This document shows, piece by piece, positions 1 through 64,000 of a stretch of DNA of 64,000 nt (its first letter is position 1; each line of letters opens with the position of its first letter). The notes under the pieces were generated by a model, which saw nothing but the letters and a program-made list of their open reading frames with translations, was not told the DNA's origin and searched no databases. A program made the position numbers and the translations under genes. The DNA is from Haematospirillum sp. H4485 (lineage in GTDB: Bacteria; Pseudomonadota; Alphaproteobacteria; Rhodospirillales; Rhodospirillaceae), in contig NZ_JAAVSY010000001.1 of NCBI RefSeq assembly GCF_012102745.1, positions 1 through 64,000 on the forward strand, written 5' to 3'.

Positions 1-83
1 CCCTTCCCGAACTCGGCCGTGAAAAACAGCTGCGCCAATGGTACTTTGCCTCAAGGCACGGGAGAGTAGGGCGCCGCCAGGTC
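1..83 (+). rRNA. rrf: 5S ribosomal RNA, 3' part
   Basis: The first ~83 bases match the conserved 3' two thirds of bacterial 5S rRNA: the CCGAACTCGG loop C/helix III segment near the start, then the GGTACT and GGGAGAGTAGG segments and the closing GCCGCCAGG end. The 5' part lies outside the window. It implies that a 16S-23S-5S operon ends here, reading left to right. No tRNA-fMet follows; a terminator comes about 45 bases later. The 3' end is placed by comparison with typical 5S genes and may be off by a few bases. Confidence 0.93.
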
Positions 84-128
84 TTCTCATCTCTCAATTC
101 AAAAAAACTTGCTTCTATACAAAATAAT

Positions 129-160
129 CAGAAAACCGGCTTACATAAGCCGGTTTTCTG
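129..160 (+). terminator. Rho-independent terminator of the rRNA operon
   Basis: A perfect 14-bp inverted repeat (arms 129-142 and 147-160) with a 4-base loop. The arms begin and end in A/T tracts, so the transcript hairpin is flanked by U-rich sequence. It lies just downstream of the 5S gene. It could also stop transcription from the minus-strand holin gene at 229-603. Confidence 0.85.
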
Positions 161-228
161 TATTCAGAACAATAAAAAAGCTGCACGAAATATTCCATGC
201 AGCCCCGTACTACCGCACCCAGAAAACC

Positions 229-603
229 CTATTTCGGCATGTTCACTTTCTCAAACGTGTGAAGACTGCTGACGCCTACCATCCCGAACATCAATTCCCA
301 CAACATCTCGTCAAGGCCAGGAAGATTTGGCGACACATTGAAGCCAATCAAAAACGGACGAACCAGGTATTGATACGCAATCGAGGCCGCAAGAATCCAG
401 CCAATCGCAGGACGCCAACCCGATACAAACAAACTGCCAGATCCTGCCTCAGCACGATTCACTGACTGTTGTTGCGTGATCTCTTCAAGCTGACCGCTCA
501 GCTGTAATTCCATCAGTTTCAGCTTCGCCTCATCGGCCTTGTCCTTGTCGGGGATGATTTTATCCAGCAATCCTCCGATCAACGGAAAAAGTGTGCCCCA
601 CAT
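229..603 (-). CDS. 3TM holin family protein (GTA/phage type)
   Basis: A 124-residue protein with a short amphipathic N-terminus (IGGLLDKIIPDKDKADEAK), a charged helix and then hydrophobic segments including GWRPAIGWILAASIAYQYLV and a C-terminal LFGMVGVSSLHTFEK-like end. This matches the 'holin of 3TMs, for gene-transfer release' family, small membrane proteins that permeabilise the inner membrane for lysin access. The ATG at 603 was chosen because GAGGAG precedes it by a normal distance; the open frame extends to 702. It lies downstream of the M15 peptidase gene on the same strand. It may be a remnant of a prophage or gene-transfer-agent lysis module; no capsid or tail genes are visible. Confidence 0.75.
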   Translation of the reverse strand: MWGTLFPLIGGLLDKIIPDKDKADEAKLKLMELQLSGQLEEITQQQSVNRAEAGSGSLFVSGWRPAIGWILAASIAYQYLVRPFLIGFNVSPNLPGLDEMLWELMFGMVGVSSLHTFEKVNMPK

Positions 604-942
604 GGCTTGCTCCTCATCATAAAAGCGCACGCGCCCGGAACACCAATCGCTCCAGCGCTCTTGTTTTGTGTACGCTATAGCGCAACAAAGACGATAACTC
701 AATGACAGAATTCGCCTGACTCAACCGAGAGGCAAAGGACTAAGCTGTAAATAAAGCGCGTCACTGTGACCGCTGCAGAATGTATAAATATGCCCATCCC
801 TTCAGCAAAAGCGATGCAGAATAAAAAGAGAGATACCGTATATAGGTGTGGCGGAATATCTGCGCAAAAACATGCCTATCAAATAGATAAATATACCCCG
901 GAGTATAAATGCCCCGGGGATAAAAAATTGATTATATTTATA
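604..942. other. Intergenic stretch, no gene supported
   Basis: This 339-base gap lies between the holin start and the M15 peptidase stop. The only notable structure is a short GC-rich inverted repeat (ccccgg at 896-901, ccgggg at 914-919) just past the peptidase stop, which could be a weak terminator for that gene. A 61-codon plus-strand frame at 766-951 has no ribosome binding site and no recognisable product. Confidence 0.5.
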
Positions 943-1791
943 TTAATTTGATAATTGCTCTACGCATTCCGCGCGGTCTCGTGCCTTGTCCTCGCCTTTC
1001 TTTTCGCAGATACACTTTTTGTAGTCTTCTATATACTTTTCAAAGATGATCTTTCCTTGCTCAAGGGGCTTGGAAGCCAAGGTTTTTACAAAATTAACAG
1101 TCCCGACTTCAAAATGTTGCATATCCATTGGGCTATCCCAGTACCCTCCCCAACGAATAAATCCATGCTGGGCAAATAAATCGATAACTTGTTCTGCCAT
1201 GCCGGGGCGAACAGCTTTCCCAGGTCTTGCATCCAGACGGTTTATATAGGTTCCTGTTGCTGCAAGGGGCTTGACGGCAATTGTTCCATTCGTGCTTGGG
1301 TACAGGACAGGATTTTGCAGTGGATTCAGGTCAATTGCCGCGCCATAGGCATGCTTTGACCAGCTTGTGGAACCAGCAATTCTTCGACCGTTAAAGGCGG
1401 AAGTATTATTGGCTTCCATAGCGCGATCATCATCGCCGTCGAAGTGCTCCATGGGCATTGCCTGAGCGATAGGAAAGCGCATGGCATATAAATGGTCAAA
1501 TATAGACTGTGTGCTTTCAGAAATAACGTCAAGAACAACAAGTGTGCCTTCGTGTTTATTTCCTTTGAAATCAATATATTGGAAATGAACATTGCGCAGC
1601 CGATCACATCCAACGGGAGGCTTGTCTTTATCCGGTGTGTCAGGATTTGTATCAGGCATTGTGCCATGATCTTTCATGTTCTGACATTGGGCCTCATCAA
1701 CAGGAGTAATGTTTGCTGTAGCCATTCTTCCTGGTGCCATGAAAAGAGATGTAAAGGCAGAAAACAGGGCTATGCGTATTATTGTATTCAT
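943..1791 (-). CDS. Exported M15 family peptidase (VanY/endolysin-like)
   Basis: A 282-residue protein with a signal peptide (hydrophobic stretch IIRIALFSAFTSLFMAPG after a short N-terminus) and an M15 peptidase domain. The zinc-binding pattern SKHAYGAAIDLNP (H...D) lies near residue 145, and the third ligand is in DMQHFEVG. Such enzymes cleave D-Ala-D-Ala or L-Ala-D-Glu bonds of peptidoglycan in the periplasm. The C-terminus ends in a Cys-rich charged tail (KCICEKKGEDKARDRAEC). The ATG at 1791 has AAGGAG about 11 bases upstream and gives a proper signal peptide; the open frame to 1944 does not. With the holin downstream it resembles a lysis pair, but the signal peptide would let it work without the holin. 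Confidence 0.8.
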   Translation of the reverse strand: MNTIIRIALFSAFTSLFMAPGRMATANITPVDEAQCQNMKDHGTMPDTNPDTPDKDKPPVGCDRLRNVHFQYIDFKGNKHEGTLVVLDVISESTQSIFDHLYAMRFPIAQAMPMEHFDGDDDRAMEANNTSAFNGRRIAGSTSWSKHAYGAAIDLNPLQNPVLYPSTNGTIAVKPLAATGTYINRLDARPGKAVRPGMAEQVIDLFAQHGFIRWGGYWDSPMDMQHFEVGTVNFVKTLASKPLEQGKIIFEKYIEDYKKCICEKKGEDKARDRAECVEQLSN

Positions 1792-2221
1792 ATATGTAGA
1801 ACTCCTTGGTTTTGCGCATGGAACTTTGGTTGAAACATGTTCTGATATTCCTGCTCGGGGAGATTGCCTTCTTCTTTTCAATGACGTGATGACAGTTCTA
1901 TTCACACGTATGTCCCCGCCAGAGGAGCAAGAATACTCTGTCACTATAGTGTCTGGATAGCAGACATGAGCCTGATATTTTGTTGGCTGTCATGGAGTAA
2001 GTGACGTGCTCTTTTCAGGACCGTTTCAGCCAAGATGAGCCGTAACATGCATATGTTTATGTCTTCAGGGTCACATATGCTCTTTCGAGTCTGCCGGTGT
2101 ATCTGGCTGCCCCGGAACGAAAGCCCGGATTTTGCTTGATTATGTAAACTGTCCCTGTTTTTGCCAAAATGGTTGTGAAGTGTTAGCGTTTTCCGTCGTT
2201 CCCCCAAGCAGGAGCAGAACA
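1792..2221. other. Divergent intergenic region
   Basis: About 430 bases separate the starts of the minus-strand M15 peptidase and the plus-strand MBL-fold gene, so promoters for both are expected here. I see no clear paired -35/-10 elements, operator palindrome or small gene. Open frames in it lack ribosome binding sites and look like chance. Confidence 0.4.
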
Positions 2222-3115
2222 ATGTCATTTCGTCCCCTTGCGGCTGCCGTGATGGTGGCCTCTGCTTTCTTTACGATCTCGGCGGTGGCGTCCCCGCTTC
2301 AGCTTGACGTTTATAATCCGGGTGAGAAGAGCATTTTTCCTGTTACATCAACGATTGTTATGGGAAAGCATGAAGCCATTCTGGTTGATGCCCAGTTCCA
2401 GCGTAATGACGCACAGGCCCTTGTGCACAAGATCAAGGCCAGCGGCAGAAAGCTGAAGACAATTTATGTCAGCCATAATGACCCGGACTATTACTTTGGT
2501 CTTGATGTCCTGCATGCAGCGTTTCCTGACGCAGAAATTGTTGCTACGCCCCAGACGGTGGCTGCCATCAAGGCCAATAAAGACGGGAAGGTGGCCTATT
2601 GGGGGCCGATCCTGAAGCAAAATGCCCCGAAAGAGGTTATTGTCCCACGTCCGCTGTCGGGCAACACCCTGACCTTGGAAGGCGAAACGATCAAGATTAT
2701 CGGGCTGGATGGTCCAAGCCCTGACCGCACGGTTTTATGGATACCGTCCATGCAGACGATTCTGGGTGGGGTTCCGATTGTTGCCAACCTCCATGTCTGG
2801 GTTGCTGATACGCAGACATTCCAGTCACGCCAGGACTGGTTGAAGATGTTGGAGCATTTCAAGGAAATGCATCCGAAAAAGGTTATTCCGGGTCATTTCC
2901 TGCCTGATGCCCATGGCAAGATGCCCTTTGATGTTGGTGCTATAGACTTTACACGCATCTACCTTAGAGCGTTTGAGGTTGAGGCCGCCTTGGCATCAAA
3001 TTCCGGTGAATTGATTGCGGCCATGCGCAAGCGGTATCCAAAGCTTGCGCATGCAGATTCCCTGGAATTAAGTGCAAAGGTGATCAAGGGCGAAATGAAG
3101 TGGCCTGCGCATTAA
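2222..3115 (+). CDS. Exported MBL-fold metallo-hydrolase with altered metal motif
   Basis: A 297-residue protein with a signal peptide ending near AVASP and a metallo-beta-lactamase fold. The usual HxHxDH metal motif appears as HNDPDY in SHNDPDYYFGLD: the first His and the Asp remain, the second His is Asp and the last His is Tyr. Later possible ligands are His in ANLHVW and His in VIPGHFLPD. The substrate cannot be told; the altered motif makes it unlikely to be a classical carbapenemase. The ATG at 2222 has AGGAGCA at a normal spacing and gives the signal peptide; the frame opens at 2132. A terminator follows at 3143-3165, so the gene seems to be a single unit. Confidence 0.8.
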   Translation: MSFRPLAAAVMVASAFFTISAVASPLQLDVYNPGEKSIFPVTSTIVMGKHEAILVDAQFQRNDAQALVHKIKASGRKLKTIYVSHNDPDYYFGLDVLHAAFPDAEIVATPQTVAAIKANKDGKVAYWGPILKQNAPKEVIVPRPLSGNTLTLEGETIKIIGLDGPSPDRTVLWIPSMQTILGGVPIVANLHVWVADTQTFQSRQDWLKMLEHFKEMHPKKVIPGHFLPDAHGKMPFDVGAIDFTRIYLRAFEVEAALASNSGELIAAMRKRYPKLAHADSLELSAKVIKGEMKWPAH

Positions 3116-3142
3116 GCCTTTGATGAATGCTGTATTCTTTCG

Positions 3143-3165
3143 TGGAGGGGCGCATTGCCCCTCCA
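3143..3165 (+). terminator. Rho-independent terminator after the MBL-fold gene
   Basis: A perfect 9-bp stem (3143-3151 with 3157-3165) with a 5-base loop, followed by TTTTCTTTA. It lies 28 bases after the stop of the MBL-fold gene and separates it from the beta-lactamase gene. Confidence 0.85.
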
Positions 3166-3253
3166 TTTTCTTTATACCGTTGAAAAGAGTGGAACTTCCA
3201 TGTGGTCCGTCTAATATCGCGTTCCTTTGACGGGTTGCCATGCTGGAGGCCAT

Positions 3254-4150
3254 ATGATGCAGGCTGCTGTGTACAGTCGTCGTTCTTTTCTCAAGACGGT
3301 GTCCTTGTTTTCTGTTGTTGCATTGTCTCCGGTTTACGGAATGGCTGCACAACACTCATCTGCTGATGCGGTACAGCGTCTGTCAGATCTGGAAGGAACG
3401 TTCGACGGGCGCTTGGGGGTTTTTGCCTTTGACACGGGCAGTGGGGCTTCCCTCGCATGGCGATCCGAAGAGCGTTTCCCGGTTTGCAGTACATTCAAGG
3501 CATTTCTGGCTGCGGCAATTCTGCACCGTAGCACATCGGATCACGGGCTTCTGGACCGGGTGATATCTTATCCTCTGGAAGAGCTTGTCTCTTATTCTCC
3601 AGTGACCCAGCAGCATGTGCATTCCGGAATGCGTGTGCGGGATATGTGTGCCGCAGCCATCCAGTACAGCGACAACACGGCGGCCAATCTTCTGATGCGG
3701 ATTCTGGGCGGGCCTGATGCGGTTACCACCTTTATGCGTCAGGCAGGGGATACGGATTTTCGTCTGGACCGCTGGGAGACGGACCTGAATACAGCTATTC
3801 CCGGTGATCTCCGTGATACCTCAACACCGGTAGCTATAGCCCGAAGCCTGGACCGCCTTTTGTTTGGTGATGTGTTGTCAGATATGCATCGTGCCGTATT
3901 GCAGGACTGGTTGAAAGGCAACACAACGGGAGCATCCCGCATACGAGCCGGTGTTCCTGAAGGCTGGATGGTCGGGGACAGAACAGGCAGTGGGTCTTAT
4001 GGAACGGCCAATGCGATTGGTGTGCTGTGGCCTCCCGGCAGGAAGCCTGTGATCGCGTCTATTTATACGACCCAGCATTATCGTGAGGCTGTCTGGCGTG
4101 ATGACATCGTGGCCCAGGCTACCCGCATCATTGTTGACGGGTTGGCATAG
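3254..4150 (+). CDS. bla: Class A beta-lactamase
   Basis: A serine beta-lactamase of ~298 residues. All class A motifs are present: CSTFK (Ser70/Lys73), YSDN (SDN loop), WETDLNTA (Glu166/Asn170 omega loop) and DRTGSGSYG, where the KTG box is RTG. Arg at Ambler 234 is known from the CARB/PSE carbenicillinases; here it is only a sequence feature, not a proven spectrum. The N-terminus has SRRSFLK followed by a hydrophobic segment, a likely Tat signal peptide. GGAGG at 3245-3249 serves ATGs at 3254 or 3257; the latter has the better spacing. No LysR-type regulator is adjacent. Base composition matches the neighbours, so it looks like a resident chromosomal gene. Confidence 0.93.
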   Translation: MMQAAVYSRRSFLKTVSLFSVVALSPVYGMAAQHSSADAVQRLSDLEGTFDGRLGVFAFDTGSGASLAWRSEERFPVCSTFKAFLAAAILHRSTSDHGLLDRVISYPLEELVSYSPVTQQHVHSGMRVRDMCAAAIQYSDNTAANLLMRILGGPDAVTTFMRQAGDTDFRLDRWETDLNTAIPGDLRDTSTPVAIARSLDRLLFGDVLSDMHRAVLQDWLKGNTTGASRIRAGVPEGWMVGDRTGSGSYGTANAIGVLWPPGRKPVIASIYTTQHYREAVWRDDIVAQATRIIVDGLA

Positions 4151-4160
4151 CGCGAGACAG

Positions 4161-4192
4161 GGCGGTACGGAGCCTCAAGGCTCCGTACCGCC
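4161..4192. terminator. Bidirectional hairpin between bla and clpB
   Basis: A perfect 14-bp inverted repeat (4161-4174 with 4179-4192) with a TCAA loop, between two convergent stop codons. There is no long T run on either side, so efficiency is uncertain. Confidence 0.7.
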
Positions 4193-4197
4193 GTTGT

Positions 4198-6819
4198 TCA
4201 GTGTACAGTCGAGGATGGGTTCGCTGGTTGCTCTGTCGCAACCGTGTGGTCGTTCAGCATCAGATGACCGTCGCTGACGGTTACAGCCACGGTGTCTCCA
4301 TCGCGGATTCTGCCTTCGAGCAACAGTGTGGCCAGTGGGTTTTCCAGTTGCTTCTGGATCACCCGTTTCAGGGGACGGGCCCCATAAACAGGATCATAGC
4401 CATGCTCGGCCAACCATGTCATGGCCTCTGCATTGACACTCAGCTCTATCTGACGATCGCTCAGACGTTTGCGTAACCGGTCAATCTGGATGGATACAAT
4501 ACCGGTCATATGACCCCGGCCCAGCCGATGGAACAACAGGACCTCGTCCAGCCGGTTCAGGAACTCCGGACGGAACGCGGCCCGTACCACATCCATGACC
4601 TGCGGGCGTACGGCTTCTGAATCCTGGCCATCCGGCTGGGCGGCCAGAATATCGGCGCCCAGGTTGGAGGTCAGGATGATCAGCGTATTGCGGAAGTCAA
4701 CCGTATGGCCTTGTCCGTCGGTCAAGCGTCCGTCATCCAGGACTTGCAGCAGGACGTTGAAAACATCGGGGTGAGCTTTTTCAACTTCGTCAAACAAGAT
4801 AACCTGATAGGGTCGCCGTCGCACGGCTTCGGACAGCACGCCACCTTCCTCGTATCCAACATAACCCGGCGGGGCGCCGATCAAGCGGGATACCGCGTGC
4901 TTTTCCATAAATTCGCTCATGTCGATACGAACCATGGCGTTGTCATCATCAAACAGGAAGCTGGCCAGGGCTTTTGTCAGTTCTGTTTTTCCGACCCCGG
5001 TTGGCCCCAGGAACAGGAAAGAACCCATCGGGCGGTTCGGATCTCCCAGTCCGGCCCTGGCCCGGCGAATGGCACTGGATACGGCGACCAGTGCTTCGTG
5101 CTGTCCGATGACACGCTGTCCCAGCATGGATTCCATGCGCAGCAGCTTTTCGCGTTCACCTTCCAGCATTTTATCGACAGGGATACCTGTCCAGCGCGAT
5201 ACGACGCCGGCAATGTGCTGGGTGGTGACGGTTTCATTGACCATGCTATTTTTACCGTCTTCGCGGTGCTCTGCTTCCTGTAGCCGGGCTTGCAGGGCGG
5301 GGATAACCGCATACTGTAGTTCCCCGGCCCGTTCATAGCGGCTTTCGCGCAAGGCTTGTTCCAGCTCCATCCGGGCTTGGTCCAGTTGTTCTTTCAGGCG
5401 GGTTGCCCCGGCCAGTGTGTCCTTTTCAGCTTTCCAGCGCGCGGTCAGCTCAGCTGATTTTTCTTCCAGCTCGGCCAGCTCCCGTTCCAGCTTTACCAGA
5501 CGGTCGCGGGATGCGTTGTCTGTCTCCCGTTTCAGGGCCTCCCGCTCTATTTTCAGCTGCACGATACGGCGATCCAGCTCATCCAGATCTTCCGGTTTTG
5601 AATCGACTTCCATCCGCAACCGGCTTGCTGCTTCATCCACAAGATCAATGGCCTTGTCGGGAAGGAAACGGTCGGTGATATAGCGGTGTGACAACGTGGC
5701 GGCAGAGACCAGTGCCGAGTCTGAAATGCGGACACCGTGGTGCAGTTCATATTTCTCGCGGATACCCCGCAAGATCGATACGGTGTCCTCTACGTTTGGT
5801 TCATCGACAAAAACAGGCTGGAAACGGCGTGCAAGGGCGGCATCCTTTTCAACGTGCTTGCGGTATTCATCCAGGGTTGTTGCCCCGATACAGTGCAGTT
5901 CCCCCCGTGCAAGGGCGGGCTTGATCAGGTTGGCAGCATCCATGGCGCCGTCTGTTTTGCCTGCCCCGACCAAGGTATGCATTTCATCAATGAACAGGAT
6001 AATGCCGCCTTCTGCTGCCGTGACCTCGTTCAGTACGGCTTTCAGCCGTTCCTCGAATTCGCCCCGAAATTTGGCTCCGGCAATCAGGGATCCCATGTCC
6101 AGGGACATCAGGCTTTTTCCGGCCAGGGATTCCGGGATATCCCCGTTGATAATCCGCAGGGCCAGTCCTTCGACAACCGCCGTTTTTCCAACACCGGGTT
6201 CGCCAATCAGCACCGGGTTGTTTTTTGTGCGCCGTGATAAAACCTGAATGGCGCGTCGAATTTCCTCATCGCGTCCGATAACAGGGTCGAGCTTTCCGTT
6301 CCGGGCTGCTTCGGTCAGATCACGGGCATACTTCTTCAGGGCATCGTACTGCTGTTCTGCCGATGCGGAGTCTGCAACCCGCCCTTTGCGAAGCTCCCGT
6401 ATGGCCGCTACCAGCTTTTCGCTGGTCAGGCCGGACTGGGTCAGAATGTCACACACGGTGGTACCGGTGCGTGCGACCATGGCCAGAAGAAGGTATTCTG
6501 CGGTGACAAAGCTGTCTCCCGCCTTTTCAGCCAGTTCTTGTGCGGTGACCAGGATGCGTGAGAGATCCTGGGCATAAAACATCTGCGAGGCACCCTGTAC
6601 CCGGGGCAGCTTTGCAACAGCGCTGTCAACCCCGGCCCGAGCCTTTGCGGCATCGGCGCCAGCCTTGTCCATCAGGTTCGAGGCCAGCCCTTCGCGGTCG
6701 TCAAGAAGAGCCTTCAGCACATGTTCAGGGACAACCTGCTGGTGATTTTCCCGGAGAGCTATGGTTTGTGCGGCCTGTATGAATCCCTTTGATCGATCGG
6801 TAAAGTGTTCAAAATCCAT
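4198..6819 (-). CDS. clpB: ATP-dependent disaggregase ClpB
   Basis: An 873-residue cytosolic AAA+ chaperone that resolubilises aggregated proteins together with DnaK. In order: Clp N-domain (1-145), NBD1 with Walker A GEPGVGKT near residue 206, a long coiled-coil middle domain rich in Glu/Arg (about 410-525), and NBD2 with GPTGVGKT near residue 610 and the pore loop GYVGYEEGG. The length is normal for the family. The start at 6819 is preceded by GAGGA. It is a single-gene unit, with a possible heat-shock promoter at 6917-6947. Confidence 0.98.
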
Positions 6820-6916
6820 GTCTTTGTCCTCGTGATGAGCGACGGTAACGGTTCAGCCAATGTGAATGCTCAGCCGAACAATGACGTGTGCCCCGATGTA
6901 CGGCGACACAGGAAAA

Positions 6917-6947
6917 ACATAGGGAGTAAAAACAGTTGTCCGCAAGG
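6917..6947 (-). promoter_or_regulatory. Possible sigma-32 promoter of clpB
   Basis: On the minus strand, CCTTGCGG (rc of 6940-6947) is followed after 15 bases by CCCTATGT (rc of 6917-6924). This resembles the heat-shock pattern CTTG-N13-15-CCCATnT, about 100 bases upstream of clpB, a typical RpoH target. The -10 match is imperfect. Confidence 0.4.
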
Positions 6948-7017
6948 GGGATCAGAAGGAAGCATCTTATAATTGTGACGAATTGACAATTCGCGCAAAT
7001 AAAAGGAGAATTGTCAT

Positions 7018-7794
7018 ATGAAGGCGACTGTAGCGCACATATGCCGGTATCCGGTCAAGGGATTGAGCGCCGATCCGTTGCGGCGGGTTTTGTTGCGGCC
7101 AAGCGAGGGAATACTAGGCGATCGTCGTTATGCCATTGTCCGTGGTGGGACGTTGGCAGTTTCCCTGCCGGGCGTACGTCTGACCGAGAATCAGTTTGTA
7201 ACCTTGGCCAATACGCCGCGCTTGGCCCTTCTCACAACGCGCTGGATTGACGGGGCTTCGACACTGACGATTGAGCGTGATGGCCGGCAGGTGGCTTGGG
7301 CTGATTTGTCGACCGTTGTTGGTCGCGCCAGGATATCGGACTTTTTCTCCGCCTTTCTTCATGATCCCGGTCAACCGGATGTTGGTCTTGTCGATCTGGG
7401 TGATGAGCTGTCCGGTTTGGCTGGTGGGACGCTGCTGACGGTTGTCTCGGAAAGCAGCCTGATGGATCTGGAGCGTGTTGCCGGCCATTCCCTTGATGCC
7501 CGCCGTTTTCGTCCCAACTTGATACTGGCAGGGTTGCCGGCTTGGGTTGAGCTGTCGATGATCGGACGTGAAATCGTTGTAGGGAAAGGGTTGCGCCTGC
7601 GTTTCGTTCAGCCTGCGGAATGTAGGCCATCTGCCAACGTAGATCCTGCACAGGGTCTTGTGGACCTGAATCTGGTGCGGTCTCTGCAGCGCGGGTTCGG
7701 GCACAGTTATTTCGGTGTTTTGGCCCAGGTTGTGACAGGCGGGGTAATGGAGGTCGGCTGCAAGGTTTCAGCGCCGTTGTCTTCTGTAACCTGA
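7018..7794 (+). CDS. MOSC domain-containing protein
   Basis: A 258-residue protein with an N-terminal MOSC beta-barrel (YPVKGL..., GDRRYAIV near residues 12-45) and a MOSC domain whose conserved region includes RRFRPNLIL, followed by CRPSANVDP. The family includes molybdenum-cofactor sulfurases and the YcbX/mARC N-hydroxylated-base reductases. No ferredoxin domain is attached. AAAAGGAG precedes the ATG by 9 bases. It runs convergent to the LOG-family gene. The substrate is unknown; the fold assignment is firm. Confidence 0.85.
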   Translation: MKATVAHICRYPVKGLSADPLRRVLLRPSEGILGDRRYAIVRGGTLAVSLPGVRLTENQFVTLANTPRLALLTTRWIDGASTLTIERDGRQVAWADLSTVVGRARISDFFSAFLHDPGQPDVGLVDLGDELSGLAGGTLLTVVSESSLMDLERVAGHSLDARRFRPNLILAGLPAWVELSMIGREIVVGKGLRLRFVQPAECRPSANVDPAQGLVDLNLVRSLQRGFGHSYFGVLAQVVTGGVMEVGCKVSAPLSSVT

Positions 7795-7819
7795 GACAGG
7801 AGGCTGTATTGCGCTCTGC

Positions 7820-8752
7820 CTATCCGCCGCCCCAGCCATTGGGCCTGGGATGGCGGCTGTAGAAGTCTTCAATCGCTTTCCATCCTTCTTCTGCCGTTTC
7901 GACGAAGCGGAATATGTCCAGATCTTCGGGTGATATTGTGCCTTCCTCGACCATGGCCTCGAAATTCACCACCCGTCGCCACCAGGCTTCTCCGAAAAGA
8001 AGAACAGGAATCTTCTGGATTTTGTGGGTTTGAATCAGGGTTAGTCCCTCGAACAGCTCGTCCATGGTTCCGAATCCACCGGGGAAGCAGGCAAGCGCCT
8101 CGGCCCGGATCAGGAAGTGCATTTTGCGGATGGCAAAATAGTGGAAGTTGAACGAGAGCTTGGGCGTGATGTAGCTGTTCGGTGCCTGTTCATGCGGCAG
8201 AACAATAGACAAGCCAACGCTGTCAGCACCAATATCGTCAGCCCCCCGGTTGGCCGCTTCCATGATGCCAGGGCCCCCACCTGTACATACAACATAACGG
8301 CGGCGGCCGGGTTGACTTCCTGCTTCTGACACCAGGCGGGCAAACGTACGTGCAATATCGTAGTAGCGACTGGTTTCAGCCAGGCGTTTTGCAATGGCCA
8401 GATTGCGTTTGGCTGTGGCATCGTCGGGATTGGCCGAGGCTGCCTTTTCAGCTTGCTGCAAGGCCGCTTGTGCGACCTTGGGCTCATGGATCCGCGCGCT
8501 GCCGAAAACAACGACGGTTGAAACAATGCCTTCTTCCTGCAGCAAAACTTCAGGCTTGAGCAGCTCCAGCTGCAGCCGAACGGGGCGCAGGTCGCGCGTG
8601 GTCAGGAAGTCCAGGTCCGTAAAAGCCAGGCGATAACTGGGGGAGCTGTTTTGCGGCGTAGAGTCCCTGGCGATTTCCTCGTCGATTGTGCGCCGGTCTT
8701 CAGCCGAACTGGCAAACGGGGAGTAGGGACGGTCGTGTGAATCAGATGACAA
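7820..8752 (-). CDS. LOG family protein (TIGR00730 type)
   Basis: A 310-residue Rossmann-fold protein with the family motif PGGFGTMDE near the C-terminal half and GGGPGIMEAANRGA before it. LOG proteins release free base from cytokinin riboside or AMP-like nucleotides (nucleotide 5'-monophosphate phosphoribohydrolase). It has an N-terminal extension of about 100 residues compared with minimal LOGs. I place the start at a TTG at 8752 because GGAG lies 8 bases upstream; the longer frame to 8854 has no such site. The physiological substrate is not evident. Confidence 0.85.
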   Translation of the reverse strand: MSSDSHDRPYSPFASSAEDRRTIDEEIARDSTPQNSSPSYRLAFTDLDFLTTRDLRPVRLQLELLKPEVLLQEEGIVSTVVVFGSARIHEPKVAQAALQQAEKAASANPDDATAKRNLAIAKRLAETSRYYDIARTFARLVSEAGSQPGRRRYVVCTGGGPGIMEAANRGADDIGADSVGLSIVLPHEQAPNSYITPKLSFNFHYFAIRKMHFLIRAEALACFPGGFGTMDELFEGLTLIQTHKIQKIPVLLFGEAWWRRVVNFEAMVEEGTISPEDLDIFRFVETAEEGWKAIEDFYSRHPRPNGWGGG

Positions 8753-8881
8753 GGAACAATCTCCACAACAAGCATGCAGGAGCGTTTTCCATTCATCAGA
8801 TAATTGAACGCGGCAGACTGCAACCGTTTTCGGCGCACTTAGCCACCAAGCCAAGAATAGTGTCGCGCATGCCGATCCGGT

Positions 8882-10453
8882 TTACATCCCCGTTGTCAAG
8901 GTATGCTGTCTCTGTGGGGTGGTCTCGGCGCGGGCAGGTGGCAATGCGGGCTGTGACGGAGCTGGCGTATCTTCGGAAACAAGCTCCGGAGGCAGTTTCT
9001 TTGATGCTTTTCCACCCAGCTCATAGACCCGCTGTGCTTGCCGCAGCAGGTTCCCGTGTCCGGATGAAAGTTTGTTCATGGCGGCATCATAGCTTTTGTG
9101 GGTTTGGTTCAGACGTGTGCCGATCATCTGCATGTCTTCGACAAAGCCGGTGAGCTTGTCGTACATTTTACCGGCCAAGGCTGCGATTTCCTCTGCATTG
9201 CTGTTGCGTCGCTCCACCTTCCATACGGCAGCAATGGTACGCAGGGCAATCATCAGGGTTGTTGGTGTTGCAATGGCAATGTTGGCTTCTGCCGCACAGG
9301 CCGTCAGTTCCGGGTCTTCCTGCAGCGCCAGGGCCAGCGCCCCCTCTATGGGAACAAACAAGATGACGTAATCCAGCTGGATGCCGGGCAAGTTCTGATA
9401 GGTCTTGCCCGAAAGGTCGCGAATGTGATTGCGCAGGGATGTCACGTGAGCCTTGGCCTGGGCGGTACGTTCAGCATCGGTTTCCGCATTAATGCAGGCT
9501 TCAAAAGCGGTCAGGGATACCTTGCTGTCGACAATGACCTTTTGCCCGCCTGGCAGGTAGACAACAACATCAGGCCGCAACCGTTTGCCATCCTCGGTCG
9601 TGAAGGTTTCCTGACTCTGGTATTCCTCGCCTTCTCTCAGGCCGGATCGTTCCAGGATAGAGGTCAGGACCATTTCCCCCCACGCGCCTTGGGTTTTGCT
9701 TTTGCCCTTCAACGCCTGTGTCAGATTATGGGTTTCATTACTCATTCGTGCCCCGGTTTCTGTCAGGGTACGAATTTGCTCGGCCAGTGCTGCGCGGTCC
9801 TTGCTGCTTTCAACGTGGGCACTTTGCAGTCCCTGCTGGAATTCTGAAAGCTTCTGGCGCATGGGGGCCAGGATGGCTTCTATCTGTTCCCGGTTCTGGC
9901 GGGTAAAGGTTGTGCTATGCTGGGTTATGACGCCTTCGGCCAGAACCCTGAACTCCTTGCCCATCTGGTCGCGGGCATCCTTGAGCAAGGCCAGTCTTTC
10001 GTTGGCCTGCCGACGTTCCTGTTCCAGTGTTTCGGTGACAACGGCCAGTCTGGATTGCAGGTCGGCACGTTCGCGTTCCAGATGCTCAAGCTTCGTCGTC
10101 ATCTGTGCGCTTATTCGTTCCGCTACGCCAAGGCGATCTTTCTGTTCCTGGTTAACGGTTTCAAGCCGCCCTGCTGTTTCACGGAGTGAGCCCAGTTCCT
10201 GCTCCAGATGTCTTCGCAGGGCATGTTGTTGCCTGAGTTCGTCTTCCAGATCAACCAGGTGCGATATGCGTTCCTGAAGCACGGCACGGGTGCACTCGGA
10301 CTCATGCCAAGCTACGGACAGGCGTTCGCGTTCGTTTTCGGTGACAGACAGTGTTTCCCGTATTCTGGCGCCGTTGCGCCACAGGATGCCGGCCAGTGCG
10401 GCGCAGCCAAGGCTCAAGGTAACAAGAAAAACATCCAGCAACAGGGAAGGCAT
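8882..10453 (-). CDS. rmuC: DNA recombination protein RmuC
   Basis: A 523-residue protein with one N-terminal membrane anchor (LLLDVFLVTLSLGCAALAG), a long coiled coil (about 30-220) and the RmuC nuclease-like core (GKSKTQGAWGEMVL, DGKRLRPDVVVYLP, VIVDSKVSL near the middle). RmuC limits inversions at short inverted repeats and is thought to be a PD-(D/E)XK-type nuclease at the membrane. The C-terminus is Pro/Ala/Thr-rich and probably disordered. The ATG at 10453 is preferred over the TTG two codons upstream. The next gene on this strand, pyrE, is about 144 bases away and ends in its own hairpin. Confidence 0.95.
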   Translation of the reverse strand: MPSLLLDVFLVTLSLGCAALAGILWRNGARIRETLSVTENERERLSVAWHESECTRAVLQERISHLVDLEDELRQQHALRRHLEQELGSLRETAGRLETVNQEQKDRLGVAERISAQMTTKLEHLERERADLQSRLAVVTETLEQERRQANERLALLKDARDQMGKEFRVLAEGVITQHSTTFTRQNREQIEAILAPMRQKLSEFQQGLQSAHVESSKDRAALAEQIRTLTETGARMSNETHNLTQALKGKSKTQGAWGEMVLTSILERSGLREGEEYQSQETFTTEDGKRLRPDVVVYLPGGQKVIVDSKVSLTAFEACINAETDAERTAQAKAHVTSLRNHIRDLSGKTYQNLPGIQLDYVILFVPIEGALALALQEDPELTACAAEANIAIATPTTLMIALRTIAAVWKVERRNSNAEEIAALAGKMYDKLTGFVEDMQMIGTRLNQTHKSYDAAMNKLSSGHGNLLRQAQRVYELGGKASKKLPPELVSEDTPAPSQPALPPARAETTPQRQHTLTTGM

Positions 10454-10559
10454 ATCCAAAGATTCCAGGAGAGTGGAAGGGCGCTATACTCGCCTACAGT
10501 GGAATATCAGGACAAAGGAATCAAGGTGATAAAGAGAACAAAAAGTGAATAATCAGGAA

Positions 10560-10587
10560 GTGGGCCGTACACGCCGGCATGGCCCAC
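10560..10587 (-). terminator. Hairpin after pyrE
   Basis: Arms gtgggcc (10560-10566) and ggcccac (10581-10587) form a 7-bp GC-rich stem 10 bases past the pyrE stop. On the minus strand it is followed by TTCCTGATTATTC, not a strong T run. Confidence 0.5.
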
Positions 10588-10596
10588 CGTGCTCTT

Positions 10597-11283
10597 TCAG
10601 GCTGCACGCCCCTTGTTGGCGGCTGACCAGCCCTTGGGATCATCAAGAAAGTTCTGGACCTCCACAGCATCGTTGTGGGTGATGCTGTTGGTCTTCAGGG
10701 CTGTTTGCAGTACATCGTGCCATGTACACAGATAATGTAGCTCCAGATCTTCCCGCGACAAGTGGTCCAAGGCCCCGGGGAAAATGCCATAAAAAAAGAT
10801 AACCAGTGCATGGCGGCACTGTGCACCCGCCTCGCGCAGGGCTTGGGCAAAGTGAATCTTTGATCCACCATCTGTCGCCAGATCTTCCACCAGAAGAACC
10901 CGTTGCCCCTCTTTCAGGTCTCCTTCAATCCGGGCCATGCGTCCAAAGCCTTTCGGCTTTTTCCGGACGTACTGCATGGGCAGATTCAGGCGGTCAGCCA
11001 GCCAAGTAGCATAGGGGATACCCGCTGTTTCTCCCCCGGCAACCGTGTCCAGCCTGTCGAAGCCGATTCTGTGTTCCACATGCTCTACCGCCAAGCTGAT
11101 GATTTTTTGTCTGGCCCGCGGAAAGGCAATAATCTTGCGGCAGTCAATATAGACCGGGCTTGCCCAGCCCGATGTCAGGGTATAAGGCTCGTCTGGGCGG
11201 AAGTGAACGGCCCCGATATCCAGTAAAATCCGGGAAACAGTTGTGGCTGTGGACAGGCTGTCCGGGGTGCGGATGGCATCCAT
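10597..11283 (-). CDS. pyrE: Orotate phosphoribosyltransferase
   Basis: A 228-residue cytosolic enzyme that makes OMP from orotate and PRPP in pyrimidine synthesis. The PRPP-binding motif VLLVEDLATDGGSK and the N-terminal SGWASPVYIDCRK are present, as is the catalytic-loop segment RKKPKGFGR. The ATG at 11283 is preceded by AAGGAAC; the frame extends upstream to 11484 without a ribosome binding site. It is not clustered with other pyr genes. Confidence 0.95.
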   Translation of the reverse strand: MDAIRTPDSLSTATTVSRILLDIGAVHFRPDEPYTLTSGWASPVYIDCRKIIAFPRARQKIISLAVEHVEHRIGFDRLDTVAGGETAGIPYATWLADRLNLPMQYVRKKPKGFGRMARIEGDLKEGQRVLLVEDLATDGGSKIHFAQALREAGAQCRHALVIFFYGIFPGALDHLSREDLELHYLCTWHDVLQTALKTNSITHNDAVEVQNFLDDPKGWSAANKGRAA

Positions 11284-11595
11284 GGCTGTTCCTTGTGCTT
11301 GAAGACTGAGAGGTACGGACGTTGTAAAGCTTTTGGTAGTATCGAACAATTCAAAACCTTCTGCTTGCGCGATCTGGTCTTTGTTCCGGTGCGGGGCAGG
11401 ACTCATCCGTCTGTCCGTGTCGATACCAAGGTGGATGTGTCGCGAATCTGAACTTCGTGTCAGGGCAGACGTTATATGTAGCAAGAGGCTGGTTACGGAG
11501 TATTCTTTTTGTACACTTTATGTCATATAGTTTCGCAACGTATGCCGTGTTTCGTGTGATGGTATGTTTGTGCCATTCTTTCAGGGCTGGGCAAA
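11284..11595. other. Divergent intergenic region pyrE / ELM1-family gene
   Basis: A 312-base gap between divergent starts. The middle (about 11490-11560) is AT-rich and contains TATAGT-like hexamers, so it probably carries both promoters. I cannot assign a spaced promoter pair or operator with confidence. Confidence 0.4.
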
Positions 11596-12750
11596 ATGAA
11601 AGTTCCGCCGCAAAAATCGCGGGGAAGCGCGTCGGGTTCGTCACGAAGTTCCCATACAGGGGGGCGTGTGTCTTCCGGTCGCGCGGGCAGGGCACCTTTT
11701 GCGGCGGCTCCGTCGTTTCCTCATAAACAGGGGGCAAGGCTGGTGGATCCTGTGGATCCTGTCGTCTGGGTGTTGACCGATGACCGGGCTGGGAATGTCA
11801 GCCAGGCAACTGGCGTTGCCGAAGCTCTTGGCTGGCCCTTTGAGGTTCGCCCGATACACTATACAGCTCTTGGTCACATGCCCAATCTGTTGCGCGGGGC
11901 ATCGTTGCTTGGCATCAGCAATGAAAGTTGTGTTCTGTTGGAAACAACCCTGACGCCGGACCAGACACCTGATCTGGTTATTGCTGCCGGGCGTCGTACG
12001 GCTCCTGTTGCACGCTGGATCAAGCGACGTGCGGGAAAGCCGTGTTTCCTCTGCCAGATTATGTGGCCCGGCATGCCCGGTATTTCCGACTTTGATCTGG
12101 TTGCCGTGCCGACACACGATAACCTTTTTGGCCAGTATGCCAATGTGATGAGGATTACCGGTGCTCCCCACCGGGTAACGGAAGGGCGACTTGCTGTCGA
12201 GGGTGCGCGCTGGCGTGATCGCCTGCGGCATTTGCGGGGGCCGGTGGTGGCTCTGATCGTCGGGGGGGCAACGCGCCGCAAGGCCTTTACACCAAAGATG
12301 GCGACCGATCTTGGCAAGCATGTTTCGTCCATGGTTGCCAGTGCGGGTGGGTCGCTTGTTGTAACCACGTCACGAAGAACCGGGCGCGATGCTACGGATG
12401 CCCTTTTTGCGGCCCTTCCGGCACCTGGTCATTCGTTTCGCTGGGGTAGTCGGGATGAGAATCCCTATTTTGGCTATCTTGCTCTGGCCGATGCCATTGT
12501 TGTAACCGGAGATTCGGTCAGCATGGTCTCGGAAGCCTGTGCCAGCCCGGCACCTGTTTTTATTTATGCCCCCACCGGTCTGGTATCGCGCAAGCATGCC
12601 CGGCTGCACCGGAACCTTTATGCACTTGGTATTGCTGAACCGATGAAAGATACGTTTTCGACCTGGGTCCATCCGCCCCTGAATGCTGCCGTTGATATTG
12701 CGCGCATGGTTCGTCTTGCCCTCCTCGGCGAAGAGGGTGACGGTCAGTGA
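11596..12750 (+). CDS. Mitochondrial fission ELM1-family protein (DUF1022)
   Basis: A protein of up to 384 residues. After a Ser/Gly/Arg-rich N-terminus (about 1-50), the conserved domain begins at VVWVLTDDRAGNVSQATGVAEAL. It continues with PDLVIAAGRRTAPVARWI and a C-terminal GDSVSMVSEACASPAPVFIY segment typical of GT-B-like folds. Bacterial members are annotated as ELM1/DUF1022 proteins, sometimes near lipopolysaccharide genes; their reaction is unproven. The start is uncertain: the ATG at 11596 lacks a clear ribosome binding site and the first ~50 residues may be untranslated. The stop overlaps the next gene's GTG by 4 bases, indicating translational coupling. Confidence 0.8.
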   Translation: MKVPPQKSRGSASGSSRSSHTGGRVSSGRAGRAPFAAAPSFPHKQGARLVDPVDPVVWVLTDDRAGNVSQATGVAEALGWPFEVRPIHYTALGHMPNLLRGASLLGISNESCVLLETTLTPDQTPDLVIAAGRRTAPVARWIKRRAGKPCFLCQIMWPGMPGISDFDLVAVPTHDNLFGQYANVMRITGAPHRVTEGRLAVEGARWRDRLRHLRGPVVALIVGGATRRKAFTPKMATDLGKHVSSMVASAGGSLVVTTSRRTGRDATDALFAALPAPGHSFRWGSRDENPYFGYLALADAIVVTGDSVSMVSEACASPAPVFIYAPTGLVSRKHARLHRNLYALGIAEPMKDTFSTWVHPPLNAAVDIARMVRLALLGEEGDGQ

Positions 12751-13502
12751 CATTGCCTTTGTTTGACCTGACAGGTCGGGTTGCCCTTGTCACGGGGGCA
12801 TCCCGTGGTCTGGGCCTTGAGATTGCTGTTGGACTTGCGTCTGTTGGTGCTGTTGTCTGGATGGGGGGACGTGACCGCGCCGCCTTGCAGGTTGCGTGTG
12901 ACCGCGTTCCGGGAAGTCGACCGCTTGTGTTTGCGGTTGAAGACAAGGGCGAGCGTGACAGGGCTGTTCAGTCCGTATTCCGGGAAAGTGGTCGGCTTGA
13001 TATCCTTGTCAACGCTGTCGGAATGCGTGACCGTCGCCCGGTCGAAGCTTTTACCGACCAAGATGTTGAGACTATGTTGACGGCAAATCTGATTGCCCCC
13101 TTTTCGTTGGCACGTCTGGTTGCTCCGGGGATGGCAGAGCGCGGGTTTGGCCGCATTATCAACGTTACGTCCGTTGCAGCCCATGTTGCCAGACGCGGTG
13201 ATGCGGTTTACACGGCTTCCAAGGCGGCCTTGACCGGGATGACCCGTGCCCTTGCGATGGAGTGGGGGCATCAGGGCATTACTGTCAACGCCTTGGCACC
13301 CGGTTTTTTTGCCACAGAAACGAACCGGGAAATGTCTTCAGATCCGGATGTTGCTACGTGGCTTGCCGGTCGTACAGCCGTGGGGCGGTGGGGGCGTCCG
13401 GATGAAGTGACCGGTGCGGCTGTTTTTCTGTCTTCTCCGTCATCGAGCTATGTGACAGGTCATGTGCTTTTTGTCGACGGAGGTTTTATTTCCTGTTTTT
13501 GA
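12747..13502 (+). CDS. SDR family oxidoreductase
   Basis: A 251-residue classical short-chain dehydrogenase/reductase: cofactor motif TGASRGLGLEIA near residue 15, NAVG near residue 88, catalytic Ser in VTSVAAH and YTASK near residue 153, then the C-terminal FVDGG. It resembles gluconate 5-dehydrogenase or 3-oxoacyl-ACP reductase types; the substrate cannot be fixed. It starts at a GTG that overlaps the stop of the ELM1-family gene (GTGA), so the two are coupled. It is convergent with the PAS sensor gene, whose last ~43 bases overlap it. Confidence 0.88.
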   Translation: MTLPLFDLTGRVALVTGASRGLGLEIAVGLASVGAVVWMGGRDRAALQVACDRVPGSRPLVFAVEDKGERDRAVQSVFRESGRLDILVNAVGMRDRRPVEAFTDQDVETMLTANLIAPFSLARLVAPGMAERGFGRIINVTSVAAHVARRGDAVYTASKAALTGMTRALAMEWGHQGITVNALAPGFFATETNREMSSDPDVATWLAGRTAVGRWGRPDEVTGAAVFLSSPSSSYVTGHVLFVDGGFISCF

Positions 13503-15277
13503 GGGATGGACGGTGCAGCGGACAGTTCTTTCTGCTGCACCTTACGATCCTCCATGCATACCGCGATAATGCCCCGCCGTTCTTTCTCGTCTCCCTCCTC
13601 TGCGCTGAACGGGGTGAGAGAGCAGGCCATCAGGATATAAGAACCGTCTACATTACGAAGCCTGAAGCGAATGGATGAGGGTTCGTGTTTCTCGAAGGCG
13701 ATCTGAAGCAGTGATCGTGTTGTGCGACGGTCTTCCGGGTGTATAGCTGCCATCCATTCATCCGGGTTAAGCGGATCCGGGCGCATGCCCGTCAGCACTG
13801 TCCAGGCATGATTGAAGTGTTTCCGACCTTTCTCATGGCTGCTCCACCATACGGGGACAGGCAGATTTTCCAGAATTTCGCGGAAACGATGTGCAGTTGC
13901 CCGTGCTTTTTCTTCAGAAGAACGGATCCAGGTGACGTCTTGGATGATGCCGGTTCCGTTGACCGGCTTGCCTTGCTCATTAAAGCCAAGTTCCGCCTTG
14001 ATATGAAGCCACAGTTCCCTGGATCCATTGTGGGACCGGTACACGAGATCCAAGGGGGCACCACGGCGTGCGGCAGAGATGGCCTCAGCAAGCATTTCTG
14101 TTTCTGTACCATGAGATCCCACTGCCATTTCCAGGGGGCCTGTGTTCCCCTCCCTGTAGCCGAGAATACGGCAGGCCGTATCAGACCATTTGATTGTGCC
14201 GTCCTCCATGGCTGCCCAGCTGCCCAGATCCCCGATCTCTTCTGCCTTGAGAAAGACTTGTATGTTCCGTCCCATCTCTTTGTTCTGTTGTCTCCACGCC
14301 AAGGACCGCCTGAGAATAAAAATAACCAGAACGGTGAGCATGATCCCAACAGTAGAAAACAGGAAAGACAAGCTGAGGGCTCTGAGGCGCCACGATGCCA
14401 GACCATCGCTTTCAGACATTTCAACCAGAATGGTCAGGTCGAGTACGGATGTTTTATGGGCTGCTATCATCAATGAGTCCTGGCCCCCGGAGCTTCCCGT
14501 GGTTTCCAGAAGCGCTTCAAGCTTGTCTGATGCTGCAAACTGTGCGAGCTGGGTGAAGTCAGCCTTGGATGATCCGACGGCATCGGCATCCCGGTCCGGC
14601 AGTTGGGCCAGGATTGTCAAGCCAGAGTCAAGAAGGGTCAGTTTGCCGCTGGGATGGTCAGGGCGCAGCGGAGCCAGCAAGGTTGTGAAGGCATGGGTTG
14701 GAAACGTCAGGATAACCATGCCGCGAATGGAGCGGTCCGGCGTGTGCAGGGCATGAACGTACATGACGACCATGCGGCCCAGTGAACTCCGTACGGGACC
14801 AACCAGCACAGCTCGCCGCGAACGGTCACTGCGCAGTTCATCCATGGCCATTTCACTGTATTCAAACTGTGTGCCGACCATCTGGGGCAAGGAGGCGTGG
14901 TGGATAAGGCCCGCCCTGTCGCTGACAACGACGCTGACAAGAGAAGCCTCCCGCTTCATGATTCGTTGCAGGAGAGGGCTGTATTCCGTGCCGGGTGGGG
15001 CTGTCCCCGGAGCCGGGGTTCCATACTCCACCGCAACCGCAGCGCGTTCCAGATGGCCTACAAATCGCGTCAGGGCCAGCTCTGCTTCACGGGCACTGTT
15101 TTCAAGGCTTTGTCCGGTTACGAAACGGCTTTCCTGACGTGTGTCAGAAAGATAAACCGTCAGGAGCGTTGCCATGGTGACAAGAAAGCTTAGGCCGAGG
15201 GTAATTACATACCCTGTTATACTCCCAAGCTCCGTGTCTTGTGCCGGTTTCCGGGGTGGCAGCACAAGCTCTTGCAT
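13460..15277 (-). CDS. Membrane PAS sensor protein lacking an output domain
   Basis: About 605 residues. A first membrane segment (ITGYVITLGLSFLVTMATLL) is followed by a periplasmic ligand-binding domain of about 270 residues, probably Cache-like. A second segment (LSFLFSTVGIMLTVLVIFIL) and two cytosolic PAS domains follow (AEEIGDLGSWAAMEDGTIKW and later ILENLPVPVWWSSHEKGRKHFNHAW). It then ends in a short polar tail; no histidine kinase, GGDEF, EAL or HAMP-MCP domain follows. Such proteins may partner with a separate kinase or cyclase, or the output may have been lost. The start is unsure: ATG at 15277 with AGGAGG 13 bases upstream, or TTG at 15337 with AGGAG 9 bases upstream. The 3' end overlaps the convergent SDR gene. 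Confidence 0.75.
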   Translation of the reverse strand: MQELVLPPRKPAQDTELGSITGYVITLGLSFLVTMATLLTVYLSDTRQESRFVTGQSLENSAREAELALTRFVGHLERAAVAVEYGTPAPGTAPPGTEYSPLLQRIMKREASLVSVVVSDRAGLIHHASLPQMVGTQFEYSEMAMDELRSDRSRRAVLVGPVRSSLGRMVVMYVHALHTPDRSIRGMVILTFPTHAFTTLLAPLRPDHPSGKLTLLDSGLTILAQLPDRDADAVGSSKADFTQLAQFAASDKLEALLETTGSSGGQDSLMIAAHKTSVLDLTILVEMSESDGLASWRLRALSLSFLFSTVGIMLTVLVIFILRRSLAWRQQNKEMGRNIQVFLKAEEIGDLGSWAAMEDGTIKWSDTACRILGYREGNTGPLEMAVGSHGTETEMLAEAISAARRGAPLDLVYRSHNGSRELWLHIKAELGFNEQGKPVNGTGIIQDVTWIRSSEEKARATAHRFREILENLPVPVWWSSHEKGRKHFNHAWTVLTGMRPDPLNPDEWMAAIHPEDRRTTRSLLQIAFEKHEPSSIRFRLRNVDGSYILMACSLTPFSAEEGDEKERRGIIAVCMEDRKVQQKELSAAPSIPQKQEIKPPSTKST

Positions 15278-15475
15278 GGAGGCATACAGATCCTCCTGCG
15301 CAGGTCTGGCCTTGTCAATCTGACCTTCATCCACCAAGCCGGAGATCTCCTGTTCGTGGGAGCAGAGCAGATTTGCTGCGCATGTCCTGCTATGAGGATA
15401 CCGGCGAATCCAGCCTTCTGTCCAGAAGACCAAGGGGATGATGTGCTTGGTCCGCCCAATGCTGACCGTGAAGCG

Positions 15476-16825
15476 TTATATGGCCTTGGAGTGCTTGAGT
15501 TCGCCTTGTTTCAGATATTGGTCAAAACGTGCTGCGGCGACCCGGACCAGCGGCCTTCCCTCTTCTGTCATGCGCAGCATGTATCCGTGCCGGATAACCA
15601 GGTTGTCTTTCTCCAGGTCCTGCATTCCGTTCAGTTCAGGGGTGAAATAGTCATGCTCACGCCCGAAAGCTGAGGCTATCTCACCAAGGTCAACCTCCAG
15701 ATCACACATCAGCCGTTCAATAACCATGCGCCGCATGCGGTCTTCATCGGATATGGCAATGCCGCGACGAATTGGCAGGATACCACCGGAGATCATGTGT
15801 CTCCAGGCGTGCACTTCCCCCTCGTTGGCAACGTATCCTTGGGGCAGGGACCCAATGCCCGATGCGCCCATGCCCAGAAGAACAGGTGCTGTATCCGTTG
15901 TGTACCCCTGGAAATTCCGGTTCAGCCGCTTTTTGGTCTGGGCTATGGCCATCGTGTCGTTGGCAAGGGCAAAGTGGTCCAGCCCGATACTGACGTAGCC
16001 GTACTGATGCAGGCGTTCTGTGGCGGCTTCGTACTGCTCCCATCGTTCCCGGAACCCGGGCAGGCAGTCTTCGGGCAACAAGGTCTGGTGCTTGCGCATC
16101 CAGGGAACATGGGCATAGCCGAACAGTGAAATACGCTGTGGCCCCAGACTGACAGCCCGGTCCACCGTATCCAGAATGCTGGTGGTGGTCTGGTAGGGTA
16201 GTCCATACATCAGGTCCATGTTGATCCGGTCAATGCCGTGCCTGCGCAGCCACTTGAATACCGAGGCAACCAGTTCGAAAGGCTGAATCCGGTTAACGGT
16301 TTCCTGTACCTTGTGATTGAAGTCCTGCACACCAACAGATGCCCGGTTTACACCGGCTGCTGCCATGGCCTGGATGTAGGCTTCATCGGCTGTACGTGGA
16401 TCCAGCTCGACGGCTGTTTCTGCATCAGGGGAAAACGAGAAACAGTTCTTGAGGCGTTGCATCAGCCGCGTGAAGTCAGGTGCCGACAGGATGGTGGGAC
16501 TGCCCCCCCCAAAGTGGATATGCTTGGCCGTGAAACGTGCCGGAAGGGCATTGGCCACAAGGTCAATTTCCTGCAGCAGGGTTTCCAGGTACTCTGCAAT
16601 GGGTGCATACCGCTTGGTGATTTTGGTATGACATCCGCAGAACCAGCACATTTCAGCACAGTAAACCACGTGCAGATACAGGGATACCGGTGTTTCGGGG
16701 TCCAGTGTTTCCAGCCATGTCCGGTAGAGATCCGGGGTTACGGCCGCCGAGAAATGCGGGGCAGTTGGATAGCTGGTGTAACGCGGAAGCCGCAGATTGT
16801 ATTTGTTCAGCAGATCGTGGTTCAT
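15476..16825 (-). CDS. hemN: Oxygen-independent coproporphyrinogen III oxidase
   Basis: A 449-residue radical-SAM enzyme that decarboxylates coproporphyrinogen III to protoporphyrinogen IX under low oxygen. The iron-sulfur motif is in YCAEMCWFCGC, with the extra Cys of true HemN, and the substrate/SAM segments HFGGGSPT and GVQDFN follow. The N-terminal LRLPRYTSYPTAPHF is typical of real HemN rather than HemW. The gene is divergent from the hydroxypyruvate isomerase gene. I found no clear FNR box (TTGAT-N4-ATCAA) in the 120-base gap. Confidence 0.96.
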   Translation of the reverse strand: MNHDLLNKYNLRLPRYTSYPTAPHFSAAVTPDLYRTWLETLDPETPVSLYLHVVYCAEMCWFCGCHTKITKRYAPIAEYLETLLQEIDLVANALPARFTAKHIHFGGGSPTILSAPDFTRLMQRLKNCFSFSPDAETAVELDPRTADEAYIQAMAAAGVNRASVGVQDFNHKVQETVNRIQPFELVASVFKWLRRHGIDRINMDLMYGLPYQTTTSILDTVDRAVSLGPQRISLFGYAHVPWMRKHQTLLPEDCLPGFRERWEQYEAATERLHQYGYVSIGLDHFALANDTMAIAQTKKRLNRNFQGYTTDTAPVLLGMGASGIGSLPQGYVANEGEVHAWRHMISGGILPIRRGIAISDEDRMRRMVIERLMCDLEVDLGEIASAFGREHDYFTPELNGMQDLEKDNLVIRHGYMLRMTEEGRPLVRVAAARFDQYLKQGELKHSKAI

Positions 16826-16945
16826 CAGCTTTCCTCATCTGTACAACGGCCCCGTTCCGGTCGGGGAAGCCTTGCCGCCTGTTAAAACGTGCTTCCCCCC
16901 TTGCCTGCAAGCGCATAGTGTAGCGCCGTTTGTTCCGGAGGTTCC

Positions 16946-17737
16946 ATGCCACGTTTTGCTGCCAATCTTTCTGTTCTTTTTACAGAGCAGCCTTTTCTCG
17001 ACCGTTTTTCCGCTGCGGCCCAGGCAGGGTTCAAGGGGTGTGAATTTGCGTTTCCCTATCTCTACCCCGCCGAGGAGGTGGCCGACAAGGCCGTTGCCGC
17101 CGGGATGAAGATTGTTGCGTTCAATGCCCCTCCGGGTGACTGGGCTGCCGGAGAGCGTGGCCTTGCTGCCGTGCCCGGCCGTCAGGATGACTTCCGGTCG
17201 GATCTGGAGCTTGCCGCTCACTATGCCCGACATCTTGGGTGTTCCTGTGTTCATGTTATGGCCGGCGTTGTTCCGGAAGAAGACTGGGAGGAAGCGCTGG
17301 ATGTCTATATGGCCAATATCGACTATGCGGCCAGTCAGCTGGAAGCTGAGGGGCTGAGGTGTCTGATTGAACCGATCTCCCGGCAGACTGTGCCCGGCTA
17401 CTTCCTGTCGCGTCCGGATGATGCCGCTTTGGTTCTGGAGCAAACGGGGCATCGTAATCTTTACATACTGTACGATGTTTACCATGCCCAGATGACACAG
17501 GGAGCCCTGACCGATTTTATTGAGGGCAACATGAGCCGGATTGCGCATATTCAGGTTGCTGGCGTTCCGGGGCGGAATGAGCCGGATATGCTGGGAGAGG
17601 TCAACTTTCGCTACATGTTCGATCTTCTGGACGGGGCCGGATATGACGGATGGATCGGGTGCGAATACAAGCCCAGGGGGACAACGCTTGACGGTCTGCG
17701 CTGGGCTTCGGACTGGTTGCGGCCCCAGGGGGTGTGA
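16946..17737 (+). CDS. hyi: Hydroxypyruvate isomerase family protein
   Basis: A 263-residue TIM-barrel protein of the xylose-isomerase-like superfamily. MPRFAANLSVLFTE, GCEFAFPYLYP, HVMAGVV, IEPISRQTVPGYFL and the C-terminal WIGCEYKPRG match the hydroxypyruvate isomerase/2-oxo-tetronate isomerase (Hyi/OtnI) family, with Glu and His metal or acid-base residues in these segments. It would interconvert hydroxypyruvate and tartronate semialdehyde, or act on a C4 analogue. GGAGG lies upstream of the ATG. No glyoxylate carboligase or otn genes are adjacent, so the exact substrate is an inference. Confidence 0.88.
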   Translation: MPRFAANLSVLFTEQPFLDRFSAAAQAGFKGCEFAFPYLYPAEEVADKAVAAGMKIVAFNAPPGDWAAGERGLAAVPGRQDDFRSDLELAAHYARHLGCSCVHVMAGVVPEEDWEEALDVYMANIDYAASQLEAEGLRCLIEPISRQTVPGYFLSRPDDAALVLEQTGHRNLYILYDVYHAQMTQGALTDFIEGNMSRIAHIQVAGVPGRNEPDMLGEVNFRYMFDLLDGAGYDGWIGCEYKPRGTTLDGLRWASDWLRPQGV

Positions 17738-17744
17738 GCAGTCT

Positions 17745-17778
17745 AAAAAAACGGGGCGCCGGAAAACCCGGAGCCCCG
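17745..17778 (-). terminator. Rho-independent terminator of parE
   Basis: A GC-rich hairpin (17752-17778, cggggc/gccccg outer arms, AAAA loop) followed on the minus strand by seven T. It lies about 135 bases past the parE stop. On the plus strand the T tract is upstream, so it serves minus-strand transcripts only. Confidence 0.8.
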
Positions 17779-17912
17779 CTGAGTTGGGTGCGCAAAAAGT
17801 GAGTGCTACAACAATAACAGGAGAGGCACAGGGGGCATAATGCCCGTGCGTCCATGAACTGTATCTGAACGGATTGTGGCGAAAGAGTGGTTTTATGAGG
17901 GCGTCATGCCCC

Positions 17913-19898
17913 TTATATGTCCAGTTCACGGGCAAAACGGGCGTGGGCCTGAATGAACTGGAACCGCAGTTCGGGTTTGCGCCCCATCAGCTGTTCCACC
18001 AAGCTGGCTGTTGCCCGGCTGTCTTCCAGCTCTTCCTCGGTTTTCTTGCCGGGCAAGACAACCTGAAGCAAGGTCCGGGTTGCCGGGTTCATCGTGGTTT
18101 CCTTCAGCTGGGCGGGGGGCATTTCACCCAGTCCCTTGAACCGGCTGATATCTACTTTCCCCTTGCCCTTGAAGTGCTTGGACATGATCTGGTCCCGGTG
18201 TGCATCATCCCGCGCATAGATGCTTTTCCCGCCTTGGGTCAGGCGATACAGGGGCGGCATGGCCAGATACAGCCTGCCATCTTCGATCAAGCCCGGCATT
18301 TCACGGTAAAAGAATGTCATAAGGAGGCTTGCAATATGGGCCCCGTCCACGTCAGCGTCCGTCATGATGATGACCTTGCCGTAGCGCAGTTTTTCTAAAT
18401 CGTACCGGTTGCCGGGGCCACAGCCCAAGGCTTCCACCAGGTCCTGCAGTTCTTGGTTGGCGCGCAGTTTCTCGGCGCTGGCCGAGGCGACGTTCAGGAT
18501 CTTGCCACGCAGCGGCAAAATGGCCTGTGTTTCCCGGTTGCGGGCCTGCTTGGCTGACCCGCCGGCAGAGTCCCCTTCAACGATAAAGAGTTCGGTGCCT
18601 TCTGCGACAGAGCGTGAGCAATCGGCAAGTTTGCCGGGCAGGCGCAGTTTCTTGGTGGCGGATTTGCGCGACATTTCACGGCTTTGCTTCCGCCGCAGGC
18701 GTTCTTCCTGGCGGTTCAGAACGTGTTCAAGAAGAACATTGGCGGCGGCCGGTGCCCCGGCCAGCCAGTGGTCAAACAGGTCGCGGACAGCCTGTTCGAC
18801 CAAGCGGGTTGCCTCGCTCGATGACAGCTTTTCTTTGGTTTGCCCTTGAAACTGGGGCTCCCGAATGAATACGGACAGCATGACACAGCTTCCGCCCAGT
18901 GCGTCTTCTGCTGTTAGCGCGGAGCCTTTCCGGTTCCCGGTCAGCTCAGCATAGGCTTTCAGCCCCTTGGTGACGGCATTGCGCAGCCCCTGTTCGTGTG
19001 TGCCACCTTCGGGGGTCGGGACGGTGTTGACATAGGAAGAAAAGAAGCCTTCTTGATCTTCTGGCCAGCACAGGGCCCATTCCACACTGCCCATATCATC
19101 AGCCAGTGATGCGCTGCCGGCATACAGGCCCGATATGGTAGCCCGTCCCCGGAGGGTCGTGGCGAGGAAATCCTCCAACCCGTTGGGGAAGTGCAGTTCC
19201 TCTGATGCGGGGACAGAGTCCGACCCGTCCAGGAGCACCGGATCACAGGACCAGCGAATTTTGACACCCCGGAACAAATAAGCCTTGGAGCGGGCCATCC
19301 GGTACAGGGTTGCCGGCCTGAACCGGGCACGGATACCAAAAATATCCGGGTCCGGGCGGAACCGGACCAAGGTGCCGCGGCGGTTTGACACCGTGCCGGC
19401 CAGTTCCAGCGGCCCTTGGGGGGTGCCGCGCACATAGCTTTGCCGCCACAGTTTCTTATCCCGGGCAACCTCGACAATCATCAGTTCGGACAGGGCATTG
19501 ACGACGGAGCTTCCCACCCCGTGCAACCCCCCCGAGACCTTGTAGGCATCGCCCCCGAATTTTCCGCCGGAGTGCAGCGTGGTCAGAATGACTTCCAGTG
19601 CCGACTTGTCCCGATACTTCGGATGGGGATCCACGGGGATGCCGCGGCCATTGTCGCGGATTGTCACAAAACCATCGGCTGACAGTTCCAGGTCAATGAA
19701 GGTGGCGTGTCCTGCCACGGCTTCGTCCATGGCATTGTCCAGCACCTCTGCCGCCAGGTGATGCATGGCTTTCTCATCCGTACCACCGATGTACATGCCC
19801 GGGCGTTTGCGTACGGGTTCCAGACCTTCCAGGACTTCAATGTCCTTGGCGGTATATTCCTGTGACTTCGGGGCAAGAAACTGAAATAGGTCTGACAT
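17913..19898 (-). CDS. parE: DNA topoisomerase IV subunit B
   Basis: A 661-residue GHKL-type ATPase subunit that, with ParC, decatenates replicated chromosomes. It shows the N-terminal EVLEGLEPVRKRPGMYIGG, DNAMDEAV and DNGRGIPVD (ATP site), GGLHGVGSSVVNAL and the TOPRIM motifs EGDSAGGSAKQ and DADVDGAHIASLL. Length and the EGDSAGGSA context without a long insertion favour ParE over GyrB. The ATG at 19898 has only a weak purine-rich site. A 10-bp perfect hairpin (19936-19965) sits in the leader, and a terminator follows the gene. Confidence 0.96.
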   Translation of the reverse strand: MSDLFQFLAPKSQEYTAKDIEVLEGLEPVRKRPGMYIGGTDEKAMHHLAAEVLDNAMDEAVAGHATFIDLELSADGFVTIRDNGRGIPVDPHPKYRDKSALEVILTTLHSGGKFGGDAYKVSGGLHGVGSSVVNALSELMIVEVARDKKLWRQSYVRGTPQGPLELAGTVSNRRGTLVRFRPDPDIFGIRARFRPATLYRMARSKAYLFRGVKIRWSCDPVLLDGSDSVPASEELHFPNGLEDFLATTLRGRATISGLYAGSASLADDMGSVEWALCWPEDQEGFFSSYVNTVPTPEGGTHEQGLRNAVTKGLKAYAELTGNRKGSALTAEDALGGSCVMLSVFIREPQFQGQTKEKLSSSEATRLVEQAVRDLFDHWLAGAPAAANVLLEHVLNRQEERLRRKQSREMSRKSATKKLRLPGKLADCSRSVAEGTELFIVEGDSAGGSAKQARNRETQAILPLRGKILNVASASAEKLRANQELQDLVEALGCGPGNRYDLEKLRYGKVIIMTDADVDGAHIASLLMTFFYREMPGLIEDGRLYLAMPPLYRLTQGGKSIYARDDAHRDQIMSKHFKGKGKVDISRFKGLGEMPPAQLKETTMNPATRTLLQVVLPGKKTEEELEDSRATASLVEQLMGRKPELRFQFIQAHARFARELDI

Positions 19899-19935
19899 GG
19901 CACTCGCGCGGTTTGCTGTGATGTACGGTGGCATA

Positions 19936-19965
19936 CATCTCCGGTACGGGGCAGCACCGGAGATG
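19936..19965 (-). promoter_or_regulatory. Hairpin in the parE leader
   Basis: Arms 19936-19945 and 19956-19965 form a perfect 10-bp stem with a 10-base loop, ending 38 bases upstream of the parE start codon. If transcribed it lies in the 5' untranslated region and could affect mRNA stability or translation. It could instead be a terminator for an upstream transcript, but it has no T tract. Confidence 0.45.
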
Positions 19966-20104
19966 GCAGGCGGCCGAGGAGCCATGCCTGCCCAAGGGGA
20001 CAGGGTTACTATATCCTGTCACAGACGGAAATAGCTGATTGCCTTCAGGGGTTCCGAAAGTCACAATCCGGGTGCTTGCCATTGCGTCAGAGGACAGGCG
20101 GACC

Positions 20105-20503
20105 ATGAGAAAAGCCAGCGAAGCAAACCCCCATTCCGATGGATCCCTGTACCTGCGTACGATCGCCATGCCTGCGGATACGAATCCCGATGGTGACATT
20201 TTTGGTGGCTGGCTGATGTCGCAGATGGATCTGGCCGGCGCGTCCTATGCCCGTCTGGTCGCCGGAGGGCGTGTTGTTACAATCGCTGTGGATGGGTTTG
20301 TCTTTCATAAGCCCATGATGGTGGGTGACGAACTCAACTGTTACTGCTGGGAGATAAAAAGGGGGCGTACCTCGGTCGGGGTGCGGGTGGAGGCATGGGT
20401 CCGGCGCCGTTATACGGGAGTTGAGGAAAAGGTTACCGAGGGAACCTTTACGTTTGTTGCCTTGGGTGATGATCGCAAGGCCCGGCCTCTTGATCAAGGA
20501 TAG
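20105..20503 (+). CDS. yciA: Acyl-CoA thioesterase, YciA family
   Basis: A 132-residue hotdog-fold thioesterase hydrolysing acyl-CoAs in the cytosol. The signature TNPDGDIFGGWLMSQMDLAGAS near residues 25-45 contains the catalytic Asp region, followed by VTIAVDGFVFHKPMMVGDEL. The length fits YciA. The ATG at 20105 follows a purine-rich stretch (AGGCGG); the frame opens at 20039. It stands alone, divergent from parE. Confidence 0.9.
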   Translation: MRKASEANPHSDGSLYLRTIAMPADTNPDGDIFGGWLMSQMDLAGASYARLVAGGRVVTIAVDGFVFHKPMMVGDELNCYCWEIKRGRTSVGVRVEAWVRRRYTGVEEKVTEGTFTFVALGDDRKARPLDQG

Positions 20504-20729
20504 GGCGGGTTTGTAGCGTCCGGTATGGTGTGTCAAATAGGGTGGAGGACTTGTCTGTTTGCGATGCGCCGGTCGCCACAAACTATGCTACACGGCGGTA
20601 CAGAAAAGATTGTTCTGGCACAGGGCTCTGGATTCTGTGTAATTCCAGAAGTCAGAGGAGCGTGTCGCTGGTCCTGCCCCGGGGAAGGGGTTGGAGACCG
20701 CGGAAAGTAGAGCTGTTGGAGAGAGTGGT

Positions 20730-21221
20730 ATGAAGACCGTTTACAAGCTGGGAGCAGCCGTCGGGCTTGCCCTTGTTGCCGTCGTCGGGGCGAAGGTGTT
20801 CGGTGGGTTGGTCTATTCGGCTGCTGCACCGGATGAAGCGCCTCGCGTTGCCGGGGCCATGACGTTCCGCAAGGCCGCAACCCAGTCAGGATCGGCTTCT
20901 GCTGAGCTGCGGCCCGGGGATGCGGCCTTGGGGAAGAAGGCAGTGAAGGTCTGTGCGGCCTGCCATACGTTTGATCAGGGAGGGGCCAACAAGGTCGGTC
21001 CCAACCTGTTTGGAATTGTCGGGGCCAAAATTGCGCATGCCGAGGGTTTCAAGTACTCGGATGCTGTCGCCGGTCATGGTGGACGGTGGGATGCCGGGAA
21101 TCTGGGCAAGTGGCTGACAAATCCCAAGGACTTCATACCCGGTAACAAGATGTCCTATGCCGGGGTCAAAAGCGAGCAGCAGCGTCGCGATATTATCGCC
21201 TATCTTGAGACCCTGCGCTGA
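20730..21221 (+). CDS. Membrane-anchored class I cytochrome c
   Basis: A 163-residue protein with an N-terminal hydrophobic anchor or signal (LGAAVGLALVAVVGAKVFGGLVY), a linker and one cytochrome c domain. The heme motif CAACH is near residue 74 and the axial Met lies in GNKMSYAGV near residue 142. It resembles the cytochrome c552/cy (CycM) carriers that link the bc1 complex to terminal oxidases in alphaproteobacteria. No cleavage site is obvious, so it is probably anchored and faces the periplasm. GGAGAGAG precedes the ATG. No oxidase genes are adjacent. Confidence 0.9.
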   Translation: MKTVYKLGAAVGLALVAVVGAKVFGGLVYSAAAPDEAPRVAGAMTFRKAATQSGSASAELRPGDAALGKKAVKVCAACHTFDQGGANKVGPNLFGIVGAKIAHAEGFKYSDAVAGHGGRWDAGNLGKWLTNPKDFIPGNKMSYAGVKSEQQRRDIIAYLETLR

Positions 21222-21305
21222 TATCCGGGTACCCCCGTCGTGTGTGCGGGGGCCTTTGGCTGGTGTCTGATGGGTTGGCTGCCGGTATTTTGCCCCACAT
21301 GCAAA

Positions 21306-21337
21306 CAAGGCCCCGCAGGTATGACCTGGGAGCCTTG
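21306..21337 (-). terminator. Hairpin after tRNA-Val
   Basis: An imperfect stem (caaggc/gccttg outer, caggt/acctg inner, 3-base loop) begins right after the encoded CCA of the tRNA on the minus strand and is followed by a short T-rich stretch. It probably ends the tRNA transcript. Confidence 0.6.
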
Positions 21338-21338
21338 A

Positions 21339-21413
21339 TGGTGGGCGATGCAAGGATCGAACTTGCGACCCCACCCGTGTGAAGGGTGTGCTCTACCGCT
21401 GAGCTAATCGCCC
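21339..21413 (-). tRNA. tRNA-Val (anticodon CAC)
   Basis: The minus strand folds into a full cloverleaf: acceptor GGGCGAT paired with ATCGCCC, D arm GCTC/GAGC, anticodon stem CACCC/GGGTG with loop TTCACAC (anticodon CAC), T arm with GTTCGAT, and an encoded CCA end. It reads GUG valine codons. Confidence 0.96.
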
Positions 21414-21680
21414 GGTACTTTTCCCCTGTATCACCGTCCATTAAAAGGTCAGTGCATGCGGGAGGCCAGCTTTATAAGCTGTGTGCCCCCATTCGTCAAG
21501 GCTGTATTCCGAAAAGGTGTCTTTGGTCAGCAAGATGGCAGGCTGTATCCATAATACAGTGTAACATTCTTTGATTTTGGATAGCGGTATCTGGTATGGC
21601 AGGGTGCTTTGTCTCAAGGCGCTAGGCTTTTTCCGGCCTTTGCCGTTGTTCTTTTCCTTCCGGCTTCAGGGGGACCCTGC

Positions 21681-23045
21681 ATGACTGTTACCCAAGACGT
21701 CCCTGATTCTGTTGCCATTATCCTGGCTGCAGGTCTCGGCACCCGTATGAAGTCAACCCGTCCGAAGGTATTGCATCCTGTGCTGGGACGCCCGATGGTT
21801 GCTCATGTTGCCGATGCGGCGTGTTGTGCCGGCATTGAACAGCTGGTGGCGGTGATTGGGCCAGAGGGTGGGGCCGTTTCTGATTTGCTTGGTCCCGTCC
21901 CGACAGCGATACAAAGGGATCGTCTTGGAACGGCCCATGCTGTTCTGCAGGCGCGTTCCGTAATGTCTGTGATCGGCCGTATACCGGATACGGTTGTTGT
22001 GCTTTATGGCGATACGCCGCTTCTTCAGGCTGATACAATCCGTCGCCTTGTCCAGGCCCGTCGGGACCGTAATGCCGGGGTTGCCGTGCTTGGTTTCCAG
22101 GCGGCTGATCCCGGTGGTTATGGTCGTTTGGTCATGGGGCCGTCCGGTCTTGAGCGGATTGTGGAAGCCAAGGATGCTGACGAGGCACAGCAACGTCTGC
22201 GCCTGTGTAACTCGGGCGTGATGGCCATTGATGGTGCCTGTCTTTGGCGCTGGCTGGAACAGGTGGGAAATGCCAATGCCAAGGGAGAGTATTATCTGAC
22301 CGATATCGTTGCCTTGGCTCGTGCGGATGGTCGTACCTGTGTTGTTGTGGAAGGCCCTGAGGAAGAGTTTCTGGGTGTCAATTCACGGGCGGAGTTGTCT
22401 GCCTGCGAGGCTATTGCCCAAAGGCGCATGCGGCAGCACATGATGGAGTCCGGCGTGACCCTGATTGACCCGGATACCGTTACATTCAGTTGGGATACCC
22501 GGTTGGGGCAGGATGTGGTGGTGTGGCCCTTTACCATCTTTGGTCCAGGTGTCTCGGTGGCTGACAACGTCGAGATAAAGGGCTTCTGCCATCTTGAGGG
22601 ATGCCGGGTTGCCGAGGGTGCCGTTCTGGGACCGTATGCCCGGCTTCGTCCCGGTGCAGACATTGGTGCCGAAGCGCATGTCGGTAACTTTGTGGAAATC
22701 AAGAATGCGGTGCTTGCCGATGGCGTGAAGGTCAACCACCTGTCTTATATCGGCGATGCTTCTGTTGGAACCCGGTCAAATATCGGGGCGGGGACCATTA
22801 CCTGTAATTACGACGGGTACAAGAAGCACCGTACGGACATCGGTGCGGGGGTTCTGATTGGATCCAATACGTCTCTGGTGGCTCCGGTCACGGTTGGGGA
22901 CGGGGCTGTGACCGGTGCCGGATCTGTGCTGACCCGTGATGTTCCCGCTGGGGCACTGGCCTTGGAGCGGGCAGAGCAGAAGAATGTGGAGCAATGGGGG
23001 ATCCATTTTCATAAAAGCAAAAAAGAAGAAGCAACACGCGGCTGA
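21681..23045 (+). CDS. glmU: Bifunctional UDP-GlcNAc diphosphorylase / GlcN-1-P acetyltransferase
   Basis: A 454-residue cytosolic enzyme making UDP-GlcNAc for peptidoglycan and LPS. The N-terminal uridylyltransferase domain shows LAAGLGTRMKS near residue 15 and VLYGDTPLL. The C-terminal left-handed beta-helix acetyltransferase shows hexapeptide repeats and GAGTITCNYDGYKKH. The ATG at 21681 follows a GGGGGGA stretch and gives the usual start; the open frame begins at 21609. glmS follows after 14 bases, forming a hexosamine operon. Confidence 0.97.
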   Translation: MTVTQDVPDSVAIILAAGLGTRMKSTRPKVLHPVLGRPMVAHVADAACCAGIEQLVAVIGPEGGAVSDLLGPVPTAIQRDRLGTAHAVLQARSVMSVIGRIPDTVVVLYGDTPLLQADTIRRLVQARRDRNAGVAVLGFQAADPGGYGRLVMGPSGLERIVEAKDADEAQQRLRLCNSGVMAIDGACLWRWLEQVGNANAKGEYYLTDIVALARADGRTCVVVEGPEEEFLGVNSRAELSACEAIAQRRMRQHMMESGVTLIDPDTVTFSWDTRLGQDVVVWPFTIFGPGVSVADNVEIKGFCHLEGCRVAEGAVLGPYARLRPGADIGAEAHVGNFVEIKNAVLADGVKVNHLSYIGDASVGTRSNIGAGTITCNYDGYKKHRTDIGAGVLIGSNTSLVAPVTVGDGAVTGAGSVLTRDVPAGALALERAEQKNVEQWGIHFHKSKKEEATRG

Positions 23046-23059
23046 CAGGAAGCAAGAGC

Positions 23060-24883
23060 ATGTGCGGGATTATTGGTGTCATTGGTGAACAGGATGCAGC
23101 TCCCCTTCTGGTGGGAGGGCTGAAGCGTCTTGAATATCGCGGCTATGACAGTGCCGGTATCGCAACGCTGGTTGGCAGCGAAATTGCCCGTTGCCGTGCT
23201 GAAGGGAAGCTGGTCAATCTTGAAGCCCGACTTGCCTTGGCTCCCCTGTCCGGAAGCGTTGGTATCGGGCATACCCGTTGGGCTACGCATGGTGTGCCGG
23301 TTGAACGCAATGCCCACCCGCATTCCGATGGTCGGGTTGCGGTGGTGCATAATGGCATTATCGAGAATTACAGTACCCTGCGGGCCGAGCTGGAGGCGGC
23401 AGGCTGTGTGTTCCGCAGTGATACGGATACAGAAACCATTGTTCATCTGATCAGCTCGTATTGGCAGCCGGGTGCTGACCCCGTTGAGGCAACGCACAAG
23501 GCTCTCCTGCGGCTGGAAGGGGCGTTTGCCCTGGCTGTTATCTTTGCCGGACAGCCGGATCTTATGATAGCGGCCCGGCGTGGCAGCCCGCTTGCCGTTG
23601 GGTATGGGCAGGGGGAAATGTTTGTCGGATCGGATGCCTTGGCCCTTGTGCACGTGACCAACCGTCTCAGCTATCTGGAGGAGGGGGACTGGGCTATCCT
23701 CAGCCGCAGCGGGGTCGAGATCCGCAATACAGAAGGCTTGAAGGTCGAGCGGCCGGTTCATGTCAGCGCCCTGTCCAGTGCGGCGGTTGGCAAGGGGGGA
23801 CACCGCCATTATATGGCCAAGGAGATTTTCGAGCAGCCCCAGGTGATCGGTGACAGTCTGCGGGCCTTGGTCAATCCGTTGACCCGTACGGTTACCTTGC
23901 CCGATCTTCCTTTTGATCTGGCTTCAGTCAGCCGCATTACGATTGTGGCGTGTGGTACGTCATTTTATGCGGGACTGGTTGCCCGGTACTGGCTTGAGCA
24001 AATCGCCCGTATTCCGGTTGATATTGATGTTGCCAGTGAGTTCCGGTACCGGAATCCGGTGTTGCAGCCCGGCGGATTGGCTCTTTTCATTTCGCAGTCC
24101 GGTGAAACCGCCGATACCTTGGCAGCCTTGCGGTACTGCAAGGCTCATGGTCAGAAGATTGTGTCCTTGGTCAATGTGACCGAGAGCACAATGGCCAGGG
24201 AAAGTGATGCCATCCTGCATACATTGGCTGGGCCTGAAATCGGGGTTGCATCGACCAAGGCCTTTACAACGCAGTTGACGGTTCTTGCCTGCCTTGTTCT
24301 GGCGTTGGCGCGCGCCCGTGGTGCTGTAACGGCCGAAAGAGAAATGCAGTTGGCCCATGCACTGGGTGAGGTGCCGGCACGTGTGGCAGAAATTCTTAAT
24401 CATGACGAGCATATTCGCCGTATTGCCGAAGATGTCATGCAAGCCCGTGACGTCTTGTATCTTGGGCGTGGCTCCAGCTATCCCATTGCTCTGGAAGGGG
24501 CCTTGAAGCTCAAGGAAATCAGTTACATTCATGCCGAGGGGTATGCTGCGGGAGAAATGAAGCACGGCCCGATTGCCCTGATCGATGACAAGGTGCCTGT
24601 TGTGGTCATTGCCCCCGGCGATGAGCTGCTGGACAAGACCATATCCAATGTTCAGGAGACGGTTGCGCGGGGTGGGCGTGTTATTGTGTTCTCGGATGCA
24701 CGTGGCGTTGCCCGTATGCGGGACAGTGCTGTTCATGCTGTCATTTTGCCCGAGGTTGACCCCTTTGTAGCCCCTATCCTTTACGCACTGCCTGTTCAGC
24801 TTTTGGCCTATCATGTTGCTGTTCTGAAGGGTACGGATGTGGATCAGCCGCGCAATCTGGCCAAAAGCGTAACGGTGGAATAG
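23060..24883 (+). CDS. glmS: Glutamine-fructose-6-phosphate aminotransferase
   Basis: A 607-residue enzyme converting fructose-6-phosphate and glutamine to glucosamine-6-phosphate. After Met, Cys2 (MCGIIGVIG) is the N-terminal nucleophile of the glutaminase domain. Two SIS domains follow (VACGTSFYAGL, ISQSGETADTLAAL, LGRGSSYPIALEGALKLKEI), and the C-terminus ends LAKSVTVE. AGGAAG precedes the ATG. It is co-transcribed with glmU. No glmS ribozyme is seen, as expected for a proteobacterium. Confidence 0.98.
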   Translation: MCGIIGVIGEQDAAPLLVGGLKRLEYRGYDSAGIATLVGSEIARCRAEGKLVNLEARLALAPLSGSVGIGHTRWATHGVPVERNAHPHSDGRVAVVHNGIIENYSTLRAELEAAGCVFRSDTDTETIVHLISSYWQPGADPVEATHKALLRLEGAFALAVIFAGQPDLMIAARRGSPLAVGYGQGEMFVGSDALALVHVTNRLSYLEEGDWAILSRSGVEIRNTEGLKVERPVHVSALSSAAVGKGGHRHYMAKEIFEQPQVIGDSLRALVNPLTRTVTLPDLPFDLASVSRITIVACGTSFYAGLVARYWLEQIARIPVDIDVASEFRYRNPVLQPGGLALFISQSGETADTLAALRYCKAHGQKIVSLVNVTESTMARESDAILHTLAGPEIGVASTKAFTTQLTVLACLVLALARARGAVTAEREMQLAHALGEVPARVAEILNHDEHIRRIAEDVMQARDVLYLGRGSSYPIALEGALKLKEISYIHAEGYAAGEMKHGPIALIDDKVPVVVIAPGDELLDKTISNVQETVARGGRVIVFSDARGVARMRDSAVHAVILPEVDPFVAPILYALPVQLLAYHVAVLKGTDVDQPRNLAKSVTVE

Positions 24884-24922
24884 TATTCTTTCCGTTGGTG
24901 TTGGTGGCTTGGGACTGCTCGC

Positions 24923-25660
24923 ATGGTGGGCGTGGAAAAAAATGCGCGGGTTGCCGTGGAGCCGGTGGATACCATCTTGGTTCATGGCAGCATCAGGCGC
25001 ACGCTTGCAGACTTCCGGCGTGCAGGTTTTGCGGTTGATCCGGGGGATATCCTGCAAAGCTTTCTTGATGCGGTTGGGGCAAGAGGGACACTTCTGCTGC
25101 CATTGTTTTTACGTCCGGGATTCCCTTTGACATCAGGCATACCCCGTCAAAAATAGGCGCCTTGGCGGAAGCGGGGCGCGTGCATGCCGAAGCAGTCAGG
25201 ACCGGGCATCCCATTTATTCGTTTGCAGTGATTGGATATCGCTCAAAAGAATTTGAGAACATCGATAACGAAAGCGGCTATTCAGAGGAATCGCCTTTTG
25301 GTCTTCTGAAGAGGATGGATAGAAAGATAGCGGCCCTTGATGTGGATGACCAAGATTGCATGATGTTCTATCATCACGTTGAAGAAGTCAAAAAAGTTGA
25401 TTACCGGTTTTTCAAGCTCCATACCCAGATTGGAATGGCGTCACGGAAAGCAAGTCCTACAGGCTGTATGTCAGAGATCTGGAGCGCGGTGTGCGAACGC
25501 ATGTCGTATATGGGAGAAAGGCTTGTACAAGGGCGACATGCCTAGGGTAGGGTCAGGTCTTCGTGTGGTGAGAAGCAAGGCCATGTTTGATCTTGTCGGG
25601 CAAGCTATCGAGCAAGGGAAAGCACTGGGGATGCTGTACTCTTTGGAGAATTCGCCTTGA
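24923..25660 (+). pseudogene. AAC(3)-family N-acetyltransferase, two frameshifts
   Basis: Three reading-frame pieces join into one aminoglycoside 3-N-acetyltransferase-like protein. Piece 1 (24923-~25125) has DTILVHGSIRRT and GTLLLPLF. Piece 2 (~25125-25523) resumes as FDIRHTPSKIGALAEAG, then GHPIYSFAVIG and ESPFGLLKRMD. Piece 3 (~25524-25660) is YKGDMPRVGSGLRVV to the end. The shifts are near 25123-25127 (a base apparently missing) and 25522-25525 (a base apparently extra), so they compensate. Members next to DUF4910 proteins usually belong to surface-sugar gene sets rather than drug resistance. Either a recent pseudogene or two assembly errors. Its stop overlaps the next gene's TTG. Confidence 0.8.
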
Positions 25661-26958
25661 CAGGTCAGCATATTCACCAGTTTGCACGGCGGCTTTGGGG
25701 TATTAATCGGAGCCTTACAGGGGAAGGCGTCAGAGAGACGCTGCGAATAATCAAGGGCATTCTTCCGGATCTTGAGATCCATGAGGTTCCAAGCGGGACA
25801 CGGGTCTTTGACTGGACGATTCCAAAAGAGTGGAGGGTCCGGAAGGCTTATATTATAGACCCGAGTGGTAAGAAGCTTTGCGACTTCAGCTCAAACAATC
25901 TGCACCTTGTCGGATACAGTATCCCGATAAAGCAGAAGATCAGTCTTGAGGACCTGCAGAAGCATTTATACTCCCTTCCAGAGCAGCCAACGGCCATACC
26001 TTATATTACGTCGTACTACACGGAACATTGGGGGTTTTGTTTGCCGCAGATCCTGCGTGATACTCTTGTTGATGGTGAGTATGAGGTTGTTATTGACACA
26101 GAACTTTTTGATGGATCCCTGACATACGGGGAAGTGTTACTGAAAGGTCGCTCCAAGGAAGAAGTGTTGTTGTCAACGTACGTTTGTCATCCTTCAATGG
26201 CAAACAATGAACTCTCCGGTCCAACCGTTACGACGTATATTGCGAAGTGGTTGAAAGAGAGGGAGCAGAACGCATTCAGTTACCGTATTGTTTTCATACC
26301 GGAAACAATAGGATCCATTTGTTATGTCAGCCGGAATCTCGACAGTTTGAAGTCCAGGGTTTTTGCTGGTTTCAATGTGACATGCGTTGGTGATGACCGT
26401 ACCTATTCCTATCTTCCGTCACGCCATGGAGACACCATCAGCGATCGTGTTGCGAAGCATGTTCTGAAGCATATATGCCCTGAATACAAAGTTTATACAT
26501 GGAGTGACAGGGGGAGTGACGAGAGGCAGTATTGCGCCCCTGGCGTGGATTTGCCTGTGGCCTCGATTATGAGGACAAAATACGCGGAGTATGACGAGTA
26601 CCATACGTCGCTGGATGATCTGGATCACGTCGTCACCCCCGAAGGACTTGAGGGCGGATACAATGCCCTTTTGCGGGCTATTGAGGCTATCGAGCGGAAT
26701 TGTTACCCCAAGGTCAAGGTACTCTGTGAGCCGCAGTTGGGAAAGAGGGGGCTGTATCCGACATTATCAACGAAGTCGAGTGGCCTGGAGGTGCGCTTGA
26801 TGATGGATCTGATTACCTGGTCCGATGGCACACGATCCCTGCTTGAAATTGCAGATCTGTGCAGGGTGCCAATATGGGACCTGTATCCGCTTGTTGACAA
26901 GCTGTCTGGTCATGGTCTTCTTGATGTTATGGATGGCCCGCTACCCTTGCAGGTTTGA
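25657..26958 (+). CDS. DUF4910/DUF2172 M28-like aminopeptidase-type protein
   Basis: A 433-residue protein with an M28-like zinc-peptidase fold: CHPSMANNELSGP near residue 178 (metal ligand region), FIPETIGSICY near residue 210 and YDEYHTSLDDLD near residue 310. A C-terminal winged-helix DUF4910 domain follows (about 365-430, SLLEIADLCRVPIWDLYPLVD). Family members occur in polysaccharide and glycosylation clusters and are thought to act on modified amino sugars or peptides; no reaction is proven. The start is a TTG that shares TTGA with the stop of the upstream pseudogene. GC content and codon use are visibly lower than in flanking genes, suggesting transfer as a two-gene unit. Confidence 0.82.
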   Translation: MTGQHIHQFARRLWGINRSLTGEGVRETLRIIKGILPDLEIHEVPSGTRVFDWTIPKEWRVRKAYIIDPSGKKLCDFSSNNLHLVGYSIPIKQKISLEDLQKHLYSLPEQPTAIPYITSYYTEHWGFCLPQILRDTLVDGEYEVVIDTELFDGSLTYGEVLLKGRSKEEVLLSTYVCHPSMANNELSGPTVTTYIAKWLKEREQNAFSYRIVFIPETIGSICYVSRNLDSLKSRVFAGFNVTCVGDDRTYSYLPSRHGDTISDRVAKHVLKHICPEYKVYTWSDRGSDERQYCAPGVDLPVASIMRTKYAEYDEYHTSLDDLDHVVTPEGLEGGYNALLRAIEAIERNCYPKVKVLCEPQLGKRGLYPTLSTKSSGLEVRLMMDLITWSDGTRSLLEIADLCRVPIWDLYPLVDKLSGHGLLDVMDGPLPLQV

Positions 26959-27102
26959 GTTCTTACCCTTCTTCCGGCGCAGTGATCCCGCCCGCTCCTG
27001 ATTTCCCCACGCCGTGTCATTTTGTCTTTGTCGTTGGGGGCATGGGTTGACTTTGCAGGGCAGGCGGGTGATTCCTTCAGGGAAAGACAGGGAGTATGCG
27101 GT

Positions 27103-27636
27103 GTGGCTGGATCTGATGGAACTGTTATTCGGGAAGCAACCCTGATCGATGCAGATGCATTGGGCCTTATACACAGGATTGGTTTGCAGGCTGCTGTTCC
27201 TTGGGGAATGCCGCCAACAGCCTTGGTTCTGTCGGCCGGTGACCGTGCGGCAGAATGGCGTGAATGGCTGAAGGCCCGCGCAACAACGCGCAATGGCGGC
27301 CAGGCTATGGTAGCGGATTCCATGCATGGTCCTGTCGGTTTTATCTGCGTTGCTCCCGGCCATCCTCCCGGTGTGCCCGAGCACTGGTTGATCAGTCACT
27401 TCACGGTACTGGGTGCGCATCAGAAGCAGGGCCTTGGGCGTCAGCTGTTGAAGGCGGCTTTGGAAAAGGTGGCGCGCGGGCGCGGTGTAAGGGCGGATCT
27501 GTTCGTTCCCTCTGGTGCTCCCTGGGCTGCGGCAGTCGAGCATATGGGGGGACTGCCCGGTGGTGCAGAGCCTTTGGTGCGGGCAGGGATGTCATTTATG
27601 GCAGAGCGGTACAGCTTCTCTGTGCTCTCTGCGTAA
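27103..27636 (+). CDS. GNAT family N-acetyltransferase
   Basis: About 177 residues with a GNAT acetyl-CoA-binding motif in LGAHQKQGLGRQLLKAALEK near residue 115 and a C-terminal FYER-like region (SFMAERYSF). It would acetylate an amine or peptide; the substrate is unknown. I chose the GTG at 27103 because GGGAG lies 8 bases upstream; the frame is open back to 27022 without a ribosome binding site. It precedes gor by about 90 bases and may be co-transcribed. Confidence 0.75.
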   Translation: MAGSDGTVIREATLIDADALGLIHRIGLQAAVPWGMPPTALVLSAGDRAAEWREWLKARATTRNGGQAMVADSMHGPVGFICVAPGHPPGVPEHWLISHFTVLGAHQKQGLGRQLLKAALEKVARGRGVRADLFVPSGAPWAAAVEHMGGLPGGAEPLVRAGMSFMAERYSFSVLSA

Positions 27637-27729
27637 GTCAGGCGGACTTGGCGGTGCCGTTCGTTCCTTCGATGCACGGGCACAGTGCACCATGCAGGCC
27701 GGTGCCCGGACAATAATCAGGAAGATATA

Positions 27730-29100
27730 ATGGCAGCTTTTGATTACGATCTTGTAACGCTTGGTGCCGGATCCGGTGGTGTTCGGGCATCCCGTCTTGC
27801 CGGTGGGTATGGAGCCCGTGTTGCCGTGATCGAGGAAAGCCGGGTTGGCGGAACCTGTGTCGTCCGCGGCTGTGTTCCCAAGAAACTGCTGATCTATGGG
27901 GCCGAGTTTGCCCGTTCCTTTCAGGATGCACGTGGATATGGCTGGAATGTTGGTGATGTCCATCTTGACTGGCCGGCGCTTGTGGCGAGCAAGAACCGAG
28001 AACTTGATCGCCTGGAGACAGTCTACCGCAATACGCTGAAGTCAAATCATGTCGAGCTGGTAGAGGGGCGAGGCAGGCTTGTTGATCCGCATACGGTTGA
28101 GGTCAATGGTCGCCGTATGACGGCACAGAGAATACTGGTCGCTGTTGGTGGGTGGCCTGTCCTGCCGGATATCCCGGGTGTCGAGCATGCCATAACATCC
28201 AACGAGGCGCTGGATTTGCTCCGCTTGCCGGACAGCATTGTGATTGTCGGGGGGGGCTTCATTGCGGTGGAATTCGCTGGCCTCTTCCGTGCCTTGGGAT
28301 GCGCGGTGACCTTGGTTATCCGGGCCGACAATATTCTGCGTGGTTTCGATCAGGATATCCGCGAGCACCTGGTTGCCGAACTTGAACATCAGGGTATTAC
28401 GGTCTGTCGCAAGAGTCAGGTGCAATCTATCCGTTGCGAGAAGGATGATCGCCGGATGGTAACGTTGCAGGATGGCCGGGTCTTGGTCTGTGAGCAGGTT
28501 ATGTACGCAACGGGTCGAGCCCCCAACACGGCGGGTCTGGGGCTGGAAGAAGCCGGGGTTGCGCTGGATCCCCGAACCGGTGCGGTACAGGTTGATGCCT
28601 GGTCCCGGACCAGTATCAGCAGCATATGGGCCGTGGGTGATGTGACAAACCGTATCAACCTGACCCCGGTTGCAATCCGGGAAGGCGCCTGTTTTGCTGA
28701 AACTGAATTCAACAACAACCCCATGACTCCGGACCATGAAAACGTGGCCTCAGCTGTTTTCAGCCAGCCCGCCGTCGGTACGGTTGGCCTGACCGAAGAG
28801 CAGGCGCGTGCCCGTGGCCCGGTTGATGTGTATGTGACCCGCTTTCGTCCGATGAAAAATACCCTTTCAGGGCGCGAGGAACGCACCATGATGAAGCTTC
28901 TGGTCGATCGGGCAACCCAGATTGTGATCGGGGCCCATATGGTTGGTCCTGATGCGCCGGAGATCATCCAGGTGCTCGCTATCGCCGTAAAGGCCGGCCT
29001 GACCAAGAAGGACTTTGATGCGACGGTTGGTATTCATCCCACAGCAGCAGAAGAATTTGTAACCCTGCGTACACCACGGCCTGACCCAGTATCCGTGTGA
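27730..29100 (+). CDS. gor: Glutathione-disulfide reductase
   Basis: A 456-residue FAD-dependent dithiol oxidoreductase. FAD-binding GAGSGGVRASRLA, redox-active GGTCVVRGCVPKK, NAD(P)-binding VGGGFIAVEFAGLFRALG with downstream Arg for NADPH, and the C-terminal catalytic HPTAAEEFVTLR are all present. The VRG before the second Cys is typical of alphaproteobacterial Gor (class lacking the usual GCV-N start). It maintains reduced glutathione in the cytosol. AGGAAG precedes the ATG; the frame opens at 27685. Confidence 0.95.
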   Translation: MAAFDYDLVTLGAGSGGVRASRLAGGYGARVAVIEESRVGGTCVVRGCVPKKLLIYGAEFARSFQDARGYGWNVGDVHLDWPALVASKNRELDRLETVYRNTLKSNHVELVEGRGRLVDPHTVEVNGRRMTAQRILVAVGGWPVLPDIPGVEHAITSNEALDLLRLPDSIVIVGGGFIAVEFAGLFRALGCAVTLVIRADNILRGFDQDIREHLVAELEHQGITVCRKSQVQSIRCEKDDRRMVTLQDGRVLVCEQVMYATGRAPNTAGLGLEEAGVALDPRTGAVQVDAWSRTSISSIWAVGDVTNRINLTPVAIREGACFAETEFNNNPMTPDHENVASAVFSQPAVGTVGLTEEQARARGPVDVYVTRFRPMKNTLSGREERTMMKLLVDRATQIVIGAHMVGPDAPEIIQVLAIAVKAGLTKKDFDATVGIHPTAAEEFVTLRTPRPDPVSV

Positions 29101-29349
29101 TTTGTTATAAGTACACGTCTTGATGCAAAGGGAATCCTGTTTCAGTGGTGTATTCTTTGCCCCAATGCGTTGCTCTGCAGACCGTTGCTCCGGGCCCATA
29201 AAAAGGGTGGCGAGGTAACCGGCTGACTTTTTTGCCTGCTTTTGGTCTGTTGGCTTGCGTCTGTATGCGGATGGAGCCTATATCTCGGACTCCCTGTTGT
29301 TTTTGTCAGAGTCTTTTTCTCTGTCTGCTTTAAGAAGGATGATGGTGTT

Positions 29350-30768
29350 ATGTCTGGAAAATGGACCCCCGAAAGCTGGAGGAGCATTGTGCACTCGGCA
29401 GTAGAGGCGGGGTGGCCATTTGAGACATTCCAGATGCCGACCTATCCTGATCCACAGAAGCTTCAAGCTGTAGAAGATTCCTTGCGGGGCCTGCCGCCTC
29501 TGGTTTTTGCCGGGGAAGCTCGTCGTCTGCGCAGTGCCTTGGCCGAGGTCGCTGAAGGGCGGGCCTTTATGCTCCAGGGCGGTGATTGCGCGGAAAGCTT
29601 CTCGGAGTTCCGGGCTGATTCGATCCGCGATACCTTCCGTGTTATTCTGCAAATGGCGATTGTCCTGACCTTCGGTGCATCGTGCCCGGTTGTGAAGGTT
29701 GGGCGCATGGCCGGCCAGTTTGCCAAGCCCCGGTCTGCTGCAACGGAAATGCAGGATGGCCAGGAGCTGCCCAGTTACCGGGGTGACATGATCAATGGCC
29801 CGGATTTTACCTTGCAGGACCGTACGCCGGATCCGCAGCGCATGATGCAGGTTTACAACCAGTCTGCAGCGACCCTGAACCTGTTGCGTGCCTTTGCAGA
29901 AGGTGGTTACGCCGATCTGCACAAGGTTCATCAGTGGACATTAGGCTTTGTCAATGGCTCTGAACAGGTGGCTCGTTACCAGGAAATGGCAGACCGTATC
30001 CAGGAAGCCCTGTGCTTCATGGATGCATGCGGCCTGACGGGGGAGCGTGTACCCCAGTTGCGCAAGACGGACTTCTACACATCACACGAGGCGCTTCTGC
30101 TGCCCTATGAGCAGGCACTGACCCGTGTGGACTCCACAACAGGGGACTGGTACTGCTGTTCCGCCCATCTGCTGTGGATTGGCGAGCGTACCCGCGATCC
30201 CGAAGGGCCGCATGTGGAGTTTCTGCGCGGCGTCCAGAATCCGGTGGCTGTCAAGGTTGGTCCGGGGACAACGCCGGACGTGCTCCTGCGGCTGTGTGAT
30301 ATTCTCAATCCCGCTAACGAGGCGGGGCGCCTGACCCTGATTACCCGTATGGGGGCAGAGGCTCTGGGGGCGCGTCTGCCTGCCCTGATCCGTGCTGTGC
30401 AACGCGAGGGGCGCAAGGTTGTGTGGTCTTGCGATCCGATGCATGCCAACACCCACAAGGCTGCCAATGGCTACAAGACCCGTTGTTTCGACCGCATCTT
30501 GGCCGAGGTGCGGACATTCTTCGCCGTCCATCGGGCTGAAGGCAGCCATGCCGGGGCTTTGCACCTGGAACTGACCGGGCGTGATGTGACGGAGTGTATC
30601 GGCGGATCCCAGGCTATTACCGAAGCTAGGCTGGGGGATGCCTATCATACCTTTTGTGATCCCCGCCTGAATGCGGCCCAGTCTTTGGACCTTGCCTTCC
30701 TGGTCGCCCAGGCCCTGAAGGAGGAGCGACGGGGGCAGCCATTGTCCGGGTTCGCCGTGGGAGCCTGA
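29350..30768 (+). CDS. aroG: 3-deoxy-7-phosphoheptulonate synthase, class II
   Basis: A 472-residue class II (plant/Mycobacterium type) DAHP synthase that starts the shikimate pathway from PEP and erythrose-4-phosphate. Landmarks are the N-terminal [26 protein letters not shown] with the metal-binding Cys, [14 protein letters not shown], and [21 protein letters not shown]-like [15 protein letters not shown]. The ATG at 29350 follows AAGGATG. A ~250-base leader precedes it; I see no convincing attenuator peptide. The gene symbol is a convenience; class II genes are also called aroH or aroF. Confidence 0.93.
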
Positions 30769-30818
30769 TCGGTCGCGTTGTTTGTTCTGCTTTGGTCTGG
30801 GGCGCAAAGGATATCATC

Positions 30819-31964
30819 TTGGAAGGATTGCTGGACAGGTTTCCCCCTTCGCCTGATTCTGTTCGGGCGTGGACCGACGCGTATTTTGCCCGTACCCGGA
30901 ACATTATTGAGCGGTTTGGTGATATTGATGTCACCTATGCTGTTTTCTTGCGCCGCCCGGTTCTGGCTGCAACGCGCATGGCGCGTGAGTGGCTGGAGGC
31001 TGTTGTTTCCAAAGACGGGCCGGGTGTGTGTGTTGAGGAACCCTTTGCGGAAGGGGACCGTGTTGGTGCGGGGGAGCCGCTTCTTTTTGTGACCGGTCGT
31101 TTCTCTGTTCTGGTCGAGCTGGAAACACTGTTGTTACAGAAACTGGGCGCTGCCTGCGTTGCCGCCTGGCAGGCCGAAGCCATGTGCAGCGAGCTGCCTC
31201 ATGTTGATTTTCTGGCCATGGATGCACGGCATTGTGCTGGAACCGAGATGGCTGCCCTGATGGCCTATGCGGCCTCTGTTGGCTCTGCTGCTGCCCGCAA
31301 GAGGGCTGGTGCGCGTGGTTTTACGGGCAATGCCACAGATGCGACAGCGCACTGGTTTGGCCGTAGTGAGGGTATGGGGACCATGCCGCATGCCTTGATT
31401 GGCTATGCCGGGTCAACGGTGCAGGCCGCCAGGATGTATCATGAAACGTTCCCTGATGATCCTCTAATAGTCTTGGTGGATTACTTCGGGCAGGAAGTGG
31501 ATGACGCTCTTGAGGTATGCCGTACTTTCCCGGATCTGGCCGTGGCGGGGCGCCTTGCCGTGCGTCTGGATACGCATGGCGGGCGTTTTCTGCAAGGGCT
31601 TGATCCTCAATCCAGCTATGCTGTTCTGGATCAACATGCTCCTCAGGCCATTCGCGGTTATCGTACGGATCGGGAGCTGAAGCATCTGATTGGAACGGGC
31701 GTATCGGCGGCAGCTATATGGCACGTGCGTGATTGCCTGGACAAGGCAGGTTTCCCCGGTGTGCGGATTGTGGCCTCATCGGGTTTTACTCCGGAGAAGT
31801 GCCGTGTTATCGGGTATGCTCGGGCGCCGGTGGATGTGATTGGAACAGGCAGTTTCCTACCGGATTCCTGGCAGGAGACCTATGCAACGGCTGATATTAT
31901 TGCCTATGGAGGGGAACCCAGGGTGAAGGTTGGCCGTGAATTTCTGCTGCGCCGTTCATGTTAA
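30819..31964 (+). CDS. pncB: Nicotinate phosphoribosyltransferase
   Basis: About 381 residues, converting nicotinate and PRPP to nicotinate mononucleotide. DARHCAGTEMAAL, GFTGNATDATAHWFG, GTMPHALIGYAG and the C-terminal VIGTGSFLPDSW match nicotinate phosphoribosyltransferases. A TTG start at 30819 is preferred because AAAGGA lies 7 bases upstream; the frame is open from 30792. It lies two gene positions before the end of the NAD-recycling pair with nadE, suggesting a salvage role. Confidence 0.88.
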   Translation: MEGLLDRFPPSPDSVRAWTDAYFARTRNIIERFGDIDVTYAVFLRRPVLAATRMAREWLEAVVSKDGPGVCVEEPFAEGDRVGAGEPLLFVTGRFSVLVELETLLLQKLGAACVAAWQAEAMCSELPHVDFLAMDARHCAGTEMAALMAYAASVGSAAARKRAGARGFTGNATDATAHWFGRSEGMGTMPHALIGYAGSTVQAARMYHETFPDDPLIVLVDYFGQEVDDALEVCRTFPDLAVAGRLAVRLDTHGGRFLQGLDPQSSYAVLDQHAPQAIRGYRTDRELKHLIGTGVSAAAIWHVRDCLDKAGFPGVRIVASSGFTPEKCRVIGYARAPVDVIGTGSFLPDSWQETYATADIIAYGGEPRVKVGREFLLRRSC

Positions 31965-32096
31965 CTGTATGCGGCTTGGTAATCGTTCCTTTCATATCTT
32001 TTTACCTGCGGCTTGGTGTGTTCTGTCGTCTTGCGCGTTGACAGGGGTCTGTCTCCATCCTAGCTTGCCGGACTTCGCTGGTTTTGATATCGCAGA

Positions 32097-33779
32097 ATGA
32101 TCATGGTGATGGCTGATACCCTGAAGCTGGCGCTGGCGCAGCTCAATCCGACTGTTGGTGCCATCCGGGCCAATGCGGCACTGGTTCGGGATGCCAGAGA
32201 CAAAGCTGCGGCAGAAGGAGCCAATCTTCTGATAACCGGTGAGCTGGTCCTGTGTGGATACCCGCCCGAGGATTTGGTATATCGCCCGGCCTTCCTGGAT
32301 ATGATAGAGAGTGAGCTTCAGGCTCTTGCCGCCCTCACAGCGGATGGTGGACCCGCCCTTCTGGTCGGCGCTCCTTGGCGGCAGAGCGGTGCACTTTACA
32401 ACGCGGCCTTGGTTCTGGATGGGGGGGTGATTCAGGGTGTTATTCTGAAGCATCACCTGCCGAACTATGGCGTTTTTGACGAGGTACGGGTTTTTTCTGC
32501 AGGCTCTCTGCCGCAGCCGGTCACGGTGCGTGGTGTTCGCATGGGGGTGATGGTTTGTGAGGATATGTGGTTCCCGGATGTGTCACGCTCTCTTGCCCTT
32601 AACGGGGCAGAGCTGCTGGTGGTGCTCAACGGTTCTCCGTGGGAACTGGACAAAATTGCCGAAAGGCAGCAGCACGCCGCGGCCCGCGTGGGCGAAACCG
32701 GTTTGGCTTTGGTTTATGTCAACCAGGTAGGTGGTCAGGATGAATTGGTGTTTGATGGATCTTCCTTCGTTCTCGGGTGCGATGCTGCCGTGTGCCATGC
32801 CGCGCCGCCGTGGGATGAAGGCGTCACATTTTGCACGTGGTCGCGCCGAAATGCGCGATGGTGGCCGGACGGGGGGGCGTCGTTCCCTGCCGCGTATCCG
32901 CGGCGGGAAGAATATATCTACCGGGCTTTGGTTCTTGGCTTGCGCGACTACGTAACCAAAAATGCGTTTCCCGGCGTTCTGCTGGGACTTTCGGGGGGCA
33001 TTGACAGTGCCCTGTCGGCCGCAATCGCGGTGGATGCGCTGGGTGCCGACCGTGTCTGGTGTGTGATGATGCCGTCGGTCTATACGTCGCGCGAAAGTCT
33101 GGATGATGCTGCCGAGGTTGCGCGTCTGTTGGGGTGCCGTCTTGATACCATTCCCATTGCTCCGGCTGTTGATGCGTGGGATCAGATGCTGGCTCCTCTC
33201 TTTTCCGGTCATCTGCCCGATATTACCGAAGAAAATTTGCAGTCCCGCACGCGGGGTGTGATCCTGATGGGGCTTTCCAACAAATTTGGCCCGATGGTTC
33301 TGTCAACGGGCAACAAGTCCGAGATGAGCACCGGGTATGCGACCCTGTACGGTGATATGTGCGGCGGGTATTCTGTTTTGAAGGATATCTACAAGACCAC
33401 GGTCTTTGCTGTATCGGAATGGCGCAATATCCGTTGCCCGCAGGGGCTTCTTGGGCCGGCCGGGCCTGTCATGCCGCGGCGGGTCATTGACAAGCCACCC
33501 ACGGCGGAACTGCGCCACGACCAGAAAGATGAAGACAGTTTGCCCCCATATCCGGTGCTGGATTCTATCTTGGAGAAACTGATTGAGGAGCGCAAAAGCG
33601 TTTCGGCTGTTGCGGCAGAAACAGGCTACCCTCAGGCCGAGGTTGAAAGGGTATGGGTGCTGTTGAATCGTGCGGAATACAAGCGTCGTCAAGCCCCGCC
33701 CGGTGTCAAGATCACCCGTTGTGCATTCGGGCGCGAGCGCCGCTATCCGTTGACCAATGCTTTTGTAAAACTGGCCTGA
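32097..33779 (+). CDS. nadE: Glutamine-dependent NAD+ synthetase
   Basis: A 560-residue two-domain enzyme. The N-terminal nitrilase-type glutaminase has its Glu in LITGELVLCGYPPEDL, Lys in ILKHHLPNYGVFDE and Cys in MVCEDMWFPD. The C-terminal synthetase has the P-loop LSGGIDSALSAAIA and STGNKSEMSTGYATLYGD. It amidates nicotinate adenine dinucleotide to NAD+. The start could be the ATG at 32097, 32103 or 32109; no clear ribosome binding site separates them. It follows pncB, so both ends of the Preiss-Handler route lie together, though nadD is not here. Confidence 0.96.
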   Translation: MIMVMADTLKLALAQLNPTVGAIRANAALVRDARDKAAAEGANLLITGELVLCGYPPEDLVYRPAFLDMIESELQALAALTADGGPALLVGAPWRQSGALYNAALVLDGGVIQGVILKHHLPNYGVFDEVRVFSAGSLPQPVTVRGVRMGVMVCEDMWFPDVSRSLALNGAELLVVLNGSPWELDKIAERQQHAAARVGETGLALVYVNQVGGQDELVFDGSSFVLGCDAAVCHAAPPWDEGVTFCTWSRRNARWWPDGGASFPAAYPRREEYIYRALVLGLRDYVTKNAFPGVLLGLSGGIDSALSAAIAVDALGADRVWCVMMPSVYTSRESLDDAAEVARLLGCRLDTIPIAPAVDAWDQMLAPLFSGHLPDITEENLQSRTRGVILMGLSNKFGPMVLSTGNKSEMSTGYATLYGDMCGGYSVLKDIYKTTVFAVSEWRNIRCPQGLLGPAGPVMPRRVIDKPPTAELRHDQKDEDSLPPYPVLDSILEKLIEERKSVSAVAAETGYPQAEVERVWVLLNRAEYKRRQAPPGVKITRCAFGRERRYPLTNAFVKLA

Positions 33780-33810
33780 GGTTATCCGGGCTTTCTGGAA
33801 AACATACTGA

Positions 33811-35148
33811 ATGTCTGTTCGTGTTCGCTTTGCTCCTTCCCCCACCGGTGCCCTTCATATGGGCAATATCCGTCTGGCTGTTATTAATTTCCTGCTTGCG
33901 GGCGGTGATCCGGAGCGCTTTGTTCTGCGCTATGATGATACAGACCGGGAGCGTTCCAGGCCTGAATTCATCGAAGGCATAGCCCGTGACCTGCGCTGGT
34001 TGGGCATTGAATGGGGGCAGGAGTTTTTCCAGTCGCGTCGGCTTGATCTGTATATGCAGGCGCGGGACCGCCTGATTGCCGATGGTCGCCTGTATCCTTG
34101 TTACGAGACACCCGAAGAACTGGAATATATGCGCAACCGGCAGCGTGCACGGGGCTTGCCTCCTGTTTATGACCGCTCGGCATTGGCGCTGACATCGGAG
34201 CAGAAGGAAACCCTGGAGCAACAGGGACGGCGCCCGCACTGGCGATTCCGGCTCGATCCCGGAGAGATACGCTGGACGGACCTGGTTCGTGGTGAGTGTG
34301 TTTATAACGCAGCCCACTTGGCCGATCCGGTTGTGATACGGGAAGATGGCAGCTTTTTATATTTGTTGCCGTCGGTTGTTGACGATGTTGCGATGGGCAT
34401 AACCCATGTTGTGCGGGGTGAGGATCACGTAACCAATACGGCGGTCCAGATCCAGATGTTCCATGCCTTGGGGGGAAGTCTGCCGGCGTTTGCCCATCTT
34501 CCCCTGTTGGTTGGAGCGGATGGGCACAAGCTGTCCAAGCGCAGCGGCAGTTTGTCTGTGGCGGAGTTGCGTGACAAGGGGGTTGAGCCACTGGCTGTCC
34601 ATGCCCTTTTGGCGCGTCTTGGCTCTTCAGGTGCGGTGGAGCCGGTTCAGGATGTGCAGGTTCTGATCCGGGATTTTGATCTCGGGCGCTTTGGGCGTGG
34701 TACCCCGAGGCTGGATGAAGCCGATTTGATGCGTCTGACAGAAAAACTGGTCCATGGCATGGGCTGGGATCAGGTTGCCCAACGCCTTCGGTCCCTGGGT
34801 TGTGATCTGGCCGACGAGTCCTTCTGGTTGGCTGTTCGTCCTAACGTGCAGACGGTTGCCGATACCCTGCCGTGGTACCGTATTTTACATGGCCCAATGG
34901 TTCCTGTTTGCGAAGATCCAGCTTTCCTGGTCGAAGCTGCTTCCTTGCTTCCGCCAGAGCCATGGGACGAGCAGACCTGGAAGCAGTGGACAGGGGTTGT
35001 GTCCACGCAAACCGGGCGAAAAGGCAAAGCCTTGTTCATGCCACTGCGCTTGGCCCTGACCGGTTTAGATCATGGTCCGGAGCTTAAGATTCTTCTACCC
35101 TTGCTTGGGCGTGGTCGCGTTCTGCAGCGGCTGGGGGGTGCTGCCTAA
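33811..35148 (+). CDS. gltX: Glutamate-tRNA ligase
   Basis: A 445-residue class I aminoacyl-tRNA synthetase. The HIGH box is in PSPTGALHMGNIR and the KMSKS box in GHKLSKRSGS. The catalytic domain has RYDDTDRERS. Alphaproteobacteria often carry two GltX copies; a second would lie elsewhere. It starts 31 bases after nadE on the same strand. Its TAA stop overlaps the TAG stop of the convergent TSUP gene. Confidence 0.95.
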   Translation: MSVRVRFAPSPTGALHMGNIRLAVINFLLAGGDPERFVLRYDDTDRERSRPEFIEGIARDLRWLGIEWGQEFFQSRRLDLYMQARDRLIADGRLYPCYETPEELEYMRNRQRARGLPPVYDRSALALTSEQKETLEQQGRRPHWRFRLDPGEIRWTDLVRGECVYNAAHLADPVVIREDGSFLYLLPSVVDDVAMGITHVVRGEDHVTNTAVQIQMFHALGGSLPAFAHLPLLVGADGHKLSKRSGSLSVAELRDKGVEPLAVHALLARLGSSGAVEPVQDVQVLIRDFDLGRFGRGTPRLDEADLMRLTEKLVHGMGWDQVAQRLRSLGCDLADESFWLAVRPNVQTVADTLPWYRILHGPMVPVCEDPAFLVEAASLLPPEPWDEQTWKQWTGVVSTQTGRKGKALFMPLRLALTGLDHGPELKILLPLLGRGRVLQRLGGAA

Positions 35149-35990
35149 CTCTGGAGATTCCAGAGCATGCGCAGGCTTGTCACGAAAAGAAACAGGGCAA
35201 AGACTTGGCGCAGTCTGTGTGGTTTGACCGTATGTGAAACCCGTGCCCCCCATGGGGCAAAGCAGGCGCTGAGTGGTGCAAGAACCAGTGCGCCGGGCAG
35301 GCTTATGTAGCCCAGCGACCAGGGGGGGCGCCCGGGGGTATCCATTCCGGCCATGGCGAACCCGACCGCGCCGGGAATCCCTATCGCCAGACCAAGTGCA
35401 CTGGCCGTTGCAACAGCGCGGTGTATGGGGACAGAGAAAGCTGTCATGGCCGGCACGCTTAATGTTGCTCCGCCAATGCCCATCAATGTGGCAAGTGTGC
35501 CGATCAGGGTGCCTAGGCAGAGTTGCCCCAAAGTTCCCGGCATCCGGATGGTGAAAGAAGGTCCTGACGGGCCGAGGGCCATGTGGAGGGCGACCAGAAG
35601 AGCTGTAACCGAGAACACGGTAGTCAGGACGTATCCCTTGACTGATGCTGCTATGATACCTGCCAGAACAGAGCCTGCGACAATGCCGGGTGCCCATGTC
35701 TTCAGCAGGTCTGCATCGATGGCATGACGACGGTAGTGCGACCATGATGATGACAGGGCCGTCGGGACAATGACGGCCAAGGACGTTCCAACAGCCATGT
35801 GCATCCGTATACTGTCATCAATGCCCGGGGTTGCCAGCAGGTGGAACAGGGCAGGGACCATGATGATCCCACCGCCAACCCCCAGAAGCCCTGCCAGAAA
35901 TCCGGCAGCAATGCCGGTTCCGACAAAACCGGCAGCAAGGATGAGAATGCTGAGTGTTGTATCGGTGCTCACCGTATTGGTCCATGCCAT
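35145..35990 (-). CDS. TauE/SafE (TSUP) family membrane transporter
   Basis: A 281-residue inner-membrane protein with about eight hydrophobic segments. The family signature GFLAGLLGVGGGIIMVPAL lies in the first repeat, and GIGGATLSVPAM occurs in the second. Relatives export sulfite, sulfoacetate or other organosulfur anions; the substrate is not evident here. The start at 35990 has only a weak upstream site. The stop overlaps that of gltX by 2-4 bases. Confidence 0.88.
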   Translation of the reverse strand: MAWTNTVSTDTTLSILILAAGFVGTGIAAGFLAGLLGVGGGIIMVPALFHLLATPGIDDSIRMHMAVGTSLAVIVPTALSSSWSHYRRHAIDADLLKTWAPGIVAGSVLAGIIAASVKGYVLTTVFSVTALLVALHMALGPSGPSFTIRMPGTLGQLCLGTLIGTLATLMGIGGATLSVPAMTAFSVPIHRAVATASALGLAIGIPGAVGFAMAGMDTPGRPPWSLGYISLPGALVLAPLSACFAPWGARVSHTVKPHRLRQVFALFLFVTSLRMLWNLQS

Positions 35991-36093
35991 GTGCAGGGCC
36001 AGCCAAGATGAGCCACATTCATGGGGCTGTCAAAGTGATGGGTTCCCTTCGGGCAAGAGATTATGTCTTGGTAACACAAAGGGGGGGGCTGTT

Positions 36094-37094
36094 TTATGGA
36101 TTTGGAACCAGCCGTTTGTCGTGAGGGGTCCTTGTTTCGTGCCTGTTGGCGTTGCCTGCCGTTGTAATGTGTGTGCTTTCCGTAATGCCGGAGCATTCCA
36201 GGATACGATGGCCCGTGCGGGCCTCAAAGTCATGGAACATGTGGTCCGGCAGGGAACCTGTGTCAGACAGGAACAGGCGGATATTCTGGGTGGATACGCG
36301 ACCCAGCCCGGATTTTTGCAACAGCTTCTCGTAGGAAGATGGTGTTCCCGTGAAGATGGTGCAGCGGGGTAGGCTGGCCAGAACGGTGTCTACGTTGAAG
36401 GAGGGAAGCCATATCATGCTTGCCCCCGCAAGCAAGGCGCAATGGCACCCGATAGACAGGCCATAAGCCTGAAACATGGGTACGGTATGCAGAACGATAT
36501 CCTGATCTGTGATATGCCACGCCTGTATGATGTTCTGCGCCACGGACAGTAGATTGCCATGGGATAGCAAGGAGCCACTCTGCTGTCCTTTGGCGTCAGA
36601 ACGATACGGTATGACTGCCGGGTCATCGGGATGACATTCCACGATCGGGAACTGATCTGATCCTTTGCTGCCATGAATGGCAAAAGTTCCGTTGTGATGT
36701 GTCCCCAAAGTCAGCACATGATGAATATCGAAGCGCTGCGCCAAGGCATGAAAGTGCTCTTCCTGTTCCGGTTCGACGATCAGGACCTGTGGTCTGGTGT
36801 CATGCAGATATGGTCCAGTGCCTGCCCCTCATGATCCGGGTTGATGGGGATAAAGACCACGCCCGCCCTCAGGCAGGCCAGATGAAGCAACAGAAGCTCG
36901 GGTGATTTTTGTACCCGTACGGCGATACGGTCACCTTTTTGCAGGTCAAGCCGGTACAGGCTGTCTGCATAGCGGGCCGACCATTCTGCTGCCATGGTCC
37001 AGGTGATGGTTCGACCACCGGGTGTATCCAGCAGAATACGATTCCCGTTGGCAGGTGATCGCGCGTATATGCTGGCGTAAAAAGAGCCTGTCAT
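36094..37094 (-). pseudogene. Acyl-CoA synthetase (MatB-like) remnant, frameshifted and truncated
   Basis: Two minus-strand frames join into the N-terminal ~330 residues of an AMP-forming acyl-CoA synthetase resembling malonyl-CoA synthetase. Piece 1 (37094-~36808) shows the GRTITWTMAAEWSARYADSL and KSPELLLLHLACLRAGVVFIP segments. Piece 2 resumes as LHDTRPQVLIVEP and continues to GHRILECSGITES. One base appears to be missing near 36805-36812. The ATP-binding motif usually YTSGTTGxxKG reads PYRSDAKGQQSG. The last ~170 residues, with the second adenylation subdomain and catalytic Lys, are absent. This is gene decay rather than a sequencing slip. Confidence 0.8.
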
Positions 37095-37326
37095 GAATCT
37101 TCTGCCTTTCCCCATGTGATGTCTGTTCTTTGTGCCCCCCGGCATCACATCCTATTTTACCTGGTTTCCTGGATCTGTCAGGTTTTTGGTATTGTCGATT
37201 ATCTCTGCTTGGTCGTGGCGCCATGTGTGCGGCGGGATTTTCATGCTACGGTGACCAGAAAGGAAATCACGGAGCTGAAGTCCGTATTCATCCGGGTTCA
37301 GTCTGTGCATGGGGATGGGGGATCGC

Positions 37327-38598
37327 ATGCGTGTTCTGGTTCTTGGCGCCGGTGTGATCGGTGTTACAACAGCGTGGTACTTGTCTCGTGCCGGCCATGA
37401 GGTAGAGGTTCTTGACCGCCAGAAGGGGAGTGCCCTGGAGGCCAGCTATGCCAATGCAGGGGAAATATCACCGGGCTATGCCTCTCCGTGGGCGGCACCG
37501 GGCATTCCTCTCAAGGCCCTGTCATGGCTGTTCTCACGGCATGCGCCCCTGGTTCTCCACCCTGCTGTTGATCCGGACATGGTTGTCTGGATGGCGCGTG
37601 CCTTGGCCAACTGCAATCCTTCTTCTTATGAGATCAACAAGGCCCGTATGGTGCGTATCGCCGAATACTCGCGGGATCTTCTGAAGGCGCTGCGGGCAGA
37701 AACCGCGATTACGTATGACGAACGTATGCTTGGAACCTTGCAGATTTTCCGTACGCAGGCTCAACTGGATGAGGCTTCCCGCGATTGTCGTGTTCTTGAA
37801 CGCCATGGTGTGCGCCATGACATTCTGGATCAGGCCGGCTGTATCGCGGTTGAACCCGGGTTGGCACCCGTTCAGCACAAGATTGTCGGTGGTTTGCGCT
37901 TGCCCGGAGATGAAACTGGTGACTGTCTGAAATTTACCCGGTCCCTTGCCGCCATGGCAGCCGATGCGGGTGTTGTTTTTCGTCATGGTGTGACGGTCAA
38001 TGCCTTGCAGGTGGATGCGACGCGGGTTACGGGCGTCCTGACATCCGAAGGCTTGACTATGGCTGATGCCTTTGTGCTGGCTTTGGGGAGTTCATCGCCT
38101 CTTGTCGCCCGCGAGATTGGTATTTATCTGCCGATAGCCCCTGTAAAAGGGTATTCCATCACCTTGCCTGTACTCAACGAGGATGTTGCGCCGCGCTCCA
38201 CCATTATGGATGAGACATACAAGGTGGCGGTGACCCGTTTGGGGGATCGTATCCGTGCTGCGGGAACGGCAGAACTGGCTGGCTATGATTTGACGCTTTC
38301 TCCGCGCCGTGTTCGTACGATCCGGCATGTGGTGCGGGATTTGTTCCCTGATGCCGGCATGGTGGACTATGCAGATGCCTGGTGCGGCCTGCGTCCGATG
38401 ACGCCTGACGGAACCCCTGTTCTGGGTGGATGCCGGTATGGCAACATGTGGATCAACACCGGACACGGAACCTTGGGCTGGACCATGGCCTGTGGCTCGG
38501 CGCGGATTACGGCAGACCTTGTCAGCGGACGTTCCCCGGATATTGATATGGATGGTCTCAGTATTGCCCGTTACGGGGAACCGGACCGCTCGGTCTGA
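37327..38598 (+). CDS. dadA: D-amino acid dehydrogenase, FAD-dependent
   Basis: A 423-residue DAO-fold flavoprotein. The N-terminal VLVLGAGVIGVTTAWYLSRAGHEV binds FAD, SYANAGEISPGYASPWAAPGIPLK matches DadA, and the C-terminal GLRPMTPDGTPVLG and NTGHGTLGWTM complete the FAD site. It oxidises D-alanine and other D-amino acids at the inner face of the membrane, feeding electrons to quinone. The ATG at 37327 follows GGGGGA; an ATG at 37309 is possible. No alanine racemase dadX is adjacent. The stop abuts the phrB stop, together spelling TGATCA. Confidence 0.93.
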   Translation: MRVLVLGAGVIGVTTAWYLSRAGHEVEVLDRQKGSALEASYANAGEISPGYASPWAAPGIPLKALSWLFSRHAPLVLHPAVDPDMVVWMARALANCNPSSYEINKARMVRIAEYSRDLLKALRAETAITYDERMLGTLQIFRTQAQLDEASRDCRVLERHGVRHDILDQAGCIAVEPGLAPVQHKIVGGLRLPGDETGDCLKFTRSLAAMAADAGVVFRHGVTVNALQVDATRVTGVLTSEGLTMADAFVLALGSSSPLVAREIGIYLPIAPVKGYSITLPVLNEDVAPRSTIMDETYKVAVTRLGDRIRAAGTAELAGYDLTLSPRRVRTIRHVVRDLFPDAGMVDYADAWCGLRPMTPDGTPVLGGCRYGNMWINTGHGTLGWTMACGSARITADLVSGRSPDIDMDGLSIARYGEPDRSV

Positions 38599-40014
38599 TC
38601 AGGTGGCTGTATCGAGGGCCTTCAAGGCTGCAAGGGCACGATCGCGCGCACGTCCATGATTGACAATAGGGGGTGGGTAGGCACTGCGCACAAACAGGTC
38701 GTCGGGATCAACAGGGTGCTGGACAGACTGTGTGCTCCGGGTTCGTAACTCGGGAATCCAGCGGCGCACATACGTACCGGCAGGATCGAATTTTTCACCC
38801 TGTAGGACCGGATTGAAAATACGGAAGAACGGAGCCGCATCGGCGCCACAGCCAGCTACCCACTGCCAGTTGCCCGGATTATTGGCAGGGCAGGCATCCA
38901 CCAGCGTATCCCAGAACCAGTCTTCCCCCTTTTGCCACGGCACCAGCAGATCTTTCACCAGAAAGGAGCCAACGATCATGCGTACGCGGTTATGCATCCA
39001 GCCTGTGTGCCATAGCTCCCGCATGCCGGCATCCACAATAGGGTAGCCGGTCTGGCCACGACACCAGAGCCGGAATGCTTTTGGGGCATCCTGCCAGGGG
39101 AATCGGCGGAATTCCGGTCGCAGCGGTTCTGTATGCAGGGACGGGTGCTGGAACAGGATGTGATGATTGAATTCCCGCCATCCGACTTCTGAAAGGAACT
39201 TCAGGCCTTTCTCGCCCACAGCTCCCAGCGTTGCATCCCATATCCGGCGGACAGAAATTTCCCCGAACCGCAAATGGGCCGACAGGCGCGATGTTGCCGC
39301 CCGGTCCGGAAAGTCACGGCCCGTGGCATAGTCATCGATGATACCATCCAGAAAATGCCCGAGGCGTTGGAAAGCGCCGTCTTCTCCCGGTTCCCAAGTA
39401 TCCCGCAGCCCTTGTGTCCAGTCCGGTCCTGATGTGGGGAGAAGGCCGAAATCCTGCAGGTTTGAACCGCTTGTACGGGAGACGTGTGCAGGCCGTATCT
39501 GCGATGGTACGTCCAGCGGTTTGTGTGGTGGGTGGAGTGTTGACAGTGTCTTCCAGAATGGTGTGAAGACACGGAACCGCCCTCCGGCCTTGTTACGTAC
39601 AGCCCCTGGATCAGCCACCAAGCCGGAGCGTGTCATGATGCCCTGTATGGAACGGGACTTCAGGGCGTCCTGTACTGCGTTGTCCTGTGCCGTCATCCAC
39701 GGTGTGTGGCCTTGATTCCAGAAAACCGCACTGGCATTCAACGCTTTGGCAAGTGAGGGAATTTCTGTCGCGCTACTGCCGTGGCGAAATATCAATGTCA
39801 CGCCATGGCAGGCAAGCTGGTCTGTCAGGCTTTTCAGGCTGTGATGCAGCCACCAGCGTGATGCGGCCCCAAGCGGGCGGCCGTCACTATCCGGATCCAG
39901 AACAAAGACTCCTGCGACAGGGGCTCCACTTTCGATGGCGGCAACAAGGGCGGGATGATCATCCAGGCGCAGGTCATAGCGAAACCAGACCAGGGCAGGG
40001 GAATGCGTGTTCAT
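38599..40014 (-). CDS. phrB: Deoxyribodipyrimidine photolyase
   Basis: A 471-residue light-dependent DNA repair enzyme. The N-terminal alpha/beta antenna domain (ALVWFRYDLRLDDHPAL) is followed by the FAD domain with ARLSAHLRFGEISVRRIWD-type segments, PIVDAGMRELWHTGWMHNRVRM and WDTLVDACPANNPGNWQWVAG. This fits a class I CPD photolyase (PhrB); a cryptochrome-like role is less likely given the conserved Trp-rich stretch. The ATG at 40014 or 40026 could be used. The gene is convergent with dadA. Confidence 0.94.
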   Translation of the reverse strand: MNTHSPALVWFRYDLRLDDHPALVAAIESGAPVAGVFVLDPDSDGRPLGAASRWWLHHSLKSLTDQLACHGVTLIFRHGSSATEIPSLAKALNASAVFWNQGHTPWMTAQDNAVQDALKSRSIQGIMTRSGLVADPGAVRNKAGGRFRVFTPFWKTLSTLHPPHKPLDVPSQIRPAHVSRTSGSNLQDFGLLPTSGPDWTQGLRDTWEPGEDGAFQRLGHFLDGIIDDYATGRDFPDRAATSRLSAHLRFGEISVRRIWDATLGAVGEKGLKFLSEVGWREFNHHILFQHPSLHTEPLRPEFRRFPWQDAPKAFRLWCRGQTGYPIVDAGMRELWHTGWMHNRVRMIVGSFLVKDLLVPWQKGEDWFWDTLVDACPANNPGNWQWVAGCGADAAPFFRIFNPVLQGEKFDPAGTYVRRWIPELRTRSTQSVQHPVDPDDLFVRSAYPPPIVNHGRARDRALAALKALDTAT

Positions 40015-40064
40015 GGAGAGATCCATCGTGACGGGAACGTGCGGCTGGTAATGATATATAGCTC

Positions 40065-40484
40065 TTATCCGGCTGTTTGTGGCGGGGTCATATTACCGCG
40101 AAGCATACGGATTGTATGAGAGAGGCTGGCTTGATCATAAGGTTCGGGGCGGACAACACCCCATACAGGATCGGGCCATGCCGGGTCATCGTGAAAACGG
40201 GCAATCACATGTACGTGCAGCTGGGGCACCTGGTTCCCCAATGCGGCTACGTTGATCTTGTCCGCCTTGGTTGCATCTTCCAGCAGACGTGCTGCCAGCG
40301 CCATTTCATGGACCAGGCGGGTACGATCCTCCGGTGACAGATGGTGCAGCTCACGGACATCTTCCCGCTGGGGGACCAGGATCAGCCAAGGGTACGTACG
40401 ATCATTCATCAGCAGAACCCGGCTCAGGGGCCAGACCGCAATCTCAACGGTATCGGCTTCAAGGCGGGGGTGCAGCCTGAACAT
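40065..40484 (-). CDS. HIT family protein
   Basis: A 139-residue histidine-triad protein with QLHVHVIARF near residue 92 (H-x-H-x-H). Such proteins hydrolyse nucleotide phosphoramidates or dinucleotides in the cytosol. The ATG at 40484 has AGGAAAGAG upstream; the frame is open to 40616 without a site. A strong hairpin (40606-40662) lies between it and the STAS gene upstream on the same strand. Confidence 0.9.
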   Translation of the reverse strand: MFRLHPRLEADTVEIAVWPLSRVLLMNDRTYPWLILVPQREDVRELHHLSPEDRTRLVHEMALAARLLEDATKADKINVAALGNQVPQLHVHVIARFHDDPAWPDPVWGVVRPEPYDQASLSHTIRMLRGNMTPPQTAG

Positions 40485-40605
40485 TGCGCGCTCTTTCCTG
40501 GTGCTGTGACAGTGCACCCCATGCTGCCCTAATGAGGTTGTTTTGTCACGGGAAAGCCTGCAAAACAATTCTGTATGCCCATGGTCCTGGATGCTGGAAT
40601 GAGGA

Positions 40606-40662
40606 ACCCCCGCCATTCCTGAAGACCCTGGGGGAGAGATGGGTCTCAGGCTTGGCGGGGGT
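40606..40662 (-). terminator. Long compound hairpin between STAS and HIT genes
   Basis: Three nested paired blocks form one long stem: 40606-40615 with 40653-40662 (10 bp, GC-rich), 40618-40622 with 40646-40650 (5 bp), and 40624-40628 with 40641-40645 (5 bp). A 2x2 internal loop, a single bulged A and a 12-base purine-rich apical loop complete it. It lies 32 bases past the STAS stop. It is probably a terminator for that gene, but lacks a T run, so a stable RNA end or regulatory structure is equally possible. Confidence 0.65.
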
Positions 40663-40693
40663 GGGCAGAAGGTTTTACCCCTCTGCCGGTGTT

Positions 40694-41026
40694 TCAGTGC
40701 ACCGCTGGTCCGGGTGCGTATGTCTCTATCATCTTGACCTGACTATCCAGTCCGACCAGGGACAGCAGGCCTCTTGGCTGACCGGGCGGGCACAGGAGTG
40801 TCAGTGCCCGACCACTGGAAACCAGGCGTTGGTTCAGCGCGATGATCAACCCGATTGCGGCGGCGTCGATGACCGCTACGCTGCTCAGATCAAGGGTTAC
40901 GTCCTGCTTTGCGTCTTGGCTGATGTCTATAAACACCGGCAGAACGCTGTCCAGGGTCGAGAGGGTTAGGTCACCCATGACAACAGCAATAATGTCTTGG
41001 TGGCTGTTGAGTAGGGTAACGGACAT
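40694..41026 (-). CDS. STAS domain protein (anti-sigma antagonist-like)
   Basis: A 110-residue single STAS domain: LDLSSVAVIDAAAIGLIIALN near residue 55. In phosphorylatable SpoIIAA-type proteins this loop reads D-S-S/x-G-L-G; here the Ser position is Ala (IDAAAIG), so control by a Ser kinase at the usual site is doubtful. The ATG at 41026 has AAGGAG 9 bases upstream; upstream ATGs (41044, 41056) lack one. No anti-sigma kinase is adjacent, so the partner is unknown. Confidence 0.82.
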   Translation of the reverse strand: MSVTLLNSHQDIIAVVMGDLTLSTLDSVLPVFIDISQDAKQDVTLDLSSVAVIDAAAIGLIIALNQRLVSSGRALTLLCPPGQPRGLLSLVGLDSQVKMIETYAPGPAVH

Positions 41027-41190
41027 CTCTCTGTACTCCTTCATCGGCTTACCCATGTCAGAGCAAGCCCGATGCCAGGATTAGGGAGGCTTTTATATCA
41101 AGGTATTATTGTTTTATGTGTGCTGATGTCCCTGCTGCATTCGCAGGTTGCGACGCGCTTCGGGGCCTGTTTTGCGGGATATGGGGTCAT

Positions 41191-41814
41191 TCAGGCAAAA
41201 AGCCCCATGACGGCGGTGCCGCCGAAAAGGATAAGTCCGGAAAAAATTATAAGGGCGATTAATGACAGGCACCATGCAATCAGAAGAACAATCCCGTCAC
41301 GCTCAAAAAGCCCAAGCCCCAGCAGGCAGAGGATGATTCCTAAAGGGATATTGGTAAAGGGAACCGGGAGGAGAAGAAGGACAGACACAATAACCATCAT
41401 AAGGCCTGTCAATCTTTCTCCTGCGGTTGATGAGAGCCATGGCAAACGATAGCGCAGGATTTTTTCAACTTTCTTCATTCTGGGTAGAATGACAGCAAGT
41501 GACTTTTTCCATGTCTCAAGGTCAATCGATTGGCGGCTTAGAATAGCCGGAAGCCATGGTCTTTTCTGTCCGGCTGCCAGTTGCAGACTTATAACCAGCA
41601 GGGGAGCCCCGAACACAAGGCCAAAACCCGGTATCGGCATAGGAATGAGGCAGGGAAATGCCAGGGCCAGAACGATGACACCCCATGCCCGGTCATCAAG
41701 AACCCGTGTGATATCACCGATACAGATTCGTGAAGAACCAGCTGGTGGTGAAAGAGCTTCCAGAGCTTGGGAGGCTGGAATGTGGCGGTAGGAACGCGGC
41801 TGATCAAAGGACAT
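41191..41814 (-). CDS. exoD: Exopolysaccharide synthesis protein ExoD family
   Basis: A 207-residue inner-membrane protein of the ExoD family: RICIGDITRVLDDRAWGVIVLALAFPCLIPMPIPGFG-type N-terminal half, then RPWLP, and a C-terminal set of hydrophobic segments (LMMVIVSVLLLLPVPFTN, GIILCLLGLGLFERDG, LSLIALIIFSGLIL). ExoD affects exopolysaccharide production and alkaline tolerance in rhizobia; the mechanism is unproven. The ATG at 41814 gives the usual start; the frame opens at 41919. It stands alone. Confidence 0.85.
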   Translation of the reverse strand: MSFDQPRSYRHIPASQALEALSPPAGSSRICIGDITRVLDDRAWGVIVLALAFPCLIPMPIPGFGLVFGAPLLVISLQLAAGQKRPWLPAILSRQSIDLETWKKSLAVILPRMKKVEKILRYRLPWLSSTAGERLTGLMMVIVSVLLLLPVPFTNIPLGIILCLLGLGLFERDGIVLLIAWCLSLIALIIFSGLILFGGTAVMGLFA

Positions 41815-42177
41815 GCAGAAACCTAGGTTATCGCAGTTCAGGTACGTTGTAGTGTGCTGCGCGATGGGAGACGGGAGAAAACAGAGCACGTTTTTACGGT
41901 ATTCTTCAAGCCTGTGCATCTTATGAATACAATCTGTACAGCTTCTGTGAAACGAATTATCTCAACATAAAGAAAAATTTGCCTTCATGCATTTCATAAG
42001 CAGATCCTTCCTGATCTGATCATTGCAATTGTTTCTCAGTCAAAATACTGCGGTGGAGTATTGGATGTATTTGTGATTGTATTCATGGCTCTGCACTGTT
42101 CCTTTCTCAGATGAATGCGGATTGTGCTTCAAAGGTTTTTCCGGCGTGTTTGATGTCTTTGCATCATGGGAGGGGAT
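41815..42177. other. AT-rich divergent intergenic region
   Basis: A 363-base gap between exoD (minus) and the five-repeat protein gene (plus), clearly more AT-rich than its surroundings from about 41930 to 42110. It probably holds promoters for both. I see short inverted pieces (agatc...gatct near 42001-42018) but no convincing operator or promoter pair. Confidence 0.4.
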
Positions 42178-44463
42178 ATGGGCACAGATCATGACACAAC
42201 TCTGCATGCTGCTGTCAGTGCTGAGCGCTCTTTGTCAGGTGTTGATGCGGATGGTAACGCCACCGGGATGTCCTATATTCCTTACCCTGCCGATTCTGTC
42301 TGGGAATGGCGCATCCCATACGTTCAAGGTACAGGGGACACCGCAGTCTATGGCGTTCAGGCTGATCGCCTTTCTTTTACCATTGACGGGCATAGCTATC
42401 ATGTTACGCGTGGTTCAGGTCCCAAGTTCTGGGACATCAATCGTCTTGCCGAAGACATGGAGACTGCGCTAAGCGGAAGCATGCATGAGGCGGCAAGGAT
42501 CAAGGTTACCCCGGATGGTCATTCTCTTCGGTTTATGAACATGGGTAGTGTCCGTATTGGCAAGGTCATAGCCCACCGCGATGATATTGGCAGTACAACA
42601 GAATTTCGTTTCAGTCCCGGTGAATTCAGGATCATGTTGGGCGACAATCCGCCAACCGAAGGGCCCGGTCGTGCCCTGCCACCTGTGCAGTATGCGCATG
42701 CATCTTTTCCGGGCCCTGATAGCGGGGCTGTATCCACGATGACATTCAGGTTGCCTCCATTATCCGATGGGCTGTCCCCAAAAGGCATGCAATTCAAGAT
42801 TGGTGGCCATGATGTCAATATTACCTTTGCCGGCGAGCAGGATGTTTTGGGGCTGTTCGCCAAGGCCCGTTTTGAAGTTGCTGCGGACAGTAATGGGGTT
42901 ATTACCATAAAAACAACGACCAAGGCTCCCATGGGGGCTGGGGAGGTAACTCTATCCAGGCCACCTGTTGCATTACAGATCCGGGATGGTGAACCTGGTG
43001 GTCTTGCGCTGGATCCTGTTCCATCTTCGATAACGCTTTCTGGCCTTTGGCCATCAGGTATACCGAACGGTGATGGGGGAGAGCCTCTCGACCTCAACAT
43101 TATTTTACGCAAGGGAGAAATACTGAGGGAATCTGTTCACATTGCAGTCGATTATCGTGAGAGTACCAGCCCTGACCAGCTGGTTGAGATCCTCAATCAG
43201 GCATTCGTGAATGATCCCCACGAACTTGTTGCGTCACTGGACAGCCAGAACAGGCTTGTTATCAGTAGCCCGGAAGGATTTATCTTCGAGCGTGTGACGC
43301 TTGTCATACCTGATGGGCGTGGTCAAGCCGACACAATTGGTGCCCAGACTGAGCCCGGCAAGCCGGGTGTTATCCCGCCGCAGGATACATCGTACCGTCA
43401 TTTGAATGAGCCTGCCTTGCAGAGAACTCTGCGTCTTGACCGGCAGTATCACGAGGGTGACGAGGCGTATGATCCTGCTGCCATTCCTGATCTGAGTCAG
43501 GATGCACCGTCCTTGCCCGGTGCATCCCGTATCCTGCAGCAGGATGGTGCAATGGCCTATGCACAGCCATCTTTTGCCCGGTTTGACCTGTCAGGTAACA
43601 CCATGGCGATGTCGGGATCTGGCAATTCCCCGCCAGATACAAGACCGGATTTGCTGATTGTGAATCTGCAGTTCCAGATCGGGGATGAGGCCGTTACGGT
43701 TCGGGATACATTTGCGACGCTTAAAGAAATCCAGCAGGCGGTCAACGATGCCATTCGGAGCAAGCCCGGGTTGGAGAATACCTTGGCAAAAATCAGTGAT
43801 GGTGCTCTTGTTATCGAGAATGCAGCCGCACAACCCTTTACGGCGGCTCATTGGTCCGTAACGCCGGCAATCGTATGGTCACCCGATATTCTGGACCGTG
43901 TGGACGGGCGTATGGCCTCAGACGCTGTGCCGTCTACTGCCTTTCTTGATATTGGTGCATATTCGGGGCATGCCTTGTCCCTGCCGTTTGAGTTTATCCA
44001 CCCTGTTCTCAGTTCACCGGGCGTTCTGCATATTCAGGCGCAGTCGTGGCGTACGCCAACTGAACTGGCCAATGTGATAACGCAGGCCGGCTCTGCACAC
44101 GGCATTACGGCATCCTTCCTTGTTGAGAGCAATATCGGAAAGATTATTTTGCAAGATCAGCACGGGCGTGATTTCCGGGCTGAGCGGATGACGGTTTCTG
44201 TCGAAATGCCAGACGAAAAGCACGAAGGTTTCGCTGGTGTCTGCCTGCCCTCATCTCATGGATATACCCCGGGGCCCATTACTTCGGACATTTCGGGGGA
44301 CTGGATTGACCTTGATGCTATGGCATGCAGAACAGAAGAACTGCCAACGGTTGCATCCAGCCTTGTAAAATCAGAGTTTGTCCAGGATGTCTTCGAGCTT
44401 CTGCCTGACGATATGAAAGCGGCTGTAGCATTTTTTGTACCAGAGTTCGCAGAGCTGCTTTGA
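42178..44463 (+). CDS. Orphan 761-residue protein with five weak internal repeats
   Basis: I do not recognise this protein. It has no signal peptide, no membrane segment and one Cys-poor, acidic sequence. Five regions share a pattern of beta-rich stretch, a short helix of the LAEDMETAL/LVEILNQAF/IQQAVNDAI/LANVITQAG type, then another beta pair with an N/D-G turn: about 64-130, 188-262, 304-378, 492-562 and 598-678. This layout recalls flagellin hook IN-type repeats or other surface beta-repeat domains, but identity is low. The middle (380-490) is Pro/Asp-rich, likely a linker, and the last 40 residues are acidic-helical. The ATG at 42178 has GGAGG upstream; ATG at 42166 does not. It is followed by a strong terminator and a convergent LdtR-like regulator. 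Confidence 0.8.
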   Translation: MGTDHDTTLHAAVSAERSLSGVDADGNATGMSYIPYPADSVWEWRIPYVQGTGDTAVYGVQADRLSFTIDGHSYHVTRGSGPKFWDINRLAEDMETALSGSMHEAARIKVTPDGHSLRFMNMGSVRIGKVIAHRDDIGSTTEFRFSPGEFRIMLGDNPPTEGPGRALPPVQYAHASFPGPDSGAVSTMTFRLPPLSDGLSPKGMQFKIGGHDVNITFAGEQDVLGLFAKARFEVAADSNGVITIKTTTKAPMGAGEVTLSRPPVALQIRDGEPGGLALDPVPSSITLSGLWPSGIPNGDGGEPLDLNIILRKGEILRESVHIAVDYRESTSPDQLVEILNQAFVNDPHELVASLDSQNRLVISSPEGFIFERVTLVIPDGRGQADTIGAQTEPGKPGVIPPQDTSYRHLNEPALQRTLRLDRQYHEGDEAYDPAAIPDLSQDAPSLPGASRILQQDGAMAYAQPSFARFDLSGNTMAMSGSGNSPPDTRPDLLIVNLQFQIGDEAVTVRDTFATLKEIQQAVNDAIRSKPGLENTLAKISDGALVIENAAAQPFTAAHWSVTPAIVWSPDILDRVDGRMASDAVPSTAFLDIGAYSGHALSLPFEFIHPVLSSPGVLHIQAQSWRTPTELANVITQAGSAHGITASFLVESNIGKIILQDQHGRDFRAERMTVSVEMPDEKHEGFAGVCLPSSHGYTPGPITSDISGDWIDLDAMACRTEELPTVASSLVKSEFVQDVFELLPDDMKAAVAFFVPEFAELL

Positions 44464-44484
44464 CATTCCTTATGCAGCGGCAGT

Positions 44485-44520
44485 GTTGATCCTGAGCGGG
44501 TTTCTCCGCTCAGGATCAAC
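44485..44520. terminator. Bidirectional terminator hairpin
   Basis: A perfect 15-bp inverted repeat (44485-44499 with 44506-44520) with a 6-base loop, between the convergent five-repeat gene and the regulator gene. No T run follows on either side. Confidence 0.75.
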
Positions 44521-44528
44521 ATACGCTG

Positions 44529-45095
44529 TCAGACCGACGATGCTGCCCGGGCAACTTGGTCATAGAATCCCGAAAGATCTCTTAATGCCGTTGCAAGATG
44601 GTGAAAGCCATCCCCGCTATCATCCTGTCGTTCAGCAGCGTCGCGCAGACATTTGGTTCGAATGGCAAGATAGGATCTACAGACGGTTTCACCTTGTGTT
44701 GTTGTCCTGTAAAAGCGCTCCTTACCGCGGCGCTCTCCCTCGACCAATCCTGACTTGAGCATTTTTTTCAAGGAATAATTAACTGTGTGCTGGTCTTCCA
44801 CATTCAGGACAAAGCAAATGTCTGCCAGTCGTTTTGCCCGTCTGCGGTGATTGACACTGTGAAGAACCAGAATATCAAGCGGGCTGAAATCCGGGTATCC
44901 AACGGCAGCCATGCACCGTGTAATCCAGCGATTGAAGGCGTTATGGGCAACGATCAGGCTGTATTCATGATCGCTTAACTGCCATTCGTGGCACAGGCTC
45001 TGTTCGTTGTGTTCGCAAACAGAGACCGGCATATTGATATCAAACCGTTGTGTGATGGCTTCATCCAGCCGTGTTTGTTCCCTTGCTTCTCGCAC
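44529..45095 (-). CDS. LdtR-like MarR-type winged-helix regulator
   Basis: A 188-residue transcription factor. The segment DFSPLDILVLHSVNHRRRAK followed by LADICFVLNVEDQHTVNYSLKKMLKSGLV (about residues 65-120) is highly characteristic of the winged-helix MarR group that includes LdtR of Liberibacter. LdtR controls an L,D-transpeptidase gene and cell-wall stress response there; the target here is unknown. GTG start at 45095 with GGAGG 7 bases upstream. No L,D-transpeptidase lies in the window. Confidence 0.85.
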   Translation of the reverse strand: MREAREQTRLDEAITQRFDINMPVSVCEHNEQSLCHEWQLSDHEYSLIVAHNAFNRWITRCMAAVGYPDFSPLDILVLHSVNHRRRAKRLADICFVLNVEDQHTVNYSLKKMLKSGLVEGERRGKERFYRTTTQGETVCRSYLAIRTKCLRDAAERQDDSGDGFHHLATALRDLSGFYDQVARAASSV

Positions 45096-45419
45096 GAGAC
45101 GTCCTCCTCTCTATCTGATTGTTTTTTATTTTCGTGCATTAGTTACACTTAATAGAGCCATCAATGACGATGTCTGCAAGGTAAAATCATAGGACATCAC
45201 AAGTTTGCGGCGCGAATGTCGTGTTTACTGGGCAACCGTGAGATTTTTTCGGGATCAAGACGGTGGCATCCTGCTTCAGGGAGATCGGTTCAGCACTATG
45301 ACCAACAGCATCCCATCCCATCCCATTCCGATTCGGATTTGGTATATTGCAGGTCGGCTTACGTGTTTCCTGTCGGCGTTTTGTTTGTGATGCAACAGAT
45401 GCACAGCCTTGTGAGGGGA
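45096..45419. other. Intergenic stretch with a short CATCC repeat
   Basis: A 324-base gap between the regulator start and the udp stop. AT-rich sequence at 45120-45160 probably holds the regulator promoter. A tandem CATCC/CATCCC-type run lies at 45309-45326 (three GGG tracts on the minus strand). No gene or clear terminator for the udp operon was found. Confidence 0.4.
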
Positions 45420-46205
45420 TCATGTGGTTTGGTGCGCAAGAATGCCTGCTGCCCGGACTACCACGGAAATGGCGGCTTGTTCCGTTCTCTTCATAAGATC
45501 AGGTGACGGCATTTCTTGTTCGGTTCGGTTCACGATTGCACCCGCCACCATACCGGCTTTTAGGCCCATAGCGGAGCACATGGTAAACAGGGTTGCTGAC
45601 TCCATCTCGTAATTCATAACGTGCAGGGCCTGCCATTCCGAGAGTGACCCAGCCCATTGGCGGCGGACATGCCCAGAGTAGGTATCATAGCGCTCTTGCC
45701 CTTGGTAAAAGGTATCCGAAGACGCCGTAATGCCAACGTGCAGGTTTACGCTTTCCTCTTTTGCGGCCCGAACCAAGGCTGTTGTACAGTCAAAGTCAGC
45801 TACAGCAGGGTAGCTGGCCGGTGCGAAGTGGTGGCTTGCCCCATCCAGACGTACAGCGCCAGTTGTCACCAGAATATCACCGACAGCAATGTGCTTTTGT
45901 ATAGCTCCCGTTGTGCCCACGCGCAGGAAGGTGCGAATGCCAAGCTGGGCCAGTTCCTCGACCGCGATCGATGTAGACGGGCCACCAATTCCTGTTGAGC
46001 ACACGACAACCGGTACGCCCTCCAGCTCACCCAGCCACGATGTGAATTCACGGTGACTGGCCAGTGGACGCGCATTATCCATACGTTCGGCAATAAGGGG
46101 GCTTCGTCCCGGGTCTCCCGGCAGAATGGCGACGGTTGCGCCCGCGAGTATGGCGCGGTTCAGGCCAAGATGAAAAACTTCGGGCTGGGTGCTGACATTG
46201 GGCAT
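45420..46205 (-). CDS. udp: Uridine phosphorylase
   Basis: A 261-residue phosphorylase converting uridine to uracil and ribose-1-phosphate. The N-terminal [20 protein letters not shown] phosphate-binding loop, [26 protein letters not shown] and the nucleoside-binding [12 protein letters not shown] match E. coli Udp. It is the last gene of the nucleoside operon, 18 bases after cdd. Confidence 0.95.
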
Positions 46206-46223
46206 GAGAACGGCACTTCCACT

Positions 46224-46679
<456 letters not shown>

Positions 46680-47915
46680 TCAAGGCGAAAGCGCACGTGC
46701 CCATGGCATGACGATTCCATCCGGGAATGGTGACAATCTGAACATGTGTGCCAAGCTTTGCCCCACATCGGCAAAGGTCTCGCGGATGCCTTCGTTGCCC
46801 GGTGGGATCCGGTGGCCAAATGCAAGAACGGGAACGTGTTCCCGTGTATGGTCGCTACCTTGCCAGGTAGGGTCGCAACCATGGTCTGCAGATACCAACA
46901 ACACGTCATTTTTGCCCAGGCAAGCCATCAGTTCGGGCAGTCTGTTGTCAAAGTGCTCCAGCCCGGCGGCATAACCAGCCACATCACGGCGGTGCCCCCA
47001 GGTTTGATCAAAGTCGACAAAGTTGGTCATGATAATACTGTTCGGCCCGGTATCTTTCATGGCCCGCAGGGTGGTGTCCCACAGTGCATTGTGGCCGCTG
47101 GCCTTGATGCTGCGGGTAATACCGACGTGGGCATAGATATCGGGGATCTTACCGATGCCGACAACGGTCCCACCAGCATTCGACAACTTCTCGAGAACGG
47201 TTGGGGCAGGGGGTTTGACAGCAAGGTCGCGCCGGTTTCCTGTTCGTTTGAAGGTATCTGCTGTTGTTCCGATAAAGGGCCGGGCAATCACACGGCATAT
47301 ATTGTAAGGCCTTACTTCCTCAAAGGCGATCTCACATAAATCGTACAGCCGTTGCAGGCCAAAGCTTTCCTCGTGGCAGGCAATCTGGAAAACAGAATCC
47401 GAGGATGTATAGAAAATGGGCCTGCCCGTTCGTACGTGTTCCTCACCCATCTCGGCGATAATGGTCGTCCCGGAGGCATGGCAGTTGCCAAGCCAGCCCG
47501 GCAGATCAAACCTGCGAACCAAGTTCTCCAACAGTGTGGGGGGGAACGTATTGTCCTTTTTCTCGAAGTAACCCCAGTCAAACCTTATGGGCACACCGGC
47601 CAGTTCCCAGTGACCGGATGGGGTGTCCTTGCCGCTGGAGATTTCACGGGCGGCAGCCCATGCGCCGATGATATCCGGTTGAGGGTTAAACCCGGCTGGT
47701 AGTTCCCCTGTCGCAAGACGCGCGGCCAAGCCAATCCCCAGGCGTTCAAGATTAGGAATCCGCAGTGGTCCCGAGCGCTCCGGGCTATCGGCCCGCCCAT
47801 CACGACACCATTGGGCTATATGGCCGATGGTGCTGGCTCCTTGGTCTCCGAAACGCTCTGCATCAGGCGTAGCGCCGATGCCAAAGGAGTCCATGATCAA
47901 GATAATGGCGCGCAT
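46680..47915 (-). CDS. deoB: Phosphopentomutase
   Basis: A 411-residue alkaline-phosphatase-superfamily mutase that moves phosphate from C1 to C5 of ribose or deoxyribose. Metal ligands lie in [13 protein letters not shown] and [21 protein letters not shown], and the phosphorylated Thr region is [10 protein letters not shown]. The ATG at 47915 has AGGAG upstream and lies inside the end of deoC (19-base overlap). Confidence 0.97.
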
Positions 47916-48730
47916 GCCGGTATTCTCCTGCCTCGTCGCCTTAGTACCCATGCCCTGCCGGGGGGGGCGCCTTTGTGGCCAAGGGTGGCCAGAATATCTG
48001 CCAAAAGCCCCGATGCACCAAAGCGGAATGTTTCGGGGCTTATCCAGTCAGGCCCCATAATCTGTTCTGCCAGATCAAGATAAAGCCCGGCATCGGCAAC
48101 GGTCCGGATTCCACCCGATGCCTTGAATCCTACCTTCCTGCCGCAGTCCCGAATGGTTTCAAGCATGATGCGGGCGGCGTCAGGCGTCGCATTGACATCA
48201 ACCTTTCCGGTAGAGGTTTTCAGGAAATCAGCACCGGCTGTGATACTGATTTCTCCGGCCTGGCGGATCAGGGCAGGATCACGCAGCATGCCCGTTTCAA
48301 GAATGGCCTTGAGAACCTTGGAGCCAGCGGCTTTGCGGCTTTGCGCAACCACAGACTGACCAGCCGCCGTATTGCCATCCAGCAGGGCAGACCAAGGGAA
48401 GACAACGTCGATCTCGTCGGCCCCTTGTTCAATGGCAGATTCAGCTTCCCGTGCCGCTGCTGCGGCATTTTCCCCGCCGTGTGGGAAGTTGGTAACCGTA
48501 GCCAGCCTTACATTCTTCAAGTTCTGCTTTACCAGCGCTGCCCTGGCTGCGGGAACAAGGTGTGGCCAGATGCACAGGGCGGCCGGTGCCCCGAAAGGTG
48601 TATTGGCCCTTTCAGCCATTGCGGAAACAGTTGCAGTATTATCTGCTGTATCCAGTGATGTCAGATCCATCAGGGACAGGGCCCGCTTGGCTGTCGTGGC
48701 CTGTTGCTGCAGAGTGCCTGTATCAGTCAT
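47897..48730 (-). CDS. deoC: Deoxyribose-phosphate aldolase
   Basis: A 277-residue class I aldolase cleaving deoxyribose-5-phosphate to glyceraldehyde-3-phosphate and acetaldehyde. The Schiff-base Lys is in [11 protein letters not shown], with a second active-site Lys in [11 protein letters not shown] and NFPHGG upstream. It is the longer E. coli-type enzyme. The C-terminus is extended by an Arg-rich tail ([12 protein letters not shown]) that overlaps the deoB start. Confidence 0.95.
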
Positions 48731-48811
48731 GCATCATTGTCCACAAAGTCAGGTGAAGCTATTAAAGCCCCGCAGGTCTACCCTGTCAGGCAGCCTGCGG
48801 GACAGCTGGAA

Positions 48812-50092
48812 TTAGAGCGACAAGAATATACCGGCAATTGTGGCGCTCATAAGGTTGGACAATGTGCCGGCTGTTACAACCCGAAGGCCATACTGTGTGA
48901 CCTCTGAACGGCGTTCGGGCGCTACAGCTGCAAAGCCGCCGGCAAGGATAGCAATTGAGGCGAAATTGGCAAAGCCGCACAGGGCAAAGGAAACAATGGC
49001 AATGGTCCGTGGGTCCAGAGCCTGCAGGCCGCTGGCTGCAACCGTTCCGGCATCTTTGAGATAGGCGGACAGCTGGCTGTAGGCCACAAATTCATTGATG
49101 ATCATTTTCTGGCCGATAAAGTTACCGGCGATCTGTGCATCCTGCCACGGTACGCCAATCATCCACGCCAAGGGAGAGAAGGCCGCCCCCATCAGGAATT
49201 CCAGATTCCATTCCGGATGACCAAAAAGACTGAAGAACCCCCCCACTGCTCCATTGCACAGGGCAATCAGGGCAATGAAGGCGATCAGCATGGCACCGAC
49301 ATTCAGCGCAATCTGCAAGCCGACCAATACGCCCGAGGCTGCAGCTTCGATGATGTTTGTTGGGCGTTTCTCGTCAAAGTGAATTTCGTTGAATTCGACC
49401 TGGCTGGGTTCGGTATCCGGATGAATAAGTTTTGCGAACAAAAGCCCACCGGGAATAGCCATGAACGAAGCCGCCAGCAGGTATTCCATCTTGACGCCCA
49501 TGCCGGCGTATCCTGCCAGTACCGAGCCAGCAACAGCGGCCATGCCGCTCGACATGACCGTAAACAATTCTGCCCCGTTCATACGGTTGATGAAGGGCTT
49601 GACGACGGCGGGCATTTCGCTTTGGCCAACAAAAATAGTGGTGACAGCCGAGAATGATTCCAGTCTGGATACGCCAATTACCTTGTGGAACAGGGTGCCC
49701 AGTATGATCACAAACCACTTCATCAGCCCAATGTAGTAGAGCACTGAAACAAGGGCGGTTACAAAAATGATGGCACTGAGGACGCGGAAGGCAAAGACAA
49801 AGCCGCTGTCGCCGAACAACACAAACATCTTGCTGTCAACAAGGCCGCCGAACAGAAAAGCAGCGCCTTCGTGACCATAATCCAGAACATGGTTTACGCC
49901 ATTTGCTGCAGCAGCCAGAACATCCTTGCCCAAGGGCACAAACAGAACCAGTGCCCCAATAGCAATCTGGCAAAGCAAGGCCGCAACAACAACCCTGGGC
50001 CTGATCGCACGGCGGTTATTGGAAATGGCCAGGCCGATCAACAGAAGGATGGCCATTCCAAGGAGGCTGCGCCAAATATCCATAAGTGTCAC
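48812..50092 (-). CDS. nupC: NupC-type concentrative nucleoside transporter
   Basis: A 426-residue inner-membrane symporter with about ten hydrophobic segments. GQSEMPAVVKPFINRM and NEFVAYSQLS are the CNT-family core motifs that bind nucleoside, and the C-terminal FALCGFANFASIAI follows. It is the first gene of the operon, importing nucleosides for deoC, deoB, cdd and udp. An 81-base gap precedes deoC. Confidence 0.95.
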   Translation of the reverse strand: MTLMDIWRSLLGMAILLLIGLAISNNRRAIRPRVVVAALLCQIAIGALVLFVPLGKDVLAAAANGVNHVLDYGHEGAAFLFGGLVDSKMFVLFGDSGFVFAFRVLSAIIFVTALVSVLYYIGLMKWFVIILGTLFHKVIGVSRLESFSAVTTIFVGQSEMPAVVKPFINRMNGAELFTVMSSGMAAVAGSVLAGYAGMGVKMEYLLAASFMAIPGGLLFAKLIHPDTEPSQVEFNEIHFDEKRPTNIIEAAASGVLVGLQIALNVGAMLIAFIALIALCNGAVGGFFSLFGHPEWNLEFLMGAAFSPLAWMIGVPWQDAQIAGNFIGQKMIINEFVAYSQLSAYLKDAGTVAASGLQALDPRTIAIVSFALCGFANFASIAILAGGFAAVAPERRSEVTQYGLRVVTAGTLSNLMSATIAGIFLSL

Positions 50093-50536
50093 CTAAATCG
50101 TTGACTCAATCATTCGCTTTGCGTGCCACAACCTGAAAAGACAGGCGCCATGTTTCCATGGGTCCAAGCGGCGGAATTCTGCCATGTTCAGAATTGGTCA
50201 CCGTCATATGTCTAGCCGTCTCCGGCAGGGCACCAGAACCATAGCAATTCATTCTGCGAAAGCGAGACTTTTGTGATGCAGGGATAAAAAAGCACTATCA
50301 CAGTCATGATATTGATTAAGAAAGAATTTTATGAATGTACTTTGTTTGCATGTTTCTGATTTTTTCTGCTTATGTGAGAAAGCTAGTGAGTGCCATAAGT
50401 TTTTGCCGTACCCCTTGATTGCAATCGAGTGGGCGGATCGCCTGTCGGTAAATTCCTGTAGAAAAAATGTTATCCCCTGAAAAATAAGGCTTGATTGTTT
50501 CGGTGCGGACGGCTACAAACCCGCCGTGCCTACGAC
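50093..50536. other. Leader region of the nucleoside operon
   Basis: This 444-base gap between nupC (minus) and tRNA-Glu (plus) is AT-rich in its middle (about 50270-50420) and must hold the promoters of both. Short TGTGA- and TCACA-containing pieces occur near 50290 and 50370, but they do not form a convincing CRP or DeoR-type palindrome. Confidence 0.4.
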
Positions 50537-50612
50537 GTCCCCATCGTCTAGAGGCCTAGGACACCGCCCTTTCACGGCGGCGACCGGGGTTCGAATCCCC
50601 GTGGGGACGCCA
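50537..50612 (+). tRNA. tRNA-Glu (anticodon TTC)
   Basis: A complete cloverleaf: acceptor GTCCCCA pairs with TGGGGAC, anticodon stem CCGCC/GGCGG with loop CTTTCAC (anticodon TTC), T arm with GTTCGAATC, discriminator G and an encoded CCA. It reads GAA/GAG codons. Confidence 0.97.
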
Positions 50613-50628
50613 AGAGCACAAGCGGGAG

Positions 50629-50661
50629 AGGCTCCTTTTCAAATGAAAAGGCGCCTTTTTT
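50629..50661 (+). terminator. Rho-independent terminator after tRNA-Glu
   Basis: An 11-pair stem with one mismatch (50629-50640 with 50645-50656), AAAT loop and a T run directly after. It ends the tRNA transcript before the RluA-family gene. Confidence 0.85.
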
Positions 50662-50752
50662 ATTACTTTTTCTTTGGGCTGTTCCGCGATCAGAAGCGTT
50701 GCCGTGTTTCTTGATTCTGACGGGTGCCTCGTGTTTGCAGGATGGACCAACC

Positions 50753-51439
50753 ATGACCCCCGATGAAGCCAGACAACGTGTTCTTTACCGGGACCGGCTT
50801 GTTCTGGTTCTTGATAAACCTGCTGGAATGCCTGTTCATGCAGGACCAGGGGGCGGTGATACGGTCGAGGATTATTTCCGCTATTTGTGTTTTGAACACC
50901 CGCGCCCCCCTTCTTTGGCCCATCGTCTGGATCGGGATACATCCGGATGCCTGATCTTGGGCCGTCATCACAAGGGGTTGCGGCGGATGGGCAAGCTGTT
51001 TCAGCAGGGGGCTGTTGGTAAAGTCTATTGGGCTGTCACAACGGGAATTCCAGAGGTTGGTGCAGGTGTTGTAGACCAGCCCTTGAGCAAGCTGACTCCC
51101 GCCGGTGGGTGGAAAATGGTTGTGGATCCAGCGGGAGGGCAGCCTTCTGTGACCGAATATCGGGTTCTTGGGCGTTCTTCGCAGGGGCTGGCGTGGATTG
51201 AATGTCGCCCCAGAACAGGGCGTACCCACCAGATTCGGGTGCATATGGCGCATATTGGTGCCCCGTTGCTGGGGGACCGGGTTTACGGCGATGTGGGTCA
51301 GCGGGTCCGTATGCATCTTCATGCCCGTTCGGTCCGCATTCCCCTGTATGCTGAAAAGCCACCGATTTTTGTAGATGCCCCCCCGCCAGAGCATATGCGG
51401 GATGCCTTGAAGGCATGTGGGTGGGACGGCATTCCCTAG
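50753..51439 (+). CDS. RluA family pseudouridine synthase
   Basis: A 228-residue single-domain synthase with no S4 domain. The catalytic Asp lies in AHRLDRDTSGCLILGR near residue 64, and RTGRTHQIRVHMAHIGAPLLGD follows. It resembles RluA/RluE-type or TruC-like enzymes acting on rRNA or tRNA; the target uridine cannot be named. AGGATGG precedes the ATG at 50753. It is convergent with the KamA-like gene, with overlapping stops. Confidence 0.9.
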   Translation: MTPDEARQRVLYRDRLVLVLDKPAGMPVHAGPGGGDTVEDYFRYLCFEHPRPPSLAHRLDRDTSGCLILGRHHKGLRRMGKLFQQGAVGKVYWAVTTGIPEVGAGVVDQPLSKLTPAGGWKMVVDPAGGQPSVTEYRVLGRSSQGLAWIECRPRTGRTHQIRVHMAHIGAPLLGDRVYGDVGQRVRMHLHARSVRIPLYAEKPPIFVDAPPPEHMRDALKACGWDGIP

Positions 51440-52386
51440 GCTTGGGAGTCTGCCCAGTCCTCTGGCCAGCTGGGGCCAAGTGGAACCTTGCCCAGGGCAC
51501 CGGGACGATCTAGGATATAGTGTGGCAGGGCGATGCCCGTCAGGCGTCCGCGCAAAGCTTTCAGCAGGGCACGTCCCTCCTCTATTTCCAGCCGGAAGTG
51601 GCTGGTTCCCTTGGCCATGTCAGGGTGGTGAAGGTAGTAGGGCTTGATCCTGTTGCGCAGGCAGGCACGAAACAGGGCCTCCAATGCATCCACGTTGTTG
51701 TTGACGTCTTTCAGAAGCACAGTCTGTGAAACAAGTGGAATTCCCGCTTTGCTCAGGCTTGCAACAGCATGGCAGACTTCGGGGGCAAATTCATCGGCGT
51801 GGTTGACGTGAATGGCAACCCAGACGGTGGCCCTGTCCAGGGAAGTCAATGCGGTAACAAGGTCTGGTGTAATGCGCTTGGGGTCATGGATGGGCAGGCG
51901 CGTATGGAAGCGAATCAGTTCGATATGATCCATGCTGTCCAATGCGCCGAGGATGTAGTGCAGGCGCCGGGGTGACAGCAGCAGGGGGTCTCCGCCTGTC
52001 AGGATGACCTCGCGCAGTTCCGTGTGGTCTGCAATGTAGGACAGGGCTTTCTCAAGCTCTTCATCATTCAGGCTTTCAGAGCCTGGTCCCACAACTTCGC
52101 GGCGGAAACAGAAGCGGCAGTAGGCTGCACAAACGTGTACCGGCTTGAGAAGAACCCGGTCCGGGTAACGATGAACAATCCCAGCTATCGGGCTCTTCAG
52201 GCTGTCGCCGATTGGGTCAGCCAATTCATCGGGGGTTGTAAGCAGTTCCTTGACAGAGGGCCGGAATTGTCGCGCCAAAGGGCTGTCGTCCGGCAGATCA
52301 GCCATTTGACGTTCAAGGAAAGGGGTTGTGCGCACAGCGTAACGGCGCGCAACATCCTCAAGCTGGTCCTGCGCTTCTGTCATCAT
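51436..52386 (-). CDS. Lysine 2,3-aminomutase-like radical SAM protein (KamA/EpmB)
   Basis: About 316 residues from the ATG at 52386. The radical-SAM motif is CAAYCRFCFRR; ILTGGDPLLLSPRRL and IKPYYLHHPD with the PLP-lysine region at the C-terminus match the KamA/EpmB family. EpmB beta-lysine production modifies EF-P in enterobacteria, but no epmA is near, so the role is open. The frame stays open far upstream (to 52791); the true start is uncertain because family members carry about 30 more N-terminal residues and there is no clear ribosome binding site. Confidence 0.85.
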   Translation of the reverse strand: MMTEAQDQLEDVARRYAVRTTPFLERQMADLPDDSPLARQFRPSVKELLTTPDELADPIGDSLKSPIAGIVHRYPDRVLLKPVHVCAAYCRFCFRREVVGPGSESLNDEELEKALSYIADHTELREVILTGGDPLLLSPRRLHYILGALDSMDHIELIRFHTRLPIHDPKRITPDLVTALTSLDRATVWVAIHVNHADEFAPEVCHAVASLSKAGIPLVSQTVLLKDVNNNVDALEALFRACLRNRIKPYYLHHPDMAKGTSHFRLEIEEGRALLKALRGRLTGIALPHYILDRPGALGKVPLGPSWPEDWADSQA

Positions 52387-52497
52387 GATTGGCAGCGGTA
52401 TACCCGGTATGGCCCGGAAAGCAAGACGTTTGCATAATAGTTTGTCTTTACAACAGGATTTTTTAACCAGATCCGTGGACACTGTTCCCCACAAGCG

Positions 52498-53415
52498 ATG
52501 AACAGGGGGGGCAGTGCGGTGCATTATAAGGCTATCAAGGTGGAAATTACGCAGCCTATCCCGTATACGAACCAGAATTTTTATGAAATCGTGTGGGCTG
52601 CGCGGCTGGAAGTCTTTCGTCAGGCCTTGGAGGGTGGAGCCAAGACGCCATTCGATATTATAGCTTGCCTCGTTAATCTGGAGCAACAGTTTACCTTTGG
52701 TGTAGAGAAACTGCCTTCCCCGACAGGCGATGGTACTTTGTACCTTAACGGTGTTGTAAGGCTGGTGCCAAATCCTGACAGCAATCAGCAAAGCCTATCC
52801 GCACCATCATACAGCTTTAATCAGATACTCTCTGCGGTCGTGCAGCATTGTGATGATAAGGTTAAGTCTATTGTAGAGCTTGGTGCCGGTTATGGTCGTA
52901 ACCTGATGGAGCTGCGCCATCATCTGCGGCGCCCTGACCTTGCGCTCATCGGGGCTGAATATACCCAGTCCGGACGGGACGCCATGGAGTTCTTCAATGC
53001 CAGTTTTCCGGATCTAACCCCGATTCAAACCGTTTTTACCGATCACCGCCTGGCATCCTTTCCTTTTATTCCCGGTAAGGACAAGGTGCTGGTTTTTAGC
53101 TGCCACTCCCTTGAGCAGGTTGAGAAGTTACCGTTGGATTTCTTTGTCAATCTTGCAGCTTCTGCGGAGGACATCACCGGTGTCCATATCGAACCATTCG
53201 GTTTTCAGGCAGTCCCCAGAAGCGCGTGGAGCGCTGTCAATCATGCGCACAACGCCTTTATCCGCTTCAAGGATTATAACCTGAACATGTGGGCGTGCCT
53301 GGAACATGCTGTGCGTGAACAGGCCATCACGATAACCGGTGTGGCTCTCAATGCATCCTTTGCCCAGCCGGAGAATCCATCGTCTGTTGTTGTCTGGAAA
53401 AAGTGTACCGCTTGA
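52498..53415 (+). CDS. Orphan SAM-dependent methyltransferase-like protein
   Basis: A 305-residue protein. The only recognisable feature is the SAM-binding motif I, SIVELGAGYGRNLMEL, near residue 124, followed by IGAEYTQSGRDAMEFF (acidic loop) about 20 residues later. The N-terminal 110 residues match no family I know. GC content is lower than in flanking genes. The start may be the ATG at 52498 or a GTG at 52519 after a G-rich stretch. Its TGA directly abuts the convergent thioesterase stop (TGATCA). The 5' end lies over the unassigned upstream frame of the KamA-like gene. Confidence 0.65.
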   Translation: MNRGGSAVHYKAIKVEITQPIPYTNQNFYEIVWAARLEVFRQALEGGAKTPFDIIACLVNLEQQFTFGVEKLPSPTGDGTLYLNGVVRLVPNPDSNQQSLSAPSYSFNQILSAVVQHCDDKVKSIVELGAGYGRNLMELRHHLRRPDLALIGAEYTQSGRDAMEFFNASFPDLTPIQTVFTDHRLASFPFIPGKDKVLVFSCHSLEQVEKLPLDFFVNLAASAEDITGVHIEPFGFQAVPRSAWSAVNHAHNAFIRFKDYNLNMWACLEHAVREQAITITGVALNASFAQPENPSSVVVWKKCTA

Positions 53416-53949
53416 TCAGGCCTTGCGTTCCAAGGCACCAACTTCAACATCATTCCAGCTTTCAATCCAATGTGGAAGCGGAGGACGCAACCCTGAATCG
53501 GCGCCAAGCATTGTGGCAATGTGACTGGGGTCTACAACGCCGGCCGCGTCGACAAAGCAGGTTTTGACCATGGCAATACAGGCCACAACGCCCTTGCGGG
53601 TCACGAACTTCTGCTCGATCCACAGCCAGCGATCATCCCAGCACACAAGCCGTGTTTCAAGCTGGAACGGCTGAAAAGGCCGCAATCCCTTGCGATAGCG
53701 TAGCATCTGGGCCCCGACCATTGCCTGCAGCTTGTTTTTCAGGATCAGCTTCCACATGCCACAGCGCATCATCAGGTCGATCCGGCCAAGATCCATGATC
53801 GCAGCATAGTGCGCGTTGTTCATGTGAATATTCAGGTCAACATCCGATGGCCAAACCCGACCCTTCAGGACCGAGGTTTCGGTAAAGCCCAGCCGTGGCC
53901 GGAACCAGACACATACCAGAAGCCACAGGAAACGCAGCCAGAGAGTCAT
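53416..53949 (-). CDS. Hotdog-fold acyl-CoA thioesterase family protein
   Basis: A 177-residue protein with a short N-terminal hydrophobic segment (LWLRFLWLLVCVWF) and a 4HBT/THEM6-type hotdog domain starting at WPSDVDLNIHMNNAHYAAIMDLGR, with the Asp/His/Asn residues of this family. It probably hydrolyses acyl-CoA or acts on acyl esters at the membrane. It is the last gene of the fatty-acid block, after a hairpin (53975-54013). Confidence 0.82.
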   Translation of the reverse strand: MTLWLRFLWLLVCVWFRPRLGFTETSVLKGRVWPSDVDLNIHMNNAHYAAIMDLGRIDLMMRCGMWKLILKNKLQAMVGAQMLRYRKGLRPFQPFQLETRLVCWDDRWLWIEQKFVTRKGVVACIAMVKTCFVDAAGVVDPSHIATMLGADSGLRPPLPHWIESWNDVEVGALERKA

Positions 53950-53974
53950 CGTGTGTGGCCTGCCTGAGGGGATG

Positions 53975-54013
53975 GTCCGTCTTTTATACGTGGTTAAGGA
54001 ACAAAAGACGGAC
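53975..54013 (-). terminator. Hairpin between fadE-like and thioesterase genes
   Basis: Perfect 11-bp arms (53975-53985 and 54003-54013) with a 17-base loop, 15 bases past the dehydrogenase stop. It may end or attenuate the fad transcript before the thioesterase gene. The T-rich arm is internal, so efficiency is unclear. Confidence 0.5.
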
Positions 54014-54027
54014 AGGAAAGGAGTATC

Positions 54028-55824
54028 CTAGAAGGCGTCGTCGGGGAAGTCCATCATGCTTGAGGCACCGCTCATCAGCCCGGAAAACAGGGCACCCGTC
54101 TGTGGCAGGACCCGCTGCATGAAGAAACGGGCCGTGGCAATCTTGGCCTCGTAGAATGCGGCATCTCCGTTGGTACCCGTAGCCAGTTTGTCGCGCGCGA
54201 CATCAACACTGCGACACCACAGATAGGCAATGGCTGTCAGGCCAAAGAGCCGCAGGAAATCAGACGATGCCGCGCCGGCTTCATCGCGGTTGGCCATGGC
54301 CTTTTGTGCGATAAAACCTGTGGCTTGTTGCAGGCGCGTGAATGCCTTGGCCAGCGGGGCAACAAATTCTTCCATAGCCTCATCTTCGCCTTTGGCAGCG
54401 ATGTAGTCGGATACCGGGTGAAAGAATCGTCGCAGGTAACGTCCAGCGAAAGCGGGCATCTTGCGGCCGACCAGATCCAGGGCCTGGATGCCGTTGGTAC
54501 CTTCGTAAATCTGGGCGATACGTGCGTCGCGGACGTATTGCTCCATACCCCATTCACGAATATAGCCATGTCCGCCGTAAACCTGAACGCCCAGGTTGGT
54601 TGCCTCTGACCCCAGGTCGGTGATCAGGGCTTTGACGATAGGGGTCATCAGGGCCACCAGATCATCCGCTTCCTGGCGCACATCTGGGTCCGGATGTGCG
54701 GTTGCCAGATCCAGTGCATGGGAAACCCAGGCCACCAAAGCACGTGATCCTTCCATGGTGGCACGCTGGGTCAGCAACATCTTGCGGACATCAGGATGAA
54801 CCAGAATGGGATCGGCCTTGGCTTCGGGCTTTTTGGCACCACTCAGGGCGCGCCCCTGAATCCGGTCACGGGCATAGGCTACGGCCCCTTGGTATGATGC
54901 TTCGCCCAGTCCAAGCCCCTGGACACCAACGGCCAGCCGCTCGGTGTTCATCATCGTGAACATGGCACGCATGCCTTTATGTGGTTCTCCTACCAGCCAC
55001 CCGGTTGCGTCATCAAAATTCATGACACAGGTTGCAGACGCCTTGATCCCCATCTTGTGTTCAATCGAACCGCACATGACACCGTTGCGCTGGCCCGGGT
55101 TTCCTGCCGGATCCGGCAGGAATTTCGGTACCACAAACAGGGAAATGCCCCTGGCGCCCTCGGGTGCTCCGGGTAGTTTGGCCAGAACCAGGTGGATAAT
55201 GTTCTCGCTCAGGTCATGTTCCCCGGCCGAGATAAAAATCTTGGTGCCCGTAATGCGATAGCTGCCGTCCGGGTTGGGGTCAGCCTTGGTGCGGATCATA
55301 CCCAGGTCTGTTCCGCAATGCGGTTCGGTCAGGCACATGGTTCCTGACCATTCACCAGAGACCAGCTTCGGAAGATAAACGTTTTTCTGCTCTTCCGTGC
55401 CATAGGCCGACAGCGAGACATACGCGCCATGGGTCAGGCCGGGGTACATGCCAAAGCTGAGGTTTGCCGAGCAGATCATCTCTTCCACCAAGCTGTTGAC
55501 CAGCTTGGGCATGCCCTGGCCCCCATAGTCCGGAGAGCAGGCAATGGCCGCCCATCCAGCCTCGCAGAATGCCCGGTAGGCATCACGGAAACCCGAGGGT
55601 GTTCGTACCACCCCGTTTTCATAGGTGCAGCCTTCCTCGTCACCGGGACGGTTGAGAGGGTAGAGGACCTGCTCGCAGAACTTGGCAGCTTCTTCCAGCA
55701 CGGCGTCCAGGACATCCGGTGTCATGTCTTCATAGCCGGGCAGGGTATGCAGCGCGCCACCGTCAAAAAGCTCGTGCAGGACAAAGCGCATCTCACGCAG
55801 GGGGGCCTTGTAGGGAGCGGCCAT
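54028..55824 (-). CDS. fadE: FadE/YusJ-type acyl-CoA dehydrogenase
   Basis: A 598-residue flavoenzyme oxidising acyl-CoA to trans-2-enoyl-CoA. The middle domain has SGTMCLTEPHCGTDLGMI (FAD binding) and the C-terminal half has VYGGHGYIREWGMEQYVRDARI AQIYEGTNGIQALDLVGRK-type motifs, then an extra C-terminal domain (PF12806-like). Length matches B. subtilis FadE (YusJ) and the AcdH/DmdC group. It lies 20 bases after the FadN-like gene. Confidence 0.93.
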   Translation of the reverse strand: MAAPYKAPLREMRFVLHELFDGGALHTLPGYEDMTPDVLDAVLEEAAKFCEQVLYPLNRPGDEEGCTYENGVVRTPSGFRDAYRAFCEAGWAAIACSPDYGGQGMPKLVNSLVEEMICSANLSFGMYPGLTHGAYVSLSAYGTEEQKNVYLPKLVSGEWSGTMCLTEPHCGTDLGMIRTKADPNPDGSYRITGTKIFISAGEHDLSENIIHLVLAKLPGAPEGARGISLFVVPKFLPDPAGNPGQRNGVMCGSIEHKMGIKASATCVMNFDDATGWLVGEPHKGMRAMFTMMNTERLAVGVQGLGLGEASYQGAVAYARDRIQGRALSGAKKPEAKADPILVHPDVRKMLLTQRATMEGSRALVAWVSHALDLATAHPDPDVRQEADDLVALMTPIVKALITDLGSEATNLGVQVYGGHGYIREWGMEQYVRDARIAQIYEGTNGIQALDLVGRKMPAFAGRYLRRFFHPVSDYIAAKGEDEAMEEFVAPLAKAFTRLQQATGFIAQKAMANRDEAGAASSDFLRLFGLTAIAYLWCRSVDVARDKLATGTNGDAAFYEAKIATARFFMQRVLPQTGALFSGLMSGASSMMDFPDDAF

Positions 55825-55844
55825 GGCGTTTTTCCTTCAGCTTG

Positions 55845-58187
55845 TCAGTTGCGCAGGGGCTTGCCGGTCAGCAGCATGTGCTCGACCCGGTCCAGTGTGC
55901 CTTTCTGGCGCACCAGCCGCATGAAAGAGGACCGTTCCAGCGCAAGAATATTTTCTTCTGTCAGGGTCTCGGTATGATCCGTTTCTCCGCCGGACAGGAT
56001 GTTCGCCAGTTCCAGGGAAACCACTTCGTCGTACGGTGTTGCCTTGCCCATGCGGCGGAACTGGCCCAGTGCCATTTCCATGGCAACCTTCCCGGTTTCA
56101 CCCGGCAGTTTGAGTTCGATGGGCTCTGCCGGTTTATAACCCTGAACCATGGCCAAGGCTTTTGCCTTGGCGTCGGCCAGCAGGCGGTAACGGTTCATGG
56201 TAATGCCGTCACTGTCCCGCAGGAAACCACGTTCCTTGGCATCCATGGCGGACTTGGCCACGGTTGCGGTGGAAATGGTCTCAAAGGCTTTTGCAACCGG
56301 TGGCATTGGCCCCTTGGGCAGGGCCGGATGAACACTCAGGCGGTGCAGCATTTCCTTGCAGCCACCCCAGCCCGGGATCAGGCCAACCCCGACTTCGACC
56401 AAGCCCATATAGGTTTCTGCATGGGCTTGTACGGCATCACAATGCAGGAGGATTTCGCACCCACCTCCCAGCGCCATGCCCGATGGTGCTCCGACAACCG
56501 GGAACGGGGCACGCTTCAAGGCCATGTAGGCTTTCTGACCGTTTTCCACCATCTCTTCGATCATGGGCCAGGCTGCAATATTGGCCGCAAAAATAGCCAG
56601 ACCAAGATTGGCACCAACCGAGAAATTGGAGCCTTCGTTGTAGACCAGAAGAGCCTTGAAGCCGTTTTTGGGAATGAAGCGAACCGTCTGGCTGATCATT
56701 TTCAGGATCTCGGGATCCAGTGAATTCATCTTTGATGTGAATTCCAGACAGGCAACCCCGTCACCGATATTCCACAGAGAGGCTGAGCCATTCTTCAGCA
56801 GTGGCTTTGCCGTACGCTTGATATCCTCCAGAAGGATGACGCCATCCGGACGGGTCAGTTCTTTCCATGATCCGTCCGGAGACAGGGCCATCCGCCGCCC
56901 GTTCTCAATCTGGTAAAAGCTCTTGCCCGCTGCTGTCTCCAGGAAGGCAGGTACAGGCATGCCTTCTTGTTTGAGGGTGGCGATCAGCGCATCGGGGCCG
57001 ATCTGGTCAGCCAGCTGGAACGGGCCGAATTTCCAGTTATAGCCAAGGCGCATGGCTTCATCGATGTCATCAACCGATGCGGTAACGTCTGGTATCAGGG
57101 ATGCGGCATAAGACAACGTGCGGGCCATAACGCGCCGTGCATACCGTCCCCCTTTGTCCGGATGGGACAGAAGAACCTGACCGGCCTTCTTTCCGGCTTC
57201 TTTTGCGGCATCAAGCGAAGCCAGCTGAGGCTTGACGGAAACCCGGTACTGCCCAGTCTTCAGGTCGATTCCTTCCTTGATCTTTTCTGTACTGGTCCGG
57301 TTGATACGGTAAAAGCCCCCCTTGCCTTTGCGGCCGGTATAGCCATCGGCAATCATGGTCCGGATCAGTGCAAGATCGCGGTTGATAACATGGAAGGCAT
57401 CGGTTTTGGGCAGCAGGGACAGCATGGACTGAAGGATGTGCGGCATCAGGTCCAGGCCGACCAGATCCATCAACCCGAAAACGCCGGTTTTGGGAATGCC
57501 GAACGGACGCCCGAGAATGGCATCGGCTTCTTCGATACTGATATCGTTGTCCATTGCTTCGACAACGGCAGCCAGGATCCAGAGAATGCCAAGGCGGTTG
57601 CCGATAAAGCCCGGTCGGTCCTGGCAGTGAACAATCGATTTGCCCAGCTTCAGGTCGCAGAACGCGGATACGGCATCGATCGCCTCCGCCCTTGTTTGTG
57701 GGCCGCGCACCACTTCCAGCAGCCGCATGTACCGTGGCGGATTGAAAAAGTGCGTGATGCAGAAATCACGGGAAAAGGCATCAGAAAGTCCCTTGGTCAG
57801 GCTTTCCAGCGGAATCGTTGACGTGTTGGAAGAGACAATGCAGCCCTTCTTGCGTACGCCATCCAGTTTCCGGTACAGGTCCTGCTTGATATCCAGCCGT
57901 TCGACAACGGCTTCGATAATCCAGTCACAGTCGGCCAGCCGCGGCAGATCATCTTCCAGATTCCCGGTCTGGATATTTCTGGCGCATCCTTTGGTCATGA
58001 AGGGTGCCGGGTCTGCCTTCAACATTTTCTGTACAGCAGTTTCGGCGATGACGCTCCGGTTTTCCGCATCGGCTGGAACAATATCCAGCAACACAACGGG
58101 AACGCCGGCATTGGCAATATGAGCCGCAATGCCGGCACCCATGACGCCGGCTCCAATGACCGCTACCTTGTTGATCGGGGTTGCCAT
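55845..58187 (-). CDS. fadN: FadN-like 3-hydroxyacyl-CoA dehydrogenase/enoyl-CoA hydratase
   Basis: A 780-residue multifunctional enzyme. The dehydrogenase comes first (NKVAVIGAGVMGAGIAAHIAN, residues 1-~400, with FNPPRYMRLLEVVRG) and the crotonase domain last (~490-760, GGGCEILLHCDAVQAHAETY and GVGLIPGWGGCKEML). This order is the reverse of E. coli FadB and matches Bacillus FadN (YusL). It hydrates and oxidises enoyl-CoA in beta-oxidation. It sits between the thiolase and the dehydrogenase genes with gaps of about 20 bases, as in the Bacillus fadNAE set. Confidence 0.95.
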   Translation of the reverse strand: MATPINKVAVIGAGVMGAGIAAHIANAGVPVVLLDIVPADAENRSVIAETAVQKMLKADPAPFMTKGCARNIQTGNLEDDLPRLADCDWIIEAVVERLDIKQDLYRKLDGVRKKGCIVSSNTSTIPLESLTKGLSDAFSRDFCITHFFNPPRYMRLLEVVRGPQTRAEAIDAVSAFCDLKLGKSIVHCQDRPGFIGNRLGILWILAAVVEAMDNDISIEEADAILGRPFGIPKTGVFGLMDLVGLDLMPHILQSMLSLLPKTDAFHVINRDLALIRTMIADGYTGRKGKGGFYRINRTSTEKIKEGIDLKTGQYRVSVKPQLASLDAAKEAGKKAGQVLLSHPDKGGRYARRVMARTLSYAASLIPDVTASVDDIDEAMRLGYNWKFGPFQLADQIGPDALIATLKQEGMPVPAFLETAAGKSFYQIENGRRMALSPDGSWKELTRPDGVILLEDIKRTAKPLLKNGSASLWNIGDGVACLEFTSKMNSLDPEILKMISQTVRFIPKNGFKALLVYNEGSNFSVGANLGLAIFAANIAAWPMIEEMVENGQKAYMALKRAPFPVVGAPSGMALGGGCEILLHCDAVQAHAETYMGLVEVGVGLIPGWGGCKEMLHRLSVHPALPKGPMPPVAKAFETISTATVAKSAMDAKERGFLRDSDGITMNRYRLLADAKAKALAMVQGYKPAEPIELKLPGETGKVAMEMALGQFRRMGKATPYDEVVSLELANILSGGETDHTETLTEENILALERSSFMRLVRQKGTLDRVEHMLLTGKPLRN

Positions 58188-58208
58188 CTATTGTTTCTCC
58201 CCGTGGTG

Positions 58209-59357
58209 TCAGGATATGGCTTCAAGGATGGTGGCAATGCCCTGGCCGCCGCCGATGCACTGTGTCGCCAAGGCGTACTTGCCGCCTTCGCGTTTCAGGA
58301 CGCTGGCTGCCTTTCCGACAATACGGGCACCGGTTGCCCCCAAGGGGTGCCCCAGGGCAATGGCACCGCCATCAAGGTTGATTGATTTCGGGCTTAGTCC
58401 CAAATCGCGGATACAGGCGAGGGACTGGCTGGCAAACGCCTCGTTCAGTTCAACAACGTCGATATCCTTGACGGCCAGTCCCGCGCGGGACAAGGCTTTG
58501 CGGGTTGCTTCCACCGGCCCGATTCCCATGATTTCCGGTGCACATCCTGAGACGGCAATGCTCTTCAGTCGGGCAACCGGGGTCAGGCCATGCTTCATGG
58601 CATAGTCCTCGGAACAGACCAGAACCGCTGCGGCCCCGTCGGTCAGGGGGGAAGACGTGCCCGCTGTCACGGTTCCCTCTGCATTGAACGCCGGCTTCAG
58701 GCTGGACAGGGTTTCCAGCGAGGTATCCGCCCGGATGCAGCCATCGCTGTCAACCACGTCACCTTTTGGCCCGGTTATACTGACAATCTCATCCTTGAAA
58801 AGACCAGCCTTGCGTGCCTTCTCAGCTTTTGCATGTGAGGTGACGGCAAACTCTTCCTGTTCCTTGCGTGTAATCTGGTATTTTTTGGCAACATTTTCGG
58901 CGGTATCCCCCATGCTTGCAAAAACCTGGGGCATTTTGCGGTACAGTTCCGGATGGGGCATGGGATTGAAGCCCATGATCGGAACGCGGGTCATGCTTTC
59001 GACCCCGGCACACAGGAAGGCTTCTCCGGCGCCCAGCTGTATGGCACCGGCTGCCTGATGGATGGCCTGCATGGATGAACCGCAGAAGCGGTTGACGGTC
59101 ACAGCGCCGATTCCCTGTGGCAGTTCAGCGAGGAAGCCGATGATCCGTGCGATGTTGAAGCCCTGTTCACCTTCCGGGAAGGCATTGCCGACAATCAGAT
59201 CTTCCAGGTCTTCCGGTTTGACGCTGCTGCGCTTTACCAGAGCCTTGACAACCTGTGCTGCCAAATCTTCCGGGCGTACCTTGGTCAGTCCGCCTTTGCC
59301 GGCAAGGTGAAAGGGAGACCGGGCATATCCGGCGATGACAACATGTCTGATACCCAT
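58209..59357 (-). CDS. fadA: Acetyl-CoA acyltransferase (thiolase)
   Basis: A 382-residue degradative thiolase. Active-site Cys in TVNRFCGSSMQAIHQA, His in GGAIALGHPLGATGAR and the second Cys in TQCIGGGQGIA are present, as is NEAFASQSLA. It splits 3-ketoacyl-CoA with CoA. The ATG at 59357 has GGAGG upstream; the frame opens at 59381. Confidence 0.95.
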   Translation of the reverse strand: MGIRHVVIAGYARSPFHLAGKGGLTKVRPEDLAAQVVKALVKRSSVKPEDLEDLIVGNAFPEGEQGFNIARIIGFLAELPQGIGAVTVNRFCGSSMQAIHQAAGAIQLGAGEAFLCAGVESMTRVPIMGFNPMPHPELYRKMPQVFASMGDTAENVAKKYQITRKEQEEFAVTSHAKAEKARKAGLFKDEIVSITGPKGDVVDSDGCIRADTSLETLSSLKPAFNAEGTVTAGTSSPLTDGAAAVLVCSEDYAMKHGLTPVARLKSIAVSGCAPEIMGIGPVEATRKALSRAGLAVKDIDVVELNEAFASQSLACIRDLGLSPKSINLDGGAIALGHPLGATGARIVGKAASVLKREGGKYALATQCIGGGQGIATILEAIS

Positions 59358-59497
59358 ATTTCTGTTTCCTCCACGGAGCATGTCTGCTTCTTGGGCTGAT
59401 ACCAGCCTGAAGTCAGGATGTAGCGATGCCTGTCTGTGTATGGTCCAAGGCCGTCTGTGTGATGTATTCTTGAGGCATTGAGGGTAGCTTGAAGCCG

Positions 59498-61234
59498 TTA
59501 GAGGGGTGGTTGTTCCTGACCGCTCTTGGCAGCCTCTTCGGCAACCAGCTCTTTCTTGGACAGCTTGCCAACGGGGGTCTTGGGCAGTTCATCCCGGATT
59601 TCGATACTTTTTGGCATTTCTATTTTCGATACCTTGTCACTCAGGAAATCTTTCAATTGTTCCGGCGTGATGTCGCCTGCATTGTCGCGCAGCCGTACGA
59701 AGCATTTCGGGGCTTGTCCGCGATAGGGATCGCTAACCGCAATGCAAACGGCTTCAGCAACATCCGGATGCAGATACAGGGCCTCCTCGATGACACGTGG
59801 GTATATGTTATACCCGCCGGCCAGAATCACATCCTTGATCCGGTCCACCAGATAGACGTACCCATCATGGTCAATAGTTCCGACATCGCCGGTGTGGAGG
59901 CGTCCGTCCCGAATCGATCGGGCGGTTTCCTCGGGGCGGTTGTAATATCCCTTCATGACTTGGGGCCCGATGATACATACCTCGCCTTTTTCCCCTCGTG
60001 GCATCAGGGTATCATTGCCATCCAGAGAGCGGATTTCGATCCGTGTGCCGGGCATGGGGATACCTATGGACCCCGGCTTGTTGATCCCGACCATCGGATT
60101 GCAGGTAGCGATGGGAGAACTTTCGGACAGGCCATATCCTTCCACCGCAACGCAGCCAGTCAGTTTCTCGAACTGCAGCTTGACCTCAACCGGCAGCGGC
60201 GCCCCGCCGGATATACAGGCCCGCAGGGATGACAGATCATAGCGCGACAGATCCGGAGCGTTCAGGATGGCGGTGAACAGGGTGGGTACTGCGACCATCA
60301 GGGTTGGTTTGCTCTGGTTGATGGTTTTCAAAAATCCCTTCAGTTCGAACCGGGGGAGCAGAACCAGTTCGGCCCCGATAGCCGTTCCCAGGTTTTGCAG
60401 GGCTGTCATGGCAAGAACGTGAAAGAACGGAATCACGCACAGCAGTTTTTCCTGCCCCATGCGAACGCCCGGAAACCAGCGTATGGCCTGCTGGCAGTTT
60501 ACCGCCAGGTTGGCATGGGTCAGCATGGCTCCCTTCGGGATTCCGGTGGTGCCCCCTGTGTACTGCAGGACTGCGACGTCCTCGACCGGGTTGACGGGGA
60601 TACGCCGGAAATCGCCTGCATTGTCGGTCAGGTGATCAAACCAGATCGTCTTGTCGTCGTGATCAACCGGCGCTACCTCGGCCCGTTTCAGGGCTGCAAA
60701 CAGGAAACCCTTCAGGGGTGGTAAAATGCGGCGCATCGGGCAGACAACAATGCGGCTGAGCGGGGTGTCCTTTTGCTCCAGCACGTGTCGTACCTTGGGG
60801 TACAATTGAATCAGGTCCAGCGTGACCATGATCTGTACGCCGGCATCCCGTACCTGATTGGCAATTTCACGTTCTACATAAAGCGGGTTGAAATTCACCA
60901 CCGTGCCGCCGGCTTTCAGGATGGCAAAGTACAGGATGGTGTAATACGGGCAATTGGGCAGGAACAGGCCCACGTTTGTGCCTTGGCCTACCCCCAGGTC
61001 CTGCAGGCCGCGGGCCGTGCGGTCAACCAAGGTTGATGCATCCCGGTAGGTCCAGGTTCGTCCCATGAAATGAAGGTAGGGGAGGTCGCCATAGTTTTGT
61101 ACCGAACGATCCAGCGCCGCATACAGGGGCTCCGGGGTAAACGGGCTGTCCCAGTCCACATCCGGGGTATGGTGGCGAACATCGGCCGCAGACAGGGAAG
61201 ACAGGGCGGCTGTTGTCTGGACGTCAGGCGTCAT
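59498..61234 (-). CDS. fadD: Long-chain fatty acid-CoA ligase
   Basis: A 578-residue AMP-forming ligase that activates fatty acids on uptake. The P-loop motif is YTGGTTGIPKGAMLTH; further landmarks are VEGYGLSESSP, GRLHTGDVGTIDHDGYVYLVDR and the C-terminal KTPVGKLSKKEL with the catalytic Lys. The ATG at 61234 follows AAGGGAT; the frame opens at 61303. It lies between fadL and fadA. Confidence 0.95.
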   Translation of the reverse strand: MTPDVQTTAALSSLSAADVRHHTPDVDWDSPFTPEPLYAALDRSVQNYGDLPYLHFMGRTWTYRDASTLVDRTARGLQDLGVGQGTNVGLFLPNCPYYTILYFAILKAGGTVVNFNPLYVEREIANQVRDAGVQIMVTLDLIQLYPKVRHVLEQKDTPLSRIVVCPMRRILPPLKGFLFAALKRAEVAPVDHDDKTIWFDHLTDNAGDFRRIPVNPVEDVAVLQYTGGTTGIPKGAMLTHANLAVNCQQAIRWFPGVRMGQEKLLCVIPFFHVLAMTALQNLGTAIGAELVLLPRFELKGFLKTINQSKPTLMVAVPTLFTAILNAPDLSRYDLSSLRACISGGAPLPVEVKLQFEKLTGCVAVEGYGLSESSPIATCNPMVGINKPGSIGIPMPGTRIEIRSLDGNDTLMPRGEKGEVCIIGPQVMKGYYNRPEETARSIRDGRLHTGDVGTIDHDGYVYLVDRIKDVILAGGYNIYPRVIEEALYLHPDVAEAVCIAVSDPYRGQAPKCFVRLRDNAGDITPEQLKDFLSDKVSKIEMPKSIEIRDELPKTPVGKLSKKELVAEEAAKSGQEQPPL

Positions 61235-61331
61235 CGCAGAATCCCTTGGCATCGACGGGGAGCGGGGAAACAGTAACAGGCGTATGCGCATGGGGTGGTA
61301 CAACGCCTGTCGCTGAAGAAAGAGGAATCAC

Positions 61332-61349
61332 CCCCGGCCCATGCCGGGG
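61332..61349 (-). terminator. Hairpin after fadL
   Basis: A GC-rich 7-bp stem (61332-61338 with 61343-61349) with a CCAT loop, 19 bases past the fadL stop. On the minus strand T/C-rich sequence follows. It may lower transcription from fadL into fadD. Confidence 0.55.
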
Positions 61350-61367
61350 CAGGGGTGCTCCTTCCGG

Positions 61368-62675
61368 TCAGAACCGGGCGGTCAGGCCAAGCGTGACAAT
61401 ATTAACCGATGTATCGAATTTGCCCCGTAATACGTCGGGAGCGGCGGGGTTTCCTGCGGTCTTGCTGATCGGTGCCTTGCCGGTCCAGATATGGGTGTAG
61501 GCGCCGGTCAGGTTGATGCTGTCGGTGATGGCATAACCTGCCCCGAGCGAGGCCCAGACCCGGTTGGAGTCTGGAATACGCGGGGTGCGGTATCCATCCG
61601 GTACCGGGGCTTCATCAAAGGCAACGCCAAAGCTGAGATCCAGCTTGTCGGTAGCCTGATAGTTGGTGCCAAGGGCAAAGAACCACGTGTCTTCCCAGTT
61701 TTCCGGATTGACCGTATCGGCGCTGCCATTCGCTTTCTTGACGCGGGTTTCATCAAACAGGGACCAGTTGGTCCATGCGGCTTCCCCCATGACCGCCCAC
61801 GCCGGGGTAATGTTATAGGTGATCCCAAGGCTGAGCATGTCGGGTGTGGTCAGCTTTACGCTTCCCTTGGTGCTGGAAAAATTTGTATTTCCGCCAAGCG
61901 CCCCCATGTTGGAAAATCTTACATCACCCTCCAGCGTGTGTTCGATGCGTGACTTATAGGCAATGCCAAGGCGTGTGTTGGAAAAGGGCTGTATCGTTGC
62001 CCCCATCGTGTAACCAACAGCCCAGTCATCACCGCTGAGTTCCGTGTATCCTTCACCGGCTTCGCCAAAGGCAGTGTTGTTTATTGCAGTGGTCAATGTG
62101 GCGTCGGCTTTCTGGATGTTGATGCCACCACCAACAGACACCCAGTTGCTGATACGATAGGCAACCGTGGGCTGGACGTTGATTGTTTTCAGCTCGCTCT
62201 TCAGGGCATGGAAGCGCCCTTGCCACCCGCTCTTGTAGTCTGTTTTCAGGCCATAGGGTGCATTGATCCCCAAGCCGAACTTGAGGTCATTGCTGTGGGA
62301 ATACAGCGCATACAGTGATGGGACCAGTTCCAGCCCCCCGGCATCACCGCCGTCATTGCTTCCCAGTACAGCAGTGCCCGCCACCGTCGAGCCATTGTTC
62401 TTGAACTTGGCGGACGGGATGACAAACGACATATTGGCCTGCGCAGCATGCCCCGACAGACGGGTCAGTCCGGCTGGATTGAAATAGATTGTGGACAGGT
62501 CCCGTGCGCTTGAAGTGGCGCCGGCAAATGAACTGCCTTGCCCGGCTGAACCCTGTTCCCGCAACTGGAAGCCTGATGCCGCCGCGTTCCCTGCCGCAAG
62601 AGACAGGGCCAGTGCCGGAGCAAGGGACAGGCAAGCACGTGATATACGATAGCGTGATTTCAAGGTAACGGACAT
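61368..62675 (-). CDS. fadL: FadL-type outer membrane fatty-acid transporter
   Basis: A 435-residue OmpP1/FadL porin. A signal peptide (LAPALALSLAAGNAAA) precedes SGFQLREQGSAGQGSSFAGA, the conserved start of the mature barrel with the NPAGL(T) motif (STIYFNPAGLTRLSG). The C-terminus ends in Phe (TLGLTARF), as outer membrane beta-barrels do. It imports long-chain fatty acids (or other hydrophobic compounds). It is the first gene of the fatty-acid block. Confidence 0.95.
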   Translation of the reverse strand: MSVTLKSRYRISRACLSLAPALALSLAAGNAAASGFQLREQGSAGQGSSFAGATSSARDLSTIYFNPAGLTRLSGHAAQANMSFVIPSAKFKNNGSTVAGTAVLGSNDGGDAGGLELVPSLYALYSHSNDLKFGLGINAPYGLKTDYKSGWQGRFHALKSELKTINVQPTVAYRISNWVSVGGGINIQKADATLTTAINNTAFGEAGEGYTELSGDDWAVGYTMGATIQPFSNTRLGIAYKSRIEHTLEGDVRFSNMGALGGNTNFSSTKGSVKLTTPDMLSLGITYNITPAWAVMGEAAWTNWSLFDETRVKKANGSADTVNPENWEDTWFFALGTNYQATDKLDLSFGVAFDEAPVPDGYRTPRIPDSNRVWASLGAGYAITDSINLTGAYTHIWTGKAPISKTAGNPAAPDVLRGKFDTSVNIVTLGLTARF

Positions 62676-62884
62676 ATAACTTCCCCCCTGGATGCTATAC
62701 GATCTGTTCGGGCTCCCCCATGGTGCATGGCCCCGTAACAGCTTCGCCTCTGGCTCACGGTATCTATGCGGGTAGTTCCGTCAAGTATTTTCGTACTATG
62801 CGTGTTCTCTTTGCATGTCGTGCAGCATCGGGATGCTTGTATTTGTACTGGACAAGATGATGTGCACAATGGATGTTTACAGTC

Positions 62885-63349
62885 ATGATTGACCCTGAAC
62901 TTCTTGATCTTTACTCGGCGCGCATGAAAGTGTTGGCGGCCTCGATGGCTGACGCTGTTGTCGTGGATGCTGCGCATGCGGTTGTGCAGCGCCGCAGCCC
63001 GCTGTGCGGCAGTCAGGTGACGTTTTCTGTTGTGCTTGATTCGGCCGGGCGGGTTTCTGCCCTTGGCTATGATGTCCAAGCTTGTGCTCTGGCTGCAGCA
63101 GCGTCGGCTATTGTCGTGTCTGCGGCTCCCGGACTTTCTTTATCCGATCTCTGTGCTGTTCGTGATCAGGTCAAGGCCATGCTGAAGGGACAGGATGTCG
63201 TCTTTCCCGGTGGGCGCTGGGCGGATCTTGACATCCTGCGTCCGGCAGAGGTTGTGCCGTCCCGCCATGGGTCGGTGATGTTGCCGTTTGATACCCTTGT
63301 CGATGCCTTTGCGCAGGCCCTGGACGCACACTCTCTCGACAATCCATAA
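62885..63349 (+). CDS. Iron-sulfur cluster assembly scaffold-like protein (NifU/IscU N-type)
   Basis: About 154 residues. The scaffold motifs are present in part: SPLCGSQVTF (first Cys) and VQACALAAAASAIV (second Cys). The third Cys of IscU/SufU is missing; that region reads PSRHGSVMLPFDTL, and the Asp after the first Cys is Ser. It belongs to the family annotated as scaffold proteins in alphaproteobacteria, but cluster binding cannot be assumed. The ATG at 62885 follows GGATG; ATG at 62873 is an alternative. It is divergent from fadL. Confidence 0.8.
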   Translation: MIDPELLDLYSARMKVLAASMADAVVVDAAHAVVQRRSPLCGSQVTFSVVLDSAGRVSALGYDVQACALAAAASAIVVSAAPGLSLSDLCAVRDQVKAMLKGQDVVFPGGRWADLDILRPAEVVPSRHGSVMLPFDTLVDAFAQALDAHSLDNP

Positions 63350-63435
63350 TACTGCCTCTTGCAGGCAAGGTGTGCGTATCCTACACATAGGGCCCGGCCT
63401 TTGCTTTCAGACCCTTGCCAACGGAATCCCCACCG

Positions 63436-63909
63436 ATGAGTCGTCTTGTCCTTGTTCTCCGTCATCCCTGTCTGAAAGACCTGTACCAGTTCTGGTTACG
63501 TTTGTGCGATGACGAGACACTTCCTATGGCCGATAATCTTGATCCGTCTGCCATGCGTCCGTGGCTTGACGATCTGGCCGTTGTTGATGTGGCCCGCAAC
63601 GAAGACGGACAGTTGTCCTACACCTATTGTGGACGTGGTTTGCTTCCTGTCTTCGGGGCTGATCCAACGGGTTGCCCTGTTGATGACGAGGTTACAGGCG
63701 AGGGGCCGGCACAGGCACTTTGCGACGATTACGATCAGGTTGTGCAGGAGCATATTCCCTTGGCGCGCGTCTGTGGTGGGATGTCCGAAGACAGCGACCA
63801 TGCCTGGGAGCGGCTTGTTCTTCCTCTGTTCAGTGGAGAGGGACAGGTGGAGAAATTGTTGTTGTCTGTTTATCGTCTTTCCCCGCCCGCCGGAGCCGTG
63901 GTTTCCTGA
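63436..63909 (+). CDS. PAS_5-type domain protein
   Basis: A 157-residue protein whose pattern fits the PAS_5 family: a short N-terminal stretch, HPCLKDLYQFWLRL, the helix, MRPWLDDLAVVDVAR, LSYTYCGRGLLPVFGADPTGCPVDD and a C-terminal strand ELKLLLSVYRL-like (KLLLSVYRLSPP). Such proteins are single-domain sensors of unknown ligand in alphaproteobacteria. The ATG at 63436 is chosen by family start; the upstream site is weak. Confidence 0.75.
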   Translation: MSRLVLVLRHPCLKDLYQFWLRLCDDETLPMADNLDPSAMRPWLDDLAVVDVARNEDGQLSYTYCGRGLLPVFGADPTGCPVDDEVTGEGPAQALCDDYDQVVQEHIPLARVCGGMSEDSDHAWERLVLPLFSGEGQVEKLLLSVYRLSPPAGAVVS

Positions 63910-63947
63910 AGCCATCTTCCCCTGACCCATATTTCAGAGCTAGCTGC

Positions 63948-64000
63948 ATGACCATAGACCAGTTTCCTGCTGACCAGGCAACAAGCCGGGAAGACATTGT
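63948..64000 (+). CDS. Start of a possible gene, cut by the window end
   Basis: An ATG at 63948 opens a frame (TIDQFPADQATSRED...) that runs to the window edge, 38 bases after the PAS_5 gene. There is no clear ribosome binding site and the visible 17 residues match nothing known to me. Confidence 0.25.
   Translation, partial: MTIDQFPADQATSREDI

Follow-up and report, generated by a model that had tools for sequence, protein, structure and literature searches.

Modules of the fold class shared by flagellins, the flagellar protein FliD and several phage tail proteins form the outward-facing parts of filaments and tails. An alphaproteobacterial protein, FlgK1 of R. sphaeroides, contains at least three Flagellin_IN motifs together with internal repeats in a central region that is required for swimming (PMC7277832). 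In Haematospirillum sp. H4485, an orphan gene was found that encodes a protein possibly built from about five such modules. It is located in the window analyzed here, i.e. the whole stretch of 64,000 nucleotides at the start of contig NZ_JAAVSY010000001.1. The features of the locus are listed in Table 1.

Table 1. Features of the orphan locus of Haematospirillum sp. H4485 (positions in the window)
Feature	Position	Strand	Description
AT-rich intergenic leader	41920..42177	+	Flanked by the divergent ExoD gene and the orphan gene; largely conserved in H1815
Orphan protein gene	42178..44463	+	761 aa, 81.7 kDa, pI 4.7; dN/dS 0.13 vs H1815
Module 1 (putative)	42283..42615	+	Residues 36-146; folded alone at pLDDT 76; predicted flagellin/FliD D2-D3 and phage tail-sheath fold
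Module 2 (putative)	42766..42981	+	About residues 197-268; predicted E-E-H-E-E; best sequence match is module 4
Module 3 (putative)	43009..43356	+	About residues 278-393; model matches flagellin D2/D3 and phage tail modules
Module 4 (putative)	43564..43968	+	About residues 463-597; model matches H. pylori FliD and phage tail-sheath domains
Module 5 (putative)	43963..44223	+	About residues 596-682; contains the sub-threshold Flagellin_IN match (629-658); sequence like module 3
C-terminal helical tail	44311..44460	+	Residues 712-761; predicted, low confidence
15-bp perfect hairpin	44485..44520	.	Separates the orphan gene from the MarR-type gene convergent with it; occurs only once in the genome

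The Orphan Gene and Its Distribution

The 761-residue open reading frame at 42178-44463 (+), proposed in the initial annotation, was borne out as a real, conserved coding gene under purifying selection. The sister protein in Haematospirillum sp. H1815 is 90% identical over the full length. Selection is indicated by a dN of 0.050 and a dS of 0.386 between the two orthologues (ratio of ~0.13) and by the position of the nucleotide differences, most of which fall at third codon positions (48, 34 and 169 at positions 1, 2 and 3, respectively). The GGGAGGGG stretch just 5' of the ATG at 42178 is a good ribosome-binding site, and the start region, this stretch included, is identical in the sister species. 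An alternative in-frame ATG is present upstream, at 42166.

The encoded protein is acidic, contains two cysteines and has no membrane segment. It had been described as lacking both a signal peptide and type I secretion repeats, and both statements hold. The N-terminus is not hydrophobic and shows no Sec signal, the mean hydropathy over 19 residues reaching at most 0.14 in windows starting at residues 1-59, and no RTX-type GGxGxD repeats were found. The protein also still fits no family, as scans against Pfam, PHROGs, NCBIfam and the PDB sequences gave zero matches over threshold. The nearest family, and the only one that Pfam returned for the full-length sequence, is Flagellin_IN (PF07196), at residues 629-658 (E 0.036), with 14.7 bits where the gathering cut-off is 22.7 bits. 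FliD_N and FliD_C are absent in a Pfam scan up to E=10, and Flagellin_N and rod/hook domains were likewise not found with Pfam. Family scans of the single modules gave nothing significant, the best PHROG match of a module being no better than E 0.15.

Judged from sequence comparison, the orphan gene appears to be restricted to the genus Haematospirillum, being seen only in the two Haematospirillum genomes compared. When ~85,000 species genomes were scanned with peptide seeds, a procedure that detects close relatives only, the sister species was the sole match. Order-wide (317 genomes), class-wide (385) and phylum-wide (398) searches, in sets that overlap in part, gave no further relative; the class- and phylum-wide ones matched the own genome only, the sister species not being among the genomes matched or drawn. 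The viral contigs, phages and plasmids searched contained no relative either, the best phage match being a single one at E=4. With a GC content of 53% (window, 56%), the orphan gene is close to its two neighbours (50-51%), and its base composition therefore shows no trace of a recent import.

Several weak matches were inspected and rejected. Among the frames read in relatives, one (L004) encodes an HlyD-like protein and another (L006) an acetamidase-like protein; the remaining ones are unrelated or stop-riddled, and none represents a relative of the orphan. An order-wide match (G124, E 3.5e-4) lies antisense to the ilvN/ilvC region and is spurious.

Genomic Context

The orphan is a single gene, with an ExoD-family gene diverging from it on one side and a gene for a MarR-type winged-helix protein (HTH_27) converging on it from the other. 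That it has an AT-rich leader of its own was confirmed, the 246 bases upstream having 38% GC compared with 56% in the window. Downstream, the "strong terminator" of the initial annotation was retained in part. The hairpin is stable (-41 kcal/mol, z -7.5) and kept in the sister species, where the loop and the last pair differ, but no T tract follows it on either strand; it is therefore at most a candidate bidirectional terminator. The "cell-wall-type regulator" is convergent, as described, and is the MarR-type protein; nothing tested links it to the cell wall.

The neighbours are housekeeping genes, and no flagellar, secretion, phage or tail genes lie beside the orphan. In five relatives, no counterpart of the orphan gene lies near the gene for the MarR-type regulator, and the relatives of this regulator in other genera sit beside different neighbours.

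Elsewhere in the window, at 36094-37148 (-), two successive ORFs cover residues 2-95 and 119-312 of a model for malonyl-CoA synthase that has 506 positions; the final third of the model is missing, which corresponds to a decayed acyl-CoA ligase gene. A class A beta-lactamase, nearest to the PEN-type models, is encoded at 3227-4150 (+) (330 bits against a cut-off of 200, NF033103). A partial 5S rRNA match is located at the window edge, at 1-82 (+).

Modular Organization and Predicted Fold

At the sequence level, the case for repeats is marginal. Three of the ten repeat pairs score above shuffles (R1-R2, z 2.9; R2-R4, z 4.0; R3-R5, z 3.2), and 5 of 100 shuffles of the whole protein gave a match as good as the best internal one, which starts from residues 196 and 496. 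Neither leave-one-out HMMs built from the repeats nor the scoring of FlgK gave anything significant, and the hhalign scores of the repeat pairs were near the shuffle range. At the level of secondary structure, the case is better: an E-E-H-E-E order, with two strands, a helix and at least two further strands, is predicted in all five regions, with low confidence outside module 1. The N-terminal 40 residues show no predicted helix; of the two termini, only the C-terminus has predicted helices (low pLDDT).

Structure predictions were built on two-sequence alignments, and the full-length model was poor (pLDDT 35.6, pTM 0.24). Module 1 folded alone reached a pLDDT of 76.4 and a pTM of 0.67, with only two of the five models near that value (76.4 and 69.7). 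The 48 structural matches that rank highest for it belong without exception to flagellar or phage-tail/virion proteins (Z 7.4-4.4), including FliC, FlaA-D, FliD, tail sheaths and the T7 gp12 nozzle; the first unrelated fold follows at Z 4.2. In the full-length model, the regions 37-155, 278-393 and 463-609 each match outer domains of flagellin/FliD as well as phage tail domains. The Z scores of these fold-class matches, ~5-7.4, all lie below 8, a range that may reflect merely a common arrangement, and a common fold says nothing on function. For module 1, the top ranks of Foldseek and the viral library show the same kinds of protein (all E > 0.001), with Ig-like folds lower down. No fold outside the flagellar/phage-tail class was prominent in the comparison of module 1 and of the full model.

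Based on these models, the fold class of the flagellin/FliD D2/D3, phage tail-sheath and T7 nozzle domains is assigned with moderate confidence. The structural matches cover the regions of modules 1, 3 and 4, while modules 2 and 5 are represented by the E-E-H-E-E prediction. The five repeats initially described are thus supported by the secondary structure in five of five regions and by the fold class in three of five, but only marginally by sequence. The suggested likeness to flagellin hook IN repeats is partly supported at the fold level, by three regions and by the sub-threshold Flagellin_IN match.

Possible Function

Our best guess, made with low confidence, is a secreted or surface protein in the form of a string of modules. 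In it, a small strand-strand-helix-strand-strand module would recur about five times in diverged form, with linkers rich in Pro, Gly and Asp between the copies and a short helical tail at the end. As in their look-alikes, the modules could act as outward-facing spacer or contact domains, and the protein might serve as an extracellular or surface-associated spacer or adhesion protein. Export would take place without a Sec signal, perhaps via a flagellar or type I route. The spacer or adhesion role is proposed because of the analogy with the outward-facing look-alike modules and with R. sphaeroides FlgK1. Taken as a whole, this explanation, a genus-restricted five-module protein with an extracellular or surface role and non-Sec export, is held tentatively, as possible rather than probable. 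The initial proposal of a surface or flagellar structural protein with an unusual export route is conjectural: a flagellar core domain, flagellar or secretion genes alongside and a recognisable export signal were all looked for and not found.

Chance might also account for the resemblance: the protein could be beta-rich and either fast-evolved or of de novo origin, its "repeats" being alike in secondary structure only. The self-similarity reached in shuffles and the pLDDT of ~36 of the full-length model are in agreement with this; the single fold class obtained from three separate regions and the fairly good model of module 1 alone make it rather doubtful. As a serious alternative, the gene may derive from a phage gene encoding tail modules, which the genus has domesticated and retains for a function in the cytoplasm or bound to a particle. 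In favour of this, the domains of tail sheaths, the T7 nozzle gp12 and baseplate J-like proteins fit module 1 as well as flagellar ones do. This origin is nevertheless rather unlikely in view of the housekeeping neighbours, the absence of tail genes alongside, the lack of relatives in the phages and viral contigs searched and the lack of a credible PHROG match for the whole protein or the scanned modules.

The flagellar genes of the genome bear on another explanation, a flagellar accessory protein, for example one at the filament tip or one resembling a sheath, in a lineage where no FliD cap can be recognised. The own genome encodes flagellin and FlgK, yet FliD_N and FliD_C were not detected in it by profile search. 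None of ten genomes (the own and nine relatives; G000-G005, G036-G039) gave a FliD_C match, although nine of them have flagellin-type proteins. The resemblance of the modules to FliD D2/D3 points in the same direction. However, relatives outside the genus without detectable FliD_C also lack the orphan gene, which argues against a general replacement, and a cap role is therefore not favoured. The protein also has no Flagellin_N, FliD or rod/hook domain, and its N-terminus is predicted (at low confidence) to lack a helix. Such an accessory role is considered quite improbable.

If the modules and the surface location of the favoured spacer or adhesion protein are true, the flagellin/phage-tail module class would be used here as a free-standing multi-module protein. 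It would also give a specific surface protein and a marker gene to Haematospirillum, a little-studied genus that can infect people (PMC12704522) and includes an emerging human pathogen. The more specific claim, that a genus-specific surface- or filament-associated protein, made only of flagellin/phage-tail-type modules, exported without Sec and encoded outside the flagellar gene set, puts this module class to a use of its own, has in our view a slim chance of being correct. For now, the orphan is a taxonomically restricted protein that is well documented and for which the proposed fold is plausible.

Comparison with Known Systems

The orphan protein resembles the Flagellin_IN (PF07196) modules of flagellin, FlgK and FliD in its small beta/alpha modules with N/D-G turns, predicted to belong to the same fold class. 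Unlike the proteins containing these modules, it scores below the family cut-off, no D0/D1 core was found in it and its gene lies outside the flagellar genes. It shares an alphaproteobacterial origin with FlgK1 of R. sphaeroides (PMC7277832), the several IN motifs with internal repeats being those of FlgK1. In contrast to this hook-associated protein, the orphan revealed no such core, and its genome has its own FlgK. With phage tail sheaths and T7 gp12, no sequence relation was found, and there is no phage context; the model of module 1 superposes on the tail-sheath and nozzle domains at Z 6-7.
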